This document shows positions 1 through 64,000 of a DNA stretch of 64,000 bases, in pieces. Both the position numbers and the translations under genes were made by a program. The DNA lies in assembly GCF_012932565.1 (NCBI RefSeq), contig NZ_JABBYJ010000001.1, positions 930,001-994,000 of the forward strand, in the 5' to 3' direction. The notes beneath the pieces were generated by a model. The model was not told the origin of the DNA. It searched no databases and was given only the letters and a program-made list of their open reading frames with translations. The number at the start of each line of letters is the position of its first letter. Within the stretch, counting starts at the first letter, position 1. The stretch comes from Sneathiella limimaris (GTDB taxonomy: Bacteria > Pseudomonadota > Alphaproteobacteria > Sneathiellales > Sneathiellaceae).

Positions 1-1
1 G

Positions 2-814
2 TCTCTGATTGCCAATGCCTATTGTGGACCCGGTGATGAGGTTTTGTATTCTGAGCATGGGTTCTTGGTGTATGAACTTTCTGCGCTCGCCAATGGAGCG
101 ACGCCGGTAAAAGCGCCTGAGAAAAACCTGACAACGGATGTGGATGCGCTGCTGGCCTCGGTCACAGAGAAAACCAAAATCCTCTTTTTGGCCAATCCGA
201 ACAATCCGACAGGGACCTATATTTCAGCCGATGAAGTCCGGCGCCTGCATGCGGGCCTTAGAAGCGATATCCTGCTCGTGCTGGATGCGGCCTACGCGGA
301 ATATGTGACAAAATCCGATTATGAAGCAGGTGTTGCGCTGGTTGCTGAGACTGAAAATGTAATCATGACGCGGACATTCTCCAAAATTTATGGATTGTCA
401 GCGCTTCGCATTGGCTGGGCCTACGGATCTGAAGCCGTCATCGACGTCCTGCATAGAATACGCGGTCCGTTTAACGTGAACGCAGCGGCGCAGGTTGCTG
501 GTGTTGCCGCAGTTCGGGATCAGGATTTTGTCAAAGAGGCTGTCGCCCATAACGAGAAATGGATCCCTATTCTGACCCAGAGCCTTCGGGGTATGGGTCT
601 GAAAATTCCGGATAGCGTTGGTAACTTCATCATGATGGATTTTGGGGATACTGGTAAATCTGCATCAGATGCGGACGCTTATCTTGCAAGTAAAGGGTAT
701 ATCCTCAGAAGCATTGCCTCTTATGGGTTGCCGACCTGTCTTCGTATGTCTGTTGGGACTGATGAGGATAACCGTGCGGTTATCGACCACTTGAGAGAAT
801 TCCTGGAAAGTTAA
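2..814 (+). CDS. hisC: Histidinol-phosphate aminotransferase, 3' part
   Basis: This is the C-terminal 270 residues of a PLP-dependent class I/II aminotransferase. The reading frame is open to the left edge, so roughly 90-100 N-terminal residues lie outside the window. The family converts imidazole-acetol phosphate and glutamate to histidinol phosphate; many alphaproteobacterial members also act on aromatic substrates. Visible motifs are NPNNPTG, DAAYAEY and RTFSKIYGLSALRIGW, which holds the Schiff-base lysine, and a late R-SVG segment. The next gene, a prephenate dehydrogenase, starts one base after the stop, so a role in tyrosine or phenylalanine transamination is also plausible. Confidence 0.93.
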   Translation, partial: SLIANAYCGPGDEVLYSEHGFLVYELSALANGATPVKAPEKNLTTDVDALLASVTEKTKILFLANPNNPTGTYISADEVRRLHAGLRSDILLVLDAAYAEYVTKSDYEAGVALVAETENVIMTRTFSKIYGLSALRIGWAYGSEAVIDVLHRIRGPFNVNAAAQVAGVAAVRDQDFVKEAVAHNEKWIPILTQSLRGMGLKIPDSVGNFIMMDFGDTGKSASDADAYLASKGYILRSIASYGLPTCLRMSVGTDEDNRAVIDHLREFLES

Positions 815-815
815 A

Positions 816-1754
816 ATGGCGCATCTGGAAGCTCCACTCTTTAAGAAAATGGCCCTGATCGGTATTGGTCTGATCGGCTCCTCCATTTCGAGAGCTGTGC
901 AAAAGCATGGACTGGTTGGGGAGATCGTCTGTTCTGCGCGGACTAAGGACACCCGGCGTGTTGCCAAGGAAATGGGACTTGTCTCTGCGGCTTATGAGCA
1001 TTCCAAGGATGCGGTCGTGGGCGCGGATCTGGTGATCCTGTGCACACCGATCGGGACCTATGCAAAGCTGATGGAGGAAATTGCGCCATATCTGGAGCAG
1101 GGGGCGCTCGTCACGGATGTGGGATCGGTCAAGCAAACCGTGGTGGATTTGATAGAACCACGACTTCCTGAAGGTGTAGACTTTGTTGCAGGGCATCCTG
1201 TTGCAGGTTCAGAAAAATCTGGACCAGCAGCCGGATATGCGGATCTTTTTGACAATCGCTGGTGGATCCTCACCCCGTCTGAAAAATCAACAGATGCAGC
1301 CGTTGAGAAGCTGACCCAGTTCTGTTCGGCGTTCGGCAGTAATGTTGAGCAAATGGATCCCAAGCATCATGATTTGGTGTTGGCCATTACCTCTCACGTA
1401 CCGCATCTGATTGCCTACAATATTGTGGGAACAGCAGATGATCTGCAGGAAGTGACACGCTCTGAGGTTATTAAATATTCTGCCGGTGGTTTTCGGGATT
1501 TTACCCGTATCGCGGCCTCCGATCCAACCATGTGGCGGGATGTGTTCCTGAACAACAAAGAGGCAGTCCTCGAAATGCTGGGCCGGTTCACCGAGGATCT
1601 CACTGCCTTACAACGGGCGATCCGCAGGTCTGATGGGGATACATTGTTCGAGATTTTCACTCGTACAAGAGCCATCCGTCGGCAGATTATTGATGCGGGT
1701 CAGGAAACAGCCGAGCCAGATTTCGGGCGCTCAGCTTCTCATGATGAGAAATAA
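816..1754 (+). CDS. tyrA: Prephenate/arogenate dehydrogenase
   Basis: A 312-residue NAD(P)-dependent dehydrogenase of tyrosine biosynthesis, acting on prephenate and/or arogenate. The N-terminal Rossmann motif GIGLIGSS is at about residues 17-24. The family segment GHPVAGSEKSGP (near residue 127) and the helical C-terminal domain with GGFRDFTR are intact. There is no fused chorismate mutase or ACT domain. It is translationally linked to hisC with a 1-base gap, a gene pairing common in Alphaproteobacteria. An in-frame ATG at 849 lies just before the Rossmann strand, but the upstream ATG fits the tight hisC junction better. Confidence 0.92.
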   Translation: MAHLEAPLFKKMALIGIGLIGSSISRAVQKHGLVGEIVCSARTKDTRRVAKEMGLVSAAYEHSKDAVVGADLVILCTPIGTYAKLMEEIAPYLEQGALVTDVGSVKQTVVDLIEPRLPEGVDFVAGHPVAGSEKSGPAAGYADLFDNRWWILTPSEKSTDAAVEKLTQFCSAFGSNVEQMDPKHHDLVLAITSHVPHLIAYNIVGTADDLQEVTRSEVIKYSAGGFRDFTRIAASDPTMWRDVFLNNKEAVLEMLGRFTEDLTALQRAIRRSDGDTLFEIFTRTRAIRRQIIDAGQETAEPDFGRSASHDEK

Positions 1755-1766
1755 GCTTTTGAGTTT

Positions 1767-2795
1767 TTAGAAAACAGGTTTCAGATCGAAAAGTCGAATG
1801 GGACCAAGATAAGCCGACCTTTCTTGCAGGCTGATTGGAAGCTCCAGATACTGCGTACCGTTGTCACTGGTTTTGGCCAGCATATCTAAGGCAAAGCGAG
1901 CCGTTTGTGCTGATTTCTTATCGAGCTTCTGTTGTTTGGCAATTATGTCCAACAGCGTGTTATATCCTTCAATTTTGGATGTAAAAGCGCCCAGGGGATA
2001 GTTCTCATCATCCAGTGTCACGGTCCCATTGCCTGTCGCCCGCGTTTGTCCCCAGATGATATCAAAGTCATTGATTTCGAGGGCACCGCCTTTGTCTCGC
2101 CAGGCTTGAATTTCAGTTGGGTTGGAAAAGGAGGACATTTCAGCATCCGTTTCCGCGACGATATGTAGTTTTTCCATCTCTGGTCCAAGAGGGGCGTTAG
2201 ACAGCATATCTGCAACCAGTTTGTCAGTCCGCAAGGCGAGTTTCAGGAAATGCTGCGTTTGCAGATCTTTTGCGTTTGCGTCTGTACCGGTCAGGTTGAC
2301 GTCATGATCGTCAGACAGAAAATGAAGTTGAACGCGATCGGCTGTGCCTGCCCCAATGAGATCACCGGAAAAGGCGGAGTTCTGAAGATCAATCGCCAGA
2401 TTTTTCAGTTTCCATGCGCCGTTAAGCTTAAGACTCCCAACCGCTTTTTCAGATTGAAGTGTTAGTTTCTTTTGGTTTTGGATCAGGTTGAGATCGCCGT
2501 TAAGTCCAAAGACAGCATGTTTGAGGTTCCAGGGTTCAATTACCAACCAGGGATCGCTAAGTGTTAGGGTCTCGTTCGTCCGCTCAAATGTAATGGAAGA
2601 GGTTTTGAGTTCCACACGATACGGGAAGCCGCCCGTTTCAAGGGGCTGGTTTTTGATGGTAATGCCTTTGCTGGCCTGTTCCGATTTCCAGGTTTCAAAC
2701 CCCAGGACAGCTTCATCTGCAACCGTATTCCACCAATAGAAATATGCGCCAAACAGGGCAGCTAAAACAACGAGGGCAATTGGCAAAATTCGCAT
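1767..2795 (-). CDS. DUF2125 family protein
   Basis: A 342-residue protein with an N-terminal hydrophobic segment (residues about 4-22) that acts as a signal anchor or uncleaved signal, followed by a long beta-rich domain. The overall pattern, with an aromatic YFYWW stretch after the signal and a GGFPYRVEL segment near residue 56, matches the alphaproteobacterial DUF2125 family, whose function is unknown. It is probably periplasmic or anchored to the inner membrane. It converges on the tyrA gene with a 12-base gap and is probably monocistronic. I recognise the family from its pattern only. Confidence 0.75.
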   Translation of the reverse strand: MRILPIALVVLAALFGAYFYWWNTVADEAVLGFETWKSEQASKGITIKNQPLETGGFPYRVELKTSSITFERTNETLTLSDPWLVIEPWNLKHAVFGLNGDLNLIQNQKKLTLQSEKAVGSLKLNGAWKLKNLAIDLQNSAFSGDLIGAGTADRVQLHFLSDDHDVNLTGTDANAKDLQTQHFLKLALRTDKLVADMLSNAPLGPEMEKLHIVAETDAEMSSFSNPTEIQAWRDKGGALEINDFDIIWGQTRATGNGTVTLDDENYPLGAFTSKIEGYNTLLDIIAKQQKLDKKSAQTARFALDMLAKTSDNGTQYLELPISLQERSAYLGPIRLFDLKPVF

Positions 2796-2888
2796 CTACA
2801 AACCTATAATTGACATTCACTTGAGCTTCTCGGCGACACTCTATAAGCTGGCTCAAAACCTGTCACTGTCTTTCCCCATGTTGTTTCC

Positions 2889-3791
2889 ATGACGTCAGAA
2901 AACCAAAAAGCTGAACAACAGCTGTTGATCAGGGCTATGCCGGTTCTGTTTGTCTTTTTATGGAGTACCGGTTTTATCGGTGCCAAGCTAGGCCTTCCTT
3001 ATGTAGAGCCAATGACATTCCTGGCAATCCGGTTTGTCGCCTGTTCGCTTCTGCTTGTGCCGGTTCTGTTATTGACCAAAACCGTTTGGCCAAAACGGTG
3101 GCAGGATTACGCCCATATTGGATTTGCAGGTCTTTTAATGCATGGAGGGTATCTGGGGTCCGTTTTTTGGTCAATTAGTGAAGGGGTTGCCGCCGGTACC
3201 TCAGCCCTGATTGCCGGGATTCAGCCGTTGATTGTGGCAGCACTTGCCGGCATTTTCCTAAAAGAGACCGTAACCCGTCGGCAGTGGATTGGGCTGTTTG
3301 CGGGCCTTGCTGGTGTCTTTTTCGTGGTTTTTGAGAAGTTATCGCTTAACGAAGGGAGTCTTTTTGGATTTTCCCTCAGCTTCATTGCGCTGATCAGCAT
3401 TTCAATTGGCACTTTATACCAGAAGAAATTCTGTTCGGACATGAGCCTGAAGTCTGGGAACTTTATTCAATTTGTGGTGGCCAGCCTCTATTTCCTGCTG
3501 GTTGCAAGTCTGATTGAAGATATGACAGTGACCTGGACAGGAGAGCTCGTATTCGCTCTTGTTTGGCTTATTTTTGTGCTTTCTCTTGGCGCGGTTTCTC
3601 TGTTGTATTTGCTGCTTCGCAAGGGCGCGGCATCGAGCGTTTCCAGCCTCTTCTATCTGGTGCCTCCTTGCACGGCCATTGTCGCCTATTTCCTGTTTGG
3701 GGAAACTCTGAGCGGGAATGCTCTGATCGGTATGGTGATTGCGATCATTGGTGTTGCGCTTGTGAACATGCCTGCTAAAAAAGTGAAATGA
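2889..3791 (+). CDS. EamA/DMT family transporter
   Basis: A 300-residue integral membrane protein with about ten hydrophobic helices in two repeated halves, the layout of the drug/metabolite transporter superfamily (two EamA domains). The first half begins with FLWSTGFIGAKLGL and the second with a SIGTLYQKK segment. The substrate cannot be read from sequence; relatives export amino acids or metabolites. The stop overlaps the start of the ChaC-like gene by four bases (ATGA), so the two are translationally coupled. One of three EamA transporters in the window. Confidence 0.88.
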   Translation: MTSENQKAEQQLLIRAMPVLFVFLWSTGFIGAKLGLPYVEPMTFLAIRFVACSLLLVPVLLLTKTVWPKRWQDYAHIGFAGLLMHGGYLGSVFWSISEGVAAGTSALIAGIQPLIVAALAGIFLKETVTRRQWIGLFAGLAGVFFVVFEKLSLNEGSLFGFSLSFIALISISIGTLYQKKFCSDMSLKSGNFIQFVVASLYFLLVASLIEDMTVTWTGELVFALVWLIFVLSLGAVSLLYLLLRKGAASSVSSLFYLVPPCTAIVAYFLFGETLSGNALIGMVIAIIGVALVNMPAKKVK

Positions 3792-4387
3792 GAAAATACG
3801 ACCTTGTTTTAGAGCCGGACTTGCCGCCGGTGGATTATCCGTTACCCGATCTTCCCAAGGGTGAGGATTTGTGGATTTTTGGGTATGGGTCCCTAATGTG
3901 GCGGCCGGGCTTTGAACACACAGGTGTTGAGGATGCCTGTCTTTATGGGTTTCACCGGGCATTTTGTGTGTCTTCAGTTGTCCATCGCGGTACGCGGGAT
4001 AATCCGGGTCTTGTCCTGGGCCTGGACCGGGGTGGGTCTTGCCGTGGGAAGGCGATCCGTTGCCCTGAAGCCATTCGGGAACCGGTTGTTGATTATCTCT
4101 ATCGCCGGGAAATGGTAACGAGTGTTTATATCCCGAGAATGGTCACATTGAAGTTGTTGGGCAGTCAGGAAAAAGTCCGGGGGCTGACATTTGTGGCTGA
4201 CCCCAAGCATGAACAATATTCATCGGGTCATTCGATTGAAGAAGCTGCGGCGATTATTGGGAGGGCATCGGGAAGGGGCGGTCCTAATGTGGATTACCTC
4301 AAAAGCACCCTGGATCATCTAGATGAATTTGGGATCAAGGACGGCCCCTTGCACGCAATCATGGAGGCTATTGGCCGGAACAGGTAG
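3788..4387 (+). CDS. chaC: ChaC-like gamma-glutamylcyclotransferase
   Basis: A 199-residue protein of the ChaC family, which cleaves glutathione to 5-oxoproline and Cys-Gly in the cytosol. The substrate loop FGYGSLMW lies at residues 31-38, followed by HRAFCV and a conserved RG-PG-VLGLD region typical of ChaC. Its start overlaps the end of the EamA transporter, suggesting that a transporter and a glutathione-degrading enzyme are co-expressed. The length is normal for the bacterial family. Confidence 0.88.
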   Translation: MRKYDLVLEPDLPPVDYPLPDLPKGEDLWIFGYGSLMWRPGFEHTGVEDACLYGFHRAFCVSSVVHRGTRDNPGLVLGLDRGGSCRGKAIRCPEAIREPVVDYLYRREMVTSVYIPRMVTLKLLGSQEKVRGLTFVADPKHEQYSSGHSIEEAAAIIGRASGRGGPNVDYLKSTLDHLDEFGIKDGPLHAIMEAIGRNR

Positions 4388-4414
4388 ACTGTCGGGCCGG
4401 GCTAGTCTCTGAGA

Positions 4415-4627
4415 TTAAAAGTGTGTGCGACTGGCAACGCGGGCAATTTCGCCACGTGTCAAACCGATATCTTTGAGCTCGGAATCGGTGAGGGCATAAA
4501 GCTCCGTTGCAGTTCTGTATGTCCGGTATTTCTGAACAAGTGTATTTGTAAGTTTACCGAAATAGGTGCGGAAAGTCCCTGCGGCAGGGCTTGCTGGTTT
4601 TGTGTAATTTGTTGCTTGTACTGACAT
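4415..4627 (-). CDS. DUF1127 small protein
   Basis: A 70-residue basic protein with the C-terminal DUF1127 motif: an L-A-LTDSELKDIGLTRGEI-type helix-turn-helix-like segment. Such proteins are abundant in Alphaproteobacteria and some are linked to RNA turnover or phosphate and stress responses. I chose the ATG at 4627 because a GGAG sits about nine bases upstream; an ATG five codons earlier (4642) has no ribosome-binding site. It stands alone between the ChaC-like and TetR genes. Confidence 0.8.
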   Translation of the reverse strand: MSVQATNYTKPASPAAGTFRTYFGKLTNTLVQKYRTYRTATELYALTDSELKDIGLTRGEIARVASRTHF

Positions 4628-4756
4628 GCTACTGTGCTCCATTCATTTGATGGGGCTCATGTACGCCTCCCAATCTGGGATTGCACGCGACATTATTTTT
4701 ACTCACCCATGCATTTTTTGCATAGCTTGATTAGATGTCTGTTAAGTAACTGAAGG

Positions 4757-5356
4757 CTAGAGCGATGTATTGCCATAGCGTGCGAAGATGGTTTCCGCGC
4801 TGTTGAAGGCGATATTCTCCATCTCTTCGTCTGTGATAACCTGGCCTGACATCATGTAAGGCCAAAACGCCCGATATTTGATCAGGGAGACAAACTGATG
4901 GCTAACTTCCTGATAATCATCGGTGTTTAACGCCCCTGCTATAGACGCTGCTTGCATAAAATCATCAAATACCGAGATCTGGTTTGAATTGTCAGCCAGA
5001 TATTCGGCAAGATCCGGATCCCGAATGGTTTCGCCAATGACGAGCCGAAGAAGCCTCATATATTCCTCAGATTGGAGAAATTTACATTCTGCACGAGCAA
5101 GGTCCAAGAGTTGGCCCTTCAAAGGTTTGCTGGGATTAAACGTAACAGCAACAGCTTCTTTAAGTTTGGAAAGGACCCAGTCCAGAATCGCACGAAACAG
5201 CGCCTGTTTACTCTCAAAGTGATTGTAAACGGTCCTTTTTGATACATTTGCCGTGGCGGCGATCTGGTCCATGCTGGCGCCTAGATAGCCAGCTTTTTGG
5301 AACTCTTCTGCCGCGGCTTGCAGGATCTGCTGTTTTTTATCGAGTGGTCTGGACAT
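4757..5356 (-). CDS. TetR/AcrR family transcriptional regulator
   Basis: A 199-residue repressor-type regulator. The N-terminal TetR helix-turn-helix spans about residues 7-53 (ILQAAAEEF, then ATANVSKRTVYNHFESK), followed by an all-helical ligand/dimer domain resembling the AefR-like C-terminal class. It is divergent from the iorAB-like operon, and a 27-bp inverted repeat lies between them at 5480-5506. It probably represses the molybdenum hydroxylase genes and releases them on binding an unknown aromatic or aldehyde-type ligand (inference). Confidence 0.9.
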   Translation of the reverse strand: MSRPLDKKQQILQAAAEEFQKAGYLGASMDQIAATANVSKRTVYNHFESKQALFRAILDWVLSKLKEAVAVTFNPSKPLKGQLLDLARAECKFLQSEEYMRLLRLVIGETIRDPDLAEYLADNSNQISVFDDFMQAASIAGALNTDDYQEVSHQFVSLIKYRAFWPYMMSGQVITDEEMENIAFNSAETIFARYGNTSL

Positions 5357-5479
5357 TATTCAAACTAGGATTATCTCACAGGTTAGGCTGGAGATACCGA
5401 ACATATCCAGCCTTAAAAAGCATCATTTGTAATTGCTATCACAAACTAACGTATCGTCACTTAAAAAACCAAAAAGATA

Positions 5480-5506
5480 ATGTAAACTGCACGGTGTAGT
5501 TTACAT
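5480..5506. promoter_or_regulatory. Palindromic operator in the tetR/iorAB divergent region
   Basis: ATGTAAACT and AGTTTACAT form perfect 9-bp arms around GCACGGTGT, and the symmetry extends to 13 bp per side with one mismatch. A possible -35 (TTTACA, 5500-5505) and -10 (TAGATA, 5521-5526) for the oxidoreductase operon overlap or follow it, so binding would block transcription. Size and position are those of a TetR-family operator. That the adjacent TetR protein binds here is inference. Confidence 0.7.
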
Positions 5507-5555
5507 ATTAATCTGAGCTTTAGATACACTGCAATTTCATGGGAGGCCTGTAAAT

Positions 5556-6017
5556 ATGGCAATTTCCTTTACATTAAATGGGGAGGCGAAAAGCCTCGAT
5601 GCGGATCCAGAAATGCCACTTCTTTGGGCGTTGAGGGATGAATTTCAATTAACAGGCACCAAATTTGGATGTGGTGTTGCACTCTGCGGGGCCTGTACGG
5701 TCCATGTGGATGGTGTGGCTGTCCGATCCTGTCAAACCTTCATTGGTGATATCGAAGGCGCGTCGGTGACAACTATCGAAGCATTGGAAACCGATGAGGT
5801 CAAAGCTTTGCGTCAGGCTTGGGTTGAGTTGGATGTCCCGCAATGTGGATATTGCCAGTCAGGTCAGCTAATGCAGGCGGCAGATCTTCTTGCGACTTCA
5901 CCTAAACCAACCGACGACGATATTGACGCAGCGATGGATGGAAATGTCTGCCGCTGTGCGTCTTACCAACGCATTCGTGCAGGTATTCACAGAGCAGCTG
6001 AAATACTGGAGGCATAA
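5556..6017 (+). CDS. (2Fe-2S)-binding subunit, isoquinoline 1-oxidoreductase alpha-like
   Basis: A 153-residue iron-sulfur subunit of a molybdenum hydroxylase of the xanthine oxidase superfamily. The plant-type cluster ligands are C39, C44, C47 and C59; the second cluster ligands are C97, C100, C132 and C134 in CGYCQSG and CRC. It passes electrons from the molybdopterin subunit encoded two bases downstream. No FAD subunit gene is present, as in the IorAB class, whose electron acceptor is usually a cytochrome or the membrane chain. A GGGAGG ribosome-binding site precedes the ATG. Confidence 0.9.
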
Positions 6018-6019
6018 TC

Positions 6020-8215
6020 ATGAATATGATCGAAAAAATGCTATCCGCTAAAGAAGCCCCAGTGAATGAAAGTCGCCGAAATTTTCTGAAAGTTTCGGGC
6101 GGCGTTACTGCTGGTCTTGTGATTGGATTTTCCTTGTCGGGTCTTTCGACGGCTGAAGCGATGGAGAGCAAATCGTTCAATCCATTTGTACAGATTGCCC
6201 CTGATGGGACTGTGACTGTGATGGTCAAGCATCTGGACAAAGGTCAGGGAACATTTTCTGGTTTGCTGACATTGGTGGCCGATGAGTTGGATGTGCCTTG
6301 GGAAAATGTGAAAGGCGAATACGCGCCAGCAAATGCCGAACTATACAATAACCTGTTTTTTGGGGCGGTTCAGGGAACAGGTGGTTCCACAGGTATTCCC
6401 AACAGCTTCATGCAATATCGAACTGCGGGCGCAACCGCTCGTGAAATGTTGAAATTGGCAGGCGCAAAACGATTTGGGCAAAACGCCAGTGATATTCGGG
6501 TTGAAAACGGTGTTGTTTCTGGACTGAACGGGAAATCTGCAACCTATGGGGAACTTGCGGCAGAAGCTGCGACCATGCCGGTTCCAGAAAAGCCAGTCTT
6601 AAAAACGCCGGACCAGTTTAAGTATATTGGAAATCAAAGCCATCGCCGTATAGATACACCCGCCAAAACCCGGGGTGAGTTTAATTTTACGCAGGATGTG
6701 CAGCTGCCAGGAATGCTCGTTGCCGTGATCGCACGCCCCCCTCGTTTTGGGGCTACGGCCAAATCCATGAACAAGCAACCTGCCATGGCGATTAAAGGCG
6801 TGCAGGAGATTGTGCAGGTGCCGCAAGGTGTGGCGGTCCTGGCAAGTAATACCTGGGCCGCGTTCAAGGGACGCGAGGCGCTGGAAGTTGAGTGGGATTT
6901 AACCCAAGCGGAAAGCAGGTCCACGGCCGATCTGAAATCGGAATATGAAGCGTTGGCTGAAAAACCGGGCAAGGTTGTTGTGCAGGGTCAAGATCTGGAC
7001 AGCTCCTTTGCAAAGGCAACGAAAGTCCTTGAGGCAACCTTTGAGTTTCCATATCTCGCTCATGCACCGATGGAGCCGGTTAACGCGGTTGCAGATTTGA
7101 AACCAGGAAAGTCGCTGGACGTTTGGACAGGATCGCAAATGCAGACAGGCGATCACTATGCTGCCAGCCAAATTTCCGGACTGACCCCGGATAAGGTCAA
7201 TATCCACACCTTATCTGCCGGAGGATCTTTTGGACGCCGGGCAACACCAACCTCAGACATGGTTAGTGAAGCTGTTGCAATTGCCAAAGCAATCAATGGC
7301 CGTGCACCGGTCAAGTTGATCTGGAGCCGGGAAGATGACATCCGCGGTGGATATTACCGGCCCATGTATGTTCATAAAGTGAAGGCAGGCTTGGATGAGA
7401 AAGGCGACATCGTTGCCTGGCATCACCGCATCGTCGGTCAATCCATCTTGCAGGGCACAGCCTTTGAACAGGTGATGGTCAAGGATGGCATTGATATGAC
7501 GTCTGTTGAGGGGGCGGTTGAACTCCCTTATCAGGTTGGAAATCATCAACTTGAACTTCATACCGTGAAGGTTGGCGTTCCCGTTCTTTGGTGGCGATCT
7601 GTAGGCAGTACGCATACAGCCTATGCTGTTGAAACCATGATGGATCGTCTGGCAAAAGCGGCTGGGAAGGATCCGGTCGAGTTCCGCCTGGAACGCATGC
7701 AAAATAGCCCAAGGGAAGCCGCCGCGTTGAAACTGGCTGCGGAAAAAGCTAACTGGGGCAAGGCTGAATTGCCAGCAGGCGTTCACAGAGGCGTTGCTGT
7801 GCATAAATCATTCGGATCCCATGTGGCAGAAATTGCGGAAGTGCGGCTGAACGATGATGGTACCATCAAGGTTGAGAGGGTCTTCTGCGCAATTGACTGC
7901 GGTATTGCCGTAACACCGGATCAGGTTGCCGCACAAATGGAAGGTGGGGTCGGCTATGGCCTTGGCGCCATTTTACGTAACCAGATCACCATGACGGACG
8001 GAGAGGTTGAGCAATCTCAGTTCTTTGATTTTGAACCTTTGCGGATCAGCGATATGCCTCATGTTGAAACGCATATTGTACCGTCAGATGCGGCGCCAAG
8101 CGGCGTTGGTGAACCGGGAACACCGCCGATCGGCCCTGCGGTTGCCAATGCCATTTTCTGGGGAACTGGCCGAGAGATTGATAAACTTCCCTTCAGTCAG
8201 CACGGTCTTGTATAA
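6020..8215 (+). CDS. Molybdopterin-binding subunit, IorB-like aldehyde/N-heterocycle oxidoreductase
   Basis: A 731-residue catalytic subunit of a periplasmic molybdenum hydroxylase. A twin-arginine signal ([11 protein letters not shown], Arg19-Arg20) and a hydrophobic stretch at the N-terminus predict Tat export with the small subunit riding along. Family signatures include GGSFGRR and the C-terminal [13 protein letters not shown] segment that carries the catalytic glutamate. The substrate is unknown: IorAB oxidises isoquinoline, but close relatives oxidise aldehydes or nicotinate-like rings. The operon has only two genes and no XdhC-type maturation gene in this window. Confidence 0.9.
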
Positions 8216-8235
8216 CCCTTACTGAACAGCAAAAG

Positions 8236-8268
8236 AAACCTGTCCAAGAAATTGGGCAGGTTTTTTTT
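8236..8268 (+). terminator. Rho-independent terminator after iorAB-like operon
   Basis: AAACCTGTCC and GGGCAGGTTT form a 10-bp stem with one G-U pair and an 8-base loop, followed by eight T residues. It lies 21 bases after the stop of the molybdopterin subunit gene. Confidence 0.9.
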
Positions 8269-8360
8269 AACTGCTGATTTCCTGATAATTCTTGTGAAAA
8301 TATGGATGAGACAGTTAAGCTCTTTTCATTCGTCCGCACAAGAAAACCAAGGATAAGGAA

Positions 8361-9263
8361 ATGGCGGAGACATCAAGGATCAAACCCAGTAGCTTTTCAT
8401 CCGGGGATTTCTTCCTGTTGGCCGCTGTCTTTGCCTGGGGTGTAAACTTTCCCATTGCCAAACTGGTTTTGGACTACATGCCGCCGATTGTGTTTTCAGC
8501 AACGCGGTATTTCACGGCGTCTGGGCTTCTTTTTCTGTTGCTGTTTCTAAAGCGGGAGCGAATTTCAATCACGCTTCGGGAAATGGGTGAGCTAATTCTC
8601 ATTGGTCTTTTGGGAATCGCATTATTTCAGGGCGGATGGGCCTATGGGTTGAACCTCACCACAGCGTCCAAGGCCTCAATTCTGGTGGCAACATCCCCGG
8701 TTTTTGCGACTTTTTTCGTTGCCTTCAGGGGTGAGAAAACAAAGCTGGTTGGATGGATTGGTGTGCTTTTATCGCTGTTTGGGGTTGCGGTGATCATCAA
8801 TAACAGTCTGACGGAAATCACAGTTGGCGGCGGCTCCTTCTATGGGGATTTGATGATTATCGGCGCCGCTCTCATGTGGTCGATTTATACAATTGTGTCG
8901 GGTCCGATGGTGGCAAAACGGGGCCCCCTTCTTGTAACGGCGTGGGCGATGCTGTTTGGGGCTACAATCCTCACCTTTGTTGACCTTCCGGCAATGGTAA
9001 ATCAGGATTGGGTTTCCATCCCCATGACGGGATGGATTGCCTGGGCGGCAACAGCTTTGCTGGGAGCCGCACTTGCGTTTGTCTGGTATTGCGCTGGCAT
9101 CAGTCGGTTGGGTGTGGCCCGTGGCATGGCCTACAGTTTCCTAATCCCGGTGATTGCCATCTTGACCGCAATCCTCTTTTTTGGAGAAAGCATGACATTC
9201 ATCCAGCTTGGTGGTGCAGTGATTGTTCTGGCTGGAATTCACTTAAATCGGAAATTTGGATAA
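8361..9263 (+). CDS. EamA/DMT family transporter
   Basis: A 300-residue ten-helix membrane protein with two EamA repeats. The first starts at about residue 14 with FFLLAAVFAWGVNFPIAK and the second at about residue 155 with GDLMIIGAALMWSIYT. The substrate is unknown. It sits alone after the terminator of the preceding operon and converges on nrdJ with a 12-base gap. AAGGATAAGGAA upstream of the ATG is a good ribosome-binding site. Confidence 0.88.
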   Translation: MAETSRIKPSSFSSGDFFLLAAVFAWGVNFPIAKLVLDYMPPIVFSATRYFTASGLLFLLLFLKRERISITLREMGELILIGLLGIALFQGGWAYGLNLTTASKASILVATSPVFATFFVAFRGEKTKLVGWIGVLLSLFGVAVIINNSLTEITVGGGSFYGDLMIIGAALMWSIYTIVSGPMVAKRGPLLVTAWAMLFGATILTFVDLPAMVNQDWVSIPMTGWIAWAATALLGAALAFVWYCAGISRLGVARGMAYSFLIPVIAILTAILFFGESMTFIQLGGAVIVLAGIHLNRKFG

Positions 9264-9275
9264 GAACTCACCGCT

Positions 9276-11615
9276 CTAGCTACACTTGGAAAATCCGCAA
9301 GAGGTGCAGGTATCGCAGCCTTCGCTTTTAACAAGTGCGGCTTCTCCGCATTCTGGACATTGACGTTGCAACCCACTGGTCGGTCTTCCAGAAGGATCAT
9401 TTAATACACTGACCTGAGCTTCGGAAGATTTCTGGTTCGATTTTGTGCTCGGTAAAAATCCGATTTGGATCATATGGGTTTCAATCACATCGCCAATAGC
9501 CGCAAGGAGAGAGGGAACATACCGACCTTGCATCCAGGCACCGCCCCTTGGATCAAAAACAGCTTTCAGTTCTTCAACGACAAAACTCACATCCCCGCCC
9601 CGGCGGAAAACTGCAGAAATCATCCGCGTTAGGGCGACGGTCCAGGCGAAATGTTCCACATTCTTTGAGTTGATGAATATCTCGAAGGGTCTTCTGCGGC
9701 CATCCTGAATGATGTCATTCAAGGTGATATACATGGCGTGATTGCTTTCCGGCCATTTCAGTTTATAGGTTTGCCCTGGAATTGTACCTGGCCGATCGAG
9801 TGGCTTGGTCATATAAACCACACCACCCGCCTCCAGATGATCCCGGGGTTTGGGCTCTGGCTCGTTCAGGGGCAGGCTTGTTTGGTCTGTGGTCCGCGGG
9901 GCGTCGGATCGGGTCTCCAGAACCGCGCCGGTCACATCATTTGGCCGGTAGGTCGTGCAGCCCTTACAACCCATCTCATAAGCTTTCAGATAAATGTCCT
10001 TAAAGCTGTCAAAACTGATGTCTTCCGGACAATTGATGGTTTTGGAAATGGAGCTATCAATAAACTCCTGCACTACGGACTGCATTTTCACGTGATCTTG
10101 TGGGCTCAGAACCTGCGCATCCACAAAATAGTCTGGAAGGGGCGCAGTATCTCCTTTGATCCTGCGGAAGAGCCGGTAGGCGTAATCAGAGACTTCCTCC
10201 GCTTTGCGGCTGCCATCTGGCATCAAAACATTTCGTGTGTAGGAGAAGCTGAAGACCGGCTCCAGACCGCTCGAGACATTATTGGCAAGAAGCGAAATAG
10301 TCCCCGTCGGCGCGATCGAGGTCACGAGGGCATTTCGCATACCGTTCTTTCGAATGGCGGCTTGTATTTCTGGATCCAGCGACTGAATAGTTTCACCCGA
10401 GAGGTAAGGCTCCTCATCATAAAGTGGGAAAGACCCTTTTTCTGCTGCCAGTTCGCTTGAGACGAGATAAGCGGTTTTTTGGAAGCTTGTCATCCATTGC
10501 CGGGTGAGAGAGAGGGCTTCATCAGATCCGTATCGCACCCCACACATGATCAGGGCATCGGCAAGTCCTGTTATGCCCAAACCAATTCGACGTTTGCCTT
10601 TGGCCTCTTTCTCTTGTTCGGGAAGCGGAAACCCGGATACATCAATCACATTATCCATCATGCGGACGGAGGTTTTAATTACCTCGGTCATTTCCTTCAA
10701 ATCAATATGGGCATCAGATTCAAAGGGGTTTTTGACAAAACGGGTCAGATTTATGGAGCCGAGAAGGCACGCGCCGTAAGGTGGCAGCGGTTGTTCCCCA
10801 CACGGGTTGGTCGCCGAAATTGTCTCGCAATAATGCAGGTTGTTGCGTGCATTGATCCGGTCAATGAAAATGACACCGGGTTCTGCGAAGGCGTAGGTTG
10901 AGCGCATAATAGTGTCCCAAAGCTCTCGCGCTTTTAGGGTCTTATACTGCGTTCCTTCAAACACCAGGTCCCAGGGGTCATCTTTTTTGACGGCCTCCAT
11001 GAAAGCGTCAGTTACCAGCACAGAAAGATTAAACATCCGAAGACGACCGGGGTCTTCCTTGGCTTTAATGAAATCAATAATATCTGGATGATCGCAGCGC
11101 ATGGTTGCCATCATCGCTCCGCGCCTAGAGCCTGCGCTCATAATCGTGCGGCACATGCTGTCCCAGACATCCATGAAGCTGAGAGGGCCAGATGCATCAG
11201 ATCCCATGCTTTTCACCGGAGCGCCTTTTGGACGCAAGGTCGAGAAATCATAACCGATGCCACCGCCTTGCTGCATGGTGACGGCTGCTTCTTTTAAATT
11301 GTCGAAGATGCCAGCCATGTTGTCAGGGATCGTGCCCATGACAAAGCAGTTGAACAATGTAACACGCCGTTTGGTGCCAGCCCCTGCAATGATACGTCCT
11401 GCTGGCAGGAATTTGTAATCTTCCAGGGCTTTGTAAAAGACCTCTTCCCACTTGTCGGGATTTTTTTCGGGGACTGCCAAAGCCTTCGCAATCCGTCTCC
11501 AGGTATCCTCAACAGTTCCCTCAACGGTATTCCCGTCAGGGGAGCGGAAACGGTATTTCATATCCCAAATCTGTTTTGAGATCGGTGCGAGTGCAGCCAT
11601 CAGCCCTTCTTCCAT
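9276..11615 (-). CDS. nrdJ: Adenosylcobalamin-dependent ribonucleotide reductase (class II)
   Basis: A 779-residue class II ribonucleotide reductase that makes deoxyribonucleotides using adenosylcobalamin, independent of oxygen. Recognisable segments are FNCFVMGTIPD (early Cys), GGGIGYDFSTLRP, the active-site NPCGEQPLPPYGACLLGSINL, and SIAPTGTISLLANNVSSG. The C-terminus carries CPECG and CTSCGFSKC, a zinc-ribbon-like cysteine tail also expected to hold redox cysteines for re-reduction. Long for a minimal NrdJ but normal for the alphaproteobacterial vitamin-B12 type. It lies 72 bases after plsC and may be read from the same transcript; no cobalamin riboswitch is visible before it. Confidence 0.95.
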   Translation of the reverse strand: MEEGLMAALAPISKQIWDMKYRFRSPDGNTVEGTVEDTWRRIAKALAVPEKNPDKWEEVFYKALEDYKFLPAGRIIAGAGTKRRVTLFNCFVMGTIPDNMAGIFDNLKEAAVTMQQGGGIGYDFSTLRPKGAPVKSMGSDASGPLSFMDVWDSMCRTIMSAGSRRGAMMATMRCDHPDIIDFIKAKEDPGRLRMFNLSVLVTDAFMEAVKKDDPWDLVFEGTQYKTLKARELWDTIMRSTYAFAEPGVIFIDRINARNNLHYCETISATNPCGEQPLPPYGACLLGSINLTRFVKNPFESDAHIDLKEMTEVIKTSVRMMDNVIDVSGFPLPEQEKEAKGKRRIGLGITGLADALIMCGVRYGSDEALSLTRQWMTSFQKTAYLVSSELAAEKGSFPLYDEEPYLSGETIQSLDPEIQAAIRKNGMRNALVTSIAPTGTISLLANNVSSGLEPVFSFSYTRNVLMPDGSRKAEEVSDYAYRLFRRIKGDTAPLPDYFVDAQVLSPQDHVKMQSVVQEFIDSSISKTINCPEDISFDSFKDIYLKAYEMGCKGCTTYRPNDVTGAVLETRSDAPRTTDQTSLPLNEPEPKPRDHLEAGGVVYMTKPLDRPGTIPGQTYKLKWPESNHAMYITLNDIIQDGRRRPFEIFINSKNVEHFAWTVALTRMISAVFRRGGDVSFVVEELKAVFDPRGGAWMQGRYVPSLLAAIGDVIETHMIQIGFLPSTKSNQKSSEAQVSVLNDPSGRPTSGLQRQCPECGEAALVKSEGCDTCTSCGFSKCS

Positions 11616-11687
11616 TTGGTGTGCAAAAGCTGTCTGAATTATAGGCTAAATTCAGATGGGATACAAACTGCAACCGAAAGTACATCC

Positions 11688-12419
11688 TTAAGCATCGATG
11701 TGTTTTTCGCGACCTTCTTGGACTAGGCGAGCCGTGTTCTCATCAATGGTGCTTTTAAGGCGGTTGATGAATTCAGGGCGTTTGAGACCTGCTTCAATAG
11801 GGGGGAAAAATTCAATCACGATGGTTCCGGGCCGGCAGATAAACTTCTTTCTTGGCCAGTATAGGCCCGTATTTAGGGCGACCGGGATAACAGGATGATT
11901 GAGTTTGCTATAAAGCGCGGCGATACCGGGTTGGTAGTCACCTGCCTCATCAACTGCTGTCCGCGTGCCTTCTGGAAAGATAACGATCTGCCGCTCGTCA
12001 TCCAGTGCAGCCTTGGCTTGATCCAACATGCTTCGAAGGGCAGCTGCATGGCCTTTTCGATCAACGGCGATCATTTTTGTTTTCTGACAATACCAGCCAT
12101 AAATCGGGATCCGCAGCAGCTCTTTTTTCAGGATAACGGCCGGATCTGAAAACAGCCAGTGGACGGCCATGGTTTCGAAGGCAGATTGATGTTTGCAGGC
12201 AATGATCGCCTTGCCTTTTGGCATATATTCCTTGCCTCTGACCTCCACCTTCAGGTTACAGATGATCCGCATCAGAACCATAATGCCTTTGGTCCAGATA
12301 GCCTGACCCCTCACGATCCAGGATTTATCCAGGGCCAAAAAGGGAATGAAAATCAGGTTCATGAAGGCTGACCACAGCCAAAAGCAGAAAAAGAAAAGAA
12401 GGGATCTGATTTGAATCAC
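11688..12419 (-). CDS. plsC: 1-acyl-sn-glycerol-3-phosphate acyltransferase
   Basis: A 243-residue inner-membrane acyltransferase that converts lysophosphatidic acid to phosphatidic acid. An N-terminal membrane segment (residues 4-26) precedes the acyltransferase fold. The catalytic box is KHQSAFE (HX4E instead of the usual HX4D), and FPEGTRT is the glycerol-phosphate binding box. It starts with GTG overlapping the ydcF stop (GTGA), so it is coupled to ydcF-gmhB-like-ftsX-ftsE. Its place at the end of this block is common in Alphaproteobacteria. Confidence 0.92.
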   Translation of the reverse strand: MIQIRSLLFFFCFWLWSAFMNLIFIPFLALDKSWIVRGQAIWTKGIMVLMRIICNLKVEVRGKEYMPKGKAIIACKHQSAFETMAVHWLFSDPAVILKKELLRIPIYGWYCQKTKMIAVDRKGHAAALRSMLDQAKAALDDERQIVIFPEGTRTAVDEAGDYQPGIAALYSKLNHPVIPVALNTGLYWPRKKFICRPGTIVIEFFPPIEAGLKRPEFINRLKSTIDENTARLVQEGREKHIDA

Positions 12420-13024
12420 GCGCGGTCTCCTGCCATGGCGAGGCGTTCAAGGTTGGCCCTGATCAGGCTAACGACATATTTATTATATTCTGATGCCAGA
12501 ATAAGGCCCGCTGAAGGTTTTTGCCACCAATGTTGAAAGAGCAAGTTTTCATTGAGGGTTGGGTAAGCATAAAGAGTTTTAGCCGGCATTTGGCGTTTAA
12601 ACTCGACCAGGCTTCTGGGCATATGATAGGCGCTGGTGACAACGAGCAGGCTATCAAAACCATGCTCTTCTGCCCAGATAGAAGCTTCAAAAGCATTGCC
12701 GACAGTGTCCTTGGCGTTTCGACCAAGGTCCACACAGCAGTCCATGATTTTCTGGCTTTCACCCATTGCAATCCGCAAAGTTTCACTACTGATTTGCTTA
12801 TTAACACCGCTAATGAGAACCCGTTTGGCGGCGCCCTCTCTCAATAGATCCAGGCCAACCTTCAGTCGGGCTGGTGTGCCGGTTAAAATGACAATGCCGT
12901 CGGCTGAGGTAAGTGTGGCACTGTTGGGTTCGGAGACTTCTTGTGCATAGGTAATAAATCCGCCAAGCCAGATGCAAAATAGCAGCGCAAGGAGTTTAAT
13001 CGCAAACCCAAGTCGGCCTCTCAT
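12416..13024 (-). CDS. YdcF/ElyC-SanA family protein (DUF218)
   Basis: A 202-residue protein with an N-terminal membrane segment (residues 4-24) and a DUF218 domain: DGIVILTG near the start, then KRVLISGV and LLVVTSAYHMPRS, the conserved core of the family. Family members are periplasmic-facing envelope proteins implicated in peptidoglycan or enterobacterial-antigen lipid homeostasis; the reaction is unproven. I chose the ATG at 13024 because it overlaps the upstream stop as ATGA; the frame runs open further upstream, but that part overlaps the HAD gene and reads as unstructured basic sequence. Confidence 0.88.
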   Translation of the reverse strand: MRGRLGFAIKLLALLFCIWLGGFITYAQEVSEPNSATLTSADGIVILTGTPARLKVGLDLLREGAAKRVLISGVNKQISSETLRIAMGESQKIMDCCVDLGRNAKDTVGNAFEASIWAEEHGFDSLLVVTSAYHMPRSLVEFKRQMPAKTLYAYPTLNENLLFQHWWQKPSAGLILASEYNKYVVSLIRANLERLAMAGDRA

Positions 13025-13569
13025 TGAAACCGTCCTGCTTCGATGAAGTCCACCGCTTCGCTTAAGGATGCAGCCACAGCAACAGGAAGTATGTCTCTTG
13101 GAAGCCCTTCCTTTTGGGTTTTGACACCCTTGCCGGTTTGAACAAGGCACCGATGGCAACCAGAGCTGGCGGCAGCTTGCAAATCCCGAAGACTGTCGCC
13201 AATGACCACTGTGTTGGAAGGTTTCGCCCCAAACTGGTTCAAAGCCGCCTTCATCATGCCGTCGCCTGGCTTTCGCATGTTGGTCGCTTCCCACGGAGCA
13301 TCGGGAGCAAAGAAAATCTGATCAACCCAGCCGCCAGCGGCTTTCAGGCTTTTTGTCAGTTTTTGGTGAATGATTGTCAGTGTGTCGGTCGTTATGATCC
13401 CGCGACCAATACAAGACTGGTTCGTTGCAATCACAACCGTGTGCCCTGCTTTATTGAGGCGGGAAATGGCACTTAACGCACCGTCTATAAATACAAGTTC
13501 GTCTGGCGTTTTTACAAAATCGGTTCGATCTTCGTTAATAACGCCATCTCTGTCCAAGATTACCAACAC
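13021..13569 (-). CDS. HAD-IIIA family phosphatase, GmhB-like
   Basis: A 182-residue HAD hydrolase. DRDGVIN (Asp6, Asp8) is the nucleophile motif, IATNQS is motif II, and VIGDSLRDLQAA carries motif IV. This is the layout of D-glycero-D-manno-heptose 1,7-bisphosphate 7-phosphatase and histidinol-phosphatase. The zinc-binding Cys-His insertion that marks typical GmhB is absent: the region around APWEATNMRKPGDGM has no cysteine. Heptose phosphatase is therefore only a guess. GTG start, one base after the ftsX stop, and 4-bp overlap with ydcF. Confidence 0.8.
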   Translation of the reverse strand: MLVILDRDGVINEDRTDFVKTPDELVFIDGALSAISRLNKAGHTVVIATNQSCIGRGIITTDTLTIIHQKLTKSLKAAGGWVDQIFFAPDAPWEATNMRKPGDGMMKAALNQFGAKPSNTVVIGDSLRDLQAAASSGCHRCLVQTGKGVKTQKEGLPRDILPVAVAASLSEAVDFIEAGRFQ

Positions 13570-13570
13570 G

Positions 13571-14458
13571 CTACATCATCCGTTTTAAGCTTGTCAGAAC
13601 AATGATCCGGACTGTCACCGTCGTCAATAGGGTAACTAAAACAGGGACTAATGCCAGACTAAACCAACCCTCAAGCGGAAGCTCAGGTGGTGTGATCAGG
13701 CCAGCCTGCAAACGATCTGCCAGATAGGAAATAACCTGCATGACGATGATGGCAATTATCAGGCCCGGAACGGCACCATAAAGACTGAGTTTGGCAAAAT
13801 AGTTCTGAAATTGCCGGGCAATATACCCATCCTTGGCCCCGATCAGATGCAACACCTCGATAATATCATGGTGCATGACCATGCTTGTACGGGCGGCGAA
13901 CACTAGAATAATTACCGTGACGACCCCAATCAGCAGCATGATGGCCGCTGCGATGGTCTGAACACTTCGGGCCAGCAGGATCATCTTATCCAGCCAGGGA
14001 CGATGCGTGTTCAAAATTGCGCCAGGGACAGCGGTTGACAGTTTCTTGGCGGTTGCCAGCAAGTCAACCGACCCACCCTCTGCAATGGTGACTTCGATCA
14101 GTCGCGGCAGGGGCAGTTTTTTGATGACATCCGCGCGTCCCAGGTAGGGTGCCAATAGATCGGCGGTTTCATCAAGTGTCAGCGCCCTTACGCTATCAAT
14201 GCCGGGAAACTCATTCAGAAACTCAACCGCTTTGTTCATCCGGGCATCTAGATCGACATTGTCATCATAGGCAATCTCGACGGTGAGGTTTCCACTAACG
14301 GCGGCAGACCAGTTGCTGACAGCCGCGTGAATGGAGAACAAACCGATCAAGGACAGAGATGCCAAAAAAACCATTGTGGCAATAACGACCGGGAGATATC
14401 TGCTGGATGCATCCTTTTCCAGCTGTAACTCTGGTGAAATCCCAAAAAAACCAGTCAC
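13571..14458 (-). CDS. ftsX: Cell division protein FtsX (ABC permease)
   Basis: A 295-residue permease-like protein with a cytoplasmic N-terminus, one membrane helix (residues about 20-45), a large periplasmic domain (to about 165) and three further helices. This FtsX topology couples FtsE ATP hydrolysis to activation of peptidoglycan amidases at the septum. The GTG start overlaps the ftsE stop as GTGA. The order ftsE-ftsX followed by ydcF and plsC is conserved in many Alphaproteobacteria; the HAD gene between ftsX and ydcF is less usual. Confidence 0.9.
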   Translation of the reverse strand: MTGFFGISPELQLEKDASSRYLPVVIATMVFLASLSLIGLFSIHAAVSNWSAAVSGNLTVEIAYDDNVDLDARMNKAVEFLNEFPGIDSVRALTLDETADLLAPYLGRADVIKKLPLPRLIEVTIAEGGSVDLLATAKKLSTAVPGAILNTHRPWLDKMILLARSVQTIAAAIMLLIGVVTVIILVFAARTSMVMHHDIIEVLHLIGAKDGYIARQFQNYFAKLSLYGAVPGLIIAIIVMQVISYLADRLQAGLITPPELPLEGWFSLALVPVLVTLLTTVTVRIIVLTSLKRMM

Positions 14459-15153
14459 ATATCACTCCGTTGAAGTTTGGCAAGATACTGTTCTGCAGAA
14501 GCAAAATGCACTGTGCTGTCTTTTAGGTAAAGGACTGGAGCTCGAAATCTATCAATCAAACCAATATCATGGGTCGCGATCACCACGGTTGTCCCAAGTT
14601 TATTCAGCTCCTGGAAGAGATGCATGAGTCGCAGGCCCATTTCGGGGTCCATGGAACCGGTCGGCTCGTCCGCTATGAGGAGCTGTGGTCGATTAATCAC
14701 GGCCCGGGCGATGGCGACACGCTGTTTCTCACCACCCGATAAGGTTGGAGGTCTTGCCTCCATCTGGTGACCCAGTCCAACCCAGTTCAGAAGCTCTGTG
14801 ACATTTTTGTGGATGAGCTCCTCTTCTATTTCTGCGATTCGAAGGGGCAGGGCCACATTTTCTAATGCCGATAAATGATCCAGAAGCCTGAAGTCCTGAA
14901 AAACCACTCCGATTTTCCGTCTAAACTCAGGGAGGTCCGATCGATCCAGATTGCTGACTTCCTGTCCGAAAAGGCTTAAAAGCCCGCGGCTTGGACGATG
15001 TGAGAGGGCGAGTAATTTGAGCAGGGAGCTTTTACCAGCGCCGGTTGGGCCGGTCAGAAAGTGAAAAGAACCTGCGGGCAGGTGGAGGTTGATGTCCCGA
15101 AGGACTTCGGGCCCCATTCCGTAGCGCATTCCGACATTTTCAAATACGACCAA
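14455..15153 (-). CDS. ftsE: Cell division ATP-binding protein FtsE
   Basis: A 232-residue ABC ATPase. Walker A is GPTGAGKSS, the signature is LSGGEKQRVAIARA, and Walker B runs into LLIADEPTGSMDPE; the switch histidine is in VVIATHD. I place the start at a TTG (15153) because AAGGGAGG lies six bases upstream and the product then begins with the family-typical VVFENVGMRYG. A TTG ten codons upstream (15183) would put that ribosome-binding site inside the gene. It works with FtsX at the division site. Confidence 0.92.
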   Translation of the reverse strand: MVVFENVGMRYGMGPEVLRDINLHLPAGSFHFLTGPTGAGKSSLLKLLALSHRPSRGLLSLFGQEVSNLDRSDLPEFRRKIGVVFQDFRLLDHLSALENVALPLRIAEIEEELIHKNVTELLNWVGLGHQMEARPPTLSGGEKQRVAIARAVINRPQLLIADEPTGSMDPEMGLRLMHLFQELNKLGTTVVIATHDIGLIDRFRAPVLYLKDSTVHFASAEQYLAKLQRSDM

Positions 15154-15283
15154 ATGGCCCTCCCTTAAAAAATTACGCGGCAAAGATAATCTAAAGTGGA
15201 TTTATTGCCTAGTCTTGTGCATCTTCTTTGATATGCCTATAAAAAAGAACGTTTAACCTTTGGACAGAATAAGTGTCTTACCC

Positions 15284-16054
15284 ATGATATTGACTTGCCC
15301 ATCCTGTTCAACACGATACTCAATTGACACCGCCTCAGTCGGAGCTGAGGGGCGGATGGTGAAATGTGCCAAATGTGGACACAAATGGCGTGAGTACCCA
15401 CCCGAAGACTTGCCGAAACAGGTTGTCCAGGAAGTTACCCCTGAACCCGTGCAGGAGCCTGAAAAAGCACCTGAACCGGAGGCCCCTGCGCCTGAGGATC
15501 AGGGGATGAGCATTGAGCAGATGACCCAGATGCGTCAGCAACGGGCTCAGCAAGTGGAAACCAAAAGCCGCAGAAAAAAATCAATCTTTGGCTGGTTATT
15601 GTTTATTCTGATCCTGGCCGGGATCGGGGTCGGTGGATATCACGGACGGAATTATGTTGTGCAGTTCTGGCCGGCGTCTGCAAAACTTTATCAGATGCTG
15701 AAACTAGATGTGAAGACAACCAACCTGTTGGGTTTGGAAATTCATGATTTGAAGACCAAATCCATTCTGGAAAATGGTATTGTCAGACTGACAGTTACAG
15801 GCCGGATCAAAAATATTACGGGCGAGGAGCAGCCCATTCCGCGAATTGGAATTCAATTGGTGGATTCAAATGGTCACCATGTTTACAGCTGGAGCACCTC
15901 TATTGAGGAAACACATGTAACCCCTTGGGGAGAGATCGAATTCTCCTCCAGCATGAACCAGCCTCCTGAGGAAGCAAAGCATGTTAAGGCGCATCTGATC
16001 GCGCCGAAGGACCTGATGAAGAAACCTGAACAGGATGGCGAAAGCCACCAGTAA
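15284..16054 (+). CDS. MJ0042-type zinc-ribbon membrane protein
   Basis: A 256-residue protein. The first 40 residues form an MJ0042 zinc ribbon (CPSC, then CAKCGHKW). A proline/glutamate-rich linker, a basic patch (KSRRKKS) and a single membrane helix (about residues 103-122) follow, then a C-terminal DUF3426-like domain that would lie in the periplasm. The function is unknown. Divergent from ftsE, an arrangement that recurs in Alphaproteobacteria. Start chosen at the ATG directly before ILTCPSC; a TTG eight codons upstream is possible. Confidence 0.85.
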   Translation: MILTCPSCSTRYSIDTASVGAEGRMVKCAKCGHKWREYPPEDLPKQVVQEVTPEPVQEPEKAPEPEAPAPEDQGMSIEQMTQMRQQRAQQVETKSRRKKSIFGWLLFILILAGIGVGGYHGRNYVVQFWPASAKLYQMLKLDVKTTNLLGLEIHDLKTKSILENGIVRLTVTGRIKNITGEEQPIPRIGIQLVDSNGHHVYSWSTSIEETHVTPWGEIEFSSSMNQPPEEAKHVKAHLIAPKDLMKKPEQDGESHQ

Positions 16055-16072
16055 TTAGATGTGGAGATAATG

Positions 16073-16618
16073 ATGGCTAGTGTTGAGCCAAATCCAAATA
16101 TTGAGGTCCTTTTCTCAAGCGCGGATATTGAAAAGCGAAACAATGAACTTTCTGAACAGATTGAACAGGAAATGGGATCCGATATTCTCGTTATTGCTGT
16201 TCTGAAAGGAAGTTTTGTGTTTGCGGCGGATTTGATCCGCTCCCTGCACCACGCTGGTGTGAAGCCACAGATCGATTTTATGGCGCTTTCATCTTATGGC
16301 GACAAAAAGATTAGCAGCGGTACGGTTGTGATTACCCGCGATATCATGGACACGGTAAAAGGGCGCAAGGTCCTTTTGATCGACGATATCCTGGAATCAG
16401 GTCGGACAATGGAGTTTGCAACGCGTGAACTGCTTGGGCGCGGGGCGGCAATGGTGAAAACCTGCCTCATGTTGGATAAAAAGGGGAAACGGGTTGTGGA
16501 TTTTGAGGCCGATTTCGTTGGTTTTGATTGTCCTGACTTGTTTGTGATTGGCTATGGACTTGATTATGCGCATTATTATCGGGAACTTCCCTATATTGGG
16601 CATATCGTCAGCGAATAG
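16073..16618 (+). CDS. hpt: Hypoxanthine phosphoribosyltransferase
   Basis: A 181-residue purine-salvage enzyme that adds phosphoribose from PRPP to hypoxanthine or guanine. VLLIDDILESGRTM is the PRPP-binding loop; VLKGSFVFAADL and LMLDKKGKR are also typical. Of two adjacent ATGs, the second (16073) has GGAG six bases upstream and is preferred. It lies 18 bases after the zinc-ribbon gene and 13 bases before cpdR, consistent with one operon. Confidence 0.92.
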   Translation: MASVEPNPNIEVLFSSADIEKRNNELSEQIEQEMGSDILVIAVLKGSFVFAADLIRSLHHAGVKPQIDFMALSSYGDKKISSGTVVITRDIMDTVKGRKVLLIDDILESGRTMEFATRELLGRGAAMVKTCLMLDKKGKRVVDFEADFVGFDCPDLFVIGYGLDYAHYYRELPYIGHIVSE

Positions 16619-16631
16619 GAAATGAGGGGGC

Positions 16632-17045
16632 ATGGCGCGGGTTCTGATTGCAGAAGATGAAGCATCGCTTCGTGAATTTGTGCAGCGGGCATTAACCCAC
16701 CACGGTCACGAGGTTGTTGCTGTTCGTGATGGCGCGGAAGCTTTGCATGCATTGCAAAATGATGAAGCTTTCGATCTTCTCCTGACGGATATTGTCATGC
16801 CCATCATGGACGGCATTGCGCTTTCTTTGAAGGTCGCAAAAGATTTTCCCAATTTGAGAATCCTTCTGATGACCGGCTATGCGGCGGAGAAACAACGCGC
16901 CTACAATCTTGAGGATTTGATTCACGACGTCGTCGCCAAGCCCTTTACACTGACAGAGATCTGCGAAAAAGTTGAAGAGGCCTTGCAGTCTGAAAAAGGG
17001 TCCGGCTCAGTTGCCTCGACCAAGGACTACGGACTTAGCCGTTAG
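16632..17045 (+). CDS. cpdR: CpdR-type single-domain response regulator
   Basis: A 137-residue receiver-only protein. The phosphoacceptor is Asp53 in LLLTDIVMP, the switch is LLMTGYAAEKQRAYNLEDLIHDVVAKPF, and these segments match CpdR closely. In Caulobacter, unphosphorylated CpdR brings ClpXP to the pole for cell-cycle proteolysis and is phosphorylated through CckA-ChpT. This copy has about 18 extra C-terminal residues beyond the receiver (rich in Ser/Gly). It is last in the zinc-ribbon/hpt/cpdR run. Confidence 0.9.
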   Translation: MARVLIAEDEASLREFVQRALTHHGHEVVAVRDGAEALHALQNDEAFDLLLTDIVMPIMDGIALSLKVAKDFPNLRILLMTGYAAEKQRAYNLEDLIHDVVAKPFTLTEICEKVEEALQSEKGSGSVASTKDYGLSR

Positions 17046-17058
17046 TCACGGCTCTTCT
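17037..17058 (+). terminator. Possible weak terminator over the cpdR stop
   Basis: AGCCGT and ACGGCT make a perfect 6-bp stem with a TAGTC loop that contains the cpdR stop codon, followed by CTTCTT. The T tract is interrupted, so this is a weak candidate. Confidence 0.35.
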
Positions 17059-17119
17059 TAACAACTCATCCGAAACTTATCGCAAGCGTTGTCAAATCTA
17101 TTCATCGATTTGAAGAAGA

Positions 17120-17205
17120 TGGTGCCCCTGGCCTGACTCGAACAGGCACGTCCTAAGGACAACGGATTTTGAATCCGTCGCGTCTACCAATTCCGCCACA
17201 GGGGC
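17120..17205 (-). tRNA. tRNA-Leu (anticodon CAA)
   Basis: An 86-base leucine tRNA. The acceptor stem is GCCCCTG paired with CAGGGGC, and ACCA is encoded at the 3' end. The anticodon loop TTCAAAA lies between ACGGA and TCCGT, giving CAA (reads UUG). A long variable arm (class II tRNA) and the T loop TTCGAGT are present. It stands alone between cpdR and the OmpR-type gene. Confidence 0.97.
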
Positions 17206-17221
17206 CCTGTGAAGTAGACGC

Positions 17222-17249
17222 ACTATACCCATGATTTAAACGGGGTCAA
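17222..17249 (-). promoter_or_regulatory. Promoter of tRNA-Leu
   Basis: TTGACC (17249-17244) and TATAGT (17227-17222) are separated by 16 bases, with the tRNA 5' end 17 bases after the -10 element. This is a good sigma-70 type match in the expected place. Confidence 0.7.
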
Positions 17250-17282
17250 CTCCACTTTATGTTTTTCAGAAAATTACCTGAT

Positions 17283-17996
17283 TTAATCCAGTGTCGTCAG
17301 GATGGTGTAACCAGATCCACGGACTGATTTGATCATCTGCGGCTGGTTTTCATCAATCTCGAGTTTTTGGCGAAGACGACGGACGAGGGCATCAATATTC
17401 CGGCTGTTTTCCTTGAGTTCCTTGTTGAAGATCTTCAGGCTGAGCTTGCCTCGATCAACAGGCTGTCCTGGAGCTTCGAGCAGTACACGAAGCAGCTGAA
17501 ACTCTGCCATAGTCAAAGGAACGTCTGATCCGTCTGGTGCCGCTAATTTGTGGTGGGGCAGATCCAGTTCCCATCCTGAGAAATTAATACAGGTTTTTTC
17601 CGCAGTGGTACGCCCGTTTTTCGGAGTTGCAGATCCCGTGCGGCGAATGACGCTTTTGATCCTTGCGAGCAACTCCCGCCGATTGTAGGGCTTGGCAACA
17701 TAATCATCAGCGCCCATTTCGAGCCCGATAATCAAGTCAACACTCTCTCCCTTACCGGTCAGAATGATAACACCCACATTGGATCTTTCTTTCAGGTAAC
17801 GGGTCAGGCTTAATCCATCTTCATCGGGCAGCATCAGATCCAGAAGAACCAGATCGAAGTCATCGCTGCTGAAGACCCGGCGCATTTCCTCTGCGTTGGC
17901 AGCTTCGGATACCACATAATTTTCCCGTTCCAGAGTTTCTCTCAAGACTTCTCTGAGCTCTGGCTCGTCATCAACAATCAGAATTTTCTGCATCAT
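17283..17996 (-). CDS. OmpR-family response regulator
   Basis: A 237-residue two-component regulator: a receiver domain (residues 1-118) with acidic pocket Asp9/Asp10, phosphoacceptor Asp53 in LLLDLMLP and Lys in VAKPYNRRE, followed by a winged-helix DNA-binding domain with the recognition-helix region NSRNIDALVRRLRQKL. No sensor kinase gene is adjacent, so it is an orphan within this window. Targets are unknown. It lies 77 bases upstream of the tRNA. Confidence 0.9.
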   Translation of the reverse strand: MMQKILIVDDEPELREVLRETLERENYVVSEAANAEEMRRVFSSDDFDLVLLDLMLPDEDGLSLTRYLKERSNVGVIILTGKGESVDLIIGLEMGADDYVAKPYNRRELLARIKSVIRRTGSATPKNGRTTAEKTCINFSGWELDLPHHKLAAPDGSDVPLTMAEFQLLRVLLEAPGQPVDRGKLSLKIFNKELKENSRNIDALVRRLRQKLEIDENQPQMIKSVRGSGYTILTTLD

Positions 17997-18238
17997 TATG
18001 GCGGTCTATCCTCTGCTACGAGTGAGTTGGACGGAGTAAACCAATCTCCACAATATTATCTTGTAATAAAAAAGTTACAAAATCAATAGCGGGTATATTT
18101 TAGGACTATTTCAAAAGATGTATCAGCCGGAACAATATCGCAAGTGAATAAATTCATTGAGTTTTTGATAACTGCTTGCAGACAAATCAGTATTTCTCCT
18201 AAATTGGGCTCACAAGGTTATTTCCGCGGGTGGGGCGA

Positions 18239-18820
18239 ATGATTCGCAAACTATACGACTTTACGATGGGATTGGCTGCAAGGCCGCAGGCTAAAGGATT
18301 TTTGGCCGCCGTTTCTTTTGTCGAAAGCTCGATTTTTCCGATCCCGCCAGATGTGATGCTGATCCCGATGGTATTGGCAAAGCGAAAAGAGGCTTTTAAA
18401 ATTGCCCTCATCTGCAGTCTGTTTTCGGTCCTTGGGGGTGTGCTTGGATATGTTATCGGGCATTATTTCTTCCAGCTGATTGGAGAACCGATTATTGCCT
18501 TTTATGGGTATGAAGAAAAATTCGCCCGGTTCGCGGACAGCTATACAGAATGGGGTGGGTGGATTGTCGCTTTTTTCGGGCTGACCCCTTTTCCTTATAA
18601 GGTGATTACAATTGCCAGCGGTGCTGTCAGTCTGAACTTGGCGATCTTTATGCTGGCGTCCGTTTTGTCCAGAAGTGCCCGCTTCTTTTTGGTCGCCTGG
18701 TTACTATATAAATTTGGTGAGCCAATCCGGGATTTTATTGAGAAATACCTGGGAATCCTCACGGTTTTATTTTTTGTCATCTTGTTTGGCAGCTTTGTCG
18801 CTTTGAAATACCTTTTCTAA
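18239..18820 (+). CDS. YqaA family membrane protein (DedA/VTT-like)
   Basis: A 193-residue membrane protein with about five hydrophobic helices and the SNARE-associated/VTT pattern: FVESSIFPIPPDV near residue 28, then FFGLTPFPYKVITIASG. The YqaA branch is related to DedA proteins, some of which flip or transport lipids; no function is proven for YqaA. The ATG at 18239 gives the family-typical start MIRKLYDFTM; a GTG three codons upstream is possible. dsbB follows after 15 bases. Confidence 0.87.
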   Translation: MIRKLYDFTMGLAARPQAKGFLAAVSFVESSIFPIPPDVMLIPMVLAKRKEAFKIALICSLFSVLGGVLGYVIGHYFFQLIGEPIIAFYGYEEKFARFADSYTEWGGWIVAFFGLTPFPYKVITIASGAVSLNLAIFMLASVLSRSARFFLVAWLLYKFGEPIRDFIEKYLGILTVLFFVILFGSFVALKYLF

Positions 18821-18835
18821 AAGGAGCCCCTCCTC

Positions 18836-19318
18836 TTGGTACAAGCAGTTCTGAAATCCTCCCTTTGGATTGCTCTTCTGGTCAGCGTCTTGACGCTGGG
18901 GGCGGTGTTTGTCGCACAATATGGCTTTGATTTGCAGCCCTGTGTTCTCTGTGTTTATCAACGCTGGCCCTATGCGGCAGTTATTGCGATCTGCCTTCTG
19001 GCAGTCCTTTTGAAAAACCAGATAGCCCAGATCTGGTTTAAGCTTCTAGCGGCTATCGCGTTTGCTACCACGGCCGGGATTGCTGCATTTCATGTGGGGG
19101 TGGAGCAGAAATGGTGGAAAGGCACATCTTCATGTTCTGCAGATTCCATACCCGTTAAATCTCTCGCCGAATTGAAGGCGCAAATCATGGCGGCGCCCAT
19201 TACAAAATGTGATGAAATCGCCTGGGAAATGTTTGGTATTTCTATGGCTGGATATAATTTCCTTCTAGCTGTTGTGATGGTAGTTTTTATGCTGCTATCA
19301 TTGCGTCAGGAACGCTAG
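18836..19318 (+). CDS. dsbB: Disulfide bond formation protein DsbB
   Basis: A 160-residue inner-membrane protein with four hydrophobic helices. Periplasmic cysteine pairs are C36-C39 (PCVLC) and C100/C125. DsbB reoxidises DsbA and passes electrons to ubiquinone. Reading starts at a TTG nine bases after AAGGAG; no ATG or GTG is available nearby. It is followed 31 bases later by coq7, a ubiquinone-synthesis gene, which fits a quinone theme. Confidence 0.92.
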   Translation: MVQAVLKSSLWIALLVSVLTLGAVFVAQYGFDLQPCVLCVYQRWPYAAVIAICLLAVLLKNQIAQIWFKLLAAIAFATTAGIAAFHVGVEQKWWKGTSSCSADSIPVKSLAELKAQIMAAPITKCDEIAWEMFGISMAGYNFLLAVVMVVFMLLSLRQER

Positions 19319-19349
19319 TTGACCTGCGGCATTGATCTGGAGAGTTGTG

Positions 19350-19928
19350 ATGAAAAACGGATCTGAAAAAACCACTCCAAAATTTACAGGCGAAGGCCGG
19401 CAGCCGGGTGATTTGAATAAAGAAGAGCTTCTGGATCGGATCATTCGGGTCGACCATGCGGGCGAGTTCGGTGCTGTCCGAATTTATGAAGGCCAGTATG
19501 CGGTGCTCAAAAATACAGATCAGGCCGATACCATTAAACATATGATGGAGCAGGAAGTTGTTCACCGCGAAGCCTTTGAAAAACTGATCGGTGATCGCCG
19601 GGTGCGGCCAACAATCCTTTCACCTTTATGGAATGTGGCCGGCTTCGCGCTCGGCGCAGGAACGGCAATGCTCGGGAAAGAGGCTGCTATGGCCTGCACG
19701 GAAGCTGTTGAAGAGGTTATTGACGAGCATTATCAGCAGCAATTGGATCAACTGGGCGAAGATGAAGCCGAATTGAAGGCGCAAATCCAGAAATTTAGAG
19801 ATGAAGAGATTGAGCATCGGGACATAGCGCGTGAAAAAGGGGCCGCTGAGGCCCCTGGCTATGAATTGCTGACCGGTGCTGTGAAGGCCGGATCAAAACT
19901 GGCGATCTGGCTATCCTCCCGCATCTAA
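19350..19928 (+). CDS. coq7: Demethoxyubiquinone hydroxylase Coq7
   Basis: A 192-residue diiron monooxygenase that hydroxylates 2-polyprenyl-3-methyl-6-methoxy-benzoquinol in ubiquinone synthesis. The ferritin-like ligand motifs are present: HAGEFGAVRIYEGQ, EQEVVHREAF, EEVIDEHYQQQ and EEIEHRDIA. This oxygen-dependent type replaces UbiF in many Alphaproteobacteria. The ATG at 19350 has GGAGAG at the right distance; an upstream TTG (19332) does not. Confidence 0.94.
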   Translation: MKNGSEKTTPKFTGEGRQPGDLNKEELLDRIIRVDHAGEFGAVRIYEGQYAVLKNTDQADTIKHMMEQEVVHREAFEKLIGDRRVRPTILSPLWNVAGFALGAGTAMLGKEAAMACTEAVEEVIDEHYQQQLDQLGEDEAELKAQIQKFRDEEIEHRDIAREKGAAEAPGYELLTGAVKAGSKLAIWLSSRI

Positions 19929-19950
19929 AGTAATTTAAAGCCCCGTTTTT

Positions 19951-20679
19951 CTAGGGGAAATCGCATCTTATGACTGAAATGGCTGCGAAGCTCTGACGTC
20001 CTTTTGAGATGCTGAAGCGATATTCATTTGCGCCAAACACAAGACTTTTATGAATGGGAAGGGTTCCAGAGACCTTTTCCGCTTTTCCGCCCAGTTGGGT
20101 AAAGGAAATTGTGACAGGCTTTTCTGGATCGTACCAGGCTTCCGGCTTGCCTTCAGTATTCAGAGTGGGCTGGCCTTCACCGCTAACGGTCACTGAGCCA
20201 TCTCCCAGACTGATTGAATTGTCTGGTGAGCTGTAAATCGGTGTGTTGACGATAAAGCGTTTTTGTTCAGCCGTTTCATCACAGTTGCTCTCATTCTGTG
20301 CAAGGGTGATGAGGTTAATCAAACGTGTGGGGTCCATACCATCGTTCAAGCGGCTTTGAACGAGTTGTAGAATTTCCAAGGTCGGACCTTTTGGGATTTC
20401 TGTTTCATATTTATCACGCCAACCACGAGCTTCGGCCAGAGCAGCACTCTGCTTATCCATGGCGGAGCGGATTTTCTCGTTTAGGTTGGTGTTTTCCTGA
20501 GCCAGAATATTGACCTGATCCTGGGAATTGGCAACCCGACGGTCCGCTTCAGCTTGACCCTCGAAATACCCATATGCGCCCGCTCCGCCCAACAGGCAGA
20601 TGTAGAAAACAAATTTGAAAAACTTATTCCGGCGATCGCGCGCCTTTTTCTTTTCAGAAAGACCAAGTCCGTAGTTCAT
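19951..20679 (-). CDS. Hypothetical membrane-anchored coiled-coil protein
   Basis: A 242-residue protein I do not recognise. A highly basic N-terminus (KKKARDRRNK) is followed by one membrane helix (about residues 22-41), then a heptad-like coiled-coil region (about 45-100, EADRRVANSQDQVNILAQEN). The C-terminal domain (about 140-242) is beta-rich with two cysteines near the middle and end. The topology predicts a small cytoplasmic N-terminus and a periplasmic C-terminal domain. It converges on coq7 and has no obvious partner. Confidence 0.6.
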   Translation of the reverse strand: MNYGLGLSEKKKARDRRNKFFKFVFYICLLGGAGAYGYFEGQAEADRRVANSQDQVNILAQENTNLNEKIRSAMDKQSAALAEARGWRDKYETEIPKGPTLEILQLVQSRLNDGMDPTRLINLITLAQNESNCDETAEQKRFIVNTPIYSSPDNSISLGDGSVTVSGEGQPTLNTEGKPEAWYDPEKPVTISFTQLGGKAEKVSGTLPIHKSLVFGANEYRFSISKGRQSFAAISVIRCDFP

Positions 20680-20798
20680 ATTTTTGTCACGCTTACAGGA
20701 AAAATTCCGCTGAGTTGAAAACAGTCAATGTATTACCGACTGAATACAAGAAAGGCAATAGATGTCCTCGTTATACCAGTGGAAGGTATGACTAAGTT

Positions 20799-21350
20799 CT
20801 ATTCTAGCAACTCAATATCCCAATAGAGGAAATCTCGCCAACTTTCATGTAAGTAGTTGGGCGGAAAGTGTCGACCCATTTCATTCAAATTTTCTGAGGA
20901 GGGAATATAGGGCTTTACCTTGGGATACATATTTGCATCTTTGGGCAGACGTCCACCCTTGATCATGTTGCAACGGGCGCAAGCCGTTGTGATATTCTCC
21001 CAACTGGTCTGACCTCCTAATCGACGTGGCATTACGTGATCAAAAGTCAGGTCTTCACTTGATCCGCAATATTGGCAGTGAAAGCCATCTCTGAGAAACA
21101 GATTAAAACGGGTAAAGGCGGGTTGTCGCCGACGGTGAACGTACCGCTTCAAGCAAATAACACTGGGAAGTTTCATCTCAAAACTGGGTGAATGAACGAC
21201 CCGGTCATATTCAGAAACGATGTCGACACGATTGAGAAAGACAGACTTCAGGGCATCCTGCCACGACCACAGCGATAATGGGAAATAGCTGAGGGGACGA
21301 TAATCGGCATTTAGAACCAACGCCGGAAATTTTTCCGCAGACGCTAACAC
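20799..21350 (-). CDS. HNH endonuclease domain protein
   Basis: A 183-residue protein with an HNH nuclease core: FHCQYCG, LTFDHVMPRRLGGQTSWENITTAC and CNMIKGG supply two CxxC-type zinc pairs and the catalytic His. The N-terminal part (LNADYRPLSYFP) is typical of a widespread bacterial HNH family whose role is not established; it is not a homing or restriction enzyme by context. Stand-alone gene. Confidence 0.85.
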   Translation of the reverse strand: MLASAEKFPALVLNADYRPLSYFPLSLWSWQDALKSVFLNRVDIVSEYDRVVHSPSFEMKLPSVICLKRYVHRRRQPAFTRFNLFLRDGFHCQYCGSSEDLTFDHVMPRRLGGQTSWENITTACARCNMIKGGRLPKDANMYPKVKPYIPSSENLNEMGRHFPPNYLHESWRDFLYWDIELLE

Positions 21351-21472
21351 TGATCACAAGCCTCATGTAAGCATTAGTGATATCTATAGTTTGGCGCGTT
21401 ATGGATAAAAAATCAAACCCTAATACAGTATTTTGTGTTAAGAATTTGTGACCCTACTGTATGTCGGTATAT

Positions 21473-22108
21473 TCAATATTGAGGGGTCGGCTTTTGCGTG
21501 TTTCGAACAACGTCCGAATAATAGCGCCAGAGAATCTGTGCCGCGACCGTTCGGTATGGGCTAAACGGTTCACCAAAGCTGTCCATCTGGGCCAAGTTCG
21601 GCCGCTCTGGCAGCTTTTTGAGATGTTGATAGGCCGCTTGTAAGGCAACATCACCTGCTGGCCAGATATTCAATCGGCCAAGGCAGCTAATTTGATAGAT
21701 TTCAGCTGTCCAGCGGCCAATTCCTTTTACTTGGATCAGGGCCTCCAATGATTGTTCATCGGTCATTTCGTGCAGCAGATCAAGCTCCAACACACCTTCC
21801 AGAATATGCTCGGCGAGAGAGTGACAGTAGCGGGCTTTTTGCCGGCTAAGGCCTAGGGCTCTTAGCTCATCCTCGGTGAGGCTAATGAGTTGTTCTGGCG
21901 AAAATGGAGTAATGGCATCTGATAACCGCTTCCAAATGGCCGCCGCGCTGGCAAGTGAGACCTGCTGTTCGACAATAATTTTTGCCAATTGTTCAAAAGT
22001 CGCAGGCCGTTTTCGGCTGGGGATTGGAGAAATAACGGTTAAGGCTTCCCGAAAATCAGCATCCGTTTGCTTGATTAAGCGGATAGCCTCTTCAAAGGAT
22101 TCCGACAT
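21473..22108 (-). CDS. DNA-3-methyladenine glycosylase II (AlkA/MagII-type)
   Basis: A 211-residue base-excision repair glycosylase of the HhH-GPD superfamily. The helix-hairpin-helix is QVKGIGRWTAEIY (about residues 126-138), and the catalytic aspartate lies in WPAGDVALQAA. No iron-sulfur cluster motif is seen, consistent with AlkA-like enzymes that remove alkylated bases. It lies six bases downstream of the S41 protease gene on the same strand and is probably co-transcribed. Confidence 0.88.
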   Translation of the reverse strand: MSESFEEAIRLIKQTDADFREALTVISPIPSRKRPATFEQLAKIIVEQQVSLASAAAIWKRLSDAITPFSPEQLISLTEDELRALGLSRQKARYCHSLAEHILEGVLELDLLHEMTDEQSLEALIQVKGIGRWTAEIYQISCLGRLNIWPAGDVALQAAYQHLKKLPERPNLAQMDSFGEPFSPYRTVAAQILWRYYSDVVRNTQKPTPQY

Positions 22109-22114
22109 TTGGTT

Positions 22115-23398
22115 TTATTGGGTAGTTGTTGCGGACGCTGCCGTTTGAACGGAGAGATGACAGTTCATGGCAACGCCGGCGCGCGCGATCGGTGCGAGTT
22201 CGTTTTCGTCTTTTTTCGAGATATCTTCAATATCGGGTCGGATGCCGACGCCATTAAAGGATTTACCGCCGCCGGCAGTAAAGCGTCCCGTCGTAAAACG
22301 AAGGCCACCACCGTTATCCAGGTTATAAAGGGTCTGCATGGTGCCCTTGCCATAGCTTTGTTCACCGAAGACCTGAGCCCGTTTTTGATTTTGCAGGGCG
22401 CCAGCGACAATTTCAGCAGCAGATGCTGAACCTTTGTTCATCATGATCAGGATTGGCTTGCCGTTGATGCGATCTCCATCTTCAGCATATTCTTCAGAAA
22501 ACTCAATGCCGCGATTTTCGGCTGCGAAAATGTTTCCTGAATTCATAAATTCATCCGCAATATCAACTGCTGCCGTCACCAGGCCGCCTGGGTTATTGCG
22601 CATATCCAGAATCACCCCACAGAGGGAGGAGCCGAGTTTCGCCTGGAACACACTCAAGGCTTCGTCCACACTATCGGCGGTTTTGCGGTTGAAGCTATGG
22701 ATGCGGATATAACCCACGTCACCGTCAACACGATACTCGACAGGGTCGAGATCAACATCTGAACGAACCAGGCTCAACTGAAGCGGTGTGCGAACATTTG
22801 GCCGAACGATGGTGAGTACAGCTCTTGTTCCGCTGGGTCCCCGTAATTTTTCCACTGCTTCAGCCAAAGTCATATTGGTCAGTGGTTCACCATCAAGGTG
22901 GGAAATAATATCGTTGGGTTGAACACCAGCTTCATATGCCGGTGAGCCTTTAATCGGGGTAATGACGGTTAATTTGCCGTCTCGCATTTCGATGCGGACA
23001 CCAAAGCCGACGAACTTGCCTTCAAGGCCGCTTTGGTACCGTGAATAAGCATCAGGGCTCATATAGGCGGAATAAGGATCCAGTGATCCCATCATTGCGT
23101 TCAAGGCCTCTGTCAAAGGCTCTGCTGTATCTGTTTCCGACTTACTGATACTTTTGACCGCTGCGTCAATGAGTTGATCGGCGCTGACCTCATCGACATA
23201 ACGATCCTTCACTCTGGAAAGAACCTGCGCAACGACCTCACGATCTTTTGCCGCAACAACCCTTGCCCCATATTTTTCGGAATATGCCTGTTCAAATCGA
23301 TCCAGTGCGCCTTCGATCGTTCTGTCCTTGGCAAAGGGCAGAGTGCAGGCAGTCAAAACGAGGACTGCGTTGGCTGCGATCAAAAGTTTTCTAAACAT
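22115..23398 (-). CDS. S41 family C-terminal processing peptidase (lipoprotein)
   Basis: A 427-residue periplasmic serine protease. The N-terminus has a lipobox-like LVLTAC after a hydrophobic signal, predicting a lipoprotein. A PDZ domain spans about residues 110-195, and the S41 domain carries the catalytic serine in NKGSASAAEI and lysine in QSYGKGT. Such CtpA-type proteases trim or degrade envelope proteins. The ATG at 23398 is preferred over a GTG two codons earlier. Confidence 0.88.
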   Translation of the reverse strand: MFRKLLIAANAVLVLTACTLPFAKDRTIEGALDRFEQAYSEKYGARVVAAKDREVVAQVLSRVKDRYVDEVSADQLIDAAVKSISKSETDTAEPLTEALNAMMGSLDPYSAYMSPDAYSRYQSGLEGKFVGFGVRIEMRDGKLTVITPIKGSPAYEAGVQPNDIISHLDGEPLTNMTLAEAVEKLRGPSGTRAVLTIVRPNVRTPLQLSLVRSDVDLDPVEYRVDGDVGYIRIHSFNRKTADSVDEALSVFQAKLGSSLCGVILDMRNNPGGLVTAAVDIADEFMNSGNIFAAENRGIEFSEEYAEDGDRINGKPILIMMNKGSASAAEIVAGALQNQKRAQVFGEQSYGKGTMQTLYNLDNGGGLRFTTGRFTAGGGKSFNGVGIRPDIEDISKKDENELAPIARAGVAMNCHLSVQTAASATTTQ

Positions 23399-23546
23399 AG
23401 GCACGCTGACGCAATTAATAAACTCTTAATAAAGCTAGCCATTCCTAATGTAGGATGCAAGCTTTCCTGTTTATATTTCCGGTTTTAGAAGGTTTTTTCT
23501 AAAAATTGTGGTTAATTCCCGCCCGTTTATGGTTAAAGTTCCGCGC

Positions 23547-24401
23547 ATGAGCACAATTACCCGTTTTGCACCCAGTCCTACAGGTTACTTACATGTTGGA
23601 CATGCGTACTCCGCCAGCCTCGCCTTCGAACAGGCCATGAAAGCTGGAGGCCGATTCCTTTTAAGGCTGGAAGATATCGATCAAACACGATGTCGCCCAG
23701 AATTTGAAGCCGCGATTTATGAAGACCTGGCTTGGATTGGCCTGAAGTGGGAGGAGCCCGTTCGCAAGCAGAGTGAGCATTTTGAAGATTATCAGGCACT
23801 GCTCGAAAAGCTTCATGACCGGGAACTTATTTACCCCTGCTTTTGCACGCGCAAAGAAATAGCGGCGGAAATCGCGAGAAGCCCATCCGCACCTCACGGC
23901 CCAGATGGTCCAGTTTATCCTGGGACCTGCAAGCATTTATCTGCCTTAGAAATTGATCAGAATTTCAGCGAAGACAAACCTTACGCATTGCGCCTCAATA
24001 TGGAGAGGGCGCTGGATGCAGTATCTCAGGATTTGTTGCGGTTTGAAGAAGTCGGCAAAGGCATAATTCAATGTGATCCGGCTCGATTTGGGGATGTTGT
24101 CTTGGCCCGCAAAGAGACGCCAACCAGCTACCATCTCGCGGTGACATTTGATGATGCCTTGCAAGGTGTGAACTTGGTGGTGCGGGGACAGGATTTGTTT
24201 GAGGCGACCTATTTGCATTGCCTGCTTCAACATCTCTTGTCTTTGCCAACTCCCAGATACTTGCACCACGGTTTAGTATCTGATTTGAAGGGGCGGCGGC
24301 TCGCCAAGCGGGATAAATCAGCCACAATCCGCGATATTCGAGAGCAGGGATACTCGCCCGAAGAGGTCAGAAAGCTGATCGGGTTTCAAGAGAAAACTTA
24401 A
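23547..24401 (+). CDS. gluQ: Glutamyl-Q tRNA(Asp) synthetase
   Basis: A 284-residue truncated glutamyl-tRNA synthetase paralog that attaches glutamate to the queuosine base in tRNA-Asp. RFAPSPTGYLHVGH is the HIGH region, RLAKRDKSATIR is the KMSKS-like loop, and CFCT with a later TCKH provide zinc ligands. The anticodon-binding domain is missing, as expected for GluQ-RS. I start at the ATG directly before STITRFAPSP; in-frame ATGs at 23529 and 23508 are possible and none has a clear ribosome-binding site. Confidence 0.9.
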   Translation: MSTITRFAPSPTGYLHVGHAYSASLAFEQAMKAGGRFLLRLEDIDQTRCRPEFEAAIYEDLAWIGLKWEEPVRKQSEHFEDYQALLEKLHDRELIYPCFCTRKEIAAEIARSPSAPHGPDGPVYPGTCKHLSALEIDQNFSEDKPYALRLNMERALDAVSQDLLRFEEVGKGIIQCDPARFGDVVLARKETPTSYHLAVTFDDALQGVNLVVRGQDLFEATYLHCLLQHLLSLPTPRYLHHGLVSDLKGRRLAKRDKSATIRDIREQGYSPEEVRKLIGFQEKT

Positions 24402-24451
24402 AAACGAATTCCCCAATCTGTGTTAAGCTTAGCTAAATCAGGTTAGGGGAA

Positions 24452-25228
24452 GTGAGTTTGAAGTTTTTAGTTTATCTAAGCTGTTTCTGGATACTTGCGG
24501 CGATAACCGTCTTCGCCCCTACGTCTTCATCTATCTCACAAGAGCAGGGCTGCCAGCGGATTGTTGCTTCCGGACCCCCTGTTTGGCCACCGCATATTCT
24601 GTTGAATGCGCAAACGAATATACGCTCTGGAACAGCTTTTGAATTGTCAGAACACATCTTTTCCGATCTTGGGGTTGAGTTCGTTCAGGATCAGGTGAAG
24701 CCCTGGAAGCGTGTGCTTCGGGATCTGAAGGCCGGGGAAATCGACCTGATCGTAACATTATTGGATGATGTGCAGCGGCGACAAAATTTTGAGTATTCCA
24801 TCGCTTGGACGAACGATGTCTATGGTGTTGTCTCCAGAAAAGGGACTGAATTTCAATATAATGGGGTGGAAAGCCTAAAAAATTATATGGGTGCCTATTA
24901 TTCGGGTATTCGCTTGCCGCCTCCCCTCAATAAAATCAAGGGTAGTGAGTATACGGTTGCACCAGTCTCGGTAATCTCGAACCTTTATCGGATGCTTGAT
25001 GAGGAGAGGGTGGCGTATCTTGTTGTATCAGTGGATTCTTTCTTCAGACTGATGCCTGAGGAATACTCACGGGATAATTTTGTCATTGTGGAAGCTTCCA
25101 AGGTCAGTTTGCCTGTTTACATGGCCTTCTCAAGACAATCACCTTGTCGAAAGTATCTTCCACAACTGAATACCGCGCTCGAGACTTATAAAACTCAGTC
25201 CAAGAAAAACCAAAGTCCGGATAACTAG
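24452..25228 (+). CDS. Periplasmic solute-binding protein, family 3 (orphan)
   Basis: A 258-residue secreted protein with a signal peptide (residues 1-30) and a bacterial extracellular solute-binding family 3 fold: PPVWPPHILL early, then DLKAGEIDLIVTLLDD and a late YLVVSVDSFF. GTG start with AGGGGA upstream. No ABC permease or ATPase gene is adjacent, so it may sense rather than transport, or serve a transporter encoded elsewhere. The ligand is unknown. Confidence 0.75.
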   Translation: MSLKFLVYLSCFWILAAITVFAPTSSSISQEQGCQRIVASGPPVWPPHILLNAQTNIRSGTAFELSEHIFSDLGVEFVQDQVKPWKRVLRDLKAGEIDLIVTLLDDVQRRQNFEYSIAWTNDVYGVVSRKGTEFQYNGVESLKNYMGAYYSGIRLPPPLNKIKGSEYTVAPVSVISNLYRMLDEERVAYLVVSVDSFFRLMPEEYSRDNFVIVEASKVSLPVYMAFSRQSPCRKYLPQLNTALETYKTQSKKNQSPDN

Positions 25229-25290
25229 ACCGCTGTTTCGGGCATAGTGAGAGGATCCAGTTAATCACCGGCTTTGAGGGAGGGGAAATA

Positions 25291-25692
25291 ATGGAAAGTT
25301 TGGTTACACCAATATACGTCGCTTTGATTGCGATTTTGATGGCAGTGTTATCTTCGCAAACAGCCATGGCACGGCGACGCAACCGGATTGCTCTTGGTGA
25401 TGAGGGTAACGCAGAGTTGGTTCTGGCTTCAAGGAGGTTTGGGAACCTCATTGAGTATGCACCCATTATGCTTTTGTTGCTCTTTTTTATGGAATTGCAG
25501 GGTATCGCGTCAGTTTGGCTCCATCTCTATGGTGCTGTTTTTGTTTTGCTTAGGATTATTCACGCGATCAGCCTGTTCGGGACATTAAAGGTGCCCGAAT
25601 GGAAGCGCATTGGCAGGACAATATCTGCAGGTGGAACCATGTTAATGCTGCTAATTGGGGCTGCAGTAAACTTGATTGCAGCCCTCGGATAG
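25291..25692 (+). CDS. MAPEG family membrane protein
   Basis: A 133-residue protein with about four membrane helices and the MAPEG core (RRRNRIALGDEGN, then RRFGNLIEYAPI). MAPEG proteins include microsomal glutathione transferases; bacterial members are mostly uncharacterised. A GGGAGGGG ribosome-binding site precedes the ATG. It converges on ecm with a 10-base gap. Confidence 0.88.
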   Translation: MESLVTPIYVALIAILMAVLSSQTAMARRRNRIALGDEGNAELVLASRRFGNLIEYAPIMLLLLFFMELQGIASVWLHLYGAVFVLLRIIHAISLFGTLKVPEWKRIGRTISAGGTMLMLLIGAAVNLIAALG

Positions 25693-25702
25693 CAGGTGAC
25701 AC

Positions 25703-27718
25703 TTAAGCGGGTTCGCTTTCGGATCTGAGGACGATGTCGACCATGTCGGACATGATCCCTTCCATCTCGAAATCTTTGGGCGTGTAAACAGCACTGATCC
25801 CTTTTTTGAGAAGGGCTTCCGCATCGTCGCTTGGAATGATGCCACCGACAACGACCGGGATATCATCCAGACCTGCTTCTTTAAGGCGTTTCACCACATC
25901 CTCAGCAAGTGACAGGTGGGAGCCAGACAAAATGGACAATCCGATCATATGAACGGATTGATCTTTTGCAGAATTGACGATCTGCTCAGGTGTCAGGCGA
26001 ATACCCTCATATACAACGTCCATGCCACAGTCGCGGGCGGAGACAGCAATTTGTTCGGCACCGTTGGAATGGCCATCCAATCCAGGTTTTCCGACAAGAA
26101 CTTTAACCGGCCGGCCAAGTTTGCGACCTGCTTCTGCAACTTTGTCCCTCAGCTGTTCACTAGACCTTGGGTTGTTGCTCGGTGCTGAGCTGACACCTGT
26201 TGGTGCGCGATATTCTCCATAAACCGTCCGAAGTGCTTCGGACCATTCGCCCGTAGTTACGCCTGCTTTGGCGGCTTCAATGGACGGCGGCATGATATTT
26301 TTACCGCTAACAGCAGCCTCTTTCAGGGCCTTCAACGCCGCATCGACTGCCTTCTGGTCCCTGCTGGCGCGCCAGGCATTCAGACGTTCAATCTGCTCGG
26401 CTTCTGCTTTCGGATCGACGGTCATGATCCCGCCGTCCCCTGCCTGCGTTAGCGGGGAAGGGGTGCTTTCAGTGAATTTGTTCACACCGACAACAGTCAT
26501 TTCGCCGGAAATGACAGACTGAACCCGATCTGTGTTTGAATGAACCAGAGCTTCTTTGAGATACCCGGTTTCAACCGCAGCAACTGCGCCGCCCATCTTC
26601 TCAATCTGGGCCAACTCGTCACGAGCGGCGGCTTTTAATTCTTCAACTTTCCTGTCGATCTCAACAGATCCATCAAAAATATCGCCATATTCCAGCAAGT
26701 CTGTTTCGAAGGCGACGATTTGCTGCAGGCGCAAGGACCATTGCTGGTCCCAAGGGCGCGGCAGTCCCAAGGCTTCGTTCCATGCTGGCAACTGAACTGC
26801 TCGTGCCCGTGCCTTTTTGGAAAGGGTAACGGCCAGCATCTCCAGCAGGATGCGGTAAACGTTGTTTTCCGGCTGTTGCTCTGTGAGGCCGAGGGAGTTC
26901 ACCTGAACGCCGTACCGGAAGCGGCGGAATTTCTCATTTTCAACGCCATAGCGGTCTTTCAGGATTTCATCCCAAAGATCCACAAACGCCCGCATTTTGC
27001 ACATTTCAGTAATGAACCGAATACCAGCGTTTACAAAAAAGCTGATCCGGCCGGTCGCTGCGGGAAAATCTTCTGCGCTGATCTGACCTGATTCTTTAAC
27101 GGCATCAAGGACAGAAATGGCTGTCGCCAAAGCAAAGGATAGTTCCTGAACCGGTGTCGCACCGGCTTCCTGAAGATGATAGGAGCAGACGTTGGTTGGG
27201 TTCCACTTGGGCACTTCCTTGTAAGTGAAGCTAACCACATCTGTAATCAGCCGCATACTTGGGGCCGGCGGAAAAATGTAGGTCCCGCGGGAGAGATATT
27301 CCTTGATGATGTCGTTTTGAACAGTTCCCTGAAGCGCCTTGCGGTCAGCGCCTTGTTCTTCTGCAACAGCGATATATAGAGCAAGCAACCAAGCGGAGGT
27401 CGCGTTGATCGTCATTGATGTGTTCATTTTTTCGAGCGGGATTTGATCGAACAATGTCCTCATATCCCCAAGATGACAAATCGGCACTCCCACCTTGCCA
27501 ACTTCCCCTTTAGCGAGGACATGATCCGAATCATAACCGGTCTGTGTTGGCAAATCAAAGGCAACTGATAGGCCGGTTTGCCCTTTTCCGAGATTCGTCC
27601 GATAGAGTTCATTGGACGCTTTTGCAGATGAATGACCTGAATAAGTCCGGAAGAGCCAAGGGCGGTCCTTAGGGGCTGCAGTTGGGGAATCAGGGGTTCC
27701 TGTAGTCTCTCTGCTCAT
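25703..27718 (-). CDS. ecm: Ethylmalonyl-CoA mutase
   Basis: A 671-residue adenosylcobalamin-dependent mutase that converts (2R)-ethylmalonyl-CoA to (2S)-methylsuccinyl-CoA. The catalytic barrel carries TYSGHSSAKASNELYR and SFFVNAGIRFITEMCKMRA; the C-terminal B12 domain has GKPGLDGHSNGAEQIA, the DxHxxG lower-ligand motif, near residues 555-570. It is shorter than methylmalonyl-CoA mutase and matches the MeaA/Ecm branch. The neighbours ccr and mcd, read in the other direction, make Ecm the likely identity rather than methylmalonyl-CoA mutase. Confidence 0.93.
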   Translation of the reverse strand: MSRETTGTPDSPTAAPKDRPWLFRTYSGHSSAKASNELYRTNLGKGQTGLSVAFDLPTQTGYDSDHVLAKGEVGKVGVPICHLGDMRTLFDQIPLEKMNTSMTINATSAWLLALYIAVAEEQGADRKALQGTVQNDIIKEYLSRGTYIFPPAPSMRLITDVVSFTYKEVPKWNPTNVCSYHLQEAGATPVQELSFALATAISVLDAVKESGQISAEDFPAATGRISFFVNAGIRFITEMCKMRAFVDLWDEILKDRYGVENEKFRRFRYGVQVNSLGLTEQQPENNVYRILLEMLAVTLSKKARARAVQLPAWNEALGLPRPWDQQWSLRLQQIVAFETDLLEYGDIFDGSVEIDRKVEELKAAARDELAQIEKMGGAVAAVETGYLKEALVHSNTDRVQSVISGEMTVVGVNKFTESTPSPLTQAGDGGIMTVDPKAEAEQIERLNAWRASRDQKAVDAALKALKEAAVSGKNIMPPSIEAAKAGVTTGEWSEALRTVYGEYRAPTGVSSAPSNNPRSSEQLRDKVAEAGRKLGRPVKVLVGKPGLDGHSNGAEQIAVSARDCGMDVVYEGIRLTPEQIVNSAKDQSVHMIGLSILSGSHLSLAEDVVKRLKEAGLDDIPVVVGGIIPSDDAEALLKKGISAVYTPKDFEMEGIMSDMVDIVLRSESEPA

Positions 27719-27795
27719 AATAATCTTTCGTCAATACACATCAATTGAGTTGGTTATTTCTTATTTTTCATCCAACACGTAATATCATAACTTTG

Positions 27796-27810
27796 TTTTG
27801 CGCTGCAAAA
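27796..27810. promoter_or_regulatory. Candidate regulator site between ecm and ccr
   Basis: TTTTGC and GCAAAA form perfect 6-bp arms around GCT in the 239-bp divergent region. The core GCGCTGC recurs without the A/T arms at about 27890-27896, just upstream of a TATAGT (27899-27904) that could be the ccr -10. A 6-bp hairpin (GCAGGT/ACCTGC, 27916-27933) lies in the ccr leader. Regulators of ethylmalonyl-CoA genes are known (CcrR, RamB-like), but assigning one here is a guess. Confidence 0.4.
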
Positions 27811-27957
27811 AAAACTTGCACTCCCAGGCAAGGTTTGTAATCTGCCCATTATTAACGATAGAGACGCAATTAGCGAAGAAAAAAATGATGCGCTGCGGTA
27901 TAGTGACTGTAGCGAGCAGGTTCTGGGACCTGCACTGTACTAGAGAAGAGGAATTGA

Positions 27958-29265
27958 GTGATGTCTGCGAGTGAAGCTGTTACCCCAACTGAAAACGCTG
28001 CTGAAGGGTCTGGTGCCCCTCTCAAGGATCTGTATGAGATCGGTGAAATCCCCCCAGTTGGTCATGTGCCTTCCAAAATGTACGCATGGGCAATTCGCCG
28101 GGAACGGCAGGGTGAGCCAGAAAAGGCAATGCAGGTTGAAGTGGTCGATACACCAGAACTCGATTCCCACGATGTACTGGTCCTCGTGATGGCAGCAGGC
28201 GTCAACTACAATGGTGTCTGGGCGTCACTGGGTGCGCCGATCTCTGTCTTTGATGTTCACAATGAACCTTATCATATTGCGGGCTCTGATGCGTCTGGCA
28301 TCGTTTACGCCGTCGGTAACAAAGTGAAGCGCGTTAAAGTCGGTGACGAGGTTGTTGTTCACTGTAACCAGGACGATGGTGACGACGAAGAATGTAACGG
28401 TGGCGATCCAATGTTCTCTCCTTCCCAGCGGATTTGGGGTTATGAGACACCTGATGGATCTTTCGCGCAGTTCTGCCGCGTTCAGGACCGTCAGCTGATG
28501 CCACGTCCAAAGCATCTGACTTGGGAAGAAAGTGCCTGCTACACGCTGACACTCGCAACAGCTTACCGGATGCTGTTTGGTCACCGTCCACATATTCTGC
28601 GTCCAGGTCATAACGTTCTGGTTTGGGGTGCTTCCGGTGGTCTCGGATCATTTGCGGTGCAGATTTGTGCGGCTGCTGGTGCGAACGCTATCGGCGTGAT
28701 TTCTGATGAATCCAAACGGGATTTCGTCATGTCCTTGGGGGCCAAGGGTGTTCTGAACCGAAATGATTTCGATTGCTGGGGTCAGTTGCCGACAGTGAAC
28801 GGCGAAGGTTTTGGCGAATACATGAAGAAAACCCGTGAATTTGGTCGCGCTATCTGGGACATCACTGGCAAGGGTAACGATGTTGACTTCGTTTTCGAAC
28901 ATCCAGGTGAGTCTACGTTCCCAGTGTCCTGTAATGTTGTGAAACGTGGTGGTATGGTTGTCTTCTGTGCAGGTACAACCGGCTTTAACCTGACAATGGA
29001 TGCTCGTTTTGTGTGGATGCGCCAGAAGCGTATTCAGGGTAGCCACTTTGCAAACCTGAAACAGGCGTCGCAAGCAAATAACATGGTGATTGAGCGTCGG
29101 ATTGATCCTTGTATGTCAGAGGTTTTCCCATGGGATGATATTCCTCGGGCCCATACAATGATGATGAACAACCAGCACAAACCAGGCAACATGGCCGTGC
29201 TTGTCTCTGCTAAATACCCAGGTTTGAGAACTTTGGAAGATGCAATGGAAGCCGGGAACTCTTGA
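27958..29265 (+). CDS. ccr: Crotonyl-CoA carboxylase/reductase
   Basis: A 435-residue medium-chain dehydrogenase/reductase that reductively carboxylates crotonyl-CoA with NADPH and CO2 to (2S)-ethylmalonyl-CoA, the signature step of the ethylmalonyl-CoA pathway. The nucleotide-binding motif is VWGASGGLGSFAVQICAAAGA; RIWGYETPDGSFAQF and the acidic insertion (QDDGDDEECNGGDPMF) are characteristic of Ccr. Ribosome-binding site AGAGGAA. Codon use in this gene looks strongly biased, suggesting high expression. mcd follows after 57 bases. Confidence 0.96.
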   Translation: MMSASEAVTPTENAAEGSGAPLKDLYEIGEIPPVGHVPSKMYAWAIRRERQGEPEKAMQVEVVDTPELDSHDVLVLVMAAGVNYNGVWASLGAPISVFDVHNEPYHIAGSDASGIVYAVGNKVKRVKVGDEVVVHCNQDDGDDEECNGGDPMFSPSQRIWGYETPDGSFAQFCRVQDRQLMPRPKHLTWEESACYTLTLATAYRMLFGHRPHILRPGHNVLVWGASGGLGSFAVQICAAAGANAIGVISDESKRDFVMSLGAKGVLNRNDFDCWGQLPTVNGEGFGEYMKKTREFGRAIWDITGKGNDVDFVFEHPGESTFPVSCNVVKRGGMVVFCAGTTGFNLTMDARFVWMRQKRIQGSHFANLKQASQANNMVIERRIDPCMSEVFPWDDIPRAHTMMMNNQHKPGNMAVLVSAKYPGLRTLEDAMEAGNS

Positions 29266-29322
29266 CGTTCCCGGAAAATCCATTAGGAATAGCTTCCAAA
29301 AAACAACAAAAGTGAAAATCAC

Positions 29323-31002
29323 ATGACGACACAACCAACCAGTCTAGTTTTAGACAGGCTCGACGAGCTTTGTGCAAACTCTTTGGAATCTGCTGAAAAA
29401 TTCAAGCAACAGGCGATTAATGCTGTGGCTGCCTTCACGCGCGGTGAAGATGGCCGGATCAGCTCTCGCCTGGTAGAACAGAACCAGTATGCGACACACG
29501 GACTGGCCTGGCTTGTCACCTATGTGGAAACCTTGAAGGAAACTTTGCGGTGGTCCCATGATCTGGTGTCTGAAGGCAAGAGCGGTGAGCTTGAACAGCT
29601 AATCCTGCAAGCTGGCTTTGCTGAATATCTGGCCCAGATCAAGGGCGGCATTCCGATGACACTGGGTGAAATTATTCGGCCGGCTGATCTCGGGATTGAG
29701 GCATCTGCCGTCGAAGAATTTGAAACTGACGCGGTTAAAACCCTCATTGCTGAAGGGTATTCCCCTGCGGTTCGGATGCGGATTGCCGAATTGGTTGCCG
29801 AAGGTATGGATACGGGGCATTTCGGTGACCCTTGTCTGGATGAAACTTATTCCATGATCCGTGACCAGTTCCGTCGTTTCGCGGAAGAGGAAGTCCTTCC
29901 TTATGCCCATGAATGGCATTTGAAAGACGAACTGATCCCACGCCCTGTCGTTGACAAGATGTCTGAGCTTGGGGTTTTTGGTCTAACCATTCCGGAAGAA
30001 TATGATGGTCTTGGCCTTGGCAAGATGTCCATGTGTGTGGTGTCTGAGGAATTGTCCCGCGGCTATATTGGTGTTGGCTCCCTCGGTACCCGGTCTGAAA
30101 TTGCGGCAGAATTGATTTTGGCCGGTGGCACAGAAAGCCAGAAGCAAAAATGGCTGCCAAAGATTGCAACCGGCGAAATCTTGCCAACTGCGGTCTTTAC
30201 TGAGCCGAATACAGGATCTGATCTGGCATCTTTGAGAACACGTGCCGTGAAAGACGGGGATGTCTACAAGATCACAGGGAACAAAACCTGGATTACGCAC
30301 GCTGCCCGCGCAGATGTCATGACTTTGCTGGCACGGAGCAATCCAAACGAGCCAGGCTATAAAGGCCTCTCGATGTTCCTTGCTGAAAAACAGCATATGA
30401 CTGAGGATGAGGATTTCCCAACGGAGGGTATGACCGGCGGTGAAATTGAGGTTCTCGGCTATCGGGGAATGAAGGAATATGAGCTTGGCTTCGATAATTT
30501 TGAAGTGAAGGCTGAAAACCTGCTGGGTGAAGAAGAAGGCAACGGCTTCAAGCAATTGATGCAAACCTTTGAAAGTGCCCGTATTCAGACAGCTGCCCGT
30601 GCATTGGGTGTTGCGCAAAATGCCATGGAACTGGGTCTTCGCTATGCGCTGGACCGCATTCAGTTCGCCCGGCCAATCATTGAATTCCCACGTGTATCTG
30701 GCAAGCTTGCTTTCATGGCAGTTGAGATCATGATGGCCCGTCAGCTGACTTATGCGTCTGCCCGTGCGAAAGATGAAGGGCGTCGCTGTGATCTGGAAGC
30801 TGGTATGGCAAAACTCCTCGGTGCCCGTGTTGCATGGAATGCGGCAGACAACGCGTTGCAAGTCCATGGCGGCAACGGTTTCGCACTGGAATATCCGATC
30901 AGTCGCGTTCTTTGTGATGCCCGCATCCTCAATATTTTTGAGGGCGCTGGCGAAATTCAGGCGCAGGTGATTGCAAGACGTCTTCTGGAAGGGGCAAACT
31001 AA
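29323..31002 (+). CDS. mcd: (2S)-methylsuccinyl-CoA dehydrogenase
   Basis: A 559-residue acyl-CoA dehydrogenase that oxidises methylsuccinyl-CoA to mesaconyl-CoA using FAD, passing electrons to ETF. The acyl-CoA dehydrogenase core (from about residue 165) has FTEPNTGSDLASLRTRA, QVHGGNGFALEYPISR and RDAR-like C-terminal elements. The extra helical N-terminal region of about 150 residues is typical of Mcd and separates it from ordinary acyl-CoA dehydrogenases. It follows ccr and ends at a strong terminator. Confidence 0.94.
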   Translation: MTTQPTSLVLDRLDELCANSLESAEKFKQQAINAVAAFTRGEDGRISSRLVEQNQYATHGLAWLVTYVETLKETLRWSHDLVSEGKSGELEQLILQAGFAEYLAQIKGGIPMTLGEIIRPADLGIEASAVEEFETDAVKTLIAEGYSPAVRMRIAELVAEGMDTGHFGDPCLDETYSMIRDQFRRFAEEEVLPYAHEWHLKDELIPRPVVDKMSELGVFGLTIPEEYDGLGLGKMSMCVVSEELSRGYIGVGSLGTRSEIAAELILAGGTESQKQKWLPKIATGEILPTAVFTEPNTGSDLASLRTRAVKDGDVYKITGNKTWITHAARADVMTLLARSNPNEPGYKGLSMFLAEKQHMTEDEDFPTEGMTGGEIEVLGYRGMKEYELGFDNFEVKAENLLGEEEGNGFKQLMQTFESARIQTAARALGVAQNAMELGLRYALDRIQFARPIIEFPRVSGKLAFMAVEIMMARQLTYASARAKDEGRRCDLEAGMAKLLGARVAWNAADNALQVHGGNGFALEYPISRVLCDARILNIFEGAGEIQAQVIARRLLEGAN

Positions 31003-31026
31003 GCCTTTTCTTTCCCAGAAATGATG

Positions 31027-31062
31027 AAAAAGCGGGTGCATGTGATCGCATCCGCTTTTTTT
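31027..31062 (+). terminator. Rho-independent terminator after mcd
   Basis: AGCGGGTGC and GCATCCGCT form a 9-bp stem (one G-U pair) extended by flanking A/T runs, with loop ATGTGATC and seven T residues. It ends the ccr-mcd transcript. Confidence 0.92.
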
Positions 31063-31104
31063 ATGCTTGTACCCAGACCCTGATATTTTTACCCTCATTT
31101 TATC

Positions 31105-32403
31105 ATGCAGGTTGAACGTCAAAATATGAAAACCACCCCTTACTGGTGGGAAGCAGCACCAAGAGAAGAGCCAGCGGCTGAGCCTCTGCCGGAAAAAGCC
31201 GAAGTTGTTGTGATCGGCTCCGGTTTTACGGGCCTTGCTGCTGCGTTGGTTGTGGCCAGAAGTGGCCATGATGTTCTGCTGTTGGAGGCTGGCCGTCTTG
31301 GGGAAGGTGCCAGTTCCCGAAACGGGGGAATGGTGGGCCCCAGTTTTCATAAACTTGGTATCAAGGGTCTCAAGGCTAATTACGGGGAAACAATTGCCAA
31401 TGAGATCTTGAAAGAAAGCGTTGGTTTCGTCGACTTTCTGGCGAATTTTCTCACTGTCGAGAATATTTCAGCCGATTTTAAACAAACTGGGCGTTTCCGC
31501 GGGGCGCTTCGGTCGGAGCATTACGCGAGCATGGCACGAGAGTTGGAAGCGTTGCAAAAGGCTTGCGGTGTTAAAGGGCACATGGTTTCCCCCGGCGAAC
31601 AGCATCTGGAGACCGGATCCTCCCTTTTTCATGGGGGTGTTGTTTATGAATTGGATGGGGGGTTGCATCCGGCAAAGTATCATGCGGGGTTATTGCAGAC
31701 AGTCCAAAAAGCAGGTGTGCGTATTCAGGGAGGAACTCCGGTTGAAGATATTCGAAAAGAGAATGGTCGGTTTTTGGTCGTTACGCCATCCGGTGTGGTA
31801 ACCACTGAAAAAGTGGCAGTTTGTACAAATGGCTATACAGGTAAGGCACTGCCTGATTTTCGCAAAAGAGTCCTGCCGCTTCGAAGTGCAATTTTGGTAA
31901 CCGAAGAGTTGCAGCCAGAGCAAATTGAGAGGCTAATGCCGCAACGGCGGATGTATGGGGATAGTCGCCGACTTGTCGCTTATTACCGGACAACGCCGGA
32001 CAATAAACGCATCCTGTTTGGTGGGCGGGCTTCCGGTTACAAAGACAGACCCGCGCATAACTTGCAAATCCTCAAATCCTCCATGGCGGAGGTTTATCCT
32101 GAGCTCTCTAAAGTTGAGACAGATTATCTTTGGTCAGGTCTTGTTGCCTATACCTTTGATCACTCTCCTCATATCGGAAACTTGGGGGATCTGTATTATG
32201 CCATGGGGTATTGCGGCTCGGGCGTGGCAAGGTCCACATATTTTGGCACCAAGCTGGGTTATAAGATCATTGGTGATCAAGAAAATGGCCGAACGGCGTT
32301 TGATGATCTGCCCTTCGAAGGAAAATTCCTTTATTCCGGCAATCCTTGGTTCATGCCGGGGGTTCTTTTGTGGCAACGCATCGCTGATCGGTTGGGTCTT
32401 TAA
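31105..32403 (+). CDS. FAD-dependent oxidoreductase, gamma-glutamylputrescine oxidase-like
   Basis: A 432-residue flavoprotein of the D-amino-acid oxidase (DAO) fold. The FAD-binding GSGFTGLAAALVVARSGHDV lies at about residues 38-57, and the N-terminal PYWWEAAP is typical of the PuuB/OrdL group that oxidises amines. C-terminal residues SGLVAYTFDHSPHIG and YCGSGVARST match that family. An ATG at 31126, which starts directly before KTTPYWW, is an equally good start. Substrate unknown; no putrescine pathway genes are nearby. Confidence 0.82.
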   Translation: MQVERQNMKTTPYWWEAAPREEPAAEPLPEKAEVVVIGSGFTGLAAALVVARSGHDVLLLEAGRLGEGASSRNGGMVGPSFHKLGIKGLKANYGETIANEILKESVGFVDFLANFLTVENISADFKQTGRFRGALRSEHYASMARELEALQKACGVKGHMVSPGEQHLETGSSLFHGGVVYELDGGLHPAKYHAGLLQTVQKAGVRIQGGTPVEDIRKENGRFLVVTPSGVVTTEKVAVCTNGYTGKALPDFRKRVLPLRSAILVTEELQPEQIERLMPQRRMYGDSRRLVAYYRTTPDNKRILFGGRASGYKDRPAHNLQILKSSMAEVYPELSKVETDYLWSGLVAYTFDHSPHIGNLGDLYYAMGYCGSGVARSTYFGTKLGYKIIGDQENGRTAFDDLPFEGKFLYSGNPWFMPGVLLWQRIADRLGL

Positions 32404-32404
32404 C

Positions 32405-33283
32405 CTATTCCGTGACCCGTTTTCGGGCCTCTCTCTTTTCGGCTGCATTCAGCGGTGAAAGCTGTTCTGAATAATTAAATCCCAAGACAGCCGTGATGGT
32501 TGCGCCTAACAAAACCAGTATCCAGCAGAGGTAAATCCAAATCAGGAAAAGGGGCAGGATTGCCAGCGCACCATAAATCGCTTCATAGGTAGGAAAGGCC
32601 AGCAGGTAAAGTTTGAACGCAGTTTTGCTTAATACAAACAGGCTCGCCGCAATAGAGGCACCAATAAGGGCATGAAGCGCACTGACTTTTCGGGTTGGAA
32701 CAAGACGGTAAAGCAGAAACAGGATGCTCAAGGTGACTAGAAACGGCACCATGAAGTTGAAGTATTCAACATATTGGTCAAAGGAAATGCCACTTGCCTG
32801 TTCTGTCCAGTTGCTCAGCCACTTCACAAGCGTCAGGCTACTGGCAAGGGCGATGGGTCCCGCCGCCAGCATCAGTAAATAGGCAAATAGCCGGATGAAC
32901 ACATTTCGTGAGGTGGTGGATCGCCAGATCTGACGAAAACAGCCTTCGATATTCAGAAATAACAGGATTGCGGCCAATGCCAGTCCGACAAAGCCCAGAT
33001 AAGTCAGCTCTTTCGCATTCACCACGATATCCTGAAGGATATCATAGGCGGAGGTAATTGTTGTGGGGAGCAGGTTATCAAACAGGAAAAAAACGATGTC
33101 TTCCTGAAAGGTATAAAAAGCATCCAGATAAGTCAGTAGGGAAACAGCCATAACGGCTAGCGGGACAACCGCAAGAAGGGATTGATAGCTCAAAGCTGTT
33201 GCCATCCTGAGACAGTTCTGGTTGACGAAATGCAGCGCGCATTCCTTTACAATATACAGAAACTGTTTGAGCAGGCTGATCAT
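32405..33283 (-). CDS. YihY/BrkB family inner membrane protein
   Basis: A 292-residue membrane protein with about six hydrophobic helices. The YihY/virulence factor BrkB pattern is clear: MATALSYQSLLAVVPL near residue 27, GLALAAILLFLNIEGCFRQIW in the middle, and IYGALAILPLFLIWIYLCWILVLLGA near the end. Formerly thought to be ribonuclease BN, now a family of unknown membrane function. It converges on the PuuB-like gene with a 1-base gap. Confidence 0.9.
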   Translation of the reverse strand: MISLLKQFLYIVKECALHFVNQNCLRMATALSYQSLLAVVPLAVMAVSLLTYLDAFYTFQEDIVFFLFDNLLPTTITSAYDILQDIVVNAKELTYLGFVGLALAAILLFLNIEGCFRQIWRSTTSRNVFIRLFAYLLMLAAGPIALASSLTLVKWLSNWTEQASGISFDQYVEYFNFMVPFLVTLSILFLLYRLVPTRKVSALHALIGASIAASLFVLSKTAFKLYLLAFPTYEAIYGALAILPLFLIWIYLCWILVLLGATITAVLGFNYSEQLSPLNAAEKREARKRVTE

Positions 33284-33334
33284 TTCTGACCTTTAAGTCT
33301 TTAGAAATTTCGGATGACGACTTTTACTCAACCC

Positions 33335-34516
33335 TTACACAACATTAATCTCCCTGACCCCTTTGCCGGTGAGAAGCCGCTCAAAGGAGAAGCAGGACAG
33401 ATCCAGTGTCTGATAGTTTTGAAACAAGATCAACTCTGCGATTGCGCGTCCAACGGCCGGGGACTGTTGCAATCCATGGCCTGAGAAACCATTGGCAAAG
33501 ATAAAGTTTGGCACTTCTGGATGAGGGCCAAGAACAGCGTTTTGATCCAACAGAGTATAGGCATAATGTCCAGCCCAGGCGTTTTCCATTTTGATGGCTT
33601 CGAAGGCAGGAACGCGGTGGGCCAGAACCGGCCATATATCGTTGTCAAACCAGTCATAATTAACATCAAAATCCAGACAATCCGGATCTTCATCCGGTCC
33701 GGGGGATCGTCCTGTAATAAACTGGTGACCCTCTGGTCTGAAATAGAGGCCACTGGGATCGATGGTTAGGGGGCAAGGCCCAACCTCTTCACGGCAACTG
33801 AAGGAGAATATAAACCGTTTTCGGGGTCGGACAGCCAGATCCAGCTCTGCCATTTTGGCAATCTCTGCCGCTCTTGCCCCTGCTGCATTGACAAAAACGC
33901 TCCCCAGCACGCTGTCCCCTGATTTCAGAGTGGCTTTTTCGATTTTTGAGCCGTTTTTGACCAGATCGAGGACCTCATCCTTCAAATAAGTGACGCCCTG
34001 AGAGATCGCTTTCTTCCGAAACGCTTGGTTGAGGCCATAGGCATCGAGCCACCCTTCCCCTTCAAGTCCAAGTGTCCCGCCAGCCAGGTCAGAAACATTC
34101 ATCCAGGGATAGGAGGTTTTGAGATCTTCAGGGTCCAGAAGGGCTACAGGAACACCTTCGCGTTTCTGGACTTCGTGATTGTTATAGAGGATTGGGATTT
34201 GATGATCCTGAGCGAGAAACAGGTACCCACCTTCTGTGTAGCTCACATCAACTTTTTCACCCTCAATTCCGAGGTGGTCCGTAATATTGCGTAGAAATTC
34301 CACAGCGAACTGCGACATGCGAATATTTTCAGGCGTTGAAAACTGCAAGCGAACCCCGCCAGCGGATCGGGCTGTTGAGCCGAACTGGTAACTGCTGTCT
34401 TTTTCAATAACCGCAATTTTGAGGTTTTGCTCAGTATTCCGGCTGAGAAAATAGGCAATCGCAGATCCGATGACACCGCCGCCAATAATTACAATATCAT
34501 AGCTATTTTCTGACAT
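33335..34516 (-). CDS. FAD-dependent oxidoreductase (DAO family)
   Basis: A 393-residue flavoprotein. The dinucleotide-binding motif IIGGGVIGSAIAYFLSR is at residues about 10-26, and GSTARSAGGVRLQFSTPEN and FANGFSGHGLQQSPAVGRAI are typical of sarcosine/dimethylglycine dehydrogenase-like DAO enzymes. It may feed electrons into ETF, whose genes lie 1 kb away, but that is inference. Divergent from the small twin-helix gene. Confidence 0.82.
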   Translation of the reverse strand: MSENSYDIVIIGGGVIGSAIAYFLSRNTEQNLKIAVIEKDSSYQFGSTARSAGGVRLQFSTPENIRMSQFAVEFLRNITDHLGIEGEKVDVSYTEGGYLFLAQDHQIPILYNNHEVQKREGVPVALLDPEDLKTSYPWMNVSDLAGGTLGLEGEGWLDAYGLNQAFRKKAISQGVTYLKDEVLDLVKNGSKIEKATLKSGDSVLGSVFVNAAGARAAEIAKMAELDLAVRPRKRFIFSFSCREEVGPCPLTIDPSGLYFRPEGHQFITGRSPGPDEDPDCLDFDVNYDWFDNDIWPVLAHRVPAFEAIKMENAWAGHYAYTLLDQNAVLGPHPEVPNFIFANGFSGHGLQQSPAVGRAIAELILFQNYQTLDLSCFSFERLLTGKGVREINVV

Positions 34517-34603
34517 TCACATTCCCGACGTGTCATAATCCCGATATAATTTGGTAGGAAAGGCTCCCTTGGTGAGGGGCCGAATATGTGATAAGCGGAA
34601 GAG

Positions 34604-34798
34604 ATGATCAACTATTTCATTTTGGCAGCCGTTGCTGCGACTGCGCTCGTCGTTCTTCTCGGTGTCCTTAATATGGGCCGGTCCGGTGAAAAACGCGGAA
34701 TTACAAGTAATCGACTGATGCGTCTTCGGATTCTCTTTCAAGCGATTGCCATTGCCCTTGTCATGATTGGGCTGGCTTTTGGGATGAAGGGAAGCTGA
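34604..34798 (+). CDS. Small twin-transmembrane protein
   Basis: A 64-residue protein with two hydrophobic helices (about residues 4-22 and 44-60) joined by a basic loop (GRSGEKRGITSNRLMRLR). Small proteins of this shape commonly sit directly upstream of the PduO-type adenosyltransferase gene in Alphaproteobacteria, as here with a 4-base gap. The function is unknown; conserved linkage suggests a link to cobalamin or to the membrane. Confidence 0.8.
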   Translation: MINYFILAAVAATALVVLLGVLNMGRSGEKRGITSNRLMRLRILFQAIAIALVMIGLAFGMKGS

Positions 34799-34802
34799 TG
34801 GC

Positions 34803-35366
34803 ATGGTGAAACTCACCAAAATTTACACGCGCGGCGGAGATAAAGGGCAGACATCTCTTGGAAACGGTCAGCGGGTCTCAAAAGATGATGCGCGGGTTGA
34901 TGCCTACGGGGATGTGGATGAGCTGAATGCGATCCTTGGGATTGCCCGGCTTCACGAAGATGAAAGCGCGGCAAAGATTCTCAATCGGATTCAAAATGAC
35001 CTTTTTGATTTGGGCGCTGATCTCTGTACGCCACATGAAGAGAACCCAAAATATCCGCCTCTTCGGATCGTCGAAGCGCAGGTTACCTGGCTGGAAGAGG
35101 TGATTGATTCGCTAAATTCAGAGTTGTCCCCGCTAAATTCCTTTATTTTGCCTGGTGGATCAGCTTTTTCTGCGCATCTGCATCATGCGCGTACCGTCTG
35201 CCGGCGCGCCGAGCGGCGAATGGTTTCACTCGCAACTGTTGAAAATATTAATGAAATTTCAATACGTTACGTCAATCGGCTTTCAGACCTGCTGTTCGTC
35301 ATGTCACGATTTTATAACCAAAAAGGGGCGGCAGATGTTTTGTGGGTCCCAGGGGCGAACAGATAG
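34803..35366 (+). CDS. Cob(I)yrinic acid a,c-diamide adenosyltransferase (PduO type)
   Basis: A 187-residue ATP:corrinoid adenosyltransferase that makes adenosylcobalamin. YTRGGDKGQTSLGNG is the N-terminal ATP-binding motif, followed by RVDAYGDVDELNA; ARTVCRRAERRMV and YVNRLSDLLFVMSR complete the active site. It supplies cofactor needed by Ecm (25.7 kb) and NrdJ (9.3 kb) in this same window. Its position just before etfBA is common in Alphaproteobacteria. Confidence 0.94.
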   Translation: MVKLTKIYTRGGDKGQTSLGNGQRVSKDDARVDAYGDVDELNAILGIARLHEDESAAKILNRIQNDLFDLGADLCTPHEENPKYPPLRIVEAQVTWLEEVIDSLNSELSPLNSFILPGGSAFSAHLHHARTVCRRAERRMVSLATVENINEISIRYVNRLSDLLFVMSRFYNQKGAADVLWVPGANR

Positions 35367-35437
35367 GGTTTAAACCCAAACCATCATCGGGTAAAAGAGC
35401 GGCTGGGGCGACTAAGGAAAAAGGTTTTGCGCATCGT

Positions 35438-35466
35438 TTGACAGAATGTCATTTGCTAATTATTGT
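35438..35466 (+). promoter_or_regulatory. Promoter of etfBA
   Basis: TTGACA (35438-35443) and TATTGT (35461-35466) are separated by exactly 17 bases. The -35 overlaps a small inverted repeat, TGACA-GAA-TGTCA (35439-35451), which could be a regulator site. The start codon is about 95 bases downstream of the expected transcription start. Confidence 0.6.
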
Positions 35467-35566
35467 GCAGCGCCGAAAAAGAAAGTTAAACGCTCCCCCT
35501 TAACGGATGCAGGTGTGTGAGTATCTGTAGGACCGAAGGGCCATCAGGCTTGGAGAAAACCGATCC

Positions 35567-36316
35567 ATGAAAGTTCTCGTCGCTGTTAAGCGTGTCGTAG
35601 ACTACAACGTGAAAATCCGCGTAAAAGCGGACAACACAGGTGTAGATCTCGCCAACGTTAAAATGTCAATGAATCCCTTCGATGAAATCGCTGTCGAAGA
35701 AGCGCTTCGTCTTAAAGAAGCTGGTAAAGCAACCGAAGTTGTTGTTGTTTCCGTCGGCCCGCAGGCTGCTCAGGAAACCATTCGGACTGCTTTGGCCATG
35801 GGTGCAGACAGAGGTGTGCTGGTCAAAACAGATGACTCTGTTGAGCCGCTCGCTGTCGCTAAAGTTCTGAAAGCTGTCGCTGCAGAAGAAAATCCTGATC
35901 TTGTTATCGTTGGTAAACAGGCCATTGATGACGACAGCAACCAGACAGGTCAGATGCTTGCAGCACTGACAGGCTGGTCACAGGGAACATTTGCTTCTGA
36001 AGTTGACCTTGGCGAAGGTACAGTGAAGGTTACCCGTGAAATTGACGGTGGTCTGCAAACTGTTGACCTGAAATTGCCAGCTGTTGTGACAACAGACCTG
36101 CGGTTGAACGAGCCACGCTATGCGTCTCTGCCAAACATCATGAAAGCCAAGAAGAAACCAATTGATGAAAAAGAAATTGGCGATCTTGGTGTTGATGTTG
36201 CACCGCGTCTGACAACACTGAAAGTGACTGAGCCTCCAAAACGTGAAGCTGGTGTCATGGTTGAAAGTGTTGAAGAACTTGTCAAAAAACTTAAAGACGA
36301 AGCGGGAGTTATCTAA
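35567..36316 (+). CDS. etfB: Electron transfer flavoprotein subunit beta
   Basis: A 249-residue ETF beta subunit that binds AMP and, with EtfA, carries electrons from acyl-CoA dehydrogenases to ETF-ubiquinone oxidoreductase. [17 protein letters not shown] and the signature [27 protein letters not shown] (split here for brevity) are intact. The likely partner dehydrogenase is Mcd, 5 kb upstream. Its stop overlaps the etfA ATG by one base (TAATG). Strong codon bias suggests high expression. Confidence 0.96.
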
Positions 36317-37245
36317 TGACTGTACTGGTTTATGCTGATCATGATAATGCCGCACTGGGCGCCGCTACCCTGAACACAGTAACTGCTGCGTCTCAACTCG
36401 GTGGTGATATCCATGTTCTGGTCGCAGGCTCAGGCTGTGCGGCTGTTGCTGACGAAGCTGCAAAAGTCGCTGGTGTTGCCAAGGTTATCCTTGTTGACGA
36501 TGCCCTTTATGCAAATGCTCTGGCTGAAAATGTTGCAAGCCTGATTGTGGGTCTGGCTGGCTCATACGATGCGATCCTGGCGCCAGCAACAACTGTTGGT
36601 AAAAACGTTCTGCCACGGGTTGCTGCTCTGCTGGATGTTGCTCAGATTTCTGAAATTACTGAAGTTGTATCGAACGACACATTTGTTCGTCCAATTTACG
36701 CTGGTAACGCGATGGCAACAGTTCAAAGCTCTGACGCCAAGAAAGTTATCACTGTTCGCGGTACTGCTTTTGCTGCTGCCGATGCCGAAGGCGGTTCAGC
36801 CTCAGTTGAAAATGCATCTGCGGCTGAAGATGCAGGCCTTTCCACATTCGTTGGTGAAGAACTGTCCAAGTCTGAGCGTCCTGAACTGACATCTGCGAAA
36901 ATCGTTATTTCCGGTGGTCGCGGTATGCAGTCTGGTGACAACTTCCCACTGATCGAAGCTGTTGCAGACAAGCTGGGCGCCGCTGTTGGTGCTAGCCGTG
37001 CTGCGGTTGACGCAGGTTTCGTTCCTAACGATTACCAGGTTGGTCAGACCGGTAAGGTTGTTGCGCCTGAGCTTTACATTGCCGTTGGTATCTCTGGTGC
37101 TATTCAGCATCTGGCAGGTATGAAAGACAGTAAAGTTATCGTTGCTATCAACAAGGATGAAGAAGCACCGATCTTCCAGGTTGCGGATTATGGACTGGTC
37201 GCTGATCTGTTCAAAGCGCTGCCAGAGTTGGAAGCAGCACTTTAA
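36316..37245 (+). CDS. etfA: Electron transfer flavoprotein subunit alpha
   Basis: A 309-residue FAD-binding ETF alpha subunit. The C-terminal FAD domain has [29 protein letters not shown] and [16 protein letters not shown], the family signature, followed by [10 protein letters not shown]. Translationally coupled to etfB. hbd follows after 67 bases. Confidence 0.96.
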
Positions 37246-37312
37246 TGGCTTGTGTTGTCGGTAATTGCGAAGCTATGATCCTCTGTCACAATCCAAGGCA
37301 GGATGATGCGCG

Positions 37313-38185
37313 ATGATTAACAAGGTTGGTGTAATTGGTGCAGGCCAGATGGGCAATGGTATTGCTCATGTCATGGCGCTGTCAGGTTTTGATGTCTACT
37401 TGAAGGATGTCGGTCAGGAACAGCTTGATCGGGCCATCAGTGTCATCGACAACAATATGCAGCGACAGGTCGGTCGGGGAAAAATGGATGATGCGGACAG
37501 GGTTGCGGCTCTGGCTCGGATCAAGCCAGTTCTGACGGACGATTTCCTTGGGGAAATTGATCTTGTGATCGAAGCGGCAACAGAAAACGAGGAAATCAAG
37601 AAAGCCATTTTGGCGCCTCTTGGTCCTCAACTGAAGCCAGAAGCAATTATTGCAACGAACACATCCTCTATTTCTGTAACCCGGCTTGCGGCGGTCACCG
37701 ATCGCCCGAGCCAGTTCATGGGAATGCATTTCATGAACCCGGTTCCCATGATGAAACTCGTGGAACTGATCCGGGGTATTGCTACCAGCGAGGAAACTTT
37801 CCAACTGGTCCGGGACTTGACGATGAAACTCGGCAAGACCCCAACGCCAGCGGAAGATTTCCCGGCCTTCATCGTGAACCGTATCCTGCTGCCAATGATC
37901 AATGAGGCGATCTACACTCTTTATGAAGGGGTTGGATCCGTTCAGGCAATCGACAGTGCGATGCGGTTGGGTGCGAACCATCCGATGGGTCCATTGCAGC
38001 TTGCAGACTTTATCGGTCTGGATGTCTGCCTGTCCATCATGCAGGTTCTTTACGAAGGTTTGGCCGATACAAAATACCGTCCATGTCCACTTCTGGTGAA
38101 ATATGTAGAAGCGGGATGGTTGGGCCGTAAAGCTAATCGCGGGTTCTATGATTACACGACGGAGACACCTACTCCAACCCGGTAA
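37313..38185 (+). CDS. hbd: 3-hydroxybutyryl-CoA dehydrogenase
   Basis: A 290-residue NAD-dependent dehydrogenase interconverting acetoacetyl-CoA and 3-hydroxybutyryl-CoA. The Rossmann motif GVIGAGQMGNGIAHV is at residues 7-21, the catalytic histidine lies in FMGMHFMNPVPMMKLVE, and FIVNRILLPMINEAI and GANHPMGPLQLADFIGLD are typical. It fits the upper part of the ethylmalonyl-CoA and polyhydroxybutyrate routes together with the thiolase at 39.9 kb. It ends before a strong terminator. Confidence 0.95.
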   Translation: MINKVGVIGAGQMGNGIAHVMALSGFDVYLKDVGQEQLDRAISVIDNNMQRQVGRGKMDDADRVAALARIKPVLTDDFLGEIDLVIEAATENEEIKKAILAPLGPQLKPEAIIATNTSSISVTRLAAVTDRPSQFMGMHFMNPVPMMKLVELIRGIATSEETFQLVRDLTMKLGKTPTPAEDFPAFIVNRILLPMINEAIYTLYEGVGSVQAIDSAMRLGANHPMGPLQLADFIGLDVCLSIMQVLYEGLADTKYRPCPLLVKYVEAGWLGRKANRGFYDYTTETPTPTR

Positions 38186-38215
38186 TGACTGGGATGTAAT
38201 CCAAGCTGAAAATTT

Positions 38216-38253
38216 AGCCCTGCCAGCTTCTAGTTTGGCAGGGCTTTTCTTTT
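38216..38253 (+). terminator. Rho-independent terminator after hbd
   Basis: AGCCCTGCCA and TGGCAGGGCT form a perfect 10-bp stem with a 10-base loop, followed by TTTTCTTTT. The loop and right arm run into the 3' end of the opposing EamA gene, whose stop codon lies in the loop. Confidence 0.9.
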
Positions 38254-39132
38254 GTATTTATCCTGGCTCCAGATGGAAACGAGGATGATACCGGGTGTCA
38301 GTAGGAAGATACTGACCCAAACCCAGATGTTCACTGCCTCTCCCAATAGCAGGAACCCGAGAATTGCAGCGATGCTGGGAACACCTGACATAAAGGCTGC
38401 GGCTGTCGGTGCACCGATCTGGCGTACGGCAAAGGCTACCAGCAACAGTCCTATAAGAGTGGCAATCATGCCTTGATAGACAGTTTGCAAGGCAATATCC
38501 AGAAAGCTGGCTTCACTGAAGCCGGACGGCAAGAAGAAATACCAGACCGGTAAAAAGAGCGCGCAGTTGACGATGGAGGAGCAAAAAAGGATTTGCGTTG
38601 GAGTTAGCAGCCAAAGCTTGGACACAACCATATAAAGGGCAAAGAAAAGCCCTGACAGAAGGAATAGCAGATCCCCAACCCACACATATTGGCCATAGAC
38701 GTCGGAGCTGCCAAATAACGTTATGGAGGCACCTATTGTAATCAATAGTCCGCCAAGGAGTTGAACACGGTTTGGATGCTCCTTGAACCAGATCCACCCC
38801 AAAAACAGAGTAATGGCAGGAAGCGAGCCGTTCATGAAAATACCGCCATGGGCTGCCGGCGCCAGTTTAAAGGCATAACAAACAGCCAGCACATAAGGGA
38901 TTCCCGCAAGTTGTGACGTAATGAGTGATTTTTTCAGGCCGAGAGATCGCCAGGGTCTGTAATAGAGTGCGACCGGCAGAACAAAGATGCTGGAGACCCC
39001 AAACCGAAGAAGTGTAATGTCGTAGATCGTAAGCGCTGACTGGGCACCAAAACGGGTTGTTACGATCCAGCCGGACCACATGAAGACAATGGCGGTGATG
39101 GCTGCAAATCCAAGGATTCTTTTGGTCGGCAT
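38230..39132 (-). CDS. EamA/DMT family transporter
   Basis: A 300-residue, ten-helix membrane protein with two EamA repeats (AITAIVFMWSGWIVTTRFG near the start, then GDLLFLLSGLFFALYMVVSKL). The substrate is unknown. It converges on hbd, and its stop codon is inside the loop of the hbd terminator hairpin. The third EamA protein in the window; the three are distinct in sequence. Confidence 0.87.
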   Translation of the reverse strand: MPTKRILGFAAITAIVFMWSGWIVTTRFGAQSALTIYDITLLRFGVSSIFVLPVALYYRPWRSLGLKKSLITSQLAGIPYVLAVCYAFKLAPAAHGGIFMNGSLPAITLFLGWIWFKEHPNRVQLLGGLLITIGASITLFGSSDVYGQYVWVGDLLFLLSGLFFALYMVVSKLWLLTPTQILFCSSIVNCALFLPVWYFFLPSGFSEASFLDIALQTVYQGMIATLIGLLLVAFAVRQIGAPTAAAFMSGVPSIAAILGFLLLGEAVNIWVWVSIFLLTPGIILVSIWSQDKYKRKALPN

Positions 39133-39247
39133 GGGGCGACTTTCACATTACTCATTATTATTGCGCCCGGTGAACTCTACCAGGTTTTTATGTCTCTTAA
39201 GGGAAATCTTGAAGTCTGTACAGGGAAAGAGGCAAGTTTGTTGCGGA

Positions 39248-39733
39248 TCAGTTGCTGACGGGCAGCAGTGGCACATAGGCAATATAGGAAATCGTATTGG
39301 TGATCAGGATAGAGATGATCATCACGGCCAGCAGAATATACCGATGAATATTGGCTTCAACCCGGGATTTGACAGCCCTGACCGTCCCAAAGTGACCGGA
39401 AAGGAAAGATGTGATTTTCCGGATTTTGAGTACCTCGGTATGTTGCCAGATCTGGAAAATCAGCAGGATGGAAATTGCCATGGCACTTACGAGAAATGAA
39501 ATAATCACCAAGGCTCGATGGACACTAGGATCAAGCTGGATCAAATGGCCGGCGGCGACAATTATGATCTGAGCAAAGCAGGCCGCAGCGAGTGTGCGCC
39601 ATTGTCTTGTTTTGGCATAGAGGATGGTTCGCGTACTCTCCCGGTACAATGCCAGCATTTCAGCGTGGGTGTTGTCGTCAAGAGAAGATGGCTCCAGGTC
39701 CTCTTCCAAGTCATCATCAAAGTCTTTGCTCAT
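39248..39733 (-). CDS. Hypothetical membrane protein
   Basis: A 161-residue protein I cannot assign. The N-terminus is strongly acidic (DDDLEEDLEPSSLDD). Three hydrophobic segments follow at roughly residues 48-68, 73-93 and 130-150; a basic stretch (KIRKITSF, RAVKSRVE) lies before the last. I start at the ATG at 39733 before SKDFDDD; a TTG ten codons upstream is less likely. It is a stand-alone gene. Confidence 0.6.
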   Translation of the reverse strand: MSKDFDDDLEEDLEPSSLDDNTHAEMLALYRESTRTILYAKTRQWRTLAAACFAQIIIVAAGHLIQLDPSVHRALVIISFLVSAMAISILLIFQIWQHTEVLKIRKITSFLSGHFGTVRAVKSRVEANIHRYILLAVMIISILITNTISYIAYVPLLPVSN

Positions 39734-39810
39734 CCGTTCAGTGTATTCGTTAAATATCAACAAAATCTAAACTTGGAATATTGTCGATCCTGGATGAAAT
39801 TAGACAAATA

Positions 39811-39843
39811 AAAAGCCAGCTTTATTCAAAGCTGGCTTTTCAA
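39811..39843 (-). terminator. Terminator after the thiolase gene (possibly bidirectional)
   Basis: AAAAGCCAGCTTT and AAAGCTGGCTTTT form a perfect 13-bp inverted repeat with a 4-base loop. On the minus strand it lies 17 bases after the thiolase stop and is followed by a T-rich run (TTTTTATTT). Confidence 0.9.
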
Positions 39844-39859
39844 ATAAGGTCAGAGGACT

Positions 39860-41044
39860 TTAGACGACTTCAAACAGAGCCGCCGCACCCATTCCGCCAC
39901 CAATACACATGGTGCAAACCACGTATTTTGCACCCCGGCGTTTGCCTTCAATCAGGGCGTGACCGGTCATGCGGGCACCAGACATGCCATAAGGGTGACC
40001 GATGGAGATAGCGCCGCCATCCACGTTGAGCAGTTCGTTTGGAATGCCCAGCTTGTCACGGCAGTAGACAACCTGCACTGCGAAAGCCTCATTCAGCTCC
40101 CAAAGGCCAATATCGTCCATTTTCAGGCCATTGCGCTCCAGCAGTTTTGGAACAGCGTAAATGGGGCCAATACCCATTTCATCAGGTTCGCAACCAGCGA
40201 CAACCATGCCGCGGTAGATGCCCATTGGCTCGATATTGTTTTTCTCTGCATATTTCGCGTCCATGATGACGCTGGCAGATGCACCATCGGATAGCTGGCT
40301 CGCGTTACCAGCTGTGATGAAGCAATCTTCACCTAAAACTGGTTTCAGGTTCGCCAGATCCTCGATGGTAGTGCTTGGACGGTTACCTTCATCCTTTGTC
40401 AGGGTGACTTCTTCTTCAAGAGTTTCGCCTGTTTCCTTGTTGACCAGGAGTTTTGTCGTGGTCATTGGAACGATTTCCTGATCAAAGCGACCAGCTTCCT
40501 GACCGGCTGCTGTGCGCTGCTGGCTTTGCAGGGAATATTCATCCTGCTGCTCGCGGGTGATACCGTAGCGTGTGGCAACAGTTTCCGCAGTTTTCAGCAT
40601 TGGATCATAAATCGCGGGCTTGTTTTCGACCAGCCACTCGTTGGCCAGGCGGAATTTATTCATGTGGTCATTCTGAACCAGGCTGATGCTTTCCAGGCCA
40701 CCGGCAACCATAACCGGAACCTTATCAACGACGATCCGTTGCGCAGCCATTGAAATGGTTTGCAGACCGCTGGAACAAAAGCGGTTGACGGTCGCACCTG
40801 ATGTAGTGATTGGCAGACCGGCACGCAAAACAGCCTGACGGGCAATGTTGCTGCCGGTTGCACCTTCAGGGTTGGCAACACCCATCAGAACGTCTTCGAC
40901 CTCTGCGGGGTCGATACCAGCACGTTCAACGGCGTGTTTGATGACATGGCCACCCATATCGGCACCATGAGTATTGTTGAAGGCTCCGCGATAGGCTTTG
41001 CCAATTGGGGTTCTTGCGGTAGAGACGATAACGGCTTCAGCCAT
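39860..41044 (-). CDS. Acetyl-CoA C-acyltransferase (thiolase)
   Basis: A 394-residue thiolase. The acyl-accepting cysteine is Cys90 in [11 protein letters not shown], the histidine lies in [16 protein letters not shown], and the second cysteine in [16 protein letters not shown]. Sequence style ([19 protein letters not shown]) is that of the FadA/acetyl-CoA acyltransferase group, so it may work in beta-oxidation or acetoacetyl-CoA formation. The ATG at 41044 has a perfect AGGAGG upstream; an in-frame start 14 codons earlier does not. The usual GHPLG has Tyr instead of Leu. Confidence 0.93.
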
Positions 41045-41175
41045 CTGATCCTCCTGATTGATTTTTGTTTGTTGTGGGGTCGGCACCCGTTCGGGAAAGT
41101 ACCTTATAACCCTTGCTTAGACTTGAAAAGCAAAGAATCTGAACCGGTTGTTCAAATTTATCTGTTTTTACAGGT

Positions 41176-41523
41176 TTAAACGATTTCCAGCACATCTTCT
41201 GGAGGGCGACCGATGCGAACCTTGCCGTTATTGATCACAATGGGTCTCTCGATCAGTTTGGGGTTTTCAATCATCGCTGTGATCAGATCGTCCTCGCTTA
41301 AGCTGTCATCCGCCAGGTTCAGGTCTTTATATTCAGCTTCCTTTTTGCGCATAAGATCGCGGGGCTGCATATTCAGCTTGGCCAGGATGTCTTTCAGCTC
41401 TTCCTTGCTGGGCGGTGTCTTCAGATATTCGACAATTGTCGGGGCGATGCCCTTGTCTTCAAGAAGAGCCAATGTTTGGCGGGATTTGCTGCACCGAGGG
41501 TTATGGAGAATTTTGACCGTCAT
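41176..41523 (-). CDS. arsC: ArsC family arsenate reductase (glutaredoxin type)
   Basis: A 115-residue protein of the ArsC/Spx-like thioredoxin fold. The catalytic cysteine is Cys11 in HNPRCSKSRQTLALL, with LMRKKEAEYKDL and LIERPIVINNGKVRIGRPPE matching glutaredoxin-dependent arsenate reductases. No ars operon is nearby, so the housekeeping YfgD-like function is also possible. Stand-alone between the thiolase gene and the divergent ABC permease. Confidence 0.88.
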   Translation of the reverse strand: MTVKILHNPRCSKSRQTLALLEDKGIAPTIVEYLKTPPSKEELKDILAKLNMQPRDLMRKKEAEYKDLNLADDSLSEDDLITAMIENPKLIERPIVINNGKVRIGRPPEDVLEIV

Positions 41524-41628
41524 ACCGTTGTCTTCCCTGTGACTTAATTTCGTTCAAATCAAATTGATTAACCAGTTTGTGATATGGATAACTTGCGCAC
41601 GTCTGGTGAAAAGAATATGTAAAGGCCC

Positions 41629-42465
41629 ATGACAATAGAGACAACAGAAAATAGCCGTGCAGGCCTGACCCATGGGGCCTCTGCACTGGATAGCCGTAAA
41701 TATGTGCCGGGACTAGGCTTTTACACACTCCTCAAAAAGGAAGTGCAAAGGTTCCTGAAAGTTCCGCTGCAGACGGTCTTTGCGCCCATGATGACAACCC
41801 TGTTGTTCTTGGCTGTGTTCACGCTCGCCTTTGGCGGAAACAGTCGCTATGACGGCGATATTGCGTTTGCCACGTTCCTGGCGCCCGGCCTGATTATGAT
41901 GTCTGTCATTCAGAACTCATTTGCCAACACCTCTTCCTCTTTGGTGATTTCGAAGGTTCAGGGAAATATTGTTGATGTTCTGATGCCGCCTCTAAGCGCG
42001 CTTGAGCTGACTTTGGCTTATGCCCTTTCTGGTCTTGCCAGGGGACTGGTTGTCGCCCTTGCGGTTGCCTGCAGCATGTTTTTCTTTGTCGATCTTTCCG
42101 TTCATTCCTGGGCTGCGGTTCTCTTCTTCCTGGTCGGGGCAGGCTTAATGCTGTCCATGCTCGGCATTATCGGGGGGATCATTTCTGATAAGTTTGACCA
42201 TATCGCTGCCGTGACCAACTTTGTGATTATGCCGCTCTCATTTTTGTCTGGGACTTTCTACTCGGTCGAGCGGCTGACAGGTATCTGGTATACCATCAGT
42301 CACATCAATCCGTTTTTCTACATGATTGATGGGTTTCGGTATGGATTTATTGGAACTGCAGACAGTTCTCAAATAGTTGGCGCCCTTGTTGTGGGTGGGC
42401 TCAACCTCTTTTTATTCTGTGTGATCTGGTTCCTGTTCCGACGAGGATATCGTCTGAAACCCTAA
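41629..42465 (+). CDS. ABC-2 type transporter permease
   Basis: A 278-residue permease with six membrane helices. LKKEVQRFLKVPLQTVFAPMMTTLLFL and a late GTFYSVERLTGIWYTISHINPFFYMIDGFRYG are typical of the YadH/ABC-2 drug or polysaccharide export family. No ATPase gene is adjacent on either side, so the partner must be encoded elsewhere. It lies 167 bases before argD, but the structured gap suggests separate transcription. Confidence 0.87.
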   Translation: MTIETTENSRAGLTHGASALDSRKYVPGLGFYTLLKKEVQRFLKVPLQTVFAPMMTTLLFLAVFTLAFGGNSRYDGDIAFATFLAPGLIMMSVIQNSFANTSSSLVISKVQGNIVDVLMPPLSALELTLAYALSGLARGLVVALAVACSMFFFVDLSVHSWAAVLFFLVGAGLMLSMLGIIGGIISDKFDHIAAVTNFVIMPLSFLSGTFYSVERLTGIWYTISHINPFFYMIDGFRYGFIGTADSSQIVGALVVGGLNLFLFCVIWFLFRRGYRLKP

Positions 42466-42498
42466 AAACTTCCAGTTATTCCACTTATTCTACATTTA

Positions 42499-42546
42499 GC
42501 GGAAGAGTTTGATTGACAGGAAACCTCCTCCTGTCAATACTTCCGC
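42499..42546. promoter_or_regulatory. Large inverted repeat with embedded promoter upstream of argD
   Basis: Perfect 10-bp arms ATTGACAGGA and TCCTGTCAAT enclose AACCTCC; outer 7-bp arms GCGGAAG and CTTCCGC flank them. The left arm contains TTGACA (42514-42519), and 17 bases on lies AATACT (42537-42542), a workable -35/-10 pair. The palindrome could therefore be an operator over the argDF-hslO promoter, or the RNA could fold as a strong hairpin if transcribed from further upstream. Confidence 0.55.
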
Positions 42547-42553
42547 GCTTTCC

Positions 42554-42590
42554 GGGTCGTTTTCTGGGGTAAAAACCAAACGACCCATTT
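42554..42590 (+). promoter_or_regulatory. Leader hairpin upstream of argD
   Basis: GGGTCGTTT (42554-42562) and AAACGACCC (42578-42586) form a perfect 9-bp stem; GGT and ACC can extend it inside the loop. ATTTTCTGTTTG follows, so it could be a leaky terminator or attenuator between the predicted promoter and the argD start (42633, with GGAGAAGG upstream). Confidence 0.5.
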
Positions 42591-42632
42591 TCTGTTTGTA
42601 AAAGCGATCAGCTTATTTATTGGAGAAGGCAA

Positions 42633-43805
42633 ATGATATCACCGTTGTTATCGAACTATGCCCCTGCAGATCTCTCTTTTGATAAAGGGGAAGGCGCATA
42701 CCTGTTCGGGAATGACGGCCGACGATATCTCGACTTTTTTGCCGGTATTGCAGTGACGTCGCTGGGGCATGCCCATCCAAAGATTACGGAAGCCCTGTCC
42801 AAGCAGGCGTCGAACCTGATGCATATCTCCAACCTGTTCCGGATCCCGGGTCAGGAGGAGCTGGCCAAGAAGCTGGTAGACAACACGTTTGCTGATGCCG
42901 CCTATTTCTGTAACTCGGGTGCTGAGGCGAATGAATGCGGTCTTAAAATGATCCGCAAATATTTCAGCACGAATGGTCAGCCAGAACGCTACCGGGTCAT
43001 TGCCTTTGAAAATTCCTTCCATGGACGGACATTGGCAACCATCGCGGCTGCTGGTCAGGACAAACTGCTGGAAGGTTTCGGCCCGCCAATGGACGGATTT
43101 GATCATGTCCCGGTTGGGGATATTGAAGCTGTCAAACAGGCAATTACACCTGAAACCGCTGGTGTTTTGATCGAACCCATCCTTGGAGAGGGCGGTATCC
43201 AGGTTGTGGAGCCAGAGTTTCTGCGTCAATTGCGAAAGCTGTGTGATGAGGAAGGTCTGCTTCTGATGTTTGATGAAATTCAAACCGGAATGGGCCGGAC
43301 TGGCAAGCTCTTTGCCTATGAACATCTGGGCATTGCACCGGATATCATGAGCTCTGCCAAGGCACTTGGAAACGGCTTTCCAGTTGGTGCTTGTCTGGCT
43401 GTTGAAAAGGTGGCGGTTTGCATGACTGTTGGAAGTCACGGCTCTACTTATGGCGGTAATCCCTTGGCGATGGCAGTTGCTGGGGCCGTTGTCGACATCA
43501 TGACAGAAGATGGCTTCATGGAACGGGTTCAGCAAACCGGCAATCATTTACGTCAGGCCTTGCATGGCGTTGTCGATCGCTATCCATCTGTAATCGAAGA
43601 ACTTCGGGGAGTTGGGCTGCACTTGGGCTTGAAATGTAAGGTCGAAAACGGGGCCTTGATCCAAACCCTGATCAAGCATGGTGTGCTCACTGCAAAAGGC
43701 GGCGATAATGTTGTTCGCCTGTTGCCGCCGCTGATCATCGACGAAGCTCAGATTAATGAATTTATCACAGCGCTGGAACAGGCGTGTGAGGAGTTGTCAT
43801 CATGA
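42633..43805 (+). CDS. argD: Acetylornithine aminotransferase
   Basis: A 390-residue class III PLP aminotransferase of arginine synthesis (N-acetylglutamate semialdehyde to N-acetylornithine). [41 protein letters not shown] and [19 protein letters not shown] (containing the PLP lysine) are all present. Its stop overlaps the argF ATG (ATGA). The argD-argF-hslO order is widely conserved in Alphaproteobacteria. Confidence 0.95.
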
Positions 43806-44731
43806 CCAACCCAATCCATTTCCTTGATTTGCACGAAGTCTCAAAAGAAGACCTCAGGACAATGATTGACGATGCCCTTGCCGTGAAAAAGGCGCGGGCA
43901 GGTAAGCCAAAAGGAACCCGTGATGAAGGCCGTCCACTGGACGGTCATACGCTGGCATGCATCTTTGAATTCCCATCAACCCGGACCCGTGTTTCCTTTG
44001 ATATGGGGATGCGCCAGCTGGGCGGCGATACGCTTGTTCTCAATAGTGATGACATGCAGCTTGGCCGGGGGGAGACAATTGCCGATACCGCCAAGGTGCT
44101 CTCTCGGATGGTTGATGTGATCATGCTTCGCACGGACAATCATCAGAAACTGAAAGACCTGGCGGAGAACGCATCTATCCCGGTGATCAACGGACTTTCC
44201 AACTTTAGTCATCCTTGTCAATTGATGGCCGATGTCCTGACGTTTGAGGAGCATAAGGGCAACATCAAGGATCGCGTTGTCACCTGGAGTGGCGATGGTA
44301 ATAACATGGTCACCTCGTGGATCCACGCAGCGGGTCAGTTTGGCTTTGAGCTGAGAATTGCCTGCCCTGAGGAGCTGTCACCAAATCCGGTTGCGCTGGA
44401 TTGGGCGAAAGAGGTTGGGGCCGCTGTTCACGTCACGCGTGACCCTGAAGAGGCAGCCAAGGGATCTGATTGTCTTGTCACTGACACATGGGTGTCCATG
44501 GGTGATGATGTGGGTGCCCGTCACAATCTGTTGAAACCCTATCAGATTGATGAAAAACTGATGGAAAAGGCAGCAAGTGATGCCATATTCATGCATTGCC
44601 TGCCCGCGCATCGGGATGAAGAAGCGACTACGGCTGTCATGGACGGCTCGCAATCTGTCATCTTTGATGAAGCGGAAAATCGCCTTCATGCCCAAAAAGC
44701 TGTATTGCGATGGTGTCTGGGCAAAATCTAG
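43802..44731 (+). CDS. argF: Ornithine carbamoyltransferase
   Basis: A 309-residue enzyme that makes citrulline from ornithine and carbamoyl phosphate. [13 protein letters not shown] is the carbamoyl-phosphate loop, LMLRTDNHQ and [11 protein letters not shown] are typical, and [11 protein letters not shown] carries the catalytic cysteine. Coupled to argD by a 4-bp overlap; hslO follows after 30 bases. Confidence 0.96.
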
Positions 44732-44761
44732 ACGCAACTGGAACTTTTTAGGGGACCCCCA

Positions 44762-45694
44762 ATGTCAAGCCCGCAAAAAACCCAGGTTATTGCAGATAAT
44801 CTGATCCAACCCTTTCAGATGGCCGAAGCCGGCGTTCGGGGGCGTGTTGTACGTCTCGGATCGGTGGTTGATGATATCCTGAACCGGCATGCCTACCCGG
44901 AAAGCGTTGCCCGTATGCTTGGGGAATGTCTGGTGCTGGCGTCCATGTTGGGCGGTGCCCTGAAATTTGATGGTATTTTCACAGTCCAAAGCAAGGGTGA
45001 TGGCCCGATCTCCATGCTGGCGGCTGACATGTCCACGCCTGGTGATCTTCGGGGCTATGCGGCGTTTGATCCAGAAAAACTGGAAGCCGCTGCTGACAAA
45101 CTGGCTCAGGCTGTCGTGCCGCGTCTTTTGGGGAAAGGCTATATCGCTTTTACAATTGACCCGCGAAAAGATCCGGAAAATCGGTATCAGGGGATTGTTG
45201 CCCTTGAAGGCGACAGCCTTGCGGAATGCATGGAAAATTATTTTGCCCGCTCGGAGCAGATTGAAACCCGCCTTAAAGTCTCTGTTGCAAAACAGGATGG
45301 GAGATGGCGGGCCGGTGGGCTGATGATCCAGCGTCTGCCTGAGGACAGCGGTCTGATGGTGCGTCAGGAAACCGCTGAGGAACATTGGCGCAATGCCGAA
45401 GCGCTGGCCTCAACCGTAACAGATGAAGAGCTGACCCACACCCGTCTTCGGGCCTCTGAACTCCTTTATCGGTTGTTCCATGAGGATGGTGTCTGGCTCT
45501 ATGACGTTGTCGAATTGCAGGATAAATGTAGCTGCAGCCGGGAGCGGGTCCTCAATACATTGATCTCTTTCTCGCCTGAGAATGTGGATGAGATGGCGGA
45601 TGATGGACAGATCCAGGTTGATTGTCAGTTCTGTAGCGCGCAATATGTGATCACGGTTGATCAGGTGAACGACGCCCGGCCAACCGCTTCATAA
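44762..45694 (+). CDS. hslO: Redox-regulated chaperone Hsp33
   Basis: A 310-residue cytosolic holdase activated by oxidation. The C-terminal zinc-binding cysteines are present as CSC (about residue 258) and CQFC (about residue 291). The substrate-binding body has the conserved GGALKFDGIFTVQSKGDGP segment. It is the third gene of the argDF operon. A weak GCCC-TAATTA-GGGC hairpin followed by TGATTTT lies right after its stop (45699-45719). Confidence 0.95.
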   Translation: MSSPQKTQVIADNLIQPFQMAEAGVRGRVVRLGSVVDDILNRHAYPESVARMLGECLVLASMLGGALKFDGIFTVQSKGDGPISMLAADMSTPGDLRGYAAFDPEKLEAAADKLAQAVVPRLLGKGYIAFTIDPRKDPENRYQGIVALEGDSLAECMENYFARSEQIETRLKVSVAKQDGRWRAGGLMIQRLPEDSGLMVRQETAEEHWRNAEALASTVTDEELTHTRLRASELLYRLFHEDGVWLYDVVELQDKCSCSRERVLNTLISFSPENVDEMADDGQIQVDCQFCSAQYVITVDQVNDARPTAS

Positions 45695-45754
45695 ATTTGC
45701 CCTAATTAGGGCTGATTTTACAGGCGAAACAGACGGCCTGACACGGGGGACTTG

Positions 45755-46348
45755 ATGACATTTCACAGACGACTTGCCGGTGCTTTATTGGGCATGGTTG
45801 CCTTGGCGCTCGCTGGATGTGCGGAAACGCCGAATGAACCAAACTATCCTGAAATCACCTTTCAGCATAAGCCGACCCTGAACCTGAATGTGGGTGAAAT
45901 TCGCTTTGTCAGTGAGTTTAAATCTCCGCTTCGTCCCCCCAATGTGGAACATGAACTACCGGTTGGTATCGAAAGGTCTGTTCGGCGCTGGGTTAATGAC
46001 CGGCTCAAGGCGGTTGGCGGAAGTGGTGCTTACGCTGTCTTTACCCTCAAAGATGCCAGTGTGGTTGAAACTCCTCTTGAAAAGAAATCGGGTATCAGCG
46101 GCTTCTTCACCAATGATCAGTCTGAGAAATATGATTTTCGGGTGGCTGGGGAATTGCAGATTGTCACTATCAATGGGGGCCGGGCACTGGCCATTGCTGA
46201 GGCAACCCAATCGACAACTGTTCCCGAAGATGCGACCTTGAATGAGCGGGATCAGGTGTTCTTTCAAAAGACCGAGTTGTTGATGCGGGAATTTGACGTT
46301 CAGCTGGAAAAGAACATCCAAGCCTTTCTGGGCGCATATCTAAAATAA
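45755..46348 (+). CDS. Hypothetical lipoprotein
   Basis: A 197-residue protein with a signal peptide ending in the lipobox LALAGC (Cys at about residue 22), so it is likely an outer- or inner-membrane lipoprotein. The mature part begins with an acidic, proline-rich stretch and is mixed alpha/beta; no family is recognised. The ATG at 45755 follows GGGGGA. It lies between hslO and the RND efflux genes but is separated from the latter by a terminator. Confidence 0.75.
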   Translation: MTFHRRLAGALLGMVALALAGCAETPNEPNYPEITFQHKPTLNLNVGEIRFVSEFKSPLRPPNVEHELPVGIERSVRRWVNDRLKAVGGSGAYAVFTLKDASVVETPLEKKSGISGFFTNDQSEKYDFRVAGELQIVTINGGRALAIAEATQSTTVPEDATLNERDQVFFQKTELLMREFDVQLEKNIQAFLGAYLK

Positions 46349-46374
46349 ATTGCCCTAAATGTGACGGAAAAGAG

Positions 46375-46408
46375 AGCGACCTGCGTATAACTACCGGGTC
46401 ACTTTTTT
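46375..46408 (+). terminator. Terminator after the lipoprotein gene
   Basis: AGCGACCTG and CGGGTCACT pair over nine positions with one mismatch and one G-U, with an 11-base loop and six T residues following. Confidence 0.6.
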
Positions 46409-46411
46409 GCG

Positions 46412-46450
46412 TTGTTGCTATCGATGGCGCACCATATTACGGTTCCGTAA
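46412..46450 (+). promoter_or_regulatory. Candidate promoter and operator of the RND efflux pair
   Basis: TTGTTG (46412-46417) and TATTAC (46435-46440) are 17 bases apart. A perfect 14-bp palindrome, TTACGG-TT-CCGTAA (46437-46450), overlaps the -10 and start region, a position suited to a repressor. The regulator is not identified. Confidence 0.4.
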
Positions 46451-46487
46451 CGGATCAGGATGATCAGCTGATAAGAGAGAAGGACGC

Positions 46488-47741
46488 ATGGGTCGATATT
46501 TTCGGATGTTCTGGAAAGCCTTGTTGCCAATTGCAATCCTTGCCCTTGGTGTGATCGGCTTTAGTGTTCTTGTGAAAACCAAGCCCGAGATTGCGACCAA
46601 GGAACCGGAGGAGCGGAGCTGGAATGTGGCTGTTCAGGCTCTAGAGCCTGCGCAAGTACAATCCAAAATTCGGGTTTATGGAACGGTTATTGCCGAGCGG
46701 GATGTGGATTTGCGATCCCTGGTCGGCGGTGAAGTTGTTTCTGTCTCTGAAAGGTTTAAGAACGGTGCCTTCGTGCAGGAAGGTGAGGTTCTGATCGAGG
46801 TCGATCCGTTCGATTATGAGCTGGCAGTTCAGGAGGCAAAAGCGAGCCTGCTGGAAGCTCGGGCGAGACTGTCCGAATTGGAAGCGAACCTGAAATCGGA
46901 CAGGGTGCTCTTTCAGCAGGATCAGGAACTGCTCGATATTGAAAAGAGAAACCTGACCCGCTCATTGGCCTTGAAAGACAGGGGCAATATATCTGATAAA
47001 GCTCTGGATGATGTGAAGGCCTCCTTGCAACGCCAGCGCCAGCAAGTGGAAACACGGAGTGCCGGTCTTGAGATTGAACAGGCCCGCATCAATCAGCAAA
47101 AAGCTGCAATTGAACGATTGGAACTCTCCCTCAAAAAAGCGGAACGGGATCGCTCGAATACCAGTTTGCTGGCCCCCTTCTCAGGATATCTGCAGGGGGT
47201 AAGCGTTGAGCTCGGTAAGAAAATTGATGCCAAGGATCAGGTTGCAACTCTGATCGATGCGCAAAATCTAGAGGTTCAATTTCAATTGTCCAATGACCAA
47301 TATGGCTCCCTCCTCTCCACGGGAGAGGCATTGCAAGGACGAAGCATTGACGTGATCTGGCAGGTAGGGCGTCAGAAACTCACTTTTACAGGGAAAATCA
47401 TGCGGTTTGGTTCGGAAATTCAGGCCGCAACCGGCGGTATCGAGATTTATGCTGAACTCGCACCTTCTCAAAATCTCAATCTGATCCGGTCCGGTGCCTT
47501 TGTTGAGGTTCATATGCAAGGCCCAAAATATGAAAAGGCAGTTCGTATTCCGGATTATGCGCTTTTCGATAAGGACAAGGTTTATCTGGTTGTTGACGGT
47601 CGCTTGCGTCCCGTTAAGGTTCAAATCCTTCAGGTTGAGGGTACGGATCTCATCGTTTCCGGTGAGTTTAGTCCCGATGATCAGCTACTGGTCACCCGTT
47701 TTGCAGAAGCCGGCCCCGGCATCAAGGTTGAGGTCCGCTGA
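46488..47741 (+). CDS. RND efflux periplasmic adaptor (membrane fusion protein)
   Basis: A 417-residue adaptor with an N-terminal membrane anchor (about residues 10-28), a lipoyl/barrel-sandwich segment (GTVIAERDVDLRSLVGGEVVS), a long alpha-helical hairpin (about 115-220) and the returning LLAPFSGYLQGVSVELGKKI. It links the inner-membrane pump encoded next to an outer-membrane channel not found here. Its stop overlaps the permease start by one base (TGATG). Confidence 0.92.
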   Translation: MGRYFRMFWKALLPIAILALGVIGFSVLVKTKPEIATKEPEERSWNVAVQALEPAQVQSKIRVYGTVIAERDVDLRSLVGGEVVSVSERFKNGAFVQEGEVLIEVDPFDYELAVQEAKASLLEARARLSELEANLKSDRVLFQQDQELLDIEKRNLTRSLALKDRGNISDKALDDVKASLQRQRQQVETRSAGLEIEQARINQQKAAIERLELSLKKAERDRSNTSLLAPFSGYLQGVSVELGKKIDAKDQVATLIDAQNLEVQFQLSNDQYGSLLSTGEALQGRSIDVIWQVGRQKLTFTGKIMRFGSEIQAATGGIEIYAELAPSQNLNLIRSGAFVEVHMQGPKYEKAVRIPDYALFDKDKVYLVVDGRLRPVKVQILQVEGTDLIVSGEFSPDDQLLVTRFAEAGPGIKVEVR

Positions 47742-50700
47742 TGGATTTACCGCGTCTCGTCTCCCTCTTTGCCCGGCACCGGAACGCCGCAAACCTTCTG
47801 ATGATGATCATGATTGTCGTGGGGGCGTTCTCTCTCGCCCGGTTAAACACCCAGTTCTTTCCGGATTTTGGAACAGAGGTAGTCACTGCCTCCATTGTTT
47901 GGCCAGGGGCAAGCGCAGAAGATGTGGATGCCAATATTACCACAGCAATTTTGCCGGAGGTCCGGTTCCTGAATGGCGTAAAAGAAGTCCGGTCTTTCTC
48001 TGTTGAGGGAAGCAGCACCGTTGTTGTGGAGTTTGAGCCCGGAACGGACATGCAGCGGGCCCTGTCTGATGTAGAGCAGGCCGTCGCCCAAATCACCACA
48101 TTCCCGGATACAATTGAGACCCCGATCACCAAGCGGATTGAGATTTTTGACCCCATTTCCCGGATTTCTGTCTCTGGTCCTTTCTCTGAGGCAACCCTCA
48201 AATCCATCGCAAAAACCGTTCGCGACGATCTGCTGGAGCGCGGGGTCGACAAGGTCACCCTTTTTGGGGCGCGGGATGAGGAATTATGGGTCGAGGTTTC
48301 GGAAGAACAGCTGCAGCGCTATGACCTGACATTGACTGAGGTGGCCCGGATTATCGCTGATAACTCGCGTGATGTGCCGCTTGGAACGCTTGGCGGAACC
48401 TATGAGCGTCAGCTCCGCTCGCTGGAGCAGAAAACAACAGCCAGCGAGCTTTCCAATCTGGAAGTCCGCGCCCTCGTCAATGGTCAAAAGGTTTACTTGA
48501 AGGATATCGCCAAGCTGCAGGATGGCTTTGATGAGCGGGGTAAAGTTGGGTTCAAGGACGGCAATCTTGGAATTGAGCTTTATGTACAGCGGTCCCAATC
48601 CACAGACGCGCTGGAGGCGGCGGAGATCGTCTCTACATATGTGGATCAGGAAAAACATCGCTGGCCGGAAGGATTGGAGATCCAGCAGTTTGATGTGCAG
48701 GCCAGCCTGATTGAGGATCGCATCCGTTTGCTTCTGACCAACGGGGGTAGTGGTCTGATCCTTGTTCTTGTGATTTTATTCCTGTTTTTGAACATTCGGG
48801 TTGCCATCTGGGTTGCGGCTGGGGTTCCCGTTGCGATTTTGGCCACAATGGGCGTGATGCTGTTCAGCGGTCAGTCCATCAACATGATCAGCTTGTTCGC
48901 AATTATTATGAGCCTTGGTATCATTGTGGATGATGCCATTGTGGTTGGTGAGCACAGCAGTCATTTGAGGAGCAAGGGCCTCTCCCCGCAAGAAGCCGCG
49001 GAAAAAGGCGCGCTGCGTATGTTGGCCCCGGTTATGGCGTCCAGCCTGACAACGATTGCGGCGTTTCTGCCGATTTTCATGATCCAGGATATTATCGGGC
49101 AAATCATCGTCGCCATTCCTTTTGTTGTTGTGGCTGTTTTGATCGCCAGCCTGATCGAGTGCTTTCTGGTTCTGCCGGGGCATATGCGCTTCGCCCTGAA
49201 ATCCAGAGGACAGGACAGCCGCTTTCGGCAGAAGTTCGATGCGTATTTTCATAATTTTCAAACCCATCTGTTCCGCCGTTGGGTTGAAGGCGCCATCTCT
49301 CATCGCTATGCAACGCTTGCAATAACGGTGGCCGTTCTGATTTTTGCTTTTGGATTGATCGCCGGGGGGCGTGTTGGCTTTACCTTCTTCCCCGCGCCGG
49401 AAGCAGATGTGGTCAATGCCAATGTGGTTTTCTCTCCGGGGGTTGAGCGGGAGCAAACAGCCGCCATGCTCGCGGAGTTGCAACGCTCCCTCGATCAGGT
49501 GGAGAAAGATCTGTCGCCGGATCAGAAACTGATTAAGTCGACCTTTGGCAAGCTTGGGGTGAGTGTCGGTGATCAGTTCTCAGCCGTCTCCGGGGATCAC
49601 CGTGCTGGTATGCAGGTGGAACTCATCTCCGCCGATCAGCGAACCGTCCGGACCAAGGAGTTTATTGAAGCCTGGAAAGCAGAGATCCGTCCCATGGCCG
49701 GTTTGATCCGGGTGGCCATCTCCGAAAGAATGGGCGGGCCGCCCGGCAAAGAGTTGGATGTTCGTCTGAAAGGGTCCGAGATTGAACGCCTGAAGGCCGC
49801 CGCAGAAGAGCTGAAAGTCATGCTTGGAAAGTTCCCGGGTGTCTCTGCGATTGAGGATGATCTACCGCTTGGTAAACAGGAGCTGATCCTGTCCATCACG
49901 CCAAAGGGTCGGGCGTTGGGATTTACCACCGATAATGTGTCCGATCAGGTCAGGGGCGCTTTTGAGGGTGTCATTGCCCGCAAATTTGCCCGCGGTGATG
50001 AAGAGGTTACGATCCGGGTTCAGTATCCCAGGGACTCTGTTTCAGCCTCCGCCCTGCAAGGCTTTTACCTACAGAACGCAGAAGGCAGAGAAGTTCCTTT
50101 AAGTGAGGTTGTCTCGTTCTCCACTGAGCAGGGCTTTGCCCGGATCAAGCGTGAAGATGGTGTGCGGGAAGTTTCCGTCACGGCTGAGATTGATGAAACG
50201 GTGACAAGTGCGGATGAAGTGCTTGGCCGCCTGCCCGCCGAAGGGCTTGAGCAATTGGCAATTTCTAACGGGCTGACTTATCGCTTTGCAGGCAAGGCGG
50301 AGGAGCAGGCGGACACCCTTGCAGACATGAAGCTTGGTGCAATGATCGGACTTGTGTCTATCTACCTGATCCTTGCCTGGGTTTTTGCCTCCTACACCCG
50401 GCCAATTGTGGTTATGTCCATCATTCCGTTCGGTATCGTGGGTGCCATAATGGGGCATTATCTGATGGGCTTTAACCTCACCATTCTGTCCCTGATCGCG
50501 CTATTGGGCTTGGCCGGAATTCTGGTCAATAACTCTATCATTCTGGTCAGTGTGGTGGATGAGCGCTTCGCAAATGGAGAAGGGATCCGCGAGGCAATTA
50601 TTGGCGGCACATGTGACCGCCTGCGGGCCGTGCTACTCACTTCTTTGACAACAATTGGTGGGCTATCACCGCTTTTGTTCGAAACCAGTCTTCAGGCCCA

Positions 50701-50848
50701 GTTCCTGATCCCGATGGCCATCACACTGGTCTTCGGTTTGATGGTCGCCACGTTCCTTGTGCTGTTTTTGGTGCCAGCACTTCTGATGGTCCAGGATGAT
50801 TTTGGCCGCGTGTTCCGGCGGGGTCAAAAATCTCTGACCCCGTCCTGA
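47741..50848 (+). CDS. RND efflux permease (AcrB/HAE1-like)
   Basis: A 1035-residue proton-driven pump with 12 membrane helices and two large periplasmic loops. The N-terminal FARHRNAANLLMMIMIVVGAF, the conserved transmembrane segment GIIVDDAIVVGEHSSHL with paired aspartates for proton relay, and a C-terminal GLAGILVNNSIILVSVVDER match the RND family. The size fits AcrB-like exporters; the substrate is unknown. Co-transcribed with the adaptor. Confidence 0.93.
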   Translation: MDLPRLVSLFARHRNAANLLMMIMIVVGAFSLARLNTQFFPDFGTEVVTASIVWPGASAEDVDANITTAILPEVRFLNGVKEVRSFSVEGSSTVVVEFEPGTDMQRALSDVEQAVAQITTFPDTIETPITKRIEIFDPISRISVSGPFSEATLKSIAKTVRDDLLERGVDKVTLFGARDEELWVEVSEEQLQRYDLTLTEVARIIADNSRDVPLGTLGGTYERQLRSLEQKTTASELSNLEVRALVNGQKVYLKDIAKLQDGFDERGKVGFKDGNLGIELYVQRSQSTDALEAAEIVSTYVDQEKHRWPEGLEIQQFDVQASLIEDRIRLLLTNGGSGLILVLVILFLFLNIRVAIWVAAGVPVAILATMGVMLFSGQSINMISLFAIIMSLGIIVDDAIVVGEHSSHLRSKGLSPQEAAEKGALRMLAPVMASSLTTIAAFLPIFMIQDIIGQIIVAIPFVVVAVLIASLIECFLVLPGHMRFALKSRGQDSRFRQKFDAYFHNFQTHLFRRWVEGAISHRYATLAITVAVLIFAFGLIAGGRVGFTFFPAPEADVVNANVVFSPGVEREQTAAMLAELQRSLDQVEKDLSPDQKLIKSTFGKLGVSVGDQFSAVSGDHRAGMQVELISADQRTVRTKEFIEAWKAEIRPMAGLIRVAISERMGGPPGKELDVRLKGSEIERLKAAAEELKVMLGKFPGVSAIEDDLPLGKQELILSITPKGRALGFTTDNVSDQVRGAFEGVIARKFARGDEEVTIRVQYPRDSVSASALQGFYLQNAEGREVPLSEVVSFSTEQGFARIKREDGVREVSVTAEIDETVTSADEVLGRLPAEGLEQLAISNGLTYRFAGKAEEQADTLADMKLGAMIGLVSIYLILAWVFASYTRPIVVMSIIPFGIVGAIMGHYLMGFNLTILSLIALLGLAGILVNNSIILVSVVDERFANGEGIREAIIGGTCDRLRAVLLTSLTTIGGLSPLLFETSLQAQFLIPMAITLVFGLMVATFLVLFLVPALLMVQDDFGRVFRRGQKSLTPS

Positions 50849-50862
50849 CGTTTGATCGGAAA

Positions 50863-51441
50863 CTAACGGCCGAGGAAGGCCAGCAGTTCTTTTCGGGTAA
50901 TGTCTGATTTTCGGAACATTCCAAGCATGCTGCTGGTGATCATAGTCACGCCGTCTTTATGCACACCGCGGGTGGTCATGCATTGATGGGCACTTTCGAT
51001 GATCACGGCAACACCTTTGGGCTGCAATGCCTTGTCGATGGTATCCGCGATCTGTTGGGTTAGTTTTTCCTGGATCTGCAGGCGTTTTGCAAAGGCTTCC
51101 ACGACACGTGCCAATTTCGATATTCCAACCACCCGGTTATCCGGCATATAGGCAACATGGGCGACACCGATGATGGGTACCATGTGGTGTTCGCAATAGC
51201 TTTCAAGACGGATGTCTTTGAGGATGATCATCTCATCATAGCCTTCGACTTCCTCAAAAGTCCGCTCCAGATATTCTTCCGGATTTTCTTCATAACCAGC
51301 AAAGAACTCGAGATAGGAACGGGCGACGCGATCTGGTGTTCCCAGCAGGCCTTCACGTGAGGGGTCGTCGCCGGCCCAGCGGATCAAAGTCCGGACAGCT
51401 TCCTCGGCTTGCTCCTTGGTCGGTTTAGTATTTTCAGTCAT
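50863..51441 (-). CDS. folE: GTP cyclohydrolase I
   Basis: A 192-residue enzyme that makes dihydroneopterin triphosphate for folate (and queuosine precursors). [19 protein letters not shown] provides the zinc Cys and His, and [13 protein letters not shown] the second cysteine. Normal length. It follows apaG by 43 bases on the same strand. Confidence 0.96.
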
Positions 51442-51484
51442 GGGAAATCCTGATCTTCATGGGGCTAGATGATAATTAATCGGG

Positions 51485-51892
51485 TTAGTTTAATGGCGCA
51501 CCTTCGTGCGGACTGTCCAGAGAAAACGCCGGAATCTCAGCAATTATCCACCCGCCGGTTTCCAGCTCCAAATCGTAGGAGCCAACCATGATCCCTGACG
51601 GGGTGGAAAGAGGTGTTCCGCTTGTATATTCAAAGGATCTGCCCGGCTCAAGGCGCGGTTGCTCTCCAACGACACCTTCGCCGCGCACGGTCTCTGTGTG
51701 ACCGTTGGCGTCGGTTATTTGCCAGCTACGTTGCCGGAGTGTCATTGTTTGATCTGAATGATTGATGATCCGGATATGATAGGACCAGATATAGAGGCTG
51801 TTTTCCGGCTCGGAACGATTGGCCAAAAAGGTGGGGACCACGTTGATCTCCACGCCCTTTGTCGTTTTTTTATAGGCATTGTCCCAATTCAT
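51485..51892 (-). CDS. apaG: ApaG protein
   Basis: A 135-residue protein with the ApaG/FBXO3 immunoglobulin-like fold: YIWSYHIRIINHSDQTMTLRQRSWQITDANG (given in parts) and FEYTSGTPLSTPSGIMVGSYDL are characteristic. The biochemical role is uncertain; older work links it to Co2+ resistance. apaG is often close to metZ in Alphaproteobacteria, as here with one gene between. Confidence 0.93.
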   Translation of the reverse strand: MNWDNAYKKTTKGVEINVVPTFLANRSEPENSLYIWSYHIRIINHSDQTMTLRQRSWQITDANGHTETVRGEGVVGEQPRLEPGRSFEYTSGTPLSTPSGIMVGSYDLELETGGWIIAEIPAFSLDSPHEGAPLN

Positions 51893-52003
51893 TCTGCCCG
51901 GCCCTGTCGTCCTCTTAAACGATCCTCTGCCGACAAAGACTAGAGGCTAATGCCTATCGGCTCAACTCTTACTTATACGTAGGACGGGCCAATTGGATCT
52001 GAA

Positions 52004-52819
52004 TTAGTATTTAAAGATCTCTACCCGCCGATTGACCTTGTTCTCTTCGATCAGGTTGGCTTTCTGATAAGACGGGCGCAACCGCTCTTTACCCCAGACC
52101 TGAAAGCGCAGTTTATTCTTGGGGACGCCAAATCTGACTAAGGTCTTACCAGCCGCCTTTGCTCGCCGCTCCGACAAGGCGTAGTTATAGGCATAGCTGC
52201 CTGTTTTGTCGGTATGTCCTTGGATCAACAGGTAATTTCCTGGATCAGCTTTCCAATCCCGGGCAATTCGTTTCAAAATGGATTTAGCTTGTGGCTCCAG
52301 TTTTGCACTGTCAAAGCGGAACTGGATCTGCCAATTTTCAGGCAGGGTTTTTTCCAGCCCAGTTTTGCAGGCCTTGATGTGATCATGCTGCCAGTTCTCT
52401 TCTTTTTGCTCTACCCAGCAATCGTAATATCGCTGTGCCCGGGCTGATTGCAATGGGTTTGAATGTCGTCCATCCGTATTCAGCCAGGCGATCAGGTCAG
52501 CTCTTTTATGATGAAGTTCCGTGTTTGCATCCTCTGACAGGCGCCAGTTATCTGGATCTTCCGGCAGGGGTTGCTGACCCTTGGCGGCAGCCAGACCCTT
52601 GAGGGCAATATGCTGCTGGTCCGGCCAGTCATACTGGCGGATTTCGGATGCTGAAAACTGCCGGTACTCTTTGGCCAGGGAAGCAGAAAAAGCACCATTG
52701 GTTAGTTTCGCTGATTGTAATTCTTCATATTTGCCTGTGTCGCAGGCACTGAGGGCAAGCCCGGTCAGCAGAAGAGCCAAAGGGGCCACATAGGCTCGGT
52801 TATAGAATGATTGAGGCAT
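52004..52819 (-). CDS. OmpA-family lipoprotein
   Basis: A 271-residue envelope protein. The N-terminus is a lipoprotein signal ending in LALSAC. The C-terminal OmpA-like peptidoglycan-binding domain (about residues 160-271) has FRFDSAKLEPQAKSILKRIA and IQGHTDKTGSYAYNYALSERRA. The middle 130 residues are not recognised. The ATG at 52819 has AGGAG six bases upstream; an ATG two codons earlier touches the AGGAG and cannot use it. Both AGGAG and the start codon lie inside the hairpin at 52813-52853. Confidence 0.88.
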   Translation of the reverse strand: MPQSFYNRAYVAPLALLLTGLALSACDTGKYEELQSAKLTNGAFSASLAKEYRQFSASEIRQYDWPDQQHIALKGLAAAKGQQPLPEDPDNWRLSEDANTELHHKRADLIAWLNTDGRHSNPLQSARAQRYYDCWVEQKEENWQHDHIKACKTGLEKTLPENWQIQFRFDSAKLEPQAKSILKRIARDWKADPGNYLLIQGHTDKTGSYAYNYALSERRAKAAGKTLVRFGVPKNKLRFQVWGKERLRPSYQKANLIEENKVNRRVEIFKY

Positions 52820-52853
52820 GAACATCTCCTTGATTTAGGAGTGATCATGCCTC
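52813..52853 (-). promoter_or_regulatory. Hairpin covering ribosome-binding site and start codon of the OmpA-like gene
   Basis: In the transcript GAGGCATGA (52853-52845) pairs with TCATGCCTC (52821-52813), which includes the AUG. Inside, CTCCT (52841-52837) pairs with the ribosome-binding AGGAG (52830-52826) around the loop AAATCA. The whole initiation region would be double-stranded. There is no T run, so it is not an intrinsic terminator. A translational switch is inference. Confidence 0.6.
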
Positions 52854-52922
52854 TTGAATCCGGCAGCCATGGGGCCGCTTCCTGATCAGTTGAAGGCTCT
52901 TTTGTGGCAGAAATCTGCCAGT

Positions 52923-54119
52923 CTATTCCAAGGCCTCACCCAGATCCGCGATCAAATCATCGACATTTTCAAGGCCGACAGACAGACGAACCAAGCTATT
53001 GGTAATACCCAGTTCTGCTTTCAGGTCATCACTGACGCTGGAATGGGTAGTTGTCGTTGGATGGGTGATCAGGCTTTTAGCATCGCCAAGATTATTACTG
53101 ATATCCACCAAGGATAATTTGTTCAGGAAGGCGAATGTCTCTTCCTGCGAGCCTGCCAGTTCAAAACTTACCAGCGTGCTGCCGCGGCGCATTTGCTTCT
53201 TGGCAAGTTCTGCTTGTGGATGGTCATCCCGACCGGGATGGATCACCCGTTTGACTTTGCTGCTTTGGGACAGGAACTCCGCAATCTTTTCTGCGTTATC
53301 CGTTTGCTTTTCAACCCGAAGCTCCAATGTCTCCAGACCCTTCACCAGGTTCCAGGCGTTAAACGGGCTGAGGGCAGGGCCTGTATGCTTGGCATAAGGA
53401 AACAGGTAGTCTTCAACAAACTCTTCCGATCCAAGGACGATCCCGCCAAGGCAACGACCCTGACCATCGATATGCTTGGTCGCGGAATAGACCACCACAT
53501 CAGCACCCAGCTCCAGTGGTTTCTGGTAGATGGCCGTGGCAAATACGTTGTCTACAATTACCCGGGCGCCAACCTTGTGAGCCAGCTCGGATACTGCAGC
53601 GATATCCACAATTTCCAGCGTTGGGTTTGACGGTGTTTCCAGAAAGACTGCAGATGTGGGTTTGGAGAGGGCCGTTTTCCACTGATCCAGATCCGTTCCA
53701 TTGACCAGTGTCACCTCGACACCAAAGCGGGGCAAGACTTCCTCAATAATATAAAGGCAGGATCCAAACAGGGCCTTTGGTGCTACAACATGATCGCCCG
53801 CTTTGACAAAACTCATCAGGGCAGAATTAACAGCGGCCATCCCGCTCGCCGTTGCCATGGCTGCTTCCGCACCTTCCAGCAGACGCATTCTGTCTTCAAA
53901 GACACTGATCGTTGGGTTGGCATAACGGGAATAGATATAGCCCTCGTTTTCGCCTTTAAAACGGCCAGCGGCTTCCTCGGCACTGTCATAGACAAAGCCG
54001 GAATTCATGAAAATTGCTTCGGATGTTTCTTTGAATTGGGAGCGTCTTAATCCGCCCCGGACAAGCTGGGTTGCAGTCCTGTTGTCTTGTCCTGCTGCTT
54101 TCTTGTCTAATTTAACCAT
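52923..54119 (-). CDS. metZ: O-succinylhomoserine sulfhydrylase
   Basis: A 398-residue PLP enzyme of the Cys/Met metabolism family that makes homocysteine directly from O-succinylhomoserine (or O-acetylhomoserine) and sulfide. SATKHIDGQGRCLGG holds the PLP lysine; RYANPTISVFEDRM and ITHPTTTTHSSV are typical. A SAM-II riboswitch in its leader supports the methionine role over cystathionine gamma-lyase. A short hairpin (TGGCAGA/TCTGCCA, 52905-52920) follows its stop without a T tract. Confidence 0.94.
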   Translation of the reverse strand: MVKLDKKAAGQDNRTATQLVRGGLRRSQFKETSEAIFMNSGFVYDSAEEAAGRFKGENEGYIYSRYANPTISVFEDRMRLLEGAEAAMATASGMAAVNSALMSFVKAGDHVVAPKALFGSCLYIIEEVLPRFGVEVTLVNGTDLDQWKTALSKPTSAVFLETPSNPTLEIVDIAAVSELAHKVGARVIVDNVFATAIYQKPLELGADVVVYSATKHIDGQGRCLGGIVLGSEEFVEDYLFPYAKHTGPALSPFNAWNLVKGLETLELRVEKQTDNAEKIAEFLSQSSKVKRVIHPGRDDHPQAELAKKQMRRGSTLVSFELAGSQEETFAFLNKLSLVDISNNLGDAKSLITHPTTTTHSSVSDDLKAELGITNSLVRLSVGLENVDDLIADLGEALE

Positions 54120-54123
54120 TTCT

Positions 54124-54169
54124 AACCTCGAGGTTGTAGGACCCCGACCTCAGTCAGGGTTCTCTCGAG
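54124..54169 (-). promoter_or_regulatory. Candidate expression platform of the SAM-II riboswitch
   Basis: Between the aptamer and the metZ start, two CTCGAG copies (54169-54164 and 54132-54127) can pair and enclose the hairpin CCCTGAC/GTCGGGG (54159-54153 with 54148-54142). The second CTCGAG overlaps the metZ ribosome-binding GAGG (54129-54126) and is the centre of a perfect 12-bp palindrome, AACCTCGAGGTT (54124-54135). The folded form would hide the ribosome-binding site. The structure is read by eye. Confidence 0.55.
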
Positions 54170-54230
54170 CCCCGACCTTTTAGCGTTTCTATTAACGTGG
54201 CCGCAAGCCGGTCGGCACAAATCACCACGA
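54170..54230 (-). promoter_or_regulatory. SAM-II (SAM-alpha) riboswitch
   Basis: The transcript reads CGTGGTGATTTG, then GCCGACC, then GGCTTGCGGCCACG, TTAA, ACGCTAAAAGGTCGG, matching the conserved SAM-II elements in order. P1 is CGTGG (54229-54225) with CCACG (54200-54196). The pseudoknot is CCGACC (54215-54210) with GGTCGG (54177-54172). SAM-II switches off methionine genes when S-adenosylmethionine is high; its place before metZ is classical in Alphaproteobacteria. Confidence 0.93.
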
Positions 54231-54236
54231 GGCTGA

Positions 54237-54264
54237 AATATACGCCTCGTCTTTTCTCTGTCAA
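54237..54264 (-). promoter_or_regulatory. Promoter of metZ
   Basis: TTGACA (54264-54259) and TATATT (54242-54237) with 16 bases between. The expected start of transcription lies at about 54230, exactly at the 5' edge of the SAM-II aptamer. Confidence 0.75.
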
Positions 54265-54280
54265 GAGAAGCTGTAACAGC

Positions 54281-54451
54281 TCAGGAAAGAGAGACAAATA
54301 GCATCTGAAGGGCAATATAGATGGCGATGGCAATGAGGCAGAGATTAACTGTGCGATCGGCCGCTTTTCCGATCTCTTTTAATTTTCTGGCAAAGAAGAT
54401 TCGACCGATAAAAAGAGCAACGAAAGCAAGAAGAAGAATTTTTAAGAGCAC
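54281..54451 (-). CDS. Small two-helix membrane protein
   Basis: A 56-residue open frame starting at GTG, reading VLLKILLLAFVALFIG, then a charged loop (RKLKEIGKAADRT), then LCLIAIAIYIALQMLFVSLS and stop. Two clean hydrophobic helices flank a positively charged loop, so a real membrane miniprotein is likely. It begins 14 bases after the diguanylate cyclase stop and ends just before the metZ promoter, consistent with being last in that transcript. The ribosome-binding site is weak (GGA); no family is recognised. Confidence 0.5.
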   Translation of the reverse strand: MLLKILLLAFVALFIGRIFFARKLKEIGKAADRTVNLCLIAIAIYIALQMLFVSLS

Positions 54452-54465
54452 AGAAAATCCAGATG

Positions 54466-55656
54466 TTAGGCGGTCTTGGACATTTTTGATTTAGGCTTTG
54501 GCTTCGGCATGAAAACCCGGAAGTCATCCTTGCCATTGGTCTTGGCTTTGTACATTTCTGCATCAGCCAGTTCAACCAAATCCATCCATGTCTCAGCATT
54601 TGAGCTTTGCAGTTCGGCAATACCAATGCTTGCAGTGAGCGGTTTACCATCGGGGCGTTTACCCAGACCGCTGGCTCTTAAGCGACGAATCGCACGTGTG
54701 GCCCCATCTGCATCTGTATGGGGCAGGATCATCAGGAATTCTTCCCCACCCCAGCGGATGGAAACGTCAGACTCCCGCAAATTGCGCCGGATCAGCTTGG
54801 CAGCGGTAGTTAAAACCTTGTCACCGGCTTCATGCCCATAGCGGTCGTTGATAACCTTGAAACTATCGATATCCAGAAAGACCACAGACAGGTGGCTTTG
54901 CTGCCGGCTGGCGATCCTGAACTGCACGTCCAGAATTTCTTCACCGCTATTGCGGCTGTAGCAATTGGTCAGGCTATCTACAGATGCCTGTTCTACAAGC
55001 GAGACCATGTAACTCATCTGACTGATCGCCGAGAAGGAGGAGAGGGCGCAGGCGCTGCAAAGGGCAATCAATACGCCCAGCCCCGGTTGCGGGTTCAGGT
55101 CCGTGGTTGCCAGCGTTACGATTAACAGCTCTGCTGTGAGAAACAGAACCGCCCCCAGAAAGCTTTCCTTGATGTTCAGCGGGAAGAGGGCAAAGCAGGC
55201 AGCAATCAAGAAGGGGTAGAGCGCATATCCTGCTGTTGGCAGATCAACAATGGATTGCAGATAGTCTGGCAGCACGATGGGTTGGTAGAGCGCCTGATAA
55301 ATGACGTTTGTCCCAACAAAGATAAAGAGCGCTCGATAGGCGCTTTGAAGGCTGTCTGAATTTCGGGTGGCAAAGGTGAGGATAAACAGGATCGTAGCTG
55401 CGGCCCCTCTAAAACTTGCCAGTTTTATAAAAGTTTCGGGATCGTAATAAATATAGTCGATTAAAATCCCGGTTAGAATAAGGATTGCCGCAACAAAGGA
55501 GAGCAGCCGTATACGCGATAAAATAACCAGCGAGCGTCTGCGGGTCAGCAGCGGGGAATGATTAACGGAGGTCAGTAGGCGCCCCATATGCTCCACCGTC
55601 AGTTTTTCACCACTGACTCCGGTTAGAAGCTTGAAGATGGACCGCAGCCAAGACAT
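54466..55656 (-). CDS. Diguanylate cyclase (GGDEF domain) with membrane sensor
   Basis: A 396-residue protein with about six hydrophobic helices in residues 45-210 and a C-terminal GGDEF domain (about 220-380). The active loop is GGEEF, and RESD lies five residues upstream, a complete inhibitory I-site, so product feedback is expected. It makes cyclic di-GMP in response to an unknown membrane signal. The ATG at 55656, directly before SWLRSIF, is preferred over a TTG four codons upstream. Confidence 0.9.
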   Translation of the reverse strand: MSWLRSIFKLLTGVSGEKLTVEHMGRLLTSVNHSPLLTRRRSLVILSRIRLLSFVAAILILTGILIDYIYYDPETFIKLASFRGAAATILFILTFATRNSDSLQSAYRALFIFVGTNVIYQALYQPIVLPDYLQSIVDLPTAGYALYPFLIAACFALFPLNIKESFLGAVLFLTAELLIVTLATTDLNPQPGLGVLIALCSACALSSFSAISQMSYMVSLVEQASVDSLTNCYSRNSGEEILDVQFRIASRQQSHLSVVFLDIDSFKVINDRYGHEAGDKVLTTAAKLIRRNLRESDVSIRWGGEEFLMILPHTDADGATRAIRRLRASGLGKRPDGKPLTASIGIAELQSSNAETWMDLVELADAEMYKAKTNGKDDFRVFMPKPKPKSKMSKTA

Positions 55657-55987
55657 CCGTAATTCCAAACCCGCATTAAAAAGAGATCCCTAGAATGAGC
55701 TTTAACAAAAAATTAACCATGTGCGAATCGCTTTGTTCCTTTGTTTGCGCACAATTCGGGTAGGGTGTTGTTTATTTGATTCAGTCAAAAGGATTAGCGC
55801 TTTTGGGCAGAAACCGGTTGTGGTAGCGGCTTAATTTCGGCTCTTTTCGCCGGGAATTTGTTCACCATCACAAAATTTGGCAAGATAACCCTCCAATTTT
55901 GAAGCATTTATTCCTATGTTAGGAACATGAGTTGGAGTTCCCTTCTCCAATGTAAGAAGGGAAAAGATGGAAAGTTGAGAAGACGAG
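55657..55987. other. Intergenic region between diguanylate cyclase and nfu genes
   Basis: About 330 bases without a convincing gene, holding the divergent promoters. Two structures stand out near the nfu end: a palindrome TTCCTA-TGT-TAGGAA (55911-55925) and a hairpin TTCCCTTCT/AGAAGGGAA with an 8-base loop (55938-55963), just before the nfu start at 55988. The hairpin competes with TTGGA/TCCAA pairing in the same stretch. An iron-sulfur or redox regulator site is possible but not identified. Confidence 0.5.
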
Positions 55988-56806
55988 ATGTTTATTCAAA
56001 CCCAATCAGGTGATTTGCCGAATGAAATGGAATTTTTCCCAGGGCGAGAAGTATTGGGCGAAGGGTCCCTCGAAGTTGCTCGGGATGCTGCTGGTGAAAT
56101 TTCTCCGCTGGCGGCGCGGATTTATCAGGTCGCGGGCATTGAATCCGTAACCCTGCTTCCAGATAGCCTATTACTGGCTAGAACTGACGATCGGGAATGG
56201 GATGAACTTCGAACAGAAGTATTTTCGGCGATCATGGCGCATTTTCAATCTGGCGATCCTGTCCAGCTGTCGCAGGAGACAGAAGAAGGTGACGATTTCA
56301 CCTCCGAAATTATCGATCAGGTGAAGGATCTTTTGGAAACACGGATTGTACCGGCAGTGACCCAATCTGGCGGCGACGTCGCTTTTCACAGCTACAAGGA
56401 TGGTAACCTGTACCTGAAAATGCAGGGTTCAGCCTTTTCAATGCTGACCGGGATTACCAACATGCTGCGTCACTATGTTCCTGAGATTAAAGCCGTTCTG
56501 GATCATCGGGAAGCGTTGCCACGTCCCGGCCTGCAAAGCGAGGAAGGGGTTGCGATCCGGGATCTCCTGCAGGAGCGGATCAATCCTTCAATTGCTGCGC
56601 ATGGGGGACATATCACCCTTGTTGATGTGCAGGAAGAAAAGGCCTTCGTCCGTCTGGAAGGCGGTTGCCAAGGCTGCGGGATGGCGGATGTGACATTGAA
56701 GCAGGGTGTTGCCAAGGAAATCATGACCATGGTTCCCAAGATCAAGGAAGTCCTTGATGTCACCGATCATGCCGGCGGCACGAACCCCTACTATCAGCCA
56801 GCCTAA
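55988..56806 (+). CDS. Nfu-type iron-sulfur carrier with two NifU domains
   Basis: A 272-residue protein of iron-sulfur cluster delivery. Residues 1-90 are the Nfu N-terminal domain (FIQTQ, then FFPGREV and AARIYQVAGIESVTLLPDSL). Residues about 105-172 form a NifU-like domain (LLETRIVPAVTQSGGDVAFH, then LRHYVPEIKAV) in which the usual CxxC has become SAFS (148-151). Residues about 187-258 form a second NifU domain with Cys227 and Cys230 (GGCQGCGMADVTLKQG). Ordinary Nfu proteins are about 185-190 residues with a single NifU domain. Confidence 0.9.
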   Translation: MFIQTQSGDLPNEMEFFPGREVLGEGSLEVARDAAGEISPLAARIYQVAGIESVTLLPDSLLLARTDDREWDELRTEVFSAIMAHFQSGDPVQLSQETEEGDDFTSEIIDQVKDLLETRIVPAVTQSGGDVAFHSYKDGNLYLKMQGSAFSMLTGITNMLRHYVPEIKAVLDHREALPRPGLQSEEGVAIRDLLQERINPSIAAHGGHITLVDVQEEKAFVRLEGGCQGCGMADVTLKQGVAKEIMTMVPKIKEVLDVTDHAGGTNPYYQPA

Positions 56807-56812
56807 TTCAGT

Positions 56813-58618
56813 TTACTGCTCTGCAAGTCGGTAGATAGAGATCTTGGTGCCCCGGCCCTTGACATTAAATTCGCCGACTGGTTCGACGTTGATCTGGTCC
56901 TGAACCTCGCTGGCGATCTTGTCTGACAGGAGGATCAGGACATCTTCGTCCTTGTCATCGTTCAAGGTCTTGCCAAGCTGTTCAATCCGCTGTGCGACAT
57001 TTACGGTGTCTCCAACGACCGTATAGTTCAGCCGTCCCGGCGCCCCGATATTACCGACAACCAGTCGCCCGGTATGAATGCCGATCCGCATTTGGATTGG
57101 CGGCTTGCCTGCCTTCACACGCCGCTGGTTTTCAGCCCGAATGGCGGTTCGAATGCAGATTGCAGTGCGGCAGGCTTTCAGCGGGTGATCAATCTGATAA
57201 TCCGGGGCACCCCAAAAGGCCATTACAGCATCCCCGATATATTTATCTAGCGTGCCGTCTTCCTGCTCAATGCAATTGGCCAAAATCTCAAAATGCTCGT
57301 TCAGTAGATTTGCCACTTCTTCGGAGGACATGTTTTCAGCCATCGGTGTAAAATTCACGATATCTGTGAACATCACTGAAACGGATCGGGTTTCCGAATG
57401 GGCGTCGCCCGAGCTCATCAGTTTTTTGACAAGGCTTTTGGGGACATAGTTTTCAAACCAGGTCAGCCCGCGCAGCATGGTGTTATAGGCGGTTGCCGCG
57501 TCATCCAGCTCGCGCAGGCGACTGCTCGGCAGGTTTCCTACCTTCTGAAAATCCAGGTTGGAGATTTGCTGGGACGCGCGGGACAGGGACTTAATAGGCC
57601 GGGCAATTTTCCGGCCTATGAAGAAGGCGAGAATAACGCTCAGGATAAGGATCATCAAACCGGTCAGTCCTGCAGATGCCAGCCGTGAAATCTGTTTGAC
57701 GGCATCTTCAAACGGGAGCTGATAGCCAATGATCAGGGGTAAATCCGTGTAGCCTTCAAGCGTGGTATAAATAAACTGGTAGCGTTGGTCCCCCACATCC
57801 GTGAAGTGCCCGTCGAAATCTTCTCCGCCCTTGAACAGACGAAACGGGGTTCGCGGCGCCGTCCAGATAGAGGACAGCACAGGGTCGTCAATTTCACTGA
57901 GTTTCGGGGTTACCTCCCCAATGGTGATACCCGTAGCTTCCATCTGAAAGCCTTCCTGGGACAGCAGATGATCTTTGCCATAAAGGACAAATCGTCTGGC
58001 GTCCGGGCCCATCTCACTGGATTTAACCGCATTGCTGACCAGGGTAGTCGGGATTGTGATCAAAACAATTCCCAGAAACTTACCGTTTTTGTTGACCGGC
58101 TGGCGGAAGGTCATGATGGTTGTTTTGATGTCCGGGATATAGGCCAGGGGTGCCCAGGATCCAAACTTGTCGCTCTTTAGTCTTTCCAGTTCGCGAACAC
58201 TGAGAAGGTCATTCTTGATGGAGGCTCGCGTGACTTTGGTTGTTTGATGGTCCGCCACGATCAGGCGATAGTCCGTATAAATAAACCCAAGCTGGGCTAC
58301 GCCATTGGCACCGACCAGACTCGTTTTGAGGGCGCGAACGAAAGCGTCTTCATCTTCGGGGTCAATTTCATTTTCATAAATCAGTTTCGCAATATCTGCA
58401 GCCCGGTTCTCCATCGGATCCAGCAATCCGGTGATATTCTGGCGAATGGCAGCGAGCTGATTTGTGGAATTGCTGATCAGGAGTTCACGGGTATTGGTGA
58501 GCCCGGAATACAGGCTGATCAGCATAACCGCAACAACGGCAACAAAAACAAGAGACCCAAAGCTCAGCGCCAGAACGAGTCCAATGGACGCGCGGCGATT
58601 TATTAATTTTCTACCCAC
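56813..58618 (-). CDS. Class III adenylate/guanylate cyclase with extracytoplasmic sensor
   Basis: A 601-residue membrane cyclase. Helices at about residues 13-35 and 310-332 flank a periplasmic Cache-like sensor domain. A HAMP linker follows (about 333-385, RPIKSLSRASQQISNLD), then the catalytic domain (about 405-590) with SVMFTDIVNFTPMAE, GTLDKYIGDAVMAFWGAP and GRLNYTVVGDTVNVAQRIEQ, including metal-binding aspartates. It makes cAMP (or cGMP) on an unknown signal. It converges on the nfu gene. Confidence 0.92.
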   Translation of the reverse strand: MGRKLINRRASIGLVLALSFGSLVFVAVVAVMLISLYSGLTNTRELLISNSTNQLAAIRQNITGLLDPMENRAADIAKLIYENEIDPEDEDAFVRALKTSLVGANGVAQLGFIYTDYRLIVADHQTTKVTRASIKNDLLSVRELERLKSDKFGSWAPLAYIPDIKTTIMTFRQPVNKNGKFLGIVLITIPTTLVSNAVKSSEMGPDARRFVLYGKDHLLSQEGFQMEATGITIGEVTPKLSEIDDPVLSSIWTAPRTPFRLFKGGEDFDGHFTDVGDQRYQFIYTTLEGYTDLPLIIGYQLPFEDAVKQISRLASAGLTGLMILILSVILAFFIGRKIARPIKSLSRASQQISNLDFQKVGNLPSSRLRELDDAATAYNTMLRGLTWFENYVPKSLVKKLMSSGDAHSETRSVSVMFTDIVNFTPMAENMSSEEVANLLNEHFEILANCIEQEDGTLDKYIGDAVMAFWGAPDYQIDHPLKACRTAICIRTAIRAENQRRVKAGKPPIQMRIGIHTGRLVVGNIGAPGRLNYTVVGDTVNVAQRIEQLGKTLNDDKDEDVLILLSDKIASEVQDQINVEPVGEFNVKGRGTKISIYRLAEQ

Positions 58619-58770
58619 AGACCTGCCGTTTCCTCACAAATTAGGCGCCCGTAAAATACGCTAAATTTAAGTTGTGGCTATGAAAAACTTTTCTGCTTGT
58701 GAGCTATATCATGATTACTTCAGATTTTCATGATTAGACAGAATTAAATTTTGACTTTACAACTACCGGC

Positions 58771-59349
58771 ATGAACAGTTTGGTGATCTTCGAAGTTGTA
58801 TTGGGTTTGAGTTCTCTGTTGGCGCTTTTTCTAGCCCGCCGGACTTACTTTCCCATGAATTTAACTTGGGCATTTGGAATTCTGGCGATTGGAGTTGCCG
58901 CCTTCCTGGGGGCAGGTGTCTATGCTGGGATCAATGGACTTGCCGCTTATCATAAACTGTTTTCTGCCTTCGCCGGGTCCATCGGATTGGTCAGTTTCGC
59001 GGTTGCCGCGGTTGGGGGTATTTTTGCACCCCAGTTTCATAAAGCGGGCTGGTGGGTTGTCTTGATCCTGGTCGTGCTGCTGACGGGAGTTCTTCTGACT
59101 GATAGTTGGCGGATCAGCCAGGAGGTACAGTACGGAGTGGTCGGTGTTCTTGGCCTAAGCGCGCTTTACCAGCTTTTTGTCTATCCAAAATCGGGCATTT
59201 TTCTGTTTCTGGGTGTTATCTTTCTGGTGGGCGCAGGCCTTGGCAGCGATTGGCTGGCAACGCTTCTCAAGTTTGATAGCCTCAATATTTATCACGCTTT
59301 ACTATCGGTTGCAGTGCTGTCCTTTGGCGCCTTTGCGGCAAGAGAATAA
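58771..59349 (+). CDS. Hypothetical polytopic membrane protein
   Basis: A 192-residue protein with six predicted membrane helices evenly spaced from residue 5 to 187 and very short loops (small extramembrane parts, few charges). I do not recognise the family. No linked partner: the cyclase is divergent and the DUF4170 gene follows after 138 bases. Confidence 0.65.
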   Translation: MNSLVIFEVVLGLSSLLALFLARRTYFPMNLTWAFGILAIGVAAFLGAGVYAGINGLAAYHKLFSAFAGSIGLVSFAVAAVGGIFAPQFHKAGWWVVLILVVLLTGVLLTDSWRISQEVQYGVVGVLGLSALYQLFVYPKSGIFLFLGVIFLVGAGLGSDWLATLLKFDSLNIYHALLSVAVLSFGAFAARE

Positions 59350-59487
59350 AATCCGTTGAAATCTCTTGCATTGCCGCAGCGTTATCCTTACAAGTCACCA
59401 AAACTCATAATAATAAATTAATCTATTTGTGGTGGACTTGCGTGCGCTGGTTCGAGGACTGAATTTTTGTGATTATGAGCATTAGAT

Positions 59488-59709
59488 ATGACTGATGTAA
59501 ATGCGGCGGCAGCCAATGAAAAAGAATTATTTGCGGTATTCGGTGGCAAGGTTACCGATACGCGTGGGCGGGAATTTGTGAACCCGAAAGACATTGATAT
59601 GAGAGGGTTCTTTACGAGTCATGCTGAGGCAGTCAGTGCCTGGCGGGCCGCTAGTCAGATGAACGTGGATGATGCTTTCACCAAATATGTGATTGTTCGT
59701 CTTTGGTAA
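59488..59709 (+). CDS. DUF4170 family small protein
   Basis: A 73-residue soluble protein. LFAVFGGKVTDTRGREFVNPKDID, FFTSHAEAVSAWRAAS and DAFTKYVIVRLW match the DUF4170 pattern, small alphaproteobacterial proteins of unknown function. Complete and compact; stands between the membrane protein and the gamma-glutamyltransferase gene. Confidence 0.75.
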   Translation: MTDVNAAAANEKELFAVFGGKVTDTRGREFVNPKDIDMRGFFTSHAEAVSAWRAASQMNVDDAFTKYVIVRLW

Positions 59710-59809
59710 CCTCTTTTTGCCGAATGGTGAAAATCTCCGAAAAGAAGGTTGCACATAGCTGCCGCAGGATTAGGATGCTGCAATTCTATTTTTGAGAGGT
59801 AGGTTAGTC

Positions 59810-61399
59810 TTGCGTAATTTCTTCTATCCCGGTCGATCCGTCACTTATGGCCTTAATGGTGCTATTGCGACTTCCAGTGCTCACGCCTCTCAGGTGGGGC
59901 TTGGAATCCTGAAAGGCGGCGGCAATGCGATGGATGCGGCTATTGCCGCTTGTGCGGTTCAATGTGTCGTTGATCCAATGCAAACCGGTATTGGCGGTGA
60001 CTGCTTTGCCTTGATCGCACCGAAAGGCTCTTCCCAGATTGAAGGTCTCAATGGGTCCGGTCGGGCACCTTCTGCCCTCACTGCGGATCTGCTGCTGGAT
60101 CAGGGAATTTCTGAAATTGAACTGACCAGTCCCCATGCCGTTACGGTCCCGGGTGCCATTGATGCCTGGGTGACCTTGCATGCCAAATATGGCTCTATGG
60201 ATTTTGCCGATATTCTGGCCCCTGCGATTGAGGCAGCGGAAAATGGCTTTGCCGTTACCCAGCGGACCTCCATGGACTGGAAACTCACAGAAGAAAAACT
60301 CAGCAACAATGCGGCTGCGGCCAGTCTATTCCTGAAAAATGGCAAGGCCCCTGGTGCGGGAACTGTCTGGAAGCTGCCAAAACTGGCCCAAACACTCAAA
60401 GCGATTGCCAAGCAGGGCCGCGCGGCATTTTATGAAGGTGAATTGGCTGAGAAGATGGTGGCCACGCTGAATGCAGCCGGGGCAACCCATCAGCTTGAAG
60501 ATTTCGGCAATTGCGAGGCTGACTTTGTTGATCTGATCAACACAGACTTCCATGGTCACGATGTTCATCAGATCCCGCCAAACGGCCAGGGCATTACAGC
60601 GCTGATCATGCTGAACATCCTGAAGGGCTTCGATGTTGCGGGACTGGATCCGGTCGGCGCGAAGCGTCTTCACCTGCAGGCAGAAGCTGCCCGTCTTGCC
60701 TATCTTGCCCGCGATATTTACGTGGCGGACATGGGTCAGGCGGATGTGCCCGTTGATATGCTTCTCTCCAAAGAATTTGCTGATCACCTCAGAAGCCATA
60801 TTGAAGTTGGCAAAGCGGGCGATCCGGCCGGTGCAGGTGCTTTCGATAAACACAAAGATACGGTTTACCTCTCTGTAGTTGATAAGGATGGCACGGCCGT
60901 TTCCTTCATCAATTCCCTGTTCCATCCGTTCGGCTCTGGCATTGCCTGCCCGGATACGGGTGTGATCTTCCAGAACCGCGGGGCTGGCTTTGTGGTTGAG
61001 AAAGGTCACCGGAATTGCGTTGCGCCGAACAAGCGCCCAATGCACACAATTATTCCAGGTATGGTGACCAAAGGCGATAAAGCCACTCATTGCTATGGCG
61101 TTATGGGCGGTGGTTATCAGCCTGTTGGACATGCGCATGTTCTCTCCAACATCATGGATTATGGCATGGATGTTCAGGAAGCGATCGAATGTCCTCGTGC
61201 CTTTTATAATGCAGGCGTGCTGGAGCTGGAAGAAACCATCGCACCAGAGGTTCAGCAGGAACTGGCGGATATGGGCTACACCATCAAAGCGCCTGAAATG
61301 CCGCATGGCGGTGGTCAGATGATTATGATCGACCATGAAAATGGCGTACTGGCAGCAGGAACCGAGTCCCGGAAAGACGGACACGCTCTCGCCTATTAA
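59810..61399 (+). CDS. Gamma-glutamyltransferase family protein
   Basis: A 529-residue N-terminal nucleophile hydrolase that hydrolyses or transfers gamma-glutamyl groups. The Thr nucleophile lies in DTVYLSVVDKDGTAVSF, where autocleavage would split the chain into large and small subunits; GGGNAMDAAIAACAVQCVVDPMQTG and QIPPNGQGITALIMLNIL are conserved. No signal peptide is seen, unlike periplasmic Ggt, so a cytosolic YwrD-like role is likely. I use a TTG start (59810) with AGAGGTAGG upstream; a TTG six codons earlier lacks one. Confidence 0.9.
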   Translation: MRNFFYPGRSVTYGLNGAIATSSAHASQVGLGILKGGGNAMDAAIAACAVQCVVDPMQTGIGGDCFALIAPKGSSQIEGLNGSGRAPSALTADLLLDQGISEIELTSPHAVTVPGAIDAWVTLHAKYGSMDFADILAPAIEAAENGFAVTQRTSMDWKLTEEKLSNNAAAASLFLKNGKAPGAGTVWKLPKLAQTLKAIAKQGRAAFYEGELAEKMVATLNAAGATHQLEDFGNCEADFVDLINTDFHGHDVHQIPPNGQGITALIMLNILKGFDVAGLDPVGAKRLHLQAEAARLAYLARDIYVADMGQADVPVDMLLSKEFADHLRSHIEVGKAGDPAGAGAFDKHKDTVYLSVVDKDGTAVSFINSLFHPFGSGIACPDTGVIFQNRGAGFVVEKGHRNCVAPNKRPMHTIIPGMVTKGDKATHCYGVMGGGYQPVGHAHVLSNIMDYGMDVQEAIECPRAFYNAGVLELEETIAPEVQQELADMGYTIKAPEMPHGGGQMIMIDHENGVLAAGTESRKDGHALAY

Positions 61400-61423
61400 T
61401 CTGCTCAACAGATACGAATTTTA

Positions 61424-61455
61424 AAAAAAAGCGGCTCAATCGGGTCGCTTTTTTT
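61424..61455 (+). terminator. Rho-independent terminator after the gamma-glutamyltransferase gene
   Basis: AGCGGCTC and GGGTCGCT pair over eight positions (two G-U pairs), extended by A7/T7 runs, with loop AATC. It sits 25 bases after the stop codon and right before the ECF-type promoter. Confidence 0.9.
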
Positions 61456-61461
61456 GTGCCA

Positions 61462-61488
61462 TGTCACTTTGGAGATCCCTGTCTCGTC
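61462..61488 (+). promoter_or_regulatory. Predicted ECF41-type promoter
   Basis: TGTCACT (61462-61468) and CGTC (61485-61488) are 16 bases apart, close to the TGTCACA/CGTC elements reported for ECF41 sigma factors. It lies 26 bases before the AhpD-like start and just after a terminator, so the sigma factor encoded second in this operon probably drives its own operon. Confidence 0.65.
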
Positions 61489-61513
61489 CTTAATTGAGAA
61501 AGGAGATCTACTC

Positions 61514-62050
61514 ATGCTTAAACATATCTATAAATGGAAGTTCCGGGAATTTGGGGCAGAGTATAATTACGACATGTCTTATATGGAGGAATTGGCAGAA
61601 ATCTATCCTGAAAAAGCGTCTTATTATGTCAAGGCCATGCCGCTTGCCAATCACAACGGGCATCTTCCGTTGGATCTTTACTATGCGATCAAGGTTCGCT
61701 CCATGCAGATCGGGGATTGCGGGCCGTGCCTCAAGCTCACTCTGACCATGGCAGAACGCTCCGGCATCTCAAAGGATGACCTGAAGCGGCTTTTGACAGG
61801 AGATATGGACGGGGCCTCCCGCTATATTAAGCTGGGCTGGTCCTATGCAACGGCTGTCCTGAAAGACGGTCTGGAGCTTGAGGAGTTAATCAGGGAGATT
61901 GAAATAGAGTTTGGCAAGCGGGGGCTTTGGGATGCATCCTTGGCCGTTGTCTATGGACAGTTCTATCCAATCCTGAAAAAAGGATTGGGGGTTGCGACCG
62001 TATGTTCACCCGTTTCCGTTCTTTTGGAGGAAATGTCTCTTGCAAGCTGA
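61514..62050 (+). CDS. AhpD/carboxymuconolactone decarboxylase-like protein
   Basis: A 178-residue all-helical protein with DCGPCLKL (Cys69, Cys72), the redox CxxC of the AhpD-like/CMD fold, but no standard second motif. Such proteins are the usual partners of ECF41 sigma factors. The ATG at 61514 has AGGAG at 61501; an upstream in-frame ATG (61454) lies before the predicted promoter and is excluded. It overlaps the sigma gene by 11 bases. A redox or peroxide-related role is inference. Confidence 0.8.
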   Translation: MLKHIYKWKFREFGAEYNYDMSYMEELAEIYPEKASYYVKAMPLANHNGHLPLDLYYAIKVRSMQIGDCGPCLKLTLTMAERSGISKDDLKRLLTGDMDGASRYIKLGWSYATAVLKDGLELEELIREIEIEFGKRGLWDASLAVVYGQFYPILKKGLGVATVCSPVSVLLEEMSLAS

Positions 62051-62927
62051 AGAGATAAACAAAGACCAAGTCTTTCTGGACCTGCAAGGCAAGCTTCACC
62101 GGCTTGCCTATCGCATGCTTGGAACCGTGGCAGAGGCGGAAGATGCGGTTCAGGAAGCCTGGATCCGCTGGCAGGCCGCGGGCAAACCGGATCTTGACTA
62201 TCCCATGGCCTATTTTTCGAAAATTGTGACGCGGATCTGTTTGGACGCTCTGAAAAAAGTCTCTCGCCATCGGGAGTCTTATGTAGGGGTATGGCTCCCG
62301 GAACCGGTTGTCGCGAATTGGAGCCTCAACGAATATTCGGATGCGCCAGACGAGCAGGAGGATATCTCATACGCTCTGATGATGGTGCTGGAAAGGCTGA
62401 CGCCACTGGAGCGGGCCGCTTATCTCTTGCATGATCTTTTTGAGGTTCCCTTCAATGAAATTGCAGAGATAATCGAGCGCACACCCGCAACCTGCCGAAA
62501 GCTCGCGACGCGCGCGCGGGAACATATTCAAAAGGAAGGCGTTCGTTATCAGCCGAGAGAAGCGGATCTTGAAAATCTGCTCACCGTGTTTAAAACGGCC
62601 CGCAATACAGGAAATCTGGAGCCTCTGCAAAATCTACTCAGTGAGACTGTGATCTTCTATAACGATGGTGGCGGGAAAGTTCCGGCAGCCATTAACCCCA
62701 TTTATGGTCAGGATCGGGTCTTGCGCTTCATCATGGGGCTGGCGTCCAAGTTCAAGCTGTTTGAGGCATCCGAGATTGACATCACCCTCTCCAACGGAAG
62801 CCCTGCCCTCAAAATTATTGATGAGCAGGGGGTATTGCAGATCGTGTCATTTGATCTGGAGGAAAACGGCCTGATCACTACCTTTTACGGTCTCCGTAAT
62901 CCGGAGAAACTGACCGCTTTTACCTGA
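62040..62927 (+). CDS. ECF41-family sigma factor with SnoaL-like C-terminal domain
   Basis: A 295-residue extracytoplasmic-function sigma factor. Region 2 spans about residues 10-75 (RLAYRMLGTVAEAEDAVQEAW) and region 4 about 112-165 (VPFNEIAEIIERTPATCRKL). The ECF41 hallmarks are all present: WLPEP (85-89) in the linker, and DGGGK (209-213) and NPEKL (287-291) in the C-terminal SnoaL-like extension that replaces an anti-sigma factor. The TTG start at 62040 has GGAGGA eight bases upstream; the frame is open further back but that would bury the ribosome-binding site. Confidence 0.93.
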   Translation: MQAEEINKDQVFLDLQGKLHRLAYRMLGTVAEAEDAVQEAWIRWQAAGKPDLDYPMAYFSKIVTRICLDALKKVSRHRESYVGVWLPEPVVANWSLNEYSDAPDEQEDISYALMMVLERLTPLERAAYLLHDLFEVPFNEIAEIIERTPATCRKLATRAREHIQKEGVRYQPREADLENLLTVFKTARNTGNLEPLQNLLSETVIFYNDGGGKVPAAINPIYGQDRVLRFIMGLASKFKLFEASEIDITLSNGSPALKIIDEQGVLQIVSFDLEENGLITTFYGLRNPEKLTAFT

Positions 62928-62929
62928 GC

Positions 62930-64000
62930 CTACATCCGTTCTGGAACATCAATGCCGAGGATATGAAGAACGGCTTCAATCTGGCGAAGGGTAATCGCAC
63001 AGAGGGTTAGCCGCGATGCCCGAACTGCAGGGTCTTTTTCGCCCAGCACATGGCAGTCATGATAGAAGCTGTTAAACTCCTGGGTCAACGCATAGACATG
63101 ATCGCAGAGGATATTTGGCGCGTTCTTTTCCGCCGCTCCTTTTGCCGCTTCGGGTAACCCTGCAAGCGCAAGGATAAGGTTCCGCTCTGCATCCGCCACC
63201 AACTGAACCGGCCCTTGGCTCAAGCTTTGTTCCTCAGCTTTTCTCAGCATGGACTTGATCCGAACCGCCGCATACATCTGGTAGGGGCCTGTGCGTCCTT
63301 CAAACTTTGTAAACCGCTCTAGATCAAAGACGTAGTTGGACATCCGTTGGTTAGACAGATCTGCATATTTAATAGCGGCAACACCGACCTTGGTCGCAAT
63401 ATTCTCAAGCTCTTCTGCACCAAATTTTTCGGCCATTCCAGCTTCGTTTACAACCTTACGGGCTTCGCTGATGGCATCGTCGATCAGGGATCTCAGGCGG
63501 ACAACACCGCCGTCCCGGGTTTTCAGCGGTTTGCCGTCTTTTCCATTGACGGTACCAAAGCCCACATGTTCCAGATGCACAGTATCACGCAGGCTCTTGC
63601 CTTTGCGGGCCGCGCGGAAGACCTGTTCAAAATGCAGGCTCTGGCGGGCATCCACCACATAGAGAATTTTGTCAGGGTGATGTTCTTCTTCACGAAGTTC
63701 AATGGTGGCAAGATCTGTTGTGCCATACATGACCGCGCCGTCCGATTTTTGCAAGATCAGGGGCGGCATTTCCTTTTTGTCGTCGTCTTCTTCGACGCGA
63801 ACGACTGTGGCGCCGTCAGAAATTTCTGAATATCCCTCATCCGCATAGCGTTTGAGCATGGCAGGGATATGATCATTGGTATCGGCCTCACCCTTCCATT
63901 CGGTGAAGTGGGCGCCCAGTAGGTCAAAATCCACCTTGGTTTCCGCAATGGAGATATCCAGCATATGCTGCCAAAGGGCCTTGTAACCCACGCGGCCCTG
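62930..64000 (-). CDS. argS: Arginyl-tRNA synthetase, 3' part
   Basis: The C-terminal 356 residues of a class I aminoacyl-tRNA synthetase that charges tRNA-Arg; the N-terminal part with the HIGH motif lies beyond the right edge. Visible are QKSDGAVMYGTTDLATI, VVDARQSLHFEQVFRAARK, HVGFGTVNGKDGKPLKTRDG (the KMSKS-equivalent loop) and the anticodon-binding domain ending LRQIEAVLHILGIDVPERM. It converges on the sigma-factor gene with a 2-base gap. Confidence 0.95.
   Translation of the reverse strand, partial: QGRVGYKALWQHMLDISIAETKVDFDLLGAHFTEWKGEADTNDHIPAMLKRYADEGYSEISDGATVVRVEEDDDKKEMPPLILQKSDGAVMYGTTDLATIELREEEHHPDKILYVVDARQSLHFEQVFRAARKGKSLRDTVHLEHVGFGTVNGKDGKPLKTRDGGVVRLRSLIDDAISEARKVVNEAGMAEKFGAEELENIATKVGVAAIKYADLSNQRMSNYVFDLERFTKFEGRTGPYQMYAAVRIKSMLRKAEEQSLSQGPVQLVADAERNLILALAGLPEAAKGAAEKNAPNILCDHVYALTQEFNSFYHDCHVLGEKDPAVRASRLTLCAITLRQIEAVLHILGIDVPERM

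Follow-up and report, generated by a model that had tools for sequence, protein, structure and literature searches.

The metZ leader of Sneathiella limimaris raises the question of why a SAM-II riboswitch should carry one strand of its pseudoknot twice, the second time between the aptamer and the ribosome-binding site of the gene. The original prediction took the second copy for a decoy strand directed at the aptamer. From analysis of the surrounding 64,000 nucleotides (the window), of related genomes and of SAM-II loci at large, we favour with moderate confidence a different reading: a switch that turns metZ OFF by means of an expression platform which would be descended from an intrinsic terminator and now probably acts on translation. 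All leader features described below lie on the minus strand.

Aptamer, promoter and gene

The Rfam scan gives a match to SAM_alpha (RF00521) at 54238-54160 which covers the whole model (positions 1-79 of 79) with 67.4 bits (E 5.6e-13) against a gathering score of 36, thus bearing out the classical SAM-II aptamer that had been claimed. It is the only match to this covariance model in the 3.66 Mb genome. Apart from the aptamer, the window yields a single Rfam hit above gathering thresholds, a tRNA gene (17205-17123, minus strand). The pseudoknot helix P2 is formed by CCGACC (54210-54215, from the sequence and the Rfam alignment) with the complementary GGTCGG (54177-54172). A sigma-70-like promoter (54237-54264) comprises TTGACA at 54264-54259, a 16-nt spacer and TATATT at 54242-54237; it scores 11/12 matches in a consensus scan as against 0.3 expected in shuffles, and TTGAC is retained 5' of the other leaders examined. 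Since this promoter ends at 54237, the transcript is expected to start at the aptamer. The downstream ORF (54119-52923, ATG at 54119) specifies the 398-amino acid MetZ, O-succinylhomoserine sulfhydrylase (TIGR01325, 578.2 bits; cut-off 510). The aptamer precedes a methionine/SAM gene and the organism is an alphaproteobacterium; judged by sequence and structure, the leader is a SAM-II member.

Organization of the leader

Copy 1 of the repeated strand (GGTCGGGG, 54170-54177) contains the P2 3' strand and would double as an antiterminator or anti-sequestor strand. It is followed by a first CTCGAG (54164-54169), a possible anti-Shine-Dalgarno (anti-SD) sequence, and by ACCCTGAC (54153-54160), the 5' arm of a present or former terminator hairpin, which can pair with either copy. 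The 3' arm is copy 2 (GGTCGGGG, 54142-54149), which is a terminator arm in relatives and repeats copy 1 exactly, 28 nt downstream, as had been said. Next come TCCTACAA (54134-54141), an eroded U-tract occupying the place of TTTTTTT plus one base in 19 of 23 Sneathiella leaders, and CCTCGAGG (54126-54133), which holds both a second CTCGAG (54132-54127) and the SD sequence GAGG (54129-54126), 6 nt 5' of the metZ ATG. The two CTCGAG copies do flank the hairpin, and the second does cover the SD, as had been said. Direct occlusion of the SD (54129-54126) within P2, whose 3' strand is at 54177-54172, is not the arrangement here. By itself the repeated word is unremarkable, occurring four times in the window where 1.92 are expected, but exact 8-mer repeats at such a range (second copy 12-60 nt further on) are rare, being found at only 77 of 63,930 window positions.

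The genus set comprised 24 Sneathiella genomes including that of the window; the riboswitch is present in 23, the exception being G016, which is 56% complete. The original prediction looked to relatives for conservation of copy 2 and of both CTCGAG sequences. Copy 2 is found in all 23 leaders and the second CTCGAG in 22 (it is absent in G013), but the first occurs in just two, those of the window and G008. Copy 1 is exact in 21 leaders and differs by a single base in G005 and G021. These two variants (GGTCTGGG in L012 and AGTCGGGG in L030, respectively) weaken both the P2 and the antiterminator pairing, and could be sequencing errors or relaxed variants.

The first CTCGAG is one base removed from the CTCGCG or CTCGTG of G014, G004, G010 and G023. 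The hairpin formed by copy 1 and the 5' arm is capped by a GNRA tetraloop in these four and in G005 (GCAA), and in the window its loop is likewise formed by the first CTCGAG (UC-GAGA-GA, GNRA type). This CTCGAG may be a chance variant and not a selected anti-SD. YCTCGA is present in 23/23 Sneathiella leaders. The octamer around the SD, CCTCGAGG, is exact in 21 of the 23 and occurs in all of them if one-base variants are included, which exceeds what GAGG needs; through its CCTCGA the octamer is able to pair with the TCGGGG of copy 2. A mini-ORF, ATGCCTCGAGGATAA, was dropped after inspection by eye, its stop being missing in many relatives.

Terminators in the relatives and loss of the U-tract

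An intrinsic terminator is called in 19 of the 23 Sneathiella leaders and is absent in the window genome (G000), G006, G008 and G018. The 19 have TTTTTTT after copy 2 and a 5' arm that reads AACCCTGATC, AACCCTGACT or AACCTCGACT. The bases after copy 2 are TCCTACAA in the window, TTAATATG in G006 and G018 and TCTAATAT in G008, and T makes up seven of the eight in every one of the 19 leaders as opposed to two, four, four and four in G000, G006, G008 and G018. Both arms of the hairpin are intact in all four. Between the window and G008 there is no difference in the stretch running from copy 1 into the hairpin loop, in copy 2 or in CCTCGAGGTTAGA, save for a single A inserted in the loop, whereas the former U-tract site differs. 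The hairpin seems to be retained for a purpose other than ordinary termination.

In a tree of concatenated rpoB, rpoC, rpsL, rpsG, fusA and gyrB, a clade is made up of G000, G008, G014 and G018 (SH-aLRT 100, bootstrap 99); in a separate analysis G006 falls beside G018, and G023 beside G014. Terminators are present in G014, G023 and the lineages around the clade, and we therefore take the loss of the U-tract as derived. The metZ tree unites the four U-tract-less leaders (support 0.918). The concatenated data gave three different placements of G014, none of which is rejected by AU tests at 0.05 (lowest p-AU 0.056), and with this ambiguous branching order inside the clade there may have been one loss or two. 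A pair of leaders from another genus, L137 and L134 (G197 and G292), have terminator-like hairpins ending in CTTGTTAA and CTTTTTGA, respectively, which is perhaps another case of U-run decay.

The intact arms also leave room for a hairpin that still terminates transcription, by way of a poor tail or with the help of Rho, so that the platform would have remained transcriptional. Structures without a canonical U-tail seem to be usable by some bacteria (PMC2258182), and G006, G008 and G018 do keep four T in the eight bases. The window, however, has two T where all 19 terminator types have seven, and neither detector called a terminator in its leader. One of these, a simple scan requiring five T in the tail, also missed the terminators in the leaders of two relatives, L006 and L021, likely because extension of the stem by G-U and A-U pairs into the T-run leaves four T. 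We consider continued termination unlikely.

Proposed competition between the strands

The role of the repeat was surveyed in 122 SAM-II loci (L001-L062 and L081-L140; 23 from Sneathiella and 99 others), which represent nearly all of the listed matches of at least 50 bits (G252:C95 was left out). A motif rule parsed 99 of them, and the 23 unparsed loci were dropped. Terminators were called in 83 of the 99, namely 19 of 23 in Sneathiella and 64 of 76 elsewhere; of the latter 64, 59 are clear of copy 1 and 56 are distinct. In these 56 non-Sneathiella loci copy 1 pairs with the 5' arm of its own terminator at a mean of -10.97 kcal/mol, compared with -10.08 kcal/mol when the loci are swapped; the observed mean is reached in 0/5000 permutations and in 1/5000 in a second run, kinship not being corrected for. 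The control pairings, under the same proviso on kinship, gave 35/5000 for P2 and 0/5000 for the terminator arms with each other. This is the signal that an antiterminator would leave, copy 1 taking the arm when outside the pseudoknot. A class-wide likeness between copy 1 and the terminator 3' arm beyond that of swapped loci is not supported, the longest shared substring averaging 4.54 against 4.43, with 98/500 swaps reaching the observed value.

Since copy 2 makes up the 3' arm of the terminator in 19 of the 23 Sneathiella leaders, the repeat is best read as competition for the 5' arm, and the two copies would be alike because both compete for it. The same count speaks against copy 2 having originated as a purpose-made decoy, and that part of the original prediction falls. 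Two mutually exclusive folds built from identical strands, which it also proposed, are supported. In the window the 5' arm pairs with copy 1 at -13.8 and with copy 2 at -15.1 kcal/mol. The 5' arm of the hairpin thus pairs with the P2 3' strand as well, as expected of a terminator platform. Copy 2 was further said to fit the aptamer strand as well as copy 1 does; its duplex is weaker (-12.4 as against -16.0 kcal/mol in the window). The idea of strand exchange stands, then, as regards the competing identical strands. Invasion of the aptamer by copy 2 is possible but not needed; it would use the weaker duplex, yet the window leader, folded without constraints, has this pairing in its minimum-energy structure.

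That fold, in which copy 2 is paired with the aptamer CCGACC and copy 1 with ACCCUGAC, is the chief argument for regarding displacement of copy 1 from CCGACC by copy 2 as the essential ligand-free event. The pairing of aptamer and copy 2 reaches 0.61 in the window ensemble, and across the class loci the P2 strand matches its own terminator 3' arm better than swapped ones (22/5000 permutations). The same ensemble calculation, however, gives at most 0.02 in the other 22 Sneathiella leaders, the duplex energies prefer copy 1 on the aptamer, and the class signal can arise indirectly from the other three pairings and may be their by-product. In addition, the fold opens P1, which in the metX SAM-II riboswitch is protected with and without ligand (PMC10907184). 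We regard an obligatory displacement of this kind as distinctly improbable, and prefer competition of the two copies for the 5' arm.

Accessibility of the Shine-Dalgarno sequence

The consequences for the SD were examined by folding with energy models that ignore pseudoknots and cotranscriptional order. In the window the SD is unpaired at 0.19 when copy 1 is held in P2 and at 0.80 when copy 1 is on the arm and copy 2 is held, in support of the predicted SD-hiding structure with copy 1 in the pseudoknot. The corresponding values are 0.01 and 0.70 in G008, and 0.63 and 0.64 as means of the 19 terminator-type leaders, although one of the latter, G011, has the contrast too (0.18 and 0.79). The U-tract-less G006 (0.44 and 0.30) and G018 (0.47 and 0.50) have no such contrast. 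With shorter sequences ending at the ATG the window and G008 give 0.20 versus 0.62-0.64. The stretch after copy 1 can form a perfect helix with the SD region of 6 bp in the window and G008, 5 bp in G006 and G018, and 3-4 bp in the other 19 leaders.

Two further results speak against such a switch. If copy 2 is left free while copy 1 occupies the arm, the SD of the window is only 0.46 unpaired, because the conserved CCTCGA is then open to pairing by copy 2; in the unconstrained ligand-free ensemble the SD is fully paired (0.00 unpaired), mainly with the P1 5' strand. The two platform folds, P2 being uncounted, come to -21.7 kcal/mol for the form that hides the SD and -23.7 kcal/mol for the one in which copy 1 occupies the arm and leaves copy 2 free. 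As these are nearly equal, stabilisation of P2 by SAM could tip the balance, and a translational platform in the window is plausible. We think it very unlikely that the platform is simply decaying, with metZ no longer controlled after loss of the U-tract and the CTCGAG match due to chance, for while G006 and G018 lack an SD contrast and a single substitution separates the first CTCGAG from a tetraloop, the aptamer still reaches 67.4 bits and the arms, the loop side and the SD region have been kept between the window and G008 though the U-tract site diverged.

Candidate anti-SD leaders elsewhere in the class

A scan of the non-Sneathiella loci found an anti-SD after copy 1 in L045, the metA-like leader of genome G255. 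In the family of G255, a different alphaproteobacterial family from that of the window, SAM-II is present in 28 of 31 genomes, and the anti-SD test covered 29 of 49 listed matches, 20 of which precede metA-like starts. An anti-SD:SD helix score of at least 8 was obtained for 10 of these 20 (1.96 expected by shuffling) and for none of the nine others (0.44 expected). The order in the metA-like leaders is copy 1, anti-SD (e.g. GGGCCTCC), hairpin and complementary SD (e.g. GGAGGCCC), again without a U-tract. Eight of the ten (L045:1459-1519, L220:1561-1620, L224:1460-1519, L225:1460-1519, L222:1465-1519, L216:1437-1519, L233:1561-1632 and L229:1459-1519) were aligned and folded, L214 and L218 being left out, and GGTCGGG recurs as copy 2 in four of the eight. 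Holding copy 1 leaves the SD unpaired at 0.00-0.12 in seven and at 0.46 in L229, and placing it on the arm gives 0.54-1.00. Since the eight were picked for having the helix, these folds illustrate and do not test the arrangement, which is likely to be an indirect translational SAM-II platform.

By the same score (at least 8) the helix is found in 4 of the 23 Sneathiella leaders (0.76 expected), L008 and L013 using the terminator arm, and in 4 of 75 loci of the rest of the class sample (2.38 expected), which is not clearly an enrichment; three of those 75 (L052, L109 and L112) come from G255-family genomes. In L004 and L055 (G058 and G283, of one genus) the terminator is nested in an anti-SD:SD clamp (TCTCCAGAA with TTCTGGAGG, and CCTCCA with TGGAGG), and a single SAM-II aptamer may there control both transcription and translation.

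A model for the metZ switch

In the ancestral form, represented by 19 of the 23 Sneathiella leaders, SAM would keep copy 1 in P2, the 5' arm would pair with copy 2 and transcription would end at the U-tract. Without SAM copy 1 would take the 5' arm as an antiterminator and transcription would continue; we do not claim the antiterminator reading as new. In the lineage of the window the U-tract has been eroded with both arms kept. When SAM is bound, the hairpin is predicted to bring the CTCGAG after copy 1 beside the SD region CCTCGAGG, and their pairing would hide the SD. Without SAM the hairpin of copy 1 and the 5' arm would draw the first CTCGAG into its loop and free the SD. The aptamer, the repeat, the terminator of the relatives and the loss of the U-tract with retention of the arms are seen directly in the sequences; the antiterminator role of copy 1, the hiding of the SD and its dependence on SAM are deduced from pairing energies and folds.

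A fuller version of this model we advance tentatively, as possible and somewhat short of probable. It comprises a passage, within the genus, from ending transcription to blocking translation through U-tract erosion, with the old terminator hairpin turned into the clamp over the ribosome-binding site, a near-balanced exchange among four strands in which either of the identical copies fits the aptamer strand as well as the hairpin arm, and occupation of the ligand-free aptamer by copy 2 as well, with the metA parallel perhaps reached by a separate route. If so, neighbouring species of the genus would show control moving from transcription to translation while the aptamer, hairpin and SD region stay almost unchanged, and the conversion of a switch could be dissected base by base. 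Repeated pseudoknot strands in SAM-II leaders would also be explained, since such a strand has to match the aptamer and the arm of the terminator alike, and SAM-II leaders lacking a U-tract would be worth checking for anti-SD platforms.

Comparison with known systems

A search that left most subscription papers outside its reach found no literature on Sneathiella and riboswitches together, and none on the SAM-II riboswitch and anti-Shine-Dalgarno under that term; within the same reach, the accessible parts of PMC3723493, PMC6152003 and PMC3764141 make no mention of a SAM-II antiterminator. In alpha- and betaproteobacteria SAM-II is reported to occur for the most part together with terminators (PMC2258182), many representatives have intrinsic terminators (PMC1273637), one of them being the S. 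meliloti metZ riboswitch (PMC9373788), and anti-RBS SAM-II elements are described in tandem arrangements (PMC9481103). A platform distant from the aptamer, which the original prediction called unusual, is by these accounts (PMC2258182, PMC9481103) not so.

With the terminator-type SAM-II riboswitches (S. meliloti metZ, PMC9373788; PMC1273637, PMC2258182) the window shares the aptamer, the metZ gene, a hairpin 3' of P2 with arms matching a terminator and the expected OFF logic. It differs from them in that its leader and those of three relatives have retained the hairpin without the U-tract, and in the complementarity of its SD region to the stretch after copy 1. The riboswitches with the SD in P2 (Sargasso Sea metX and S. 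meliloti metA; PMC10907184) have the same class of aptamer, and translational control has been proposed for them; in the window some 40 nt separate P2 from the SD, which an anti-SD would hide in an indirect way. In the tandem anti-RBS SAM-II arrangements (PMC9481103) and the SAM-II/SAM-V pairs a SAM-II aptamer is also followed by an anti-RBS, and related leaders likewise use both transcription and translation, but the window has a single aptamer and its platform derives from a terminator that close relatives retain. The metA leaders of the G255 family share with the window the order of copy 1, anti-SD, hairpin and SD and the same two predicted states; they differ from it in having anti-SD helices of 7-9 bp and in preceding metA instead of metZ.
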